Source: an uncultured Bacteroidota bacterium (GTDB taxonomy: Bacteria; Bacteroidota; Bacteroidia; UKL13-3). Taken from it: a stretch of DNA of 36,482 nt. The stretch covers positions 1-36,482 of the forward strand of contig CAIYNF010000164.1 in assembly GCA_903927505.1 (NCBI GenBank), given 5' to 3'. A program made the translations under genes and the position numbers. Below are positions 1-36,482 of the stretch, one piece after another; positions within the stretch are counted from its first letter, which is position 1, and each line of letters opens with the position of its first letter. The notes beneath the pieces are model-generated. The model was not told the DNA's origin. It saw nothing but the letters and a program-made list of their open reading frames with translations, and ran no database searches.

Positions 1-384
1 ACACACGGCACCCATGTAACAGTGGCACATTCTATGGGAACCACCATAGGTATTAATACAATGATCATTTTTGCTATGGCATTTTTTGCGTATGAAAAAA
101 ACAATCCGCGCGACTTAAAAGAAAAAATTTGGCTTCGTCGTTTCTTTTGGACCATGCAAATTAGCTTATTGGTATTTTGGCTTTCTCTTATTTCTGCTGG
201 TATTCAAAAAGGATTTTGGCAATTAGACGCAAATAAAAATGCTTTTGGAGATATGATGCTAAACTTAAAACCTTGGTTCATCCTATTCTTTATAAGTGGT
301 ATTACATTAGGCATTTCAATAAGTGGCGTGCTATTTCAATTACTCAAAGCACAATTTGCCAAACCCATAAATTCTAGCAATTAA
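1..384 (+). CDS. norB: Partial C-terminus of nitric oxide reductase large subunit-like (NorB / haem-copper oxidase superfamily) protein; 5' end outside window
   Basis: Frame 1 is open from base 1 (THGTHVTVAHSMGTTIGINTMI...), a His-rich transmembrane segment resembling the NorB haem-ligand helix, followed by further hydrophobic helices. The ORF track start at 22 is an internal GTG. Confidence 0.7.
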   Translation, partial: THGTHVTVAHSMGTTIGINTMIIFAMAFFAYEKNNPRDLKEKIWLRRFFWTMQISLLVFWLSLISAGIQKGFWQLDANKNAFGDMMLNLKPWFILFFISGITLGISISGVLFQLLKAQFAKPINSSN

Positions 385-393
385 ATTTCGCTC

Positions 394-813
394 ATGTTAA
401 GTATTACCAAACAATTTCGCTTTGAAGCAGCGCATGCCATTTTAAATTATGATGGTTTGTGTAAAAATATTCATGGCCATAGTTATGTCCTCCATGTTTG
501 TATCTCAGGAAAAAAAGATCCCGAAACACAAATGGTGTTAGATTTTAAAATTATTAAAAAAGTAGTTGAAGAGCATTTTTTAAACCTTGTAGACCACGCA
601 TTAATGCTCAATAAAAACAATCCAGGAATAAGCGCAATGGCTGCTTATGAAGGCAAGAAATATTGGCTCAATGGCGAACCAACAGCGGAGAATTTATTAG
701 ATACTATTGCAGCATTAATTCAAACAAAATTCCCTGAAGGTATTGTGTTAAAAAGCCTGCGTTTGTATGAAACCGAATCATCCTTTGCAGATTGGAAACC
801 AGACCAAAACTAA
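394..813 (+). CDS. queD: 6-carboxy-5,6,7,8-tetrahydropterin synthase / 6-pyruvoyl-tetrahydropterin synthase family
   Basis: FRFEAAHAI...CKNIHGHSYVLHV, VLDF, LVDHALMLN and PTAENL are typical QueD/PTPS motifs. Confidence 0.88.
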   Translation: MLSITKQFRFEAAHAILNYDGLCKNIHGHSYVLHVCISGKKDPETQMVLDFKIIKKVVEEHFLNLVDHALMLNKNNPGISAMAAYEGKKYWLNGEPTAENLLDTIAALIQTKFPEGIVLKSLRLYETESSFADWKPDQN

Positions 814-2267
814 TGAATGAGTTGGTGACAGCCAATGCTTTCTTTTCTTTGAATGGCAGCATTGGCAATTGCTTTGGCTGTTTCAATTCTATTTCCTAAA
901 CGTTTCGCAAATAAATAAGTTGCTTCAAAATATTCAATTGTAGCATGGAACACTTCCAATTCACCAAGTGCTTTTTCCATCTGTCCCGCATTCCGGCAAA
1001 TACCAAATGAATGCCACATTAATTCTTTAATGGCATTTTCCATCTGCAAAAGTTCAGAAGGTATTTCAACAATTAAAGGCTTTAAATCATCTTCACCTGC
1101 ACCATAATTATTTGTCTGAATAATTTCACTACTTGCAAGTTTAGCTGCAAAATGAAACAACTCTAATAAGGAATTACTTGCCAATCTATTGGCGCCATGC
1201 AAACCGGTTCGAGCCACCTCCCCAATAGCAAATAAGCCAGGAATAGCTGTGGCAGAATTTCCATCTACATCAACTCCTCCACATTGGTAATGAGCAGCTG
1301 GTGTGACAGGAATTTTCTCATGCGATAAAAAACCTCCCCGCTTCACTGCATCAAACAAAAATGGAAAAGAGCGCATAAAATGTTGCGTATCCACTTTCGA
1401 AAAATCTAAGTAAACGTGTTTCGCTTGCGTTTCTTCCATCTTTAAAAACATTCCTAAAGAAACTATATCTCGTGGCGCTAAACTTGCCAATGGATGCAAG
1501 TCTTTCATAAATTCATAGCCATTGTTATCGCGTAATATAGCACCAGCCCCTCTAAAGGCCTCAGTTACCAAAATATTCTCAGATTTATTTTCTAAAAACA
1601 TCTTAGTGGGGTGAAACTGAATAAAAGCCATATCCTGCAAAGCAATACCAGCGCGCTTTGCCATACCAGCACCCTCGCCATTTGCCCCTATGCCATTGGT
1701 ATGTTGTGCATATAAATTACCACAACCTCCACTTGCCAAAACAACACTATCAGCAAAAATATTCTTACAAGTACCTTCCAAATAATTAGCAATGGTAAGC
1801 CCTTTGCAAATACCCTTTTCAATAATTAATTGGGTAGCAACAGTATGATATAAAAAATGGGTATTTTTTCTTTTCTTTAAATCTGCCCATAACTTTTCAA
1901 GTAAAAACTTTCCGGTCTGATCCGAAATATGCTGAATACGCGCAATGGCATGTCCTCCTTCTTTGCTCGGATTTGGATCGAAATACAAACCACGCGCTTT
2001 TAAATCTTGTAAAAGACGACTGCTATTTTCAATTACCTCTTTAACAATTTGCGGATTGCATAAACCCGCACCAGCAACTAATGTGTCTGCTATATGGGCT
2101 GCTTGGTCTTCTATATCTAATGAAACGGCAATCCCTCCCTTTGCCAAATAACTATTTGATTCCTCTGGACCTTCACCCAAAATTAAATACAATTCAACTT
2201 CTTCACTTAACAACAAAGAAAAATAAATTGCCGCTAGGCCGCCGCCAATACAAACTACTCTTTTCAT
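810..2267 (-). CDS. nadB: L-aspartate oxidase
   Basis: N-terminal FAD-binding GGGLAAIYFSLLLS, SYLAKGGIAVS, HPTKMF, EAFRGAGAILRD, HYQCGGVDVD and GLHGANRLASNSLLE; adjacent to nadA. Confidence 0.95.
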   Translation of the reverse strand: MKRVVCIGGGLAAIYFSLLLSEEVELYLILGEGPEESNSYLAKGGIAVSLDIEDQAAHIADTLVAGAGLCNPQIVKEVIENSSRLLQDLKARGLYFDPNPSKEGGHAIARIQHISDQTGKFLLEKLWADLKKRKNTHFLYHTVATQLIIEKGICKGLTIANYLEGTCKNIFADSVVLASGGCGNLYAQHTNGIGANGEGAGMAKRAGIALQDMAFIQFHPTKMFLENKSENILVTEAFRGAGAILRDNNGYEFMKDLHPLASLAPRDIVSLGMFLKMEETQAKHVYLDFSKVDTQHFMRSFPFLFDAVKRGGFLSHEKIPVTPAAHYQCGGVDVDGNSATAIPGLFAIGEVARTGLHGANRLASNSLLELFHFAAKLASSEIIQTNNYGAGEDDLKPLIVEIPSELLQMENAIKELMWHSFGICRNAGQMEKALGELEVFHATIEYFEATYLFAKRLGNRIETAKAIANAAIQRKESIGCHQLIH

Positions 2268-2302
2268 TTATTTCGAACCAAAAAGTTAATAGCAAAACAA
2301 AC

Positions 2303-3298
2303 CTAAATTTTTACTGCTAGCATGCGCTCAACTGGCAATTTTGCCTTTGCAATAATATCGGCATCTAAATCAATTCTATAATCAGCCTCTGTTTCTCCGC
2401 CAATGGCCTCCAGCGCCTCAAGTAATTTTAATAGGGAATTTTGCTTCATGTAAGTACACTTTACACAAGGTGTAATAAATTCTTTATCGGCATTTTCTTT
2501 TTTTAAGGCTACAGACAAATCACATTCAGAGGCTAAATAAAAACGGGAGGCATTACTTTCTTTTACATATTTTAAAATATCGCCTGTACTACCTATAATT
2601 CCCTTTCTACCATCATCCATCATATTGGTAATCTCTTCCGGAACTTCCCAATGAAACAACATTTCTGCATTGTTTTCTGCGGCCATTTGCGGTAAGAAAT
2701 TTCTAAATTGCTCGTGCACTTCACAACTGCCATTCCAAAGAATTAAATCTTTACCAAGTTCTTTCTTTATTACTTTTTGCAAGTTTTGACCCATGTATAA
2801 ATCGGGCACAAAAATAATTCTATCGCCTTCTAAGGAAGCGGCTACAGCAATGGCATTCCTAGAAGTACAACAAATATCCAATTCGGTTTTGGTTTCAGCA
2901 TAAGTGTTAATATAGCCCATTACAGGCACACCAGGATATTGTTCTTTAAGCGTTCTTACATCAGCAGCACTTATGGAAGAAGCCAATGAACAACCTGTAC
3001 TTGGATCGGGCATAAAAACATTCTTACCATTGTTTACCAATAAAGCTGTTTCTGCCATAAACCTAACGCCACAAAATAAAATATTTCGCGCATGTGTGTT
3101 ACTCGCTTGAACACTCAATCCCAAGGAATCACCAACAAAATCAACAAATCCACCATCAGCCAATTCAAATTGTAATTCAGCCGGCATATAATAATGAGAA
3201 AGTATTACAACATCCTTCTCCTGCTTCAAACGCTTAATACGTGAAACAATCTCTTCTTTTTCTATCATCATGAAGCGCGAATTTCGCCTTGAAAACAC
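2303..3298 (-). CDS. nadA: Quinolinate synthase
   Basis: VILSHYYMPAE, FCGVRFMAETA, MPDPSTGCSLA, TCTSRNA-like CCTSRNAIAVA and PCVKCTYMKQNSL. The true start is probably the internal MMIEKEEI or MIEKEEI. Confidence 0.95.
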   Translation of the reverse strand: MFSRRNSRFMMIEKEEIVSRIKRLKQEKDVVILSHYYMPAELQFELADGGFVDFVGDSLGLSVQASNTHARNILFCGVRFMAETALLVNNGKNVFMPDPSTGCSLASSISAADVRTLKEQYPGVPVMGYINTYAETKTELDICCTSRNAIAVAASLEGDRIIFVPDLYMGQNLQKVIKKELGKDLILWNGSCEVHEQFRNFLPQMAAENNAEMLFHWEVPEEITNMMDDGRKGIIGSTGDILKYVKESNASRFYLASECDLSVALKKENADKEFITPCVKCTYMKQNSLLKLLEALEAIGGETEADYRIDLDADIIAKAKLPVERMLAVKI

Positions 3299-3308
3299 GC
3301 ATTTTTTA

Positions 3309-3320
3309 TGACCTAGGTCA
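3309..3320. promoter_or_regulatory. Crp/Fnr-type dyad TGACCTAGGTCA upstream of the MbnP-like gene
   Basis: Perfect 12-bp palindrome TGAC-CTAG-GTCA, centred 33 bp upstream of the centre of TAACTTTG (3344-3351). Confidence 0.55.
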
Positions 3321-3343
3321 GTTATTTAAAGTTTTTCATAACA

Positions 3344-3351
3344 TAACTTTG
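3344..3351 (+). promoter_or_regulatory. Putative Bacteroidota -7 element TAACTTTG (TAnnTTTG)
   Basis: Exact TAnnTTTG match 8 bp before the ATG of the MbnP-like gene. Confidence 0.5.
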
Positions 3352-3358
3352 AGATATA

Positions 3359-4102
3359 ATGAAAACAAGAAATCAGGGACTTTTTGTACTCCTATTTTCA
3401 AGCATATTATTTGGTACTGCTTGCAAAAAAAATGTAAGCTTAGAAGCTATTAAACCCAATACCAATGTTAGAATTGAAATATCACATGTTGTAGACAATA
3501 CTCCGCTACTATTCGACAGTATAAACTATGCAAATAAAGGAGGCAATAAATACAGCGTAACACGTTTAAATTATTACATATCTGATATCATTCTTCAAAA
3601 CAACAAAGGTGAAACTTATAATAGCAATAGCACCTATTATGTAAATGGAAGAAATGCTTCAAATGTGATAAATTTACTAGAAATGCCAACTGGAAACTAT
3701 ACCAGTATGCGCTTCCTAATTGGATTAAACCCAACACAAAACACAAGCAATTCTCTTGAAAACAATGTAGACAATTTAAACATGGCTTGGCCAGAAGTTA
3801 TTGGTGGTGGCTACCACTTCCTAAAATTTGAAGGCTATTACCTAGATTCGGCTCGAACCAAACAAGGTTTTACAATGCACCTAGGAACAAACGACATGCT
3901 GGTTGTGCACCAAAGTTTACCTATTTCTTTGGTAATTGAAGAAAACAAACCAGATACCATTGGCTTACAAATGAACTTAAATGAATGGTTTCAAAATCCA
4001 CATACATGGGACTTTAACGTAGACGGAAATTATACCATGGCCATACCAGAATTAATGACACTCCTAAAAAACAACGGAACAGATGTATTTACCATTAAAT
4101 AA
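3359..4102 (+). CDS. MbnP-like copper-binding lipoprotein
   Basis: Lipobox FGTACKK; SRLNYYIS-type SVTRLNYYISDI, AWPEVIGGGYHFLKFEGYY and NEWFQNP motifs as in the MbnP-like domain family; followed directly by a di-haem MbnH/MauG-type protein. Confidence 0.75.
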   Translation: MKTRNQGLFVLLFSSILFGTACKKNVSLEAIKPNTNVRIEISHVVDNTPLLFDSINYANKGGNKYSVTRLNYYISDIILQNNKGETYNSNSTYYVNGRNASNVINLLEMPTGNYTSMRFLIGLNPTQNTSNSLENNVDNLNMAWPEVIGGGYHFLKFEGYYLDSARTKQGFTMHLGTNDMLVVHQSLPISLVIEENKPDTIGLQMNLNEWFQNPHTWDFNVDGNYTMAIPELMTLLKNNGTDVFTIK

Positions 4103-5132
4103 AAATATTGCAGGATTTGTCTTTATAACAAGTGTATTTTTTGCCTGCAAGCAAAACGACACTCCTAAACAGGTGAACACCTACCCAACACCATACGAAA
4201 TGAGTGTACCACCAGGCTTTCCAAAACCAGAACTATCCAGCATTAACCCACTTACCGTTGAAGGAATTCAACTGGGAAAAATGCTGTATTCAGATTCAAT
4301 ATTATCAACTAATGGAAGATCTTGCACCAGTTGCCATCTCGCAATTAACTCTTTTTCATTGCCTATTTTCAATTCATGGAGTGGCAGAAAATTTAGCGTA
4401 CCTGCACATATCAATTTAGGATTCAAAAAACAATACAATTGGGAAGGTTCACAAGAATGTTTAGACACCTTGGCTATGGACGATTTTGATCCGGAGTTTT
4501 TTAATACAAATCCTGAAATTTTGTATAAAAAACTAGCTGCTCATCCTATTTATCCAACACTCTTTAACCAAGCATTTGGCATTTCTGATATAAGCAAAAT
4601 ACCCTTTCAAGAATTAAAAAGAAAAATCGCTTATTCTCTTGCGCAATATTTAAGATCTAAGGTATCAGTCAATTCAAAATTCGACCAATATAGAAACAAA
4701 AAAGCCTTATTAAACAATTTAGAATACGAAGGTTATGTGATATTTTACTCTGAAAAAGGAGATTGTTTTCATTGCCATTCAGAGCCACTTTATACAGATC
4801 AACAGTTCCATAATAACGGTGTAAGCAATACTTATGTGGGCTTTGATTTGGGCCGGCAAAACATTAGCAACAAAGAGGAAGACAAAGGTAAATTCTTTAC
4901 CCCAACCCTTAGAAATATAGAACTCACAGCGCCATACATGCATGATGGCAGATTTAAAACATTACAAGAAGTAGTTGATTTTTACAGCGAAGGAGTTGCA
5001 GAAAATCAATATGTAGATCCTTTAATGACCAAACGAAATGGCACAAGGAAATTAAATTTAACAACATTAGAAAAAATACAACTTATAGCATTCTTAAAGA
5101 CATTAACAGATTTAGATTATTTGAATAAATAA
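4083..5132 (+). CDS. MbnH/MauG-like di-haem cytochrome c peroxidase family lipoprotein
   Basis: Lipobox FFACKQN; two CxxCH haem motifs (CTSCH, CFHCH); FFTPTLRNIELTAPYMHDGRFKTLQEVVDFY is a CCP/MauG family signature; 20 bp overlap with the mbnP-like gene. Confidence 0.85.
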   Translation: MYLPLNKNIAGFVFITSVFFACKQNDTPKQVNTYPTPYEMSVPPGFPKPELSSINPLTVEGIQLGKMLYSDSILSTNGRSCTSCHLAINSFSLPIFNSWSGRKFSVPAHINLGFKKQYNWEGSQECLDTLAMDDFDPEFFNTNPEILYKKLAAHPIYPTLFNQAFGISDISKIPFQELKRKIAYSLAQYLRSKVSVNSKFDQYRNKKALLNNLEYEGYVIFYSEKGDCFHCHSEPLYTDQQFHNNGVSNTYVGFDLGRQNISNKEEDKGKFFTPTLRNIELTAPYMHDGRFKTLQEVVDFYSEGVAENQYVDPLMTKRNGTRKLNLTTLEKIQLIAFLKTLTDLDYLNK

Positions 5133-5150
5133 TTGGTATAAGCATAAAAA

Positions 5151-5178
5151 AAGAAAGACTGCAATTGCAGTCTTTCTT
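5151..5178. terminator. Bidirectional terminator-like palindrome between convergent genes
   Basis: AAGAAAGACTGCAATTGCAGTCTTTCTT is a 28-bp perfect palindrome between the convergent MbnH-like and FAS1 genes. Confidence 0.7.
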
Positions 5179-5200
5179 AATCTAAACATAAACCTCGAAA

Positions 5201-5752
5201 TTATTTCGGTAACAACACCTTATTAATTACATATACAATGCCATTTGTAGCTTTTACATTTCCCAAAAGCTCAGCATCGTTAATAAATGTTTTACCATCT
5301 TTAATTGAAATAGTGGCTATTCCTCCATTAACCATTTCAATTTTCTGTCCATCAGTAAACATCGTTGGCTGATAAACAGCTACGGCAACATGGTATTGCA
5401 AAATATTTTGCAAATCAGCTTTCTTTTCTGGTTCCAATAAGCCCTCAACAGTTCCTGCTGGCAATGCAGCAAAAGCATCATTCACTGGAGCAAATACTGT
5501 AAAAGGTCCAGCATTAGATAAAACATCAACTAGTTCGGCTGCTTTTATAGCCGTTACCAAAGTTGAATGGTCTTTAGATCCAATTGCAACCTTTACAATG
5601 TCCTTTTGGGAATCATCATCTTGCACTCCCGATTGACCTGACAAAGCAGATTCAGTGACGGTTGTTTCAGCCTTTTCTTCGTTTTCACCTCCACATGCCG
5701 ATAAAAAAAACAAAGCTAAAATGGCGGTTGTTGTAAAAATTAATTTCTTCAT
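5201..5752 (-). CDS. Fasciclin (FAS1) domain lipoprotein
   Basis: MKKLIFTTTAILALFFLSACGG lipoprotein signal; LVTAIKAAELVDVLSNAGPFTVFAPVNDAFAALPAGTVEGLL is FAS1. The ORF track start at 5815 would run through the promoter palindromes; the ATG at 5752 is preferred. Confidence 0.9.
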   Translation of the reverse strand: MKKLIFTTTAILALFFLSACGGENEEKAETTVTESALSGQSGVQDDDSQKDIVKVAIGSKDHSTLVTAIKAAELVDVLSNAGPFTVFAPVNDAFAALPAGTVEGLLEPEKKADLQNILQYHVAVAVYQPTMFTDGQKIEMVNGGIATISIKDGKTFINDAELLGNVKATNGIVYVINKVLLPK

Positions 5753-5771
5753 ATGATTATAAATTATAAAG

Positions 5772-5779
5772 CAAATATA
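5772..5779 (-). promoter_or_regulatory. Putative -7 element TATATTTG for the FAS1 gene
   Basis: Exact TAnnTTTG on the minus strand, with its centre 33 bp from the centre of the 5802-5815 dyad. Confidence 0.5.
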
Positions 5780-5801
5780 TTTCGGACAAATACATCCGAA
5801 A
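5780..5801. promoter_or_regulatory. Inverted repeat TTTCGGA-N8-TCCGAAA, candidate Rrf2-family operator (site 1)
   Basis: TTCGGA CAAATACA TCCGAA with 7-bp perfect arms; the core arms and the 8-bp spacer length recur at 6436-6461. Confidence 0.55.
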
Positions 5802-5815
5802 ATGACAATTGTCAT
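5802..5815. promoter_or_regulatory. Crp/Fnr-type dyad ATGACAATTGTCAT
   Basis: Perfect 14-bp palindrome of form TGAC-N4-GTCA in the FAS1/rrf2 divergent intergenic region. Confidence 0.55.
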
Positions 5816-5886
5816 AAAAAAAGATAATATTGTCGGACTTTATTATAAATAATAGAATGTTTAATTTGCACATCAATAATTAGGAT

Positions 5887-6315
5887 ATGTTTTCAAAATC
5901 TTGCGAATACGCTATAAGAGCAGTTATTATTATAAGTAAAAACTCCAAGTCCAATTTAAAGACCAATGTTAAGGAGATTTCTATAAGTGCTGGGGTACCT
6001 GAACAATATATAGCAAAGGTTTTGCAGATTTTAAGCAAACAAAATATTATTCAATCCTATAAAGGGCCTCACGGGGGATTTTTTATTGATGAAAAACATC
6101 AAAAAATCAAACTCATAGAGATTGTTACAGCAATAGATGGCGAATCACTTTTTACTTCTTGCGGCTTAGGTTTACACGAATGCTCTGAAAAAAATCCTTG
6201 CCCTCTTCATAATAGTTTCAAAGGGATTAGAAACGATATTAAAAAAATGCTTCAGAAAACAAGTCTTAACGAATTATCTGAAAATCTCCAAGAATCCCTT
6301 TTTAAAGCCAAATAA
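5887..6315 (+). CDS. Rrf2 family transcriptional regulator with three-cysteine Fe-S-type motif
   Basis: MFSKSCEYAIRAVIIIS...VPEQYIAKVLQILSKQNIIQSYKGPHGGF is the Rrf2 winged-helix signature; C-x6-C-x5-C (CGLGLHECSEKNPC), coding bases 6160-6201, resembles NsrR/IscR cluster ligands. Confidence 0.92.
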   Translation: MFSKSCEYAIRAVIIISKNSKSNLKTNVKEISISAGVPEQYIAKVLQILSKQNIIQSYKGPHGGFFIDEKHQKIKLIEIVTAIDGESLFTSCGLGLHECSEKNPCPLHNSFKGIRNDIKKMLQKTSLNELSENLQESLFKAK

Positions 6316-6364
6316 TAAGTACGTTTTTTCCTTTTACTATTTCAGTTTAAACTTTATCCTATTT

Positions 6365-6380
6365 AAGATATTAATATCTT
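6365..6380. promoter_or_regulatory. 16-bp perfect palindrome AAGATATTAATATCTT upstream of cytochrome c-nosZ
   Basis: Direct reading; AT-rich, so the function is uncertain. Confidence 0.3.
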
Positions 6381-6383
6381 TTT

Positions 6384-6397
6384 ATGATAAATATCAT
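6384..6397. promoter_or_regulatory. Fnr-like dyad ATGATAAATATCAT
   Basis: TGAT-N4-ATCA inverted repeat, close to the TTGAT-N4-ATCAA Fnr consensus. Confidence 0.4.
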
Positions 6398-6405
6398 GCC
6401 TTATA

Positions 6406-6419
6406 TTGACCATTGTCAT
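6406..6419. promoter_or_regulatory. Crp/Fnr (DNR/NnrR)-type dyad TTGACCATTGTCAT
   Basis: TGAC-N4-GTCA, same form as 3309-3320 and 5802-5815; 52 bp upstream of the cytochrome c start codon. Confidence 0.5.
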
Positions 6420-6435
6420 TTGTAACAAGGCGCTA

Positions 6436-6461
6436 TAATTCGGACTTTTACATCCGAATTA
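6436..6461. promoter_or_regulatory. Inverted repeat TAATTCGGA-N8-TCCGAATTA, candidate Rrf2-family operator (site 2)
   Basis: 9-bp perfect arms; same TTCGGA-N8-TCCGAA core as 5781-5800. Confidence 0.55.
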
Positions 6462-6471
6462 AATTAGTAAA

Positions 6472-6951
6472 ATGAAAAATAAATTATTAATCGGAGCCTC
6501 CATGTTAGCGCTCATTTTTTTAGGTGCTTGTGGAGATGGAAACCCAAATGAAGAAGGAACATCTAACCAAAGTAATCCAGAAGTAAATGCTGCTGAAAGC
6601 AAAACTGAAGACAACAAAGGTCTTGGTAAATTTACCAATGTTGAACTAAGCCATCCACTCGATCAAAAAATGATTGATGCTGGAAAGCAAGTTTACGATG
6701 TTAAATGTGGTTCGTGCCACAGACTAACAAATGAAAAACTTGTTGGCCCAGGATGGAAAGGTGTAACCAGCAGAAGAAAGCCTGAATGGATCATGAATTT
6801 TGCAACAAATGCAGAAGAAATGCTCGCAAAAGATGCCACTGCTATGGCATTATTAGAAGAATGTTTAATACGTATGCCCAATCAAAATTTAAGTGATGAG
6901 GACGCTAGAAATATTTTAGAATTTATGAGAAATAATGACGGAGATAAATAA
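6472..6951 (+). CDS. Monohaem c-type cytochrome lipoprotein upstream of nosZ
   Basis: Lipobox FLGACGDG; VYDVKCGSCHRL haem motif with downstream Met (IRMPNQNLSDEDARNILEFM). Confidence 0.9.
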   Translation: MKNKLLIGASMLALIFLGACGDGNPNEEGTSNQSNPEVNAAESKTEDNKGLGKFTNVELSHPLDQKMIDAGKQVYDVKCGSCHRLTNEKLVGPGWKGVTSRRKPEWIMNFATNAEEMLAKDATAMALLEECLIRMPNQNLSDEDARNILEFMRNNDGDK

Positions 6952-6965
6952 ACCAATTTAATTAT

Positions 6966-8951
6966 ATGAGAATTACAATAAAACCGCTAATTGCCATTGC
7001 TATAGTAATGGTTAGCATTTTAGGAACCAGTTGCAAAAACAAAGGTTCAAAATCTGGAAGCGCAAAAGATGCTGCCTCTAAAGTTTATGTTGAACCAGGT
7101 AAATACGATGAGTTTTACAATATTGTATCTGGTGGATTCAGTGGACAAGTTTCTATTTATGGCATTCCCTCAGGGCGCCTATTTAGAGTAATTCCTGTTT
7201 TTTCTGTTAACCCCGAAAGTGGTTATGGCTTTAATGAAGAAACAAAACCAATGTTAAATACTTCTCATGGATTTGTTCCTTGGGACGATTCACATCATAT
7301 TGCACTGTCACTTACAAATGGCACACATGATGGTCGTTGGACATTTATCAATGGTAACAATACGCCACGTATTGCACGTATTGATATGAAAACATTTAGA
7401 ACTGCCGAAATTATTGAAATTCCAAATAGCAGTGGAAACCATAGCTCTCCATTTATTACCCAAAATTCAGAATATGTGGTTGCAGGTACACGTTTTAGCT
7501 ACCCTATGGATGATGACAATAGCAATCCTGATGTTCCAATAAATACCTACAAACAAAATTTTAAGGGAACCGTAAGTTTTATTTCTATCGACCCAAAAGC
7601 AGGTACAATGGGATTAGGTTTTCAACTTCTATTACCAGGCTTTAATTTCGATTTAGCGCGTGCCGGTAAAAAAGCTTCAGGTGACTGGGTTTTCTTCTCT
7701 TGCTATAACACAGAACAAGCAAACACTTTATTAGAAGTGAACGCCTCACAAAAAGACAAAGACTTTATTATGGCCGTTAATTGGAAAAAATGTGAAGAGC
7801 TTGTAAAAGCAGGAAAAGGAACCAAGAAAAAGGTAAAATATGCCCATAATATATATAATGAAGAAACACATTCTGCAAAAAGTGAAATATTAACAGATGT
7901 AACCATGTTGGATTCAAAACAATTTGAAGGTTTGGTTTATTTTATGCCATGTCCTAAATCACCGCATGGTTGCGATGTGGACCCAACTGGCCAATACATT
8001 GTAGGCTCAGGAAAATTAGCTGCAATTATTCCTGTATTCTCATTTGATAAAATGTTAAAAGCCATAGCAGCAAAAACATTTGAAGGCAATTTTGAAGGTA
8101 TTCCTGTTTTAAAATATGATGCAGTTCTTCACGGGGAAGTTAAAAAACCAGGATTAGGCCCATTGCATACAGAATTTGACGACAAAGGAAATGCCTATAC
8201 CTCCTTCTTCGTTTCATCTGAAATAGTAAAATGGAATATTGAAAAATTAGAAGTTCTTGATCGTGTTCCTACCTATTATTCTATTGGACATTTATGTGTA
8301 CCAGGTGGACCAACAACCAAACCATGGGGAAAATATGTAATTGCTTACAACAAAATCACCAAAGACAGGTATTTGCCAACAGGTCCTGAATTAACACAAT
8401 CAGCTCAATTGTATAGCATTGATGGAGATAAAATGAAATTATTACTTGATTTCCCAACCATTGGTGAACCGCATTATGCAGAAGCAATTCCTGCTGAATT
8501 AATTGTAAAAAATAGCACCAAAATGTTCAAAATTGAAAACAACAAACATCCCTATGCCGCTAAAGGAGAAGGAATGGCTAAAGTTGAAAGAAAAGGCAAG
8601 GAAGTACATGTTTGGATGACTTCAATTCGCTCACATTTTACACCAGATAATATTGAAGGAATAAAAATGGGTGATGTGGTTTATTTCCATATCACAAACC
8701 TTGAACAAGATTGGGATGTTCCTCATGGATTTGCTATTAAAGGTGCAAACAATGCAGAACTACTAATTATGCCAGGTGAAACCGCAACACTAAAATGGAC
8801 GCCAGATAGAGTTGGTGTGTTTCCAATGTATTGCACAGACTTCTGCTCTGCCTTACACCAAGAAATGCAAGGATACGTTCGCGTATCACCAGCAAGTTCA
8901 ACAGTACCTATTAGCTTCTCTACTGGTACAAATACCGCAGCTAAAAACTAA
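6966..8951 (+). CDS. nosZ: Nitrous oxide reductase, clade II (Sec-dependent, lipoprotein-type)
   Basis: FYNIVSGGFSGQVSIYGIPSGR, WDDSHHIALSLTNGTHDGRW, SPHGCDVDPTGQYIVGSGKL, GPLHTEFDDKGNAYTSFF; C-terminal CuA site YCTDFCSALHQEMQGY. The N-terminus has a lipobox (GTSCKNKG) and no twin-arginine motif. Confidence 0.97.
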   Translation: MRITIKPLIAIAIVMVSILGTSCKNKGSKSGSAKDAASKVYVEPGKYDEFYNIVSGGFSGQVSIYGIPSGRLFRVIPVFSVNPESGYGFNEETKPMLNTSHGFVPWDDSHHIALSLTNGTHDGRWTFINGNNTPRIARIDMKTFRTAEIIEIPNSSGNHSSPFITQNSEYVVAGTRFSYPMDDDNSNPDVPINTYKQNFKGTVSFISIDPKAGTMGLGFQLLLPGFNFDLARAGKKASGDWVFFSCYNTEQANTLLEVNASQKDKDFIMAVNWKKCEELVKAGKGTKKKVKYAHNIYNEETHSAKSEILTDVTMLDSKQFEGLVYFMPCPKSPHGCDVDPTGQYIVGSGKLAAIIPVFSFDKMLKAIAAKTFEGNFEGIPVLKYDAVLHGEVKKPGLGPLHTEFDDKGNAYTSFFVSSEIVKWNIEKLEVLDRVPTYYSIGHLCVPGGPTTKPWGKYVIAYNKITKDRYLPTGPELTQSAQLYSIDGDKMKLLLDFPTIGEPHYAEAIPAELIVKNSTKMFKIENNKHPYAAKGEGMAKVERKGKEVHVWMTSIRSHFTPDNIEGIKMGDVVYFHITNLEQDWDVPHGFAIKGANNAELLIMPGETATLKWTPDRVGVFPMYCTDFCSALHQEMQGYVRVSPASSTVPISFSTGTNTAAKN

Positions 8952-8960
8952 TTTAATAAT

Positions 8961-8992
8961 GCCCAACAGTTTTATAAATAAAGCTGTTGGGC
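8961..8992 (+). terminator. Intergenic hairpin between nosZ and nosL (attenuator, mRNA stabiliser or weak terminator)
   Basis: GCCCAACAG (8961-8969) / CTGTTGGGC (8984-8992), 9-bp perfect stem followed by TTAAATTTT. Confidence 0.55.
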
Positions 8993-9005
8993 TTAAATTT
9001 TAACA

Positions 9006-9992
9006 ATGAAATTCAATAAATATTTCCGATTTTTATTAGGTGCCTCTTGCCTTTTAGCTATCTATTCACTCTACCTACCCATATGGGAAATATACCTATG
9101 GGCACCACAATATCCAGAGGGTTTATCTGTTCAGATCTGGCATAATGATGTAAGAGGAGATGTGGATATTATCAATGGACTAAACCATTACATTGGCATG
9201 AAACATATAAAAACAGAAATGTTTCCTGAATTTAAGGTGTTAATTTATCTTATCCTTGCCTTCATAGGTTTTGGTTTCCTAACCGCTTTAATTGGTTCCG
9301 TTAAACTATTAAAAGCATTTCTCATAACATGTGTGCTTGGTGGTATCATTGCCTTGGCAGATTTTTACAGATGGGGATACGATTATGGCCATAACCTAGA
9401 CCCAACTGCTCCCATTCAAGTACCTGGCATGGCCTATCAACCACCAATAATTGGCTATAAAGACTTATTGAATTTTACTGCATTATCAATGCCCTCCAGC
9501 GGAGGATGGCTAATTATTTCAGTTGCTGTAATTGCATTTGTTGCGCTAATTTTCAATTGGCTAAAAAACAAAAAAATGGCAAGCATAGCTCCATTGTTAG
9601 TAGTATTTACATTGCTACAATCATGTCAAAACAATATTCCTAGCATAGCATTTGGAACTGATGATTGCGATTTTTGTAAAATGAAAATAATGGACAAAAA
9701 ATTTGGTATTGCATTTAAAACACCTAAAGGAAAAGTTTTTAAATTTGATGATTTTCATTGCTACCAATCCTATTTAAAAGACCTGCCTACTAATGAAAAG
9801 TCAACCTATGTAGTTTGCTTCGATCAGCCGGGAGAATTAATAGAATCTAAACTTGCAAGTTTCGCAAATGGGGAACAAATTCACAGTCCAATGGGCGGCG
9901 GAATAGCTTTTTTTAAGGACCCAAATAATATAGAAATAAATTTCCCAGCTATCGAAAAGAAAGGGAAATTCGAAGAATTGACAAATGAATAA
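9006..9992 (+). CDS. nosL: Fusion: multi-pass membrane domain + NosL copper chaperone
   Basis: Several TM helices in residues 1-190; from residue 191 MASIAPLLVVFTLLQSCQNN (an embedded lipoprotein-like signal) then CDFCKMKIMDKKFGIAFKTPKGKVFKFDDFHC, the NosL signature. Confidence 0.88.
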   Translation: MKFNKYFRFLLGASCLLAIYSLYLPIWEIYLWAPQYPEGLSVQIWHNDVRGDVDIINGLNHYIGMKHIKTEMFPEFKVLIYLILAFIGFGFLTALIGSVKLLKAFLITCVLGGIIALADFYRWGYDYGHNLDPTAPIQVPGMAYQPPIIGYKDLLNFTALSMPSSGGWLIISVAVIAFVALIFNWLKNKKMASIAPLLVVFTLLQSCQNNIPSIAFGTDDCDFCKMKIMDKKFGIAFKTPKGKVFKFDDFHCYQSYLKDLPTNEKSTYVVCFDQPGELIESKLASFANGEQIHSPMGGGIAFFKDPNNIEINFPAIEKKGKFEELTNE

Positions 9993-11220
9993 ATTTTTTC
10001 TATTTATTACTACCCTACTTCTGCTTATTATAAATGCGAATGCAAAGCAAATAGTAGTTAATCCAAATTCCAAGAAACACCCCATTCAAAACGCTCTCTC
10101 TCAAGCAAAAGCATTTGATACAATCATCATTTTAAGTGGAAATTACTTTGAGGGTAATTTAAAAATCACCAAACCAATAACCATCATTGGTAAAAACTAT
10201 CCTTGCCTTTCTGGTGAAAATAAATATGAATTAATTTCCATTGAGGCAAACAATGTTAACATTAAGGGTTTAAAACTAATTAATTCTGGCTACTCAGACT
10301 TAGAAGACATGGCTGCCATAAGAATTTATGGCAATAAGAATATTATCCTATCCAATAATATACTTGAGAATAATTTCTTCGGAATTTACCTAACAAATGC
10401 AAGTTATTGTTTAGTAGAAAACAACAACATTACAGGTCCAGATAGAGATCAAAATAATGTTGGAAATGGCATTCATCTCTGGAAATCAACCCATAACTAC
10501 ATTTTAAAAAACAAAATCAAAAAACACCGCGATGGAATTTATTTTGAATTTGTAAAACACTCCATCATTGCAAATAATTTTAGCGAATGTAACCAACGTT
10601 ATGGCTTACATTTTATGTTTTCAGATTCTGATACCTATTATAAAAACACATTCAAAAACAATGGAGCAGGTGTTGCTGTAATGTATAGCAAAAATGTAGT
10701 TATGCTCAAAAACACCTTTGTTTTAAATTGGGGTAGTTCTGCTTATGGACTGCTGCTAAAGGATATTAGAGACAGTAAAGTGCTAAATAATATATTCAAA
10801 AAAAATACAGTAGGTATATATATGGATGGTTGCAGCAGGTCGCATTTTATAAAAAATAATTTTTTAAACAATGGTTATGCTTTAAGAATGCAAGCAAGTT
10901 GCGACGATAATATTTTTAATTTCAACAACTTTATAACTAATACATTCGAGTACGCAACCAACGGTTTTACCGTATTAAACGAAATAAACTTTAATTACTG
11001 GGATAAATACCAAGGCTATGATTTGGAAAGGGATGGCATTGGCGACCAAGTTTTTCATCCTATGAATATGTTAACAGGAATCATAGAAGAATATCCAAGT
11101 ACCATTTTATTATTGCAGAGTTTCCTTTCAGACTTACTTAATTTACTCGAAAAAGTAATTCCATCTCTTACCCCAGAAAACCTAAGAGACAATTACCCCC
11201 TAATGAAACCAATCTTATGA
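9985..11220 (+). CDS. nosD: Nitrous oxide reductase maturation protein, periplasmic beta-helix
   Basis: Signal peptide, IQNALSQAKAFDTIIILSGNYFEGNLKI, repeated NNIL/NNF parallel beta-helix repeats, GNGIHLWKS and NYWDKYQGYDLERDGIGD; between nosL and nosF. Confidence 0.93.
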   Translation: MNKFFLFITTLLLLIINANAKQIVVNPNSKKHPIQNALSQAKAFDTIIILSGNYFEGNLKITKPITIIGKNYPCLSGENKYELISIEANNVNIKGLKLINSGYSDLEDMAAIRIYGNKNIILSNNILENNFFGIYLTNASYCLVENNNITGPDRDQNNVGNGIHLWKSTHNYILKNKIKKHRDGIYFEFVKHSIIANNFSECNQRYGLHFMFSDSDTYYKNTFKNNGAGVAVMYSKNVVMLKNTFVLNWGSSAYGLLLKDIRDSKVLNNIFKKNTVGIYMDGCSRSHFIKNNFLNNGYALRMQASCDDNIFNFNNFITNTFEYATNGFTVLNEINFNYWDKYQGYDLERDGIGDQVFHPMNMLTGIIEEYPSTILLLQSFLSDLLNLLEKVIPSLTPENLRDNYPLMKPIL

Positions 11221-11921
11221 TTGAAATAAATAAGCTTTATAAAAGTTACCATAAACATGAGGTCCTTAATGATATCAACCTAAAACTGGAAAAGGGCATG
11301 ATTGCAGGACTAATTGGACAAAATGGAACAGGCAAAACAACCCTCATTAAATGTATTCTGGGATTAACACAATACCAAAAAGGAGATATTCTCATCGACA
11401 ACAAATCCATTCAAATTGGCCCTGAGTACCGTCAAAAAATTGGCTATATGGCTCAAATTGGTAAATACCCAGAAAACATGAGTATTGCCCAACTGTTTTC
11501 AATGATGCATGAAATAAGACAAGTAAATGAAACAGACAACGAACTCTATGAACAGTTTGAAATAAAAAAAATTGAAAGAAAATTACTGGGACAATTAAGT
11601 GGTGGAACAACTCAGAAAGTAAGTGCCGCATTGGCATTTTTATTTAAACCAGAAATTCTAATATTAGACGAACCAACCGCAGGACTAGATCCAATTGCTT
11701 CAGAAATTTTAAAGGATAAGATAAGCAAAGAAAAAGAAAACAAGCTTATCCTTATCACTTCACATATACTTAACGACCTAGATGAAATAGCCTCACACGC
11801 TATTTTTCTGCAAAATGGTAAACTGCTTTTTTTTGAAACAATTCAAGCACTCAAAGCAAAAAGTGGTCACCACAAATTAGGAAAAACCATTGCTGAAATA
11901 ATGAAGGAAAAACAACAATAG
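11217..11921 (+). CDS. nosF: ABC transporter ATP-binding protein of the Nos system
   Basis: Walker A GQNGTGKTT, LSGGTTQKV signature, Walker B ILILDEPTAGLD; ATGA overlap with nosD. Confidence 0.93.
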   Translation: MIEINKLYKSYHKHEVLNDINLKLEKGMIAGLIGQNGTGKTTLIKCILGLTQYQKGDILIDNKSIQIGPEYRQKIGYMAQIGKYPENMSIAQLFSMMHEIRQVNETDNELYEQFEIKKIERKLLGQLSGGTTQKVSAALAFLFKPEILILDEPTAGLDPIASEILKDKISKEKENKLILITSHILNDLDEIASHAIFLQNGKLLFFETIQALKAKSGHHKLGKTIAEIMKEKQQ

Positions 11922-11923
11922 CT

Positions 11924-12691
11924 ATGATTAAAATTACCAAATACCTCACAATAAGCATCCTCAAAAGTAAATTCATTATTGGATATGGCTTGCTCCTATT
12001 TAGTATATGTATTGGTTTATTTGCAATTAGCAACGACCAAGACAAAGCCATTATTGGAATCAATAATGTGCTACTAATTATTATTCCTATTGTAGTAATG
12101 ATTTACACAGTGAGTCAAATTTACCAATCAACTGATTTTATTAGACTTCTCTTGACCCAACCTATCAAAAGAAAATTTATATTTTTTAGCCAGTTTTTCT
12201 CTTACACAATCGTTTTGGCTTTGATCCAAAGCCTTTCCATTACCTTTTCTTTTATTCTATTCTCAGATGCTTCTTTACTATTTACAGTATTGCTTAATAG
12301 CCTTTTTTTAACCTTTATTTTCAGTGCAATTTCATTTCTAATTGCGTATTCAATAGATGAAAAAGTTAAAGGAATTGGCGTTACTATATTTTTAGGAATT
12401 TACTTTTTAGCTATTTATGATGGCCTATTACTTTTTTTAATTCAAGCTATGAGTGATTACCCTATTGAAAGATTCGGAATCCTTTTGAGCCTCTTCAATC
12501 CTATTGATTTATGTAGGATATTGTTTATTTTCAAAATGGACATCTCCGCATTAATGGGAATAACAGGCGCCATTATGCAAAAAATCATTGGATCGAACCT
12601 CGGTACTATTGTTATATTCATTGTATTGAGCTTGTGGGCTTGTATACCACTTATATTGGCAGGCAGGAAATTCATTAAAAAGGATTATTAA
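11924..12691 (+). CDS. nosY: ABC transporter permease of the Nos system
   Basis: Six-TM-like hydrophobic protein directly after nosF; LLTQPIKRKFIFFSQF and LFNPIDLCRI are typical of NosY-type permeases. Confidence 0.88.
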   Translation: MIKITKYLTISILKSKFIIGYGLLLFSICIGLFAISNDQDKAIIGINNVLLIIIPIVVMIYTVSQIYQSTDFIRLLLTQPIKRKFIFFSQFFSYTIVLALIQSLSITFSFILFSDASLLFTVLLNSLFLTFIFSAISFLIAYSIDEKVKGIGVTIFLGIYFLAIYDGLLLFLIQAMSDYPIERFGILLSLFNPIDLCRILFIFKMDISALMGITGAIMQKIIGSNLGTIVIFIVLSLWACIPLILAGRKFIKKDY

Positions 12692-12802
12692 CGCAACTTA
12701 TACCAGAAATTAATTTCTACAGACCATCCTATAAATAGCATAGAAACAGTAATAAAGTTAAAAATTAATAGGAAGTTTTTTTTTATTACTTGGCTATTTC
12801 GC

Positions 12803-12810
12803 TATTTTTG
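12803..12810 (+). promoter_or_regulatory. Putative -7 element TATTTTTG
   Basis: TAnnTTTG match 40 bp before the ATG at 12851; no TGAC-N4-GTCA dyad seen upstream. Confidence 0.4.
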
Positions 12811-12850
12811 AAATGCAATTCATTTGCAAAATCATTTCCTAACCAATATC

Positions 12851-13693
12851 ATGAGAAAAATATTCTATTTCCTTTGCCTTGGAATTTCATTATTTGAATT
12901 GTCTTCTTGCAAAAAGAATTCAGAGGAACCACCACAATTACCTCCAGTAGTTTTTGCCGAACCAAACACCCCTGAAGGTATGGTAAAAATTGGCACAAGT
13001 TATATCAATGGCGCCAATGCAAAAGCCTATATTTACAGTTATAACAGCCTTTTTGTAGGCTATAACCAATTATTCATAGCCTTGTACGACTCAACAACTG
13101 GCAAACGAATTAACAACGGAACCTTAAATTGCCTTGCACTTAAACATACCGGAAGTGTTGAAAAAGCTTGTCCAAAAGAAATTACAAAAAATACGCTTGA
13201 TTCAAATTTGCTTTACCCCATCAATTTTATTTTTGATGAAGCAAGCTCAACTACTCTTAATTGGGATTTAAATTTCAACTTCTACCAATCAATAGGAAAC
13301 TCATTTAGTGGCAAACTTGACATTTCCGTTGGCAACACAAGTGAACCAAGGGTACTTCATTTCAAAAGTCTAGTTGATTCTCAATCATACGTAATTGCCT
13401 ATATTCCTCCTGTAAAAGTAAAAGTAGGATTAAATGATGCCGAATTTATTATCCACCAAGAAAACAGCAATTACAGTTTTACAGCTGCCGAAAACCTAAC
13501 TACAGTTATTGTATTAAGTATGCCAGCAATGGGACATGGATCGCCAAATAATGTTAGTCCAGTGCATACTCAAAACGGACATTATATGGGTAAAACAAAT
13601 TTCACCATGAGTGGCCTTTGGAAAATCCAATTGAAATTATTCAAAAATGGTATTCTAATTTCAGATCAAGTGATTTTTGATTACACAATTTGA
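12851..13693 (+). CDS. Lipoprotein with C-terminal YtkA/FixH-like domain, probably copper-associated
   Basis: MRKIFYFLCLGISLFELSSCKK lipobox; LSMPAMGHGSPNNVSPVHTQNGHYMGKTNFTMSGLWKIQL resembles YtkA-like domains. ATG 12851 is preferred over the ORF track start at 12824. Confidence 0.7.
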   Translation: MRKIFYFLCLGISLFELSSCKKNSEEPPQLPPVVFAEPNTPEGMVKIGTSYINGANAKAYIYSYNSLFVGYNQLFIALYDSTTGKRINNGTLNCLALKHTGSVEKACPKEITKNTLDSNLLYPINFIFDEASSTTLNWDLNFNFYQSIGNSFSGKLDISVGNTSEPRVLHFKSLVDSQSYVIAYIPPVKVKVGLNDAEFIIHQENSNYSFTAAENLTTVIVLSMPAMGHGSPNNVSPVHTQNGHYMGKTNFTMSGLWKIQLKLFKNGILISDQVIFDYTI

Positions 13694-15702
13694 TCAAGCA
13701 AATTTTAAAACTTTCAGCATTCCTAGGCATATTATTACTGCCTCATTTATTATGGGCGCAAACAGATACACTTCGTTCCAAAATCTTAGGTGAAGTAACC
13801 ATTCAAGGTGCGGAAAACAACAAACAATTTAATTTCTACCAAAGCTCCAAATTAGCCAGTACGGAAGAAATATTAAGCAAAATGGAAGGCGTAAACCTCA
13901 TCAGAAGGGGTGCTTACGGTATGGAACCTACCCTCAGAAATTACAGCGCCAACCAAATCAATTTAAGTATAGATGGCATGCGCATTTACGGCGCCTGCGC
14001 AGATAAAATGGATCCTGTTTCCATTTATGTTGAACCAATAAATTTACAAGGAATCACCGCCAACCAAGGCGCGCAAGGAAACTTCACTGGAAGCAGCATT
14101 GGCGGCAATATCAATTTAAAGTTTAAAGCACCTGCAACCCTTTGTCATAAACAAGAACTTACACAAGTTATACAATCCTATAATACCAACAACCAGGCCA
14201 TTTCAACAAGTTTTGCATATGAAAAATCTGGACCACTTAATGGCTTGCGTTTAAGTGGAACCTATAGAAAAGCAAACGACTACAATGCACCAGACAGCCT
14301 AATCAAACACAGTGGCTATGAGAAAATAAACTTCGCAATCTCTTTCCAACAAGTTATCGATTCAAGCAACCAAATAAGAATAAATTACTTAGGCGATTTG
14401 GGTCGAAACATAGGATACCCTGCCCTACCCATGGATGTAGGAACAGCCAATGCACATATTTTTTCTTTAAGTCATTTGTATAAAAGTAAATTAGAAGATG
14501 GCTTAACTTCAGAAACCAAAATATATTACAATACCATTTTTCACCAAATGGACGATACGCATAGGGAAACTATTGCCATGCACATGGACATGCCCAGTTG
14601 GAGTAAAACCATGGGATTCTATAATGAGGCTTCCTTCAAATTAAGGAAGCAAAAATTATTAACCCGCATAGATGCACACCATAACACTTTGCGTGGCGAT
14701 ATGACCATGTATCCCAACAATGGCAATCCAAAAATGTACATGCAAAGCATGCCAGAAAACACCATTAAAAACATAGGCTTTGCTTTTCAATACCAAATAG
14801 ACCTGCGCTACAATTATTTCATGAAATGGAATGGCCGTATAGATTATTTCAAACAGCAGGCATTACTTGGAGTTGGTTCGGACCAATGGAATGGAATGGG
14901 CTTTAACATTAATGAGATTAGAGCTAACGCAATTAAAAGTCTTTCTTGGATACATGGCCTACTTATGAAAAAAGGCATGAGCCAAACGCTTATTATGGCC
15001 TATGGAGAGCGTTTGCCTAGCAGCAATGAACGCTATGGATTTTATCTTTTCAATCCAATGGACAATTACGACTACCTCGGGAATCCTGATATTAATACAG
15101 AAAAAAGTGTTCAGGTTGAATATATCTTAAAACAAGATTTAAAAGCTTTTCAATGGAGCGTTCAACCCTTCTATCACCATACCCTAGATTATATTTATAC
15201 TTATATTAAAGACCCAAACGACTACTATCCAATGACCATTGGGGCAAAAGGGGTTAAAACATATAAGAATATTTCCTATGCAAATTCAATGGGTGCAGAG
15301 GCTTCGTTTTCTTTTAAAATAAATAGCAATTGGATTTATAAAAGTAACCTCAAATACATTTACACAGAAACATCAGATGGAAAAGCATTGCCATGGGTTG
15401 CACCCTTTAAAATCCAACAAGCTTTAAGAAGCACCATTGGCGGCATTCAATACCAATTAGAACACACCTTTGCCACAGCTCAAAATAGGATCAATACAGA
15501 TTTTGGCGAACGTAAAAGTCCAGCCTTTCAATTGTGGAATTTACGTGCCTCAAAATCATTCACAAAGAAAAAGCAAACCTTTCAATTTGCAATTGCCATA
15601 GAAAATATACTCAATACCAGCTACCACGAACATTTAGATATTGGCTATATTCCAAGAATGGGCAGGAATTTCAATTTCACTTTCGGATACATTTTAAGGT
15701 AG
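13690..15702 (+). CDS. TonB-dependent outer-membrane receptor, OprC/NosA-like copper receptor
   Basis: TTG start overlapping the upstream stop (TTGA); signal peptide; plug domain with LRNYSANQINLSIDGMRIYGACADKMDPVSIYVEP; long beta-barrel ending in aromatic FNFTFGYILR. CxxxM in the plug resembles the copper-binding motif described for OprC. Confidence 0.85.
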   Translation: MIKQILKLSAFLGILLLPHLLWAQTDTLRSKILGEVTIQGAENNKQFNFYQSSKLASTEEILSKMEGVNLIRRGAYGMEPTLRNYSANQINLSIDGMRIYGACADKMDPVSIYVEPINLQGITANQGAQGNFTGSSIGGNINLKFKAPATLCHKQELTQVIQSYNTNNQAISTSFAYEKSGPLNGLRLSGTYRKANDYNAPDSLIKHSGYEKINFAISFQQVIDSSNQIRINYLGDLGRNIGYPALPMDVGTANAHIFSLSHLYKSKLEDGLTSETKIYYNTIFHQMDDTHRETIAMHMDMPSWSKTMGFYNEASFKLRKQKLLTRIDAHHNTLRGDMTMYPNNGNPKMYMQSMPENTIKNIGFAFQYQIDLRYNYFMKWNGRIDYFKQQALLGVGSDQWNGMGFNINEIRANAIKSLSWIHGLLMKKGMSQTLIMAYGERLPSSNERYGFYLFNPMDNYDYLGNPDINTEKSVQVEYILKQDLKAFQWSVQPFYHHTLDYIYTYIKDPNDYYPMTIGAKGVKTYKNISYANSMGAEASFSFKINSNWIYKSNLKYIYTETSDGKALPWVAPFKIQQALRSTIGGIQYQLEHTFATAQNRINTDFGERKSPAFQLWNLRASKSFTKKKQTFQFAIAIENILNTSYHEHLDIGYIPRMGRNFNFTFGYILR

Positions 15703-15730
15703 AAAAACACCATCTAATTAGACATAAAAA

Positions 15731-15760
15731 AACGGCTTGCTAAATAATTAGCAAGCCGTT
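15731..15760. terminator. Bidirectional terminator-like hairpin
   Basis: AACGGCTTGCTAA-ATAA-TTAGCAAGCCGTT, 13-bp perfect arms, flanked by A-run and T-rich sequence between convergent genes. Confidence 0.85.
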
Positions 15761-15782
15761 TAATATTAAATAAGCTTAGGAA

Positions 15783-16511
15783 TTATTTCCAAGTATAATC
15801 AGTAATTACTGAAGCTGAAGTTTCATCAGTTTCAGTTTGTTTGGTAACTCTACCTTTGGTATCATATTCATATACATTGCTGGTAAATGTCCCATCATCA
15901 TTAGTAGTTTTCTTAATTAAATTTTTGTTTCCACCCATAAATTGCTCTGCTTTATCTGTAGCAAATAATGAATTAACTTTATCTAAGTAAAAGGTATAAT
16001 CAGAAACACTTGTTGTTGTGCCATCATCAGTTGTTTGTTGAATCATATTGCCATTTGAAAATACGGATGTATAGGTTTGCTCAAATGCAGAACCTAAAAA
16101 GCTACCCGACATAAATGTTGTTACAGGCTCTCCTGCAGCATTGTAAGTAATTACAATGCTAATTTCAATCAATCCAGGATAGCTTATTTGACCACTATCT
16201 GCAGTCCCTTTGCTATTTAAATAGAATTTTTGAGTCATACCACTTGAAGCCTCAGTAACATTTACAACTTTACCGCTATATGTATAAGTAAAATTTTCAG
16301 TAGAGGAATCAATAGCCGAATAAGAAACTTTTGACACCAATTGATTGCTACTATTGTAGGTACGATTGATATAAGAACCATCGTCATCTAAAGATCTAGT
16401 TACCAAATCAACTGCTGTAGGAGTTGTTGTAGTAATTGTGGTACTTTCTTTTTTACAAGCTGTTCCAGCCAGTAAGCTAATGCCAATTAATAAGGCGCTG
16501 ATTTTTTTCAT
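15783..16511 (-). CDS. Hypothetical lipoprotein with YD-repeat-like segments
   Basis: MKKISALLIGISLLAGTACKKE lipobox; repeated NSSNQLVSKVSY / YEYDTKGRVTKQTE motifs. Confidence 0.7.
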   Translation of the reverse strand: MKKISALLIGISLLAGTACKKESTTITTTTPTAVDLVTRSLDDDGSYINRTYNSSNQLVSKVSYSAIDSSTENFTYTYSGKVVNVTEASSGMTQKFYLNSKGTADSGQISYPGLIEISIVITYNAAGEPVTTFMSGSFLGSAFEQTYTSVFSNGNMIQQTTDDGTTTSVSDYTFYLDKVNSLFATDKAEQFMGGNKNLIKKTTNDDGTFTSNVYEYDTKGRVTKQTETDETSASVITDYTWK

Positions 16512-16605
16512 ATGTTTGTTTTTAGTTTAATTCGTTTTACAATAATAATACCAAAATCCCCTTAATCAAGAAGGTTTATTTCAAAACCCTCCTATTACTT
16601 TTTTA

Positions 16606-19203
16606 TTAAATAATAGTCTTTGCTCTTTCTAATGCCGCTGCCAAGCCTCCTAAATTATTTCCACCAGCTGTGGCATAAAAGGGCTGTCCACCACCTCCAC
16701 CTTGAATTTCTTTGGCAAGGTCTTTTACAATATTTCCAGCATGTAATTTATGTGAAGTCACCAAAGCATCAGAAATAATTACACTTAGCATTGGCTTGCC
16801 GTTTAGTTCACATCCCAATACACAAAACAAGTTTTCAATTTCATTTTTTAATTGAAAAGAAAGGTTCTTTAATTGATCGGCATTGGAAATAGCAACCATT
16901 GCCACTAATAGGCTAGCGGTTTCGGTTCGAACCAAATTTTGATTCAACTCATTTTTAAGAATGGCCGTTTTTTCATTTTCAAACACTTCCAATTTCTTTT
17001 GCAAATCGGCTTTGTCTTCTATTAATTGCTCTATAGATTTCACCAAATCTTTGGACTTCAATAAATCTTTTATTTGCGCAACAACCGCCTCTTGTTCATT
17101 TACAAAAGCTTCAGCAGCTGCAGCAGTAATGGCTTCTATTCTGCGCACACCAGAGGCTACCGCCCCTTCAGAACTAAATTTAAATAAACCAATTTCACCT
17201 GTTGCCTTCACGTGCGTTCCTCCGCAAAGTTCTCTGCTATATGCTTCATCAAAAGTGATAACACGAACCGAGTCGCCATATTTCTCGCCAAACAAAGCCA
17301 TCGCTCCCATGGTTTTGGCTTCTTCTATTGGAACGTTTCTGCGTTCGTCTAAACTAATATTTTCACGAATCTTTGCATTCACTATGCGCTCCACCTCAGC
17401 CAATTCTTCCTTGGTCATGGCTTTAAAATGAGAAAAGTCAAAACGCAAATAATCACTGTTTACCAAACTACCTTTTTGTTCTACATGCGTACCCAATACC
17501 TTTCTTAATGCGGCATGCAACAAATGCGTGGCAGAGTGATTGGCTTCGGTTAATTTTCTATTTTCTACATTAACCTTAGCTATAAAATTGGCAGATGGAT
17601 TCTCTGGCAATTGCGCCACAATATGTATAATAAGGTTGTTTTCTTTTTGGGTATCTAGTACCTGAATTTTTTCATTTGCACTTTCAATTACACCCGCATC
17701 ACCAACTTGTCCGCCACTCTCAGCATAAAAAGGCGTTTGGTTAAATACCAATTGAAATTGCTCCTTACCCTTTGCTTTTACCTTGCGGTAACGCATAATT
17801 TGAATAGGAGCCACCATTAGGTCATAACCAACAAAAGCTATTTGGTCGTTTTCAACCAACACTACCCAATCATCTGTTTCCAAAGCTGTAGCTTTTCTTG
17901 AGCGCTCTTTTTGTAATTGCAGGTTCTTTTCAAATCCTTCCAAATCAACTTTAGAACCTCTTTCGCGTGCTATTAATTGTGTTAAATCTATGGGAAAACC
18001 ATAGGTATCAAAAAGCTCAAAAGCTTCTTCGCCATTAATATCTCCAGTTATTTTTTCAATACGTTTGATACCATTTTCAAGTGTTCTTAAAAAGCCCAAC
18101 TCCTCCTCTTTTACAACTTGAATAATAAAATCTTGTTTCTGTTTTACTTCCGGGAATATGCTTGCAAAAGAATCGCCTACAAGCGGAACCATTTTGTATA
18201 AAATAGGCTCTTTGGTATCCAAGAAAGAATAATAATACCTAACCGCCCTGCGCAAAATTCTTCTTATTACATAACCCGCACCTGTATTTGATGGCAATTG
18301 TCCGTCCAAAATAGCAAAGGTGATAGTTCTAATATGATCTGACAATACGCGCATGGCTATGTCTGTTGGTTCATCTTTGCCAAACGCCTTACCAGTAGTT
18401 TCTGCTAAAAAGTTTAAATAAGGCATAAAAACATCTGTATCGTAATTAGAATTTTTAGCCTCTATAGCCCGGCACAAACGCTCAAAACCCATTCCGGTAT
18501 CCACATGTTGGGCCGGCAATTTTTCTAAACTGCCATCTGCTTTTCTATTGAATTCCATGAACACATTGTTCCAAATTTCAATCACTTGCGGATGGTCGTT
18601 ATTCACCAAAGTAGACCCATCAACAGCTTTGCGTTCTTCATCCGAACGCAAATCAATATGAATCTCAGAACAGGGGCCACATGGGCCAGTATCTCCCATC
18701 TCCCAAAAATTATCTTTCTTATTCCCATTCAAAATACGGGTCGGGTCGATCCAAAGCGCCCAATTGTCAAAGGCCTCCTGGTCAAAAGCCAATTGCTCTT
18801 TTGCATCACCTTCAAAAACCGTAACATACAAACGGTCTTTGGGTAATTTATAAACCTCCGTTAATAATTCCCAAGCCCATTCAATGGCTTCCTTTTTAAA
18901 ATAATCGCCAAAACTCCAATTGCCCAACATCTCAAACATGGTATGGTGATAGGTGTCTACGCCCACTTCTTCCAAATCATTGTGCTTACCACTTACACGT
19001 AAACACTTTTGGGTATCGGCCACTCTTTTATATTTTGGTTCCTCATTGCCCAAAAACCAATCCTTAAATTGGTTCATACCGGCATTGGTGAACATTAAGG
19101 AAGGGTCGTTTTTAACCACAATTGGAGCCGATGGAACAATTTTATGACCTTTACTTTCAAAAAAATCTAAAAACTGCTTGCGTATTTGACTTGATTTTGA
19201 CAT
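16606..19203 (-). CDS. alaS: Alanyl-tRNA synthetase
   Basis: IRKQFLDFFESKGHKIVPSAPIV, FTNAGMNQFKDWFLG, HNDLEEVGVDTYHHTMFEMLGNWSFGDYFK, NHSATHLLHAALRKVLG, SRELCGGTHV, GGGGGQPFYATAGG. Confidence 0.98.
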   Translation of the reverse strand: MSKSSQIRKQFLDFFESKGHKIVPSAPIVVKNDPSLMFTNAGMNQFKDWFLGNEEPKYKRVADTQKCLRVSGKHNDLEEVGVDTYHHTMFEMLGNWSFGDYFKKEAIEWAWELLTEVYKLPKDRLYVTVFEGDAKEQLAFDQEAFDNWALWIDPTRILNGNKKDNFWEMGDTGPCGPCSEIHIDLRSDEERKAVDGSTLVNNDHPQVIEIWNNVFMEFNRKADGSLEKLPAQHVDTGMGFERLCRAIEAKNSNYDTDVFMPYLNFLAETTGKAFGKDEPTDIAMRVLSDHIRTITFAILDGQLPSNTGAGYVIRRILRRAVRYYYSFLDTKEPILYKMVPLVGDSFASIFPEVKQKQDFIIQVVKEEELGFLRTLENGIKRIEKITGDINGEEAFELFDTYGFPIDLTQLIARERGSKVDLEGFEKNLQLQKERSRKATALETDDWVVLVENDQIAFVGYDLMVAPIQIMRYRKVKAKGKEQFQLVFNQTPFYAESGGQVGDAGVIESANEKIQVLDTQKENNLIIHIVAQLPENPSANFIAKVNVENRKLTEANHSATHLLHAALRKVLGTHVEQKGSLVNSDYLRFDFSHFKAMTKEELAEVERIVNAKIRENISLDERRNVPIEEAKTMGAMALFGEKYGDSVRVITFDEAYSRELCGGTHVKATGEIGLFKFSSEGAVASGVRRIEAITAAAAEAFVNEQEAVVAQIKDLLKSKDLVKSIEQLIEDKADLQKKLEVFENEKTAILKNELNQNLVRTETASLLVAMVAISNADQLKNLSFQLKNEIENLFCVLGCELNGKPMLSVIISDALVTSHKLHAGNIVKDLAKEIQGGGGGQPFYATAGGNNLGGLAAALERAKTII

Positions 19204-19348
19204 TGATTATCAGTATGTTAAATTAATATTTTCGCTTCTCTATGGAATCACTTATTTTCGTGTTCTTTTTTACTTTATGTTGAAAGTAGAAAGATCCACA
19301 AAACACTTACAAAGAAGATGATTTTGGGGAACACAAAAAAGCAAAACC

Positions 19349-20317
19349 TTGGCAAAAATAAAATACTTTTACAATCCGCATAAACTCGACTTTGAGAAAG
19401 TGGGTACAAGTATTTGGACCATTGTGCTCAGGGTATTTGGGTTTCTTTCAGCATCTGCAGTAGCTGGAGGCATCATTTTCTTCTTAGCTTATAGTTTTAT
19501 TGACTCACCAAAAGAAAGAATTTTAAAGCGCGAAAACGAACAATATAAACTTCAAATTAGGCATTTAAATAAAAAAATAAATGAAATTGGAGGTGTTGTG
19601 GCCGAACTTCAAAACCGTGATGCAAATATATATAGGGCTATTTTTGAGGCAGACCCATTAGATATTACAAGCAATAAAACTAGCCTTGCCAATATTGATA
19701 AATATAAAAACCTGGAAGGGTTTGATAATTCTGAAGATATTATAGCCTTAACAAAAAAGGTAGACGAAATTGCAGCAAAAGTTGGAAAACAAAGTGCTTC
19801 TTTTGACGAATTAAGCAATATGGCAAAAAACAAGAAAGCATTCCTAGCCGCCATACCTGCCATTCAACCAATAAGCAACAAAGACCTCACCCGAATTGCC
19901 TCTGGATTTGGCTATAGAATACATCCCATATTTAGGACACATAAGTTTCATTCAGGAATTGATTTTACCGCGCCACAAGGTACGCCCATTTATGCTACAG
20001 GAAATGGTAGAATTAGTTCTGCCGTGAATGGGAATGGATATGGAAATCATATTATTATAAACCATGGATTTGGCTATTTCTCTTTATATGCCCACATGAG
20101 CAGAATGAAAGCACGCCCAGGACAATTAATTAAACGTGGCGAATTAATTGGCTACGTTGGTTCTACAGGAACCTCCACCGCACCACATGTGCATTATGAA
20201 ATTATTAAAGGAAATAAGAAAGTGAATCCCATTAACTATTTCTTCAACGATTTAACTGAGGCCGAATACCAAGCCATACGCGACATAGCCGCTAGAGAAG
20301 GCAAATCTTTCGATTAA
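19349..20317 (+). CDS. M23 family metallopeptidase (membrane-anchored, LytM domain)
   Basis: N-terminal TM plus coiled coil; GFGYRIHPIFRTHKFHSGIDFTAPQGTPIYATGNG and APHVHYEI. TTG start. Confidence 0.93.
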   Translation: MAKIKYFYNPHKLDFEKVGTSIWTIVLRVFGFLSASAVAGGIIFFLAYSFIDSPKERILKRENEQYKLQIRHLNKKINEIGGVVAELQNRDANIYRAIFEADPLDITSNKTSLANIDKYKNLEGFDNSEDIIALTKKVDEIAAKVGKQSASFDELSNMAKNKKAFLAAIPAIQPISNKDLTRIASGFGYRIHPIFRTHKFHSGIDFTAPQGTPIYATGNGRISSAVNGNGYGNHIIINHGFGYFSLYAHMSRMKARPGQLIKRGELIGYVGSTGTSTAPHVHYEIIKGNKKVNPINYFFNDLTEAEYQAIRDIAAREGKSFD

Positions 20318-20325
20318 AATTTTGT

Positions 20326-20664
20326 ATGCAAGAGAACATAGACGAAGTTGAAAAAGTGTTTTTTACTATTGGTGAAGTTGCCAAAGATTTAAAGGTAAGT
20401 GTCTCACTTTTGCGCTTTTGGGAAACCGAATTTCCTCAAATTAAACCAAGGAAAACCTCCGGTGGTACAAGAAAATACAGCATAAAAGACATTCAAACAA
20501 TCAAGCAAATCTACCAATTGGTAAAAGTGGAGGGCTTCACAATTCCTGGCGCTAAAGACAAAATGAAGGAAAAAATAAATGAAGTGCCTGAGTTAGAAAG
20601 CATCAAAATAAAATTGTCGGAAATCAAGAATTTCCTATTAGAATTGAAAAATAATTTAGCATAA
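20326..20664 (+). CDS. MerR family transcriptional regulator
   Basis: FFTIGEVAKDLKVSVSLLRFWETEFPQIKPRKTSGGTRKYSIKDI. Confidence 0.92.
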   Translation: MQENIDEVEKVFFTIGEVAKDLKVSVSLLRFWETEFPQIKPRKTSGGTRKYSIKDIQTIKQIYQLVKVEGFTIPGAKDKMKEKINEVPELESIKIKLSEIKNFLLELKNNLA

Positions 20665-20665
20665 A

Positions 20666-21034
20666 ATGACAGCAGAAAAAAAAGAAATCGCTAAAACATC
20701 ACAAATTAGAATTGATGTTCATTTAGACAATGAAAACCTACCTATAAATATTGAATGGGATGCAGATGATGCAGATTTTTCTGGCAAGGAAAGCGCAAAA
20801 GGAATTATGTTGAGCATCTTTGATGGCCTGCAGCAAAATGCCATGCGCATTGACCTTTGGACGCAAGACATGAATGTAGAAGAAATGAATTTGTTTATGT
20901 TTCAAACACTAGCCACCATGGCAGATACCTTTGAAAAAGCAACTGGCAACAAAGAATTGAGCGACGAAATGAGAGACTTCGTTCATCATTTTGGTCACCA
21001 AGCCAATGTATTTGGACCAGATCACCAGCACTAG
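20666..21034 (+). CDS. gldC: Gliding motility protein GldC
   Basis: KTSQIRIDVHLDNENLPINIEWDADDA and KGIMLSIFDGLQQNAMRIDLWTQDMNVEEMNLFMFQTLATMADTFEKAT match the GldC family. Confidence 0.85.
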   Translation: MTAEKKEIAKTSQIRIDVHLDNENLPINIEWDADDADFSGKESAKGIMLSIFDGLQQNAMRIDLWTQDMNVEEMNLFMFQTLATMADTFEKATGNKELSDEMRDFVHHFGHQANVFGPDHQH

Positions 21035-21039
21035 TATTA

Positions 21040-21561
21040 TTGGATTTTAATTCCATATATGAAACCTTAAAGCACCGCGTTTACAACACGGTGCTTTCTT
21101 ATTTGCAATCGCCTGAAGAAGCGGAGGAAGTAACCCAGGACATATTTTTAATTGTTTATGAGAAACTACCTGAATTTAAGGAAGAAGCACTATTGAGTAC
21201 TTGGGTTTACCGCATAGCCATTAACAAAAGCCTCGACTACCTACGTTTTAAAAACCGCCAAAAGCGCTTTGCCTTCCTGAGTAGCATTTGGAATGAAGAA
21301 AGCGGAGAAATAATGCATGATAAACCTGAATTTGTGCATCCAGGGATTTTATTGGAAAGAAAAGAACAATCCAAATTCCTATTTGCTGCTTTGAATCATT
21401 TGCCCGAAAATCAAAAAACAGCCTTTATCCTCATTTTTATTGAGCAACTCACCTACCAAGAAGCCTCAGAAATAATGGCTATTTCCTTAAAAGCTGTTGA
21501 ATCTTTGGTTCAAAGGGCAAAAAAAACGCTAAGGGAAAAACTACAAAATATGAAACCCTAG
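21040..21561 (+). CDS. ECF-type RNA polymerase sigma factor
   Basis: SPEEAEEVTQDIFLIVYEKLPEFK (region 2), LPENQKTAFILIFIEQLTYQEASEIMAISLKAVESLVQRAKKTLREKL (region 4). TTG start. Confidence 0.93.
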   Translation: MDFNSIYETLKHRVYNTVLSYLQSPEEAEEVTQDIFLIVYEKLPEFKEEALLSTWVYRIAINKSLDYLRFKNRQKRFAFLSSIWNEESGEIMHDKPEFVHPGILLERKEQSKFLFAALNHLPENQKTAFILIFIEQLTYQEASEIMAISLKAVESLVQRAKKTLREKLQNMKP

Positions 21562-21600
21562 CGAAGGGAAATCAATAATTTAACGTCTTAAAACAATAAC

Positions 21601-21897
21601 ATGAATAAGCATAACGAATTCTGGATTAACGAAGTTTTGGATAGCACCAAGGGAATGCGCAAGGCTGAAGCGCCAGTTTACCTCAGTGCTCAAATTCAAA
21701 ACAAAATTAATCAACAAAACCGCAAGGTATTTCATTTGAATACTACCCAAATAAAATGGTTGGTAGCTGCGTCGCTTATTTTGGTGAGCTTTAATGGAAT
21801 TGCTATTTACAAATACCAACAATCAAAACAAGCAGCATCAATAACAAGTCATGTTAACGAATATTCCTTTGATTCCAATGAACTTGTAAAACTATAA
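21601..21897 (+). CDS. Small single-TM protein, candidate anti-sigma factor
   Basis: Directly downstream of the ECF sigma; soluble N-terminus, then one TM (WLVAASLILVSFNGIAIY). Confidence 0.6.
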   Translation: MNKHNEFWINEVLDSTKGMRKAEAPVYLSAQIQNKINQQNRKVFHLNTTQIKWLVAASLILVSFNGIAIYKYQQSKQAASITSHVNEYSFDSNELVKL

Positions 21898-21901
21898 AAT
21901 C

Positions 21902-22360
21902 ATGAAAAAAGAACAAGTTTGGAAATTATTGGTGCTCTTATTATTAATATTAAACACCGTAACAATTGCTTATTTTTATTTTTCAAGCCAAAACAAAGAT
22001 ATTCGTCCGGGACAGCCAGATCAATTGATTATTGAAGGCTTGCATTTAGACAAAGAACAAATTGAAGCATTTCAATTACTTAAAATGCGCCACCGCAATA
22101 AAATGGATTCAATAGAAATAATTGAAGCTAACATACGTAAAAACCTTTTCCTTGAAGTTCAAAAAGGACCAGAAAATGAAGGCACTGCAATTATTTATTT
22201 AAATGAGCTAAATGACATCAGAGTTATGAGAGATATGGCAACGCTAGACCATTTTAAAGAAATATACCTGCTCTGCCGCCCCAACCAAATAATTTACTAC
22301 AAAAATACCATAGAGGAGATTTCTAAGATTTTAATGAGACCGCGTCCGCCTCATAACTAA
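21902..22360 (+). CDS. CnrR/Spy-like periplasmic sensor protein (heavy-metal resistance-type)
   Basis: N-terminal TM; LHLDKEQIEAFQLLKMRHRNKMDSIEIIEANIRKNLF is a Spy/CnrX-like helical repeat; third gene of the ECF triad. Confidence 0.6.
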   Translation: MKKEQVWKLLVLLLLILNTVTIAYFYFSSQNKDIRPGQPDQLIIEGLHLDKEQIEAFQLLKMRHRNKMDSIEIIEANIRKNLFLEVQKGPENEGTAIIYLNELNDIRVMRDMATLDHFKEIYLLCRPNQIIYYKNTIEEISKILMRPRPPHN

Positions 22361-22404
22361 ATTTTATTACAGAGATTTCTGCCGCTGCTTATTTATTTTG
22401 CAAC

Positions 22405-22911
22405 ATGATAAAAGATGCAGCTTATTATATTCAAAAATTAGGATTAACACGCCATGTAGAAGGTGGATCCTTTGCCGAAACCTACAGAAGTCCTATTTTA
22501 CTTGAACAAAAACTAATAGGCGAAAACTTTAAGGGCAATAGAAATGCCAGCACTGCCATTTATTTTTTATTAGAAGAAGGTCAATTTTCTGCCTTTCACA
22601 AAATTGCCAGCGATGAATTGTGGCATTTTTATGCCGGAAATCCTTTAAGCATTTATGAATTAAACCAGGAAGGCGAATTGCATTGCCACCAATTGGGAAA
22701 TAACCTAGAAGCTGGTGAATCATTCCAAATCCTCATAAAAGCGGGCAATTGGTTCGGCTCAAGATGTGAAGTTAAAAATGGTTTTAGCCTTGTTTCTTGT
22801 ACTGTAGCGCCGGGCTTTGATTTTGAAGATTTTGAAATGGCAAAAAAAGAGGACTTAATTGTGGCTTTTCCAATACACCAAAGCATTTTAAAAGAAATGT
22901 GCCAAGACTAA
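22405..22911 (+). CDS. Cupin domain protein (DUF985 family)
   Basis: YYIQKLGLTRHVEGGSFAETYRS, TAIYFLLEEGQFSAFHKIASDELWHFYAGNPL, GNWFGSRC, TVAPGFDFEDFEMA. Confidence 0.9.
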   Translation: MIKDAAYYIQKLGLTRHVEGGSFAETYRSPILLEQKLIGENFKGNRNASTAIYFLLEEGQFSAFHKIASDELWHFYAGNPLSIYELNQEGELHCHQLGNNLEAGESFQILIKAGNWFGSRCEVKNGFSLVSCTVAPGFDFEDFEMAKKEDLIVAFPIHQSILKEMCQD

Positions 22912-22986
22912 AATTGAGGCCAGCCTTTTTTGATTAGCCAAAATTTAAAAGAAAAGTTTTGTTTCTTTGCTCCTTTCTAATACCAC

Positions 22987-23511
22987 ATGAACATTAACAA
23001 ACCAAACCAAAACGAAGTTGCTCCTTACCAATGGGATTATATAAATACAGTGCCAGATACAAAAGATATTTTAGGCGAACTGCAAATTCAATTAATTGAT
23101 ACAATAGATTTAGTAACCTCGCTAGATGATGAAACCCTTACAAGCAGCTATGCAGAAGGCAAATGGACCATCATGGAAATTTTGGTTCACCTTATGGATA
23201 CAGAACGTGTTTTTGCATATAGAGCGCTTTGCATAGCAAGAAAAGACAAAACCAATTTCCCCGGTTTTGATGAAAACACCTACGCTCCTAATAGCAATGC
23301 CAACAAAAGAAAAATCTTAAATGTGGTGAAAGAATACTCTTTATTAAGAGCCAGCACTATTGAATTATTTCAAAGCTTTGATGAAGAAATGTGGGCAGAA
23401 ATAGGTTCGGCCAGTGGCTTGCATTTACCCGTAAAGGCAATTCCTTATATCCTATGTGGACATGAAATTCACCACAGAAACATCATTGAAGAAAAATACA
23501 TTGGGAAATAA
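22987..23511 (+). CDS. DinB family protein
   Basis: YAEGKWTIMEILVHLMDTERVFAYRAL and CGHEIHHRNIIEEKY, the DinB-like metal-binding His pattern. Confidence 0.9.
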   Translation: MNINKPNQNEVAPYQWDYINTVPDTKDILGELQIQLIDTIDLVTSLDDETLTSSYAEGKWTIMEILVHLMDTERVFAYRALCIARKDKTNFPGFDENTYAPNSNANKRKILNVVKEYSLLRASTIELFQSFDEEMWAEIGSASGLHLPVKAIPYILCGHEIHHRNIIEEKYIGK

Positions 23512-23529
23512 TTTCTATTCATTTTAAAC

Positions 23530-23567
23530 AAAAAAAGAGCCGTTCAAATTTGAACGGCTCTTTTTTT
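23530..23567. terminator. Bidirectional rho-independent terminator
   Basis: A7-GAGCCGTTCAAATTTGAACGGCTC-T7, a 38-bp perfect palindrome between convergent genes. Confidence 0.92.
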
Positions 23568-23583
23568 ATGTGCCTAAATTATC

Positions 23584-24480
23584 TTATTTCAATAAATAAG
23601 AGCTAGAATGAACCAATACATTTTCGGCATAAACACTTATGCTATAAGTTCCCGCTTCCAAAATGCGTTCATCGTTTTCAAACGACAAACATAAATCTTG
23701 TTTTGCGCCTGTATAAGGAACTTTCTGACTAGCAGTAGCATCAACCGTTTTGCCATCGGCGTCTTTAAACTCCGCTTTGGTAAAACCCATTAATACTTTG
23801 CCATCAGGTGCCGTAATAACCAAGTAAACCATTTTATCTCCAGCACCCGCAATTTTATTGTCCATTAGCGTAAAGCACGATTCAATTTTATTGGTTCTTT
23901 TTGCCAATACACTTTCTACAAACTTACCACTACCGCGCTTTTTGAATGAATTCACCTTTACATACTCAACTTTCAATTGGGATGCTACAGCAACTTTTCC
24001 TTCTAATAAATTCTTTTGCTCATTTAAATTAGTAACAGTTGAATTTAAGGCAGAATTTTCATCTTTCAACTTTTGGTTTTCTGCCATTAAAACGTCAATC
24101 TTTTCAAGGTATTCATCACGCAACTTGCGCAATTCATCCATACTTGATTTGAGTTTTTTATTCAATTTACCTAAGTTTTTTTCATTGGCCATTAACTTAC
24201 GAATCTGTGCTTCCTTCTCCGCAATCTGCCCTTTGGCATCATTTAACATGGTATCTAAATTTCCTGCAATGCCCCGGTATTTCTCTAATTCCATACCAAC
24301 ACTTGTTAATTCATGCTCTACATTAATGCGCGCAGTTATTAAACTATCAACCTCTGCTCCATATTGAATAACAGTGGTAGAGTGGTTTTTCCATTGGTAA
24401 AAATTCGCACCCAATGAAGCAATAAGCAGTATCAACAATAATAAAAGTGTACCGCGATTTTCTTTTTGTGGTTCAGCCAT
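23584..24480 (-). CDS. Membrane-anchored coiled-coil protein of unknown function
   Basis: N-terminal TM (LLLLLILLIASLGANFYQW), a long coiled coil, then a C-terminal beta-rich domain. Confidence 0.75.
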   Translation of the reverse strand: MAEPQKENRGTLLLLLILLIASLGANFYQWKNHSTTVIQYGAEVDSLITARINVEHELTSVGMELEKYRGIAGNLDTMLNDAKGQIAEKEAQIRKLMANEKNLGKLNKKLKSSMDELRKLRDEYLEKIDVLMAENQKLKDENSALNSTVTNLNEQKNLLEGKVAVASQLKVEYVKVNSFKKRGSGKFVESVLAKRTNKIESCFTLMDNKIAGAGDKMVYLVITAPDGKVLMGFTKAEFKDADGKTVDATASQKVPYTGAKQDLCLSFENDERILEAGTYSISVYAENVLVHSSSYLLK

Positions 24481-24593
24481 GATCTTTATTTTTTTGCAAG
24501 TTAAACAATTACCTAATTAGTTTTTATTAAGTTTATTAAACAACGAAACTGTCAATAAATTATTTTTGGTAGCCCCATTTTCCTTTATTTTTT

Positions 24594-24601
24594 TAGCTTT
24601 G
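24594..24601 (+). promoter_or_regulatory. Putative -7 element TAGCTTTG for lpxB
   Basis: TAnnTTTG match 40 bp upstream of the lpxB ATG. Confidence 0.45.
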
Positions 24602-24641
24602 TATACCCTATAATTTTATAGCAACTTACCTTGTTGGTACA

Positions 24642-25748
24642 ATGAAATATTTTTTAATTGCTGGAGAAGCCAGTGGCGACTTATTAGGCGCAAGTTTAAT
24701 GGAAGGTATTATTGCCAAAGACCCAGAGGCAGAATTTAATTTCTGGGGTGGCAATCTCATGCAGGACCAAGCTCCAGGCTTATTGCAACATTACAAGGAA
24801 ATAAACATCATGGGATTTGTGGAGGTTCTAATGAATATCCGCACCATCAAAAACAATATCAACAGGTGTAAACAGCAGGTCCTGGATTTTGCGCCAGATA
24901 TCCTTATCCTTATAGATTACCCTGGATTTAATATGCGCTTAGCGGCTTTTGGAAAAGAGAAAGGAATCAAAACATGCTATTTTATTGCACCTAAAATATG
25001 GGCTTGGAATGAAAACAGGGGCTTTAAATTAGAAAAATACATCGACTTACTTTTACTCATTTTCCCATTTGAAGAAAGCTATTTTAAGAAATGGAAAGTA
25101 AATGCAAAATACATTGGAAATCCTTTGTATAACCAAACCCAAGAATTCAAATTGGATGCAGGTTTTAGAGAGAAATATAGCCTATCTCAAAAACCAATAA
25201 TTGCATTGCTACCAGGTAGTAGAAAACAAGAAATTAAACGCATGTTACCCAATATGGTGGCATTGGCAAAGGCATATCCCAATTACCAATTTATCATTGC
25301 TGGTTCACCCGGTTTGAACCAAGAATTTTATACGCCCTATTTAAACGAAAATGTGAAAATCATTTTCAATGAAACCAGAAGTATATTGGCTGCAAGTGAA
25401 GCTGCTGTTGTATGCAGTGGCACGGCATCACTCGAAACTGCTTTTATGAATATTCCACAGGTGGTAGCTTATGCCGCCCAGCCCCTCACCTACCTCATTG
25501 CTTCAAGTTTTGTAAAGGTGAAATACGCCTCATTGGTAAATCTAAATTTAAATAGAGAAGCAGTTAAAGAACTCATTCAAAAAGAGTTTAACCTAGAAAA
25601 ATTAAAAGAAGAATTTCAATCCATTCTCATCAAAGGTAACAAGCGTGAAATGGTTTTAAATGAATATAAGGCGCTAAATCAATTGTTTTCAGACAAGAAT
25701 GCCAGTGCCGCGGCCGCAGAAGAAATTAAGAAACTTTTACAGGCTTAA
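24642..25748 (+). CDS. lpxB: Lipid-A-disaccharide synthase
   Basis: MKYFLIAGEASGDLLGASLM, FWGGNLM, LILIDYPGFNMRLA, APKIWAWNENR, LLPGSRKQEI, VVCSGTASLETA. Confidence 0.96.
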   Translation: MKYFLIAGEASGDLLGASLMEGIIAKDPEAEFNFWGGNLMQDQAPGLLQHYKEINIMGFVEVLMNIRTIKNNINRCKQQVLDFAPDILILIDYPGFNMRLAAFGKEKGIKTCYFIAPKIWAWNENRGFKLEKYIDLLLLIFPFEESYFKKWKVNAKYIGNPLYNQTQEFKLDAGFREKYSLSQKPIIALLPGSRKQEIKRMLPNMVALAKAYPNYQFIIAGSPGLNQEFYTPYLNENVKIIFNETRSILAASEAAVVCSGTASLETAFMNIPQVVAYAAQPLTYLIASSFVKVKYASLVNLNLNREAVKELIQKEFNLEKLKEEFQSILIKGNKREMVLNEYKALNQLFSDKNASAAAAEEIKKLLQA

Positions 25749-26358
25749 ATTCTAAAATCGATAAGCTTTTTTCACAAAAGTCGTATTCAAACAATTGGTT
25801 GCTGGCAATTACTATTGTTCGCTTACCCAATTGGGATCGAACCAAATCCCGATACCATTGTATTCCCTGATCATCCAAATTAGAACAAGGCTCATCTAAT
25901 AAAAGTAAAGGGGTATCAGCATAAATGGCCAAAACCAATTTCAGCCTTTGTTTCATACCCGATGAAAAATATTTGATTAATTTATTTTCTTGTCCGCTTA
26001 AACCACAACCGGCAATCATTTCCTCAAAACTAATACCATTTTGTAAGGGCATAATTGCAAAATGAAAACGCATCATTTCAAGCAAACTAAAATCGTCTAA
26101 AAGCTCCAAATAGGGCGCTGCCAAAGAGATTTTTCCAACTAAGTTTTCCTCTTCTAAATGTGTATCTTTCCATTCATACAGAATGCTTCCCTTTGAAAAG
26201 GTTTGGTAATTATCTATAATCTGTAATAAGGTAGATTTGCCTGAACCATTATTGCCAATTAAAGCACAAGAAGAATTGGATTCTAACACAAAATTAATCC
26301 CTTTAAATACCCATTGGCGGTTAAACTTTTTACCAATATCATTTAAAGTAATTTTCAA
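25726..26358 (-). CDS. ABC transporter ATP-binding protein (no cognate permease in window)
   Basis: Walker A GNNGSGKSTLL, FSSGMKQRLKL signature, LLLLDEPCSNLD Walker B. Confidence 0.9.
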   Translation of the reverse strand: MKITLNDIGKKFNRQWVFKGINFVLESNSSCALIGNNGSGKSTLLQIIDNYQTFSKGSILYEWKDTHLEEENLVGKISLAAPYLELLDDFSLLEMMRFHFAIMPLQNGISFEEMIAGCGLSGQENKLIKYFSSGMKQRLKLVLAIYADTPLLLLDEPCSNLDDQGIQWYRDLVRSQLGKRTIVIASNQLFEYDFCEKSLSILEFKPVKVS

Positions 26359-26376
26359 AATAGCGTGCTTAAAAAA

Positions 26377-27159
26377 TTATTTACCGTTAAATCCTTTTAA
26401 TACGCCACGATCCGAACTGCGAATAAATGCAAGTATTTCATCACGTTCCAAAGAGGGCGCTAATTCTGCTTCTACAATATCAAGAGCCTTACCTAAATGA
26501 CGGTTATGTATAAACAAAACGCGGTAAATGTCTTGAATCTCATTAATCTTTTCATTACTAAATCCTGACCGGCGAAGGCCTACAGCGTTTATGCCCTCAT
26601 AAGTTAAAGGATACCTTCCGGCTTTAATAAATGGAGGAACATCTTTGCTCACCATACTTCCACCTTCTATCATTACATGCCTGCCTACCAATCCAAATTG
26701 GTGAATTGCAGATAAACCTCCAATACGTGCACCACTTTGAATGGTTACATGTCCTGCTACCTGAACACCATTTGCAATAATTACATGATCTCCAACAATA
26801 CAATCATGTGCCAAATGCGTATAAGCCATAATTAAACAATTGGCTCCAACTTCTGTCTTAAACTTGTCTTTGGTTCCTCTGTTAATTGTTACACACTCAC
26901 GAATGGTGGTATTATCACCAATAATTGCCAAGGTTTCTTCTCCATCAAATTTTAAATCTTGGGGTATGGCAGAAATAACTGCTCCAGGAAAAATCCTGCA
27001 ATTCTTGCCAATTCTAGCTCCAGGGTAAATGGTTACGTTTGATCCAATCCAAGTACCTTCGCCAATTTCAACATCATGGTGAATTACTGTAAATGGATCC
27101 ACCACTACATTTTCAGCCAAACGTGCTTGTGGGTTTATATACGACAAACTTTGTATCAT
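26377..27159 (-). CDS. lpxA: Acyl-ACP--UDP-N-acetylglucosamine O-acyltransferase
   Basis: Hexapeptide repeats; GEGTWIGSNVTIYPGARIGKNCRIFPGAVIS, TIRECVTINRGT, MAYTHLAHDC, GLSAIHQF, GINAVGLRRSGF. Confidence 0.96.
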   Translation of the reverse strand: MIQSLSYINPQARLAENVVVDPFTVIHHDVEIGEGTWIGSNVTIYPGARIGKNCRIFPGAVISAIPQDLKFDGEETLAIIGDNTTIRECVTINRGTKDKFKTEVGANCLIMAYTHLAHDCIVGDHVIIANGVQVAGHVTIQSGARIGGLSAIHQFGLVGRHVMIEGGSMVSKDVPPFIKAGRYPLTYEGINAVGLRRSGFSNEKINEIQDIYRVLFIHNRHLGKALDIVEAELAPSLERDEILAFIRSSDRGVLKGFNGK

Positions 27160-27161
27160 GT

Positions 27162-28550
27162 TTATTTACTTTTGACAACTTGTGCCATTAAATCGGCTTC
27201 CGCCACTAATTTATCTCCAACAAAAGCACTTCCTTTCATAATACAAATGCCTCTTCTTATAGGACCAATTAAATCCAACCTAAATACCAAAGTATCGCCA
27301 GGAATTACTTTTTCCTTGAATTTGGCATTGTCTATTTTCATGAAATAGGTATTGTAGTTTTCAGGATCTTCTACTTTAGATAAAATTAAAACGCCACCAG
27401 ATTGCGCCATGGCTTCAATAATCAAAACACCAGGCATTACTGGATTTCCGGGAAAATGTCCTTGAAAAAATGGCTCATTAAAAGTCACATTTTTCATGGC
27501 AATTATATGGTTTTGTCCAACCTCAATTACCTTATCTACCAACAAAAACGGAAAACGATGTGGCAATAATTTTGCAATCATTTCAGAGGTATACAAAGGC
27601 GGCTTATTAGGATCGTACCTAGGTACACGAACAGAACTGCGTGATTTTTTAATTAAGGCTTTTATCTTTTTACCAAAGGCAATATTAGCCGCATGTCCTG
27701 GACGAGCAGCCATAATTTGTGCTTTTATAGGAACCCCAATTAAGGCCAAATCACCAATTAAATCAAGTAGTTTATGTCGGGCTGGTTCATTGTGAAACCT
27801 TAAATCAACATTATTCAAAATGCCTTCTTTCTTCACTTCCACTTTTGGCTTGTTAAACATTTTAGCCAAATGTTCCAATTCATTGTCTTCAATAACGCGG
27901 TCAACAATTACTATGGCATTATTTAAATCGCCACCACGAATCAAACCATTGTTATATAGCAATTCCAATTCATGTAAGAAACAGAAAGTACGACAACTGG
28001 CGATGTCTGTCTCAAATTCTTTCATGCTGGTTAAAGAGGCATGTTGAGAGCCTAGTACAGGAGAATTGTAATCAACCATAACCGTTAAACGGTAATCGTC
28101 TAAAGGCATAGCAATCATTTCTACACTTCTATCTGCTTCTGTATAATAAATATTCTGCGGAACAGTAAAATATTCTCTTTGCGCCTCTTGTTCTTGAATA
28201 CCGGCATCCTTCAATGCTTTCATGAAAAACTGAGAACTACCATCCATAATAGGGGTTTCGCCACCATTTATTTGAACAACACAATTGTCAATTTCTAAAG
28301 CAGCCAAAGAGGCCATTACATGCTCTACAGTTGCAATTCGGGCACCATTTTGTTCAATGGTTGTTCCACGTGAGGTATCAACCACATTGTCTACATCTGC
28401 GTCCACCATTGGTTCGCCAGGTAAATCAACACGTTGAAACTTAATGCCATGGTGTTCTGCTGCAGGAACGAAAGTCATGGTAACAATTTGTCCAGTATGG
28501 AGTCCCACACCTTGAACACTGACAGCCTTTTTAATCGTAGTTTGCTTCAT
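27162..28550 (-). CDS. lpxC/fabZ: Bifunctional UDP-3-O-acyl-N-acetylglucosamine deacetylase / 3-hydroxyacyl-ACP dehydratase
   Basis: LpxC: KKAVSVQGVGLHTGQ, TVEHVMASLAALEIDN, ARHKLLDLIGDLALIG. FabZ: LLPHRFPFLLVDKV, GHFPGNPVMPGVLIIEAMAQSGG. Confidence 0.97.
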   Translation of the reverse strand: MKQTTIKKAVSVQGVGLHTGQIVTMTFVPAAEHHGIKFQRVDLPGEPMVDADVDNVVDTSRGTTIEQNGARIATVEHVMASLAALEIDNCVVQINGGETPIMDGSSQFFMKALKDAGIQEQEAQREYFTVPQNIYYTEADRSVEMIAMPLDDYRLTVMVDYNSPVLGSQHASLTSMKEFETDIASCRTFCFLHELELLYNNGLIRGGDLNNAIVIVDRVIEDNELEHLAKMFNKPKVEVKKEGILNNVDLRFHNEPARHKLLDLIGDLALIGVPIKAQIMAARPGHAANIAFGKKIKALIKKSRSSVRVPRYDPNKPPLYTSEMIAKLLPHRFPFLLVDKVIEVGQNHIIAMKNVTFNEPFFQGHFPGNPVMPGVLIIEAMAQSGGVLILSKVEDPENYNTYFMKIDNAKFKEKVIPGDTLVFRLDLIGPIRRGICIMKGSAFVGDKLVAEADLMAQVVKSK

Positions 28551-28572
28551 AAATAATCTTGCAAAAAAAACG

Positions 28573-28598
28573 AAAAGCGGGCAAATTGTCCCGCTTTT
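28573..28598 (-). terminator. Terminator-like hairpin between lpxD and lpxC/fabZ
   Basis: AAAAGCGGG (28573-28581) / CCCGCTTTT (28590-28598); in the minus direction the stem is followed by TTTTCGTTTTTTTT. Confidence 0.7.
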
Positions 28599-28606
28599 TT
28601 TTGCTT

Positions 28607-29644
28607 TTATTCGCTTTTAAGGTTTTTCAATTCTTTTTCTAATGCTTCTATTCTACTTAACAATTCTGGTAAACGCCTATGAATAGCACTCGCGCGAAGT
28701 GAATCACGCACTTCCATGGCTGGCGTTCCGAACCATTTCTTATCCTCTTCTTTAATGCTCGCTTGCACCCCTGCTTGCCCCCCAAATTGATTTCCATCTG
28801 CAATTTGAAGATGTCCGGCTATTGCCACTTGACCTCCAACTACCACATATTTCCCTAATTTGGTAGAACCCGCAACACCCGCCTGACCAGCTAAAACATT
28901 GTGTTCGCCAATTTCTACATTGTGTGCCACTTGAATTAAATTATCCAATTTAGCACCTTTTCTAATAATGGTCGAACCCATAGTTGCTCTGTCAATTGAA
29001 CAATTTGAGCCTATTTCTACATCTGATTCAATAATTACATTTCCTGTTTGAGGAATTTTCTTGTAAGACCTATCTGCCAATGGCGCAAAGCCAAAACCAT
29101 CTGCTCCTACCACCGTTCCAGAATGTATAATACAGTTATCGCCAATTATACATTCATGGTAAATTTTAACGCCAGAAAATAAAGTGCAATTCTTTCCAAG
29201 CTTCACATTCGCACCTAAAAAAACATGCGGAAATATTTTGGCATTTTCTCCTACCTCAACATTTTTACTGATATAAGCAAAAGCACCAACATAACTATCC
29301 TTTCCTATTTGCGCACTTGGATCAACAAAACTCATCTCTTCTATGCCACTTAATTGTGCAGCAGGATTACTAAACTTTTCTAACAAAAAGGTAAAGGCAG
29401 CATATGGATCTTCTACACGAATTAAGGTAGTTAAAACTTCCTGAGTAGCAGTAAATGTTTTGCTTACCAATACAGCTGTTGAACCGGTAGTATACAAATG
29501 TGCTTCATATTTAGGATTAGCCAAAAAAGACAAAGTGCCAGTCTTTCCTTCTTCAATTTTTGAAACCGAATTCAACAATGCCGAAGCATCGCCCTCAACA
29601 GTTCCACTTAGTAAATGCGCCAATTCTTGAACGGATATTTGCAT
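28607..29644 (-). CDS. lpxD: UDP-3-O-(3-hydroxymyristoyl)glucosamine N-acyltransferase
   Basis: LpxD N-terminal domain, hexapeptide repeats, GADGFGFAP, GSNCSIDRATMGSTII, AHNVEIGEHNVLAGQAGVAGST. Confidence 0.96.
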   Translation of the reverse strand: MQISVQELAHLLSGTVEGDASALLNSVSKIEEGKTGTLSFLANPKYEAHLYTTGSTAVLVSKTFTATQEVLTTLIRVEDPYAAFTFLLEKFSNPAAQLSGIEEMSFVDPSAQIGKDSYVGAFAYISKNVEVGENAKIFPHVFLGANVKLGKNCTLFSGVKIYHECIIGDNCIIHSGTVVGADGFGFAPLADRSYKKIPQTGNVIIESDVEIGSNCSIDRATMGSTIIRKGAKLDNLIQVAHNVEIGEHNVLAGQAGVAGSTKLGKYVVVGGQVAIAGHLQIADGNQFGGQAGVQASIKEEDKKWFGTPAMEVRDSLRASAIHRRLPELLSRIEALEKELKNLKSE

Positions 29645-29682
29645 ATGCTACAGGTATTGCTTATTGTAAATTTTGTTTTGCC

Positions 29683-29690
29683 CAAAAATA
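29683..29690 (-). promoter_or_regulatory. Putative -7 element TATTTTTG for lpxD
   Basis: TAnnTTTG match on the minus strand upstream of lpxD. Confidence 0.4.
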
Positions 29691-29752
29691 GAAAAAAATA
29701 AGCAAGACCTGCCATGCTTTATTCACATCTATACATACAAAAACCCATTATA

Positions 29753-30991
29753 CTATGCGTTTGTATATAATTTAGGGTAACACAAGAAATATTTAGTAAC
29801 AGATTTGGTGAGCGCTTCAATATTTAACTGGTCAGAAGCCTTTGCTATATCAAGCAATTGACCATCTTTATACAAAATTTTTATATTGAAATGAGTTAAG
29901 TTATAAGCCCTATTTTTGATAGAATCAGTAAAAACAAAATAACGTGCGTCCTCCTCACTAATACCCTTATCTGCCATTACCCATTGTTTAATAGACATAA
30001 TTTTCTCCTCCGTAAATGCCTCATTAGACAATTCCACTTTCGGCAAAATACGGTCCTTTAAAATAAGAGCCAAAGTGCTCAATACCTTATCTGGATGATT
30101 GCACCAAACCTTTATTGCCGACATTACATCGTCGTCGTCCAAAAGAGTATAGTTCTCAACCGCAGCAGCAGTTTCAAAGAAATTATCTTTATTTAATTGT
30201 TGTTCCAAAAAAAATGCAAATGGTGGTGAAGCAAATAACTTTTCACCCCTAAGAATGAGTTCACAAGCGCGTTCAATTGTTTTTACCAAAACAGTTTCTG
30301 CCGCAACTACAGTTTTATGCAAATAAACTTGCCAATACATTAACCTGCGTGCAATCAAGAATTTCTCAATACTATAGATGCCCTTTTCATCTACAACCAA
30401 TTCATCATTGCATACATTCAACATTTTGATAATCCTGTCTTGCCCTACCACACCTTCTTGTACGCCACTGTAAAAACTATCCCTGCGCAAATAATCCAAC
30501 CTGTCCATATCCAATTGGCTACTTACCAATTGATGCAAAAATCTTCTTGAATAAGAATCCGTAAATATTTGGATCGCCAAATCCAATCTACCTCCTAAAT
30601 CCTTATTAATAGCATGCATCAAATGCAGAGAAATAGCTTCATGATGCAAAACTTTTATCAAAACATTTTCAAGCGTATGCGAAAATGGTCCATGCCCAAT
30701 ATCATGCAAAAGTATTGCAGCATATACCGCTTCCTTTTCTTGCAAACTAATTACAATCCCCTTTTGCTCCAAAGTAGCTACCGCATCTTGGGTAAGGCTC
30801 ATTGCCCCAATTACATGCTGAAACCGCGTATGCTGTGCTCCCGGATATACATAATTGGATAAACCAAGCTGCTTGATCCTGCGCAAACGCTGAAAATGCG
30901 GATGCGCTATAATGTCGTATACAAGGTCGCAAGGAATGCTTACAAACCCGTATACAGGATCATTAAAATTTTTTAGTTTATTGATGGCCAC
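29753..30991 (-). CDS. HD domain phosphohydrolase (dNTPase-like)
   Basis: DPVYGFVSIP, HPHFQRLRRIKQLGLSNYVYPGAQHTRFQHVIGAM, LLHDIGHGPFSHTLE, SSQLDMDRLDYLRRDSFYSGV. Confidence 0.93.
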   Translation of the reverse strand: MAINKLKNFNDPVYGFVSIPCDLVYDIIAHPHFQRLRRIKQLGLSNYVYPGAQHTRFQHVIGAMSLTQDAVATLEQKGIVISLQEKEAVYAAILLHDIGHGPFSHTLENVLIKVLHHEAISLHLMHAINKDLGGRLDLAIQIFTDSYSRRFLHQLVSSQLDMDRLDYLRRDSFYSGVQEGVVGQDRIIKMLNVCNDELVVDEKGIYSIEKFLIARRLMYWQVYLHKTVVAAETVLVKTIERACELILRGEKLFASPPFAFFLEQQLNKDNFFETAAAVENYTLLDDDDVMSAIKVWCNHPDKVLSTLALILKDRILPKVELSNEAFTEEKIMSIKQWVMADKGISEEDARYFVFTDSIKNRAYNLTHFNIKILYKDGQLLDIAKASDQLNIEALTKSVTKYFLCYPKLYTNA

Positions 30992-31021
30992 AATGTATTT
31001 GTATATTTATACGTTAATTCG

Positions 31022-31029
31022 CAAAGATA
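31022..31029 (-). promoter_or_regulatory. Putative -7 element TATCTTTG for the HD-domain gene
   Basis: TAnnTTTG match on the minus strand. Confidence 0.4.
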
Positions 31030-31080
31030 TAAATTAGAGGCATCATTTTTGCCTCCTACCTACTAATTAAAATAATTGAA

Positions 31081-32631
31081 ATGAACGCAACTATCCTATG
31101 GGCCGACGATGAAATCGACTTGTTAAAACCACATATTTTATTTTTAACCAATAAAGGCTACCAAGTAGATAAGGTTACCAATGGAACAGATGCCATTGAA
31201 AAGGTAAAAGAAAATAAATATGATGTTATTTTTCTAGATGAGAATATGCCTGGTATTAGTGGCATTGAGACCCTTTCGCAAATAAAGGTGCTTAAACCAG
31301 ATGTGCCTGTGGTAATGATTACCAAAAGCGAAGAAGAGCATATCATGGAAGATGCCATTGGTAACCAAATTGCCGATTACCTCATTAAACCGGTAAATAG
31401 CAACCAAATCTTACTTTCCTTAAAAAGAATTTTAGATGGCAAACAATTGGTAACAGAAAAAACAGCACAAAATTACCAACAAGAATTCCGTCAATTAAGC
31501 ATGGACATGTCAGATGTGCGCGATTTTGATGGTTGGGTTGAAATGTACCGAAGATTGGTCTATTGGGAACTCGAATTGGCAAAAAGCGGTGAAACAGGTA
31601 TGGATGAAATTTTAGCCATGCAAAAACGTGATGCCAACAATGGTTGGAGCAAATTTGTGAAAGACAATTTCACCAATTTTCTAAAAAAACCAGATGCCAA
31701 AACACCTGTGATGAGCCATACAGCGGTAAATAAAAAATTGGTTCCTCTCATTAAAGATGAAATTCCAACCTTCCTTATTCTAATAGATAATTTCCGCTAC
31801 GACCAATGGAAAGTGGTACAAAGTCAATTGAACGAATTGTTTAATTTGGTTCAAGACGATGTTTACATGACAATTTTACCCACCACAACGCATTACGCAC
31901 GTAATAGCTTTTTTGCAGGTATGTTGCCCAGTGAAATTGAAAAGTTATATCCTAACCTATGGGTAAACGAAGAAGATGAAGAAGGTAAAAACATTCATGA
32001 GGAAGACTTATTTGCACGCCAATTGCAGCGCTCTGGCATCATGGATAAATTCTCTTATACCAAAATAACCAACCTCAATGCTGGAAAGAATTTGGTAGAT
32101 CAAATTCCAAATATGTGGCACAACAAACTCAACGTAATAGTATACAATTTCGTAGATATGTTAAGTCATGCCCGAACCGAAATGAATGTGATGAAAGAGC
32201 TTGCAGAAAACGAGGCAGCCTACAGAAGCATAACTGCCAGTTGGTTCGAACATTCACCGCTTTTTGATGCCATTAAAAAAATAGCTAGCAAAAAGGCACG
32301 TGTTGTAATTACTACCGATCATGGTTCTATAAGAGTGGGCAACCCAGTTAAAATTGTGGGCGACAGAAGCACAAGTACCAACCTGCGCTATAAACAAGGA
32401 AGAAATTTGAATTACAATGAAAAAGAATTGTTTTCAATTAAAAATCCAAGTGATGCATACTTGCCTAAACAAAATATGAGCAGCAGCTTTGTTTTTGCCA
32501 TGGGTGAAGATTTTATGGCCTATCCAAACAACTATAATTACCATGTAAATATGTACAACAATTCCTTCCAACACGGCGGTATAAGCCTCGAGGAAATGAT
32601 TGTACCTTTTGTGGTATTAGAAACAAAATAA
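31081..32631 (+). CDS. porX: PorX-type response regulator with PglZ domain
   Basis: CheY-like receiver (ILWADDEIDLL, VIFLDENMPGISGIETL, ADYLIKPV) fused to an alkaline-phosphatase-superfamily PglZ domain (FLILIDNFRYDQW, LPTTTHYARNSFFAGMLP, VITTDHGSIRV). Confidence 0.93.
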   Translation: MNATILWADDEIDLLKPHILFLTNKGYQVDKVTNGTDAIEKVKENKYDVIFLDENMPGISGIETLSQIKVLKPDVPVVMITKSEEEHIMEDAIGNQIADYLIKPVNSNQILLSLKRILDGKQLVTEKTAQNYQQEFRQLSMDMSDVRDFDGWVEMYRRLVYWELELAKSGETGMDEILAMQKRDANNGWSKFVKDNFTNFLKKPDAKTPVMSHTAVNKKLVPLIKDEIPTFLILIDNFRYDQWKVVQSQLNELFNLVQDDVYMTILPTTTHYARNSFFAGMLPSEIEKLYPNLWVNEEDEEGKNIHEEDLFARQLQRSGIMDKFSYTKITNLNAGKNLVDQIPNMWHNKLNVIVYNFVDMLSHARTEMNVMKELAENEAAYRSITASWFEHSPLFDAIKKIASKKARVVITTDHGSIRVGNPVKIVGDRSTSTNLRYKQGRNLNYNEKELFSIKNPSDAYLPKQNMSSSFVFAMGEDFMAYPNNYNYHVNMYNNSFQHGGISLEEMIVPFVVLETK

Positions 32632-32669
32632 AAAAAAAGCGCTCATGAAATCATGAGCGCTTTTTTTTT
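32631..32669. terminator. Bidirectional rho-independent terminator
   Basis: A8-GCGCTCATGA-AA-TCATGAGCGC-T9 between the convergent porX and beta-barrel genes. Confidence 0.92.
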
Positions 32670-33270
32670 ATTGGTTAAATGAAAACCCAATATTAAAACT
32701 CAAATAGGATCGATTGCTGAGTTCCGTATTTTTAAAATTAGCATTGTACTTTACAGACAATAACAAACTTTTTCCTGCATCTAAATCATAGGTAAGTCCT
32801 AGCTCTGGCGCCAATAAAAACTGCCAGGTATTGGTACTAATGCGGTAGGAGCCCATATCCACATCTTGCATTAAATACGTAGTTCCAATGCCAGTTCCAG
32901 CCATAATGCGAACACCTTTATTGGTATCCTTAAAATATTGCAACTTGGCTGTCATAGGAAACAAATTTAAATAACGGTATTGCTTTCCGCTCACTGAATT
33001 ATTATCTGAAATATACGTAGCATATGGGAATTTTTGATAAAACACATTCCAATCTACTCCTACGCCAGCAATAACATGCTCGCTCAATTCAGATTGGTAA
33101 CCAATGCCAATTCCACGAAAAGAATATTTAGAAATAAAATCTTTTGTTTCACCCAAACCTTGTCCCATTGAGTAATAAACATTGAAATAGGAATCTTCAA
33201 CCTGTGCTTTCAAATTTTTTGAGGGAGCAAAAAGGCATATAATAGAAAGGCTAAATAATATTTTCTTCAT
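32668..33270 (-). CDS. Outer-membrane beta-barrel protein (porin-family-like)
   Basis: Signal peptide; alternating beta strands; terminal SYLSFNIGFSFNQ. Confidence 0.75.
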   Translation of the reverse strand: MKKILFSLSIICLFAPSKNLKAQVEDSYFNVYYSMGQGLGETKDFISKYSFRGIGIGYQSELSEHVIAGVGVDWNVFYQKFPYATYISDNNSVSGKQYRYLNLFPMTAKLQYFKDTNKGVRIMAGTGIGTTYLMQDVDMGSYRISTNTWQFLLAPELGLTYDLDAGKSLLLSVKYNANFKNTELSNRSYLSFNIGFSFNQ

Positions 33271-33273
33271 GAC

Positions 33274-33921
33274 TTATTTCTTTAAATAGGGTGATTGTGT
33301 ATAAGCTTGATCGATGCTTTTCTTTACACGTGAATTAAAAGATGTGCTAGAACCCTCCATCATACCATTAACAACGCCCAACCAAACTATAGGCATTTTT
33401 CCATCAATTGTAGAGTCTTTGGGAGAAGCCATTTGCATTAATAAAGTCCCTGTTTTTGTGGTAGAATAGGATGGTGGAAAATACCCCGGGTAATACCAAC
33501 CTCCGCCATAATAAGGATCGCCAAAACCAAAGCCATATCCCATATACCAATTATCATAGTAATAGTAAACATTGGTATTTTCCATGGTAGATAACATCAC
33601 AATCACATCTGGATTTTGGTTACGGTTAACTTTTGTCCAACCATATTTCTGCATATTGGCATCTAATTGGGTAGTAATTAAATTAGCTGCTGCTTGAGAA
33701 ATATAGGAAGGTTTGCCATCTCCATCTGGATCATTGTAATTGTTTGTAGCAATTTTCACAATGGTATCAGGTCTTGCATAAGTATGCTTGGCAGAAAAAT
33801 CTGCTTGCTTATCATATTGTGTGCCCACAATATCCAATTCATCAATGTATTCTGCTCCGCCAGGCCTGCAGGCGGAAAGGGTTAACAATAAACCCAAAAC
33901 AAGTATTTGTGTGTATTTCAT
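33274..33921 (-). CDS. DUF4136-type lipoprotein
   Basis: Lipobox LTLSACRPG; DFSAKHTYARPDTI, ITTQLDANMQKYGWTKVNRNQNPDVIVMLS, Tyr/Gly-rich linker YYYYDNWYMGYGFGFGDPYYGGGWYYPG. Confidence 0.78.
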   Translation of the reverse strand: MKYTQILVLGLLLTLSACRPGGAEYIDELDIVGTQYDKQADFSAKHTYARPDTIVKIATNNYNDPDGDGKPSYISQAAANLITTQLDANMQKYGWTKVNRNQNPDVIVMLSTMENTNVYYYYDNWYMGYGFGFGDPYYGGGWYYPGYFPPSYSTTKTGTLLMQMASPKDSTIDGKMPIVWLGVVNGMMEGSSTSFNSRVKKSIDQAYTQSPYLKK

Positions 33922-33984
33922 TTAGCTAAATAATAGTGCGAGTCTATTCATTTTTTCTAGCATTCGCAATGTGGTAACAAAAAT

Positions 33985-35004
33985 TTATCTTAGCCTTTGC
34001 ATTCCAGCTAAGTACAATTCATTCTCGGGTTCCAGCTCTAAGGCTACTTTATAATTTAAACGGGCATCTTGTTTTTTACCTTTTTCCTCAAATAAAAGTC
34101 CCTTCATATAAAACGCCTTTGCATACCCTGGATTCATTTGAGTACAATAATTCCAGTTGCGCAATGCCTCGTCCATCATGCCCAAATCAAAATTCAAGTA
34201 CCCAACATTGTAATAACTTAAATAATGCTCTGGGTCTATATCTATTACTTTTCTATAATCTTTTAAGGCACTCTTATACAAACCCATACTTTGCTCAAAA
34301 ACAGCTCTCCCAAACCAGGCATCTGCTGCGCGAGGCCTTAATTTAATAGCCGCTGCAAAATAATCCATAGCAATTACCTTTTTCCTAGCAGCATATAAAT
34401 TGGCTATATATAGGTTCGATTCAAAGTCTGTTGGATCATTTTCTATGGCTGTTTGAAAATGATAGATAGCCCTACCCGTATCGCCCATCTCCTTGTAGTT
34501 CATCCCCAACATATGGAAAGTTTCTGGATTAGCTTTGTCTTGCTGCAAGCATTTATTCAATATGGCCACCGACTTTGCATGTTCCTTTACCAAAAAATAC
34601 AAATTTGCCAATTTCATAGATGCTTCAAAATAGTCTGGTTTTAAAAGAATAGCCTTCTCAAACTCTTTTGCGGCCCTTTGTGTTTGGTTCATGGCATATA
34701 AGGTTCGACCCAACTGATAATGGTACAAAGGATTGATAGAATCTAAAACAATGGCCGCCAAATAATCATCCTCTGCCCTGTTCAAATATTTTGTATTTGA
34801 ATAAATTTGCGCCCTTCTATAGAGCAATTCTGCATCCTCAGGGTTCTTTTCAATTTCAATACTGAGCTCCTTTACAACAAGCGTATTGGCAATACTGTCG
34901 GTTGGATCGGGCAATTTATTTTTACCCGTATTGGGCTTGCAACTAATGTAAAAAAACAAGAGGCTGATAAAAATCAGATTTTTATAAGAAAGTATAAGGT
35001 GCAT
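33985..35004 (-). CDS. TPR-repeat lipoprotein
   Basis: MHLILSYKNLIFISLLFFYISCKPN lipoprotein signal, then multiple TPRs. The ORF track start at 35163 would overlap hmgA on the other strand; the internal ATG at 35004 is preferred. Confidence 0.88.
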   Translation of the reverse strand: MHLILSYKNLIFISLLFFYISCKPNTGKNKLPDPTDSIANTLVVKELSIEIEKNPEDAELLYRRAQIYSNTKYLNRAEDDYLAAIVLDSINPLYHYQLGRTLYAMNQTQRAAKEFEKAILLKPDYFEASMKLANLYFLVKEHAKSVAILNKCLQQDKANPETFHMLGMNYKEMGDTGRAIYHFQTAIENDPTDFESNLYIANLYAARKKVIAMDYFAAAIKLRPRAADAWFGRAVFEQSMGLYKSALKDYRKVIDIDPEHYLSYYNVGYLNFDLGMMDEALRNWNYCTQMNPGYAKAFYMKGLLFEEKGKKQDARLNYKVALELEPENELYLAGMQRLR

Positions 35005-35112
35005 TTTTATATTTTTGTTGGCCATAAATTCAAACAAAGAAAGTGTTTGCCTATTAGTCAAACAAATATTGCTTTGGGTTGAACACAAATTTAAAATAAC
35101 TAATATAAATAT

Positions 35113-36270
35113 ATGCCTTTTTATCACCGCGTAGGTAAACTTCCTGAAAAACGTCATACCCAATTTAGAAAACCAGATGGTAGCCTATATGCCGAAGAAC
35201 TCATTTCTACAGAGGGATTCAGTAGTTTATACTCTTTAGTTTATCATTGCCATCCACCTACTTTGGTAAAAGACATTGAAACTGCAAAAGACCTTAGCCC
35301 AGTTGCTGCGCTTTCTAAGAACCTACAAAACAGAAGCTTCCTTACTTTTAAAACCAAACCTGTAGATGACTATTTAGAATCGAGGGTTGTTATGCTTTTT
35401 AACCGCGATTGCTACCTAAGCGTTGCTGCTCCTAAAAAAAGTATGACGGATTATTTCTATAAAAATGCAGACGCAGATGAAGTAATCTTTGTGCATGAAG
35501 GCAGTGGGACATTAAAAACATTATACGGTCAAATCAAATTTGCCTACGGAGATTATTTGGTAATACCTCGTGGAATTATTTACCAAATGGAATTCAACGA
35601 TGAAAACAACCGATTGTTTATCATCGAAAGTTTCTCGCCTGTTAAACCACCTAAGCGCTACATGAATCAATTTGGGCAATTTTTGGAACATTCGCCTTAT
35701 TGCGAACGTGATATCAAATTGCCTGAAAACCTCCAAACACATGATGAAGTAGGCGATTTCAAGGTGTATATCAAAAAACAAGACCTCCTATATCCATACA
35801 CTTACGCAACCCATCCTTTCGACGCCATTGGTTGGGATGGCTACCAATACCCTTATGGTTTTAGTATCCATAATTACGAACCAATAACAGGTCGTCTGCA
35901 CATGCCACCTCCAATACACCAAACCTTTGAAGGACATAATTTCGTGATTTGTTCTTTCGTTCCAAGGTTATATGATTACCATCCGCTATCCATTCCTGCC
36001 CCATACAACCACAGCAATGTAGACAGCGACGAAATTCTATATTATGTAGATGGCGATTTTATGAGCCGTAAACATGTAGAACGTGGTATGATTAGTTTAC
36101 ATCCTAAAGGAATTCCTCACGGACCTCACCCTGGATCAGTAGAAAAATCTATCGGCAAAACAGAAACCAAAGAATTGGCTGTAATGATTGACCCTTTCCA
36201 TCCGCTTGAAATTACCCAAGCAGCAATGGATTGTGAAGATCCAAGTTATTACAAGTCGTGGGTAGAATAA
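35113..36270 (+). CDS. hmgA: Homogentisate 1,2-dioxygenase
   Basis: HEGSGTLKTLYGQIKFAYGDYLVIPRGIIYQ, RLHMPPPIHQTFEGHNFVICSFVPRLYDYHPLSIPAPYNHSNVDSDEILYYVDGDFMSR, ISLHPKGIPHGPHPG. Confidence 0.95.
   Translation: MPFYHRVGKLPEKRHTQFRKPDGSLYAEELISTEGFSSLYSLVYHCHPPTLVKDIETAKDLSPVAALSKNLQNRSFLTFKTKPVDDYLESRVVMLFNRDCYLSVAAPKKSMTDYFYKNADADEVIFVHEGSGTLKTLYGQIKFAYGDYLVIPRGIIYQMEFNDENNRLFIIESFSPVKPPKRYMNQFGQFLEHSPYCERDIKLPENLQTHDEVGDFKVYIKKQDLLYPYTYATHPFDAIGWDGYQYPYGFSIHNYEPITGRLHMPPPIHQTFEGHNFVICSFVPRLYDYHPLSIPAPYNHSNVDSDEILYYVDGDFMSRKHVERGMISLHPKGIPHGPHPGSVEKSIGKTETKELAVMIDPFHPLEITQAAMDCEDPSYYKSWVE

Positions 36271-36482
<212 letters not shown>

Follow-up and report, generated by a model that had tools for sequence, protein, structure and literature searches.

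The closest described counterpart of the regulator considered here is NsrR, an Rrf2-family protein whose published operator is gATGyAT-N5-ATrCATc and which a 2005 survey places in proteobacteria, Bacillus and Streptomyces (PMC1274295). Genes of the rrf2 type beside clade II nos clusters are also on record, in Melioribacter roseus (Mros1101; PMC3534657) and on Ushuaia Bay scaffolds (PMC6264515). The Bacteroidota are a large group of N2O consumers, and both their NO response and their control of clade II nosZ are little described in the open literature that we searched. We analyzed a stretch of 36,482 nucleotides from an uncultured Bacteroidota bacterium (the window), in which an rrf2 gene lies between a FAS1 lipoprotein gene and a clade II nos operon, together with predicted operators and FNR/DNR-like boxes. 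The features are as follows.

5201 to 5752, minus strand: FAS1 (fasciclin-domain) lipoprotein gene, a predicted target (Pfam Fasciclin, 106.5 bits)
5776 to 5805, no strand: predicted operator 1, with a perfect TTCGGA-N8-TCCGAA at 5781 to 5800, in the FAS1 promoter and kept in orthologous loci
5803 to 5814, no strand: FNR/DNR-like palindrome TGACAATTGTCA, adjoining operator 1 and found at the same place in loci L048 to L051
5814 to 5843, no strand: predicted operator 2, in the rrf2 promoter, predicted to be autoregulatory and close to the -56 to -64 position used by rrf2 homologues
5887 to 6315, plus strand: Rrf2-family regulator gene (TIGR00738, 100.8 bits, cut-off 73.3; PF02082, 95.2 bits, cut-off 30)
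6358 to 6387, no strand: predicted operator 3, of the AAGAT-ATTAAT-ATCTT type, in the distal nos promoter, some 100 bp ahead of the cytochrome c-nosZ operon
6385 to 6396, no strand: FNR/DNR-like palindrome TGATAAATATCA, paired with that at 6407 to 6418
6407 to 6418, no strand: FNR/DNR-like palindrome TGACCATTGTCA, paired with that at 6385 to 6396
6434 to 6463, no strand: predicted operator 4, with a perfect TTCGGA-N8-TCCGAA at 6439 to 6458, in the proximal nos promoter, with equivalents in L048 to L051
6472 to 6951, plus strand: c-type cytochrome lipoprotein gene, first of the nos operon (Pfam Cytochrom_C)
6966 to 8951, plus strand: nosZ, encoding a Sec-dependent (clade II) nitrous-oxide reductase (TIGR04246, 926 bits, cut-off 625)
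9006 to 12691, plus strand: nosL-like, nosD, nosF and nosY after nosZ, open reading frames named by gene order and sequence character

The naming of the nosL-like, nosD, nosF and nosY genes agrees with clustering in the named loci used for comparison. Between nadA and FAS1 (3359 to 5132) the window also encodes an MbnP-like lipoprotein, recognized by eye, and a di-heme enzyme of the MbnH/MauG family; homologues of this pair recur in relatives, and one of them has an operator in L052.

The initial annotation had reported two TTCGGA-N8-TCCGAA repeats on either side of rrf2. Both are exact, and the arms of the second reach 9 bp when extended (6436 to 6461), as described. The first lies 28 bp upstream of the FAS1 start codon, and operator 1 adjoins a promoter-like TATATTTG on the minus strand; the second is separated by 13 bp from the start codon of the cytochrome c gene, and its extended form ends 10 bp before that codon. 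A related half-site reported at 5833 is present in the sequence, not as a lone half-site but as the right arm of operator 2, which is complete, slightly degenerate and has the core AGAT-AATATT-GTCG. The repeats do flank rrf2, but the full set in the window comprises four operators, that at 6358 to 6387 (TTTAAGATATTAATATCTTTTTA) having been overlooked. A 30-bp matrix trained on 37 sites from named loci, none of them from the window, places these four far above all else in the 36 kb: operator 1 scores 19.6, the best in the window, followed by operators 3 (18.9), 2 (18.1) and 4 (12.4), and the next best non-operator place scores 6.9. With a reduced matrix, from which TTCGGA-type sites and the closest relatives had been removed, the site at 6358 ranks first (17.1) and that at 5814 second in the window. 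On account of these matrix results, rrf2 is predicted to have an operator of its own and the nos operon two, unlike in arm flavour, and a single Rrf2 protein apparently tolerates both flavours.

The assembled genome of the organism (2.82 Mb, 209 contigs, 99.67% complete) contains perfect TTCGGA-N8-TCCGAA in three places, before FAS1, before the cytochrome c gene and nosZ, and before a putative RIC gene. When Y and R were set at the spacer ends, 3 places matched perfectly, 0 had one mismatch and 12 had two. The third perfect copy is 46 bp upstream of a gene whose 237-aa product has an ScdA_N and a hemerythrin domain. By these domains we assign the product as a RIC/YtfE-type NO-damage repair protein, and the layout of the operator there, TTTG-N19-TATTTTTG, is that of many rrf2 operators in the named loci. 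The genome-wide search that had been proposed thus revealed no scatter of the motif, and all 3 sites precede plausible NO or denitrification genes. The genome carries COX1-family NorB-like and NorC-like genes besides NosZ and RIC. The window begins inside the NorB-like gene, whose C-terminal part occupies 22 to 384; the remainder, with the NorC-like gene ahead of it, is probably on contig C181 (L212). An operator was looked for upstream of the organism's own norCB genes and none was found. Searches of the 99.67% complete genome for NirK (TIGR02376) and NirS (PF02239) gave no match, and the organism is apparently an NO and N2O consumer lacking a canonical nitrite reductase. Since neither enzyme was found, NO would reach it from outside or from a non-canonical source, and NO-dependent N2O reduction would serve such a consumer.

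Homologues of the Rrf2 protein occur in 28 of the 68 genomes of the family. The palindrome stands beside rrf2 at 77, 73, 70 and 59% protein identity, as well as at some homologues of 43-47% identity, and in orthologous loci the arms stay constant while the spacer drifts; recurrence of the repeat next to orthologous rrf2 genes, a search suggested at the outset, was therefore borne out. A perfect Y-N6-R site is present in 9/28 family genomes with an Rrf2 homologue versus 0/40 without (Fisher p = 1.4e-4, a value that ignores relatedness). Rarity in the genome, the orthologous loci and this link to Rrf2-bearing genomes strongly support the earlier proposal that the repeat is a candidate operator of the regulator that it flanks.

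The motif as first defined was too narrow. Among 80 named rrf2 loci of the Bacteroidota, a palindrome of the same geometry is found repeatedly some 60 bp before rrf2, with outer arms that vary (TTCGGA, TTAGGA, AAAGGA, AAAAGA). The fixed core, RGAY-N6-RTCY, occurs 35 times at -66 to -48 in these 80 loci, where other spacings occur at most once. We therefore rejected TTCGGA-N8-TCCGAA as the full motif, given that most relatives have AAARGA arms and that the constant part is RGAY-N6-RTCY: the TTCGGA arm is part of a real site but is not essential to it, the outer TTCG being one of several flavours. The centre of the core prefers A and T (GAYAAWWTTRTC), and in many loci it holds TTTG, which we take to be the -33 box of the Bacteroidota -33/-7 promoter consensus. 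A TAnnTTTG -7 box follows 19-21 bp after TTTG, with the offset peaking at 30-32. An operator lying over the promoter, that of the regulator's own gene included, has the geometry expected of a repressor site.

In a scan of 395 genomes of the class that was independent of rrf2, TTCGGA-type matches fall mostly inside coding sequence, and for that reason they were rejected as regulon members. Thirty loci were fetched, and they contain 9 non-coding sites, 6 of them before rrf2 homologues (L131, L134, L135, L136, L149 and L157), 2 before RIC genes (L146 and L147) and 1 unassigned (L138). The class-wide scan for AT-type sites returned 5 relevant matches out of 10; the other half lie away from NO genes and are unassigned, and some look terminator-like. 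Two further conserved sequences were noted. About 30 bp past the rrf2 stop codon and before the next gene, GATAAAAAGGTCTTAATATAT is conserved as an asymmetric operator-like sequence (L106, L109, L110, L116 and others) and may represent a weaker form of the operator. The sequence TTCGGAATGCATATTCCGAA is kept in five genomes of the related genus g8 (L041 to L045) that have no Rrf2 homologue at E of at most 1e-12, and it was rejected as the same site and treated as a distinct conserved element.

Applied to the named loci, the matrix yields 142 matches (37 of them training sites) versus 5 in mirrored sequences. Counting only non-training sites in named rrf2 loci, no gene bears an operator more consistently than that of the FAS1 lipoprotein (10/10); the counts are 5/5 for the nos cytochrome, 4/5 for NorC-like genes, 18/26 for flavohaemoglobin (Hmp), 6/15 for cbb3 CcoN, 6/26 for RIC, 5/30 for truncated globin and 15/429 for all remaining ORFs; the loci were picked for carrying rrf2, and enrichment near rrf2 is thus partly built in. 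The flavohaemoglobin of the rrf2 loci passes the NCBIfam model for the NO-inducible flavohemoprotein (500 vs 432 bits). Beyond FAS1 and cytochrome c-nosZ, next to which the repeats were first noticed, the predicted regulon takes in RIC and, in relatives, flavohaemoglobin. Support appears thinner for targets distant from rrf2, because among 30 ScdA_N-domain loci fetched regardless of rrf2 a strong site is present in only 5, with rrf2 nearby in 4 of those; as evidence for the regulon outside rrf2 loci we set this RIC-centred scan aside as weak. Three proteins that recur with rrf2, 415, 145 and 111 aa in length, have no Pfam or NCBIfam match (examples are L056:3899-5143, L061:6326-6760 and L109:5497-5829, respectively). 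An operator precedes the 415-aa gene in 5/11 and the 111-aa gene in 4/5 cases in the named loci, and all three are candidate new NO-response proteins.

Given these data, we consider it probable that an NO-released, NsrR-like Fe-S repressor, belonging to a distinct Bacteroidota clade of Rrf2 proteins, acts at these operators and controls NO defence together with clade II N2O reduction. The protein passes the Rrf2 superfamily cut-off and falls far below the curated cut-offs of the equivalog models for IscR, RirA, CymR and NsrR. Its AlphaFold model (pLDDT 86) has the Rrf2 winged-helix fold, and the top 38 fold matches in the PDB are RsrR, CymR, NsrR, IscR and other putative or Rrf2-type regulators. 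Within an unselected set of 17 sequences C92-X6-C99-X5-C105, H108 and C6 are invariant. The C92/C99/C105 triad, H108 and C6 are also present in 81/81 sequences, a count that is biased for C6, C99 and C105, which fall within the peptide motifs by which the loci were retrieved, but not for C92; E7 is present in 77/81. By analogy, C92, C99, C105, H108, C6 and E7 are possible Fe-S ligands, and the conserved residues would hold a cluster as in NsrR and IscR.

The same Rrf2 protein could instead read Fe-S status, redox or iron at these operators, in the manner of IscR, RsrR or RirA. Its model scores are closer to those of Fe-S regulators (suf regulator, 65 bits; IscR, 62.4 bits, cut-off 207.55) than to that of NsrR (34.2 bits, cut-off 182), its fold is closest, among solved ones, to those of RsrR and CymR, and an IscR-like His follows the third Cys. 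The genes that bear operators, however, are flavohaemoglobin, RIC, NorC-like, globin and nos genes, and neither isc nor suf genes were recognized among the recurrent neighbours of rrf2 in the named loci. We regard a signal other than NO as unlikely on this basis.

The nos promoter and the FAS1-rrf2 gap also contain TGAY-N4-RTCA boxes, which persist in four related loci despite drift in their sequence. The two boxes in the nos promoter stand exactly 22 bp apart, a spacing shared with L048, L049, L050 and L051. The box in the FAS1-rrf2 gap likewise keeps its place in these loci, and none of three control palindromes was found. The boxes resemble the published DNR box, CTTGATnnnnATCAAG (PMC1274295), and their presence suggests joint control by a Crp/Fnr-type activator. 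They also raise the question of whether some other regulator, such as a Crp/Fnr-family denitrification activator, binds the operators themselves, the proximity of rrf2 reflecting no more than a shared gene cluster. We consider this very improbable, even though the FNR-like boxes share both promoters, for they are distinct sequences, RGAY-N6-RTCY precedes rrf2 itself at a constant distance throughout the phylum, and perfect Y-N6-R sites within the family are confined to genomes with an Rrf2 homologue.

It is less plausible still that the repeats act as RNA, forming a 5'-leader hairpin (an attenuator, terminator or RNA thermometer). The arms could pair as a stem of 6-9 bp, and the extended proximal nos repeat does end shortly before the start codon. 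Yet the RIC and rrf2 sites are upstream of the -7 box, so they would not be transcribed; where orthologous sites have become asymmetric, as in L050 (TTAAGA...TCCGAA), no compensating change is seen; the same core also occurs with AT-only arms; and no T-run follows the window copies. Chance, finally, is excluded by the comparative data: although 6-bp palindromes with an N8 spacer are common in the window (23), this pair is the only duplicated one within 700 bp in the 36 kb, no duplicated pair with arms of at least 3 G/C arose in first-order Markov simulations (n = 300), the sites are conserved despite a drifting spacer, and two window operators were recovered independently by the matrix lacking TTCGGA sites.

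We hypothesize, then, that the NO-released Rrf2 repressor works as follows. In its Fe-S form and without NO, the homodimer encoded between the repeats would sit on WWNRGAY-N6-RTCYNWW palindromes and cover the promoters of rrf2, FAS1, RIC/YtfE and, through two sites, the cytochrome c-nosZDFY operon. NO would attack the cluster and the dimer would release the DNA, turning on NO repair and N2O reduction, and a Crp/Fnr-family activator probably works at the neighbouring TGAY-N4-RTCA boxes. The operators, their conservation and promoter position, the target genes and the conserved cysteines are features of the sequences themselves; we infer that the sites are bound by Rrf2, which represses through them, carries an Fe-S cluster and responds to NO, the last because the predicted target genes are NO genes. 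With less assurance, we lean towards a broader view, in which this Rrf2 clade extends across the Bacteroidota, lacks orthology to NsrR and acts as master repressor of the NO response in the phylum, with a code of its own, RGAY-N6-RTCY over the -33 box, and NO sensing coupled directly to the clade II N2O reductase, so that hosts without detected NirK or NirS would switch on N2O reduction upon NO from neighbours. If NO does induce N2O reduction in organisms without a nitrite reductase, the response of N2O sinks to their neighbours would be affected. The operator, with its base-level predictions, is testable in the culturable Pedobacter, Dyadobacter, Sphingobacterium and Aequorivita, and regulons can be read from genomes.

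Compared with described Rrf2 regulators, the protein resembles NsrR in fold, Cys triad and palindromic operators placed in promoters, and in its kinds of target, those of NsrR being Hmp, RIC/YtfE (dnrN) and, in some species, denitrification genes. The NO-detoxification genes of the NsrR regulon (hmp, RIC/dnrN, nor) are among those preceded by predicted operators here. The operators differ, as the initial annotation had supposed: gATGyAT-N5-ATrCATc has 13 bp between its GAT and ATC triplets (PMC1274295), as opposed to RGAY-N6-RTCY here, and in the 80 upstream regions wider RGAY/RTCY spacings of 10-13 yielded 0-4 sites each, spacing 6 alone being enriched. Because the target kinds are the same, and the subfamily score and operator are not, the regulator most likely works like NsrR while falling outside the NsrR subfamily model. 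With IscR it shares the Rrf2 fold and three Cys followed by His (here C-X6-C-X5-C-X2-H), but it is far below the IscR cut-off, has Ala in place of the recognition residue E43 in our alignment, and is predicted to control NO genes. Among solved structures RsrR comes nearest, both in profile score (48.8 bits) and in fold, and has an N-terminal Glu as a possible ligand in common with the protein, yet identity is about 20% and RsrR has another operator and senses redox (PMC9338935). Our search of the open-access literature brought up no description of an NsrR or Rrf2 operator from the Bacteroidota. In the Melioribacter roseus and Ushuaia Bay loci rrf2 has the same neighbours, cytochrome c and nosZ, and the passages that describe these loci propose control from gene position only, with operator, regulon and signal absent from those passages (PMC3534657, PMC6264515). 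The neighbourhood of rrf2 and clade II nos genes has thus been reported before; the operator and the regulon are new as far as the open literature searched goes.
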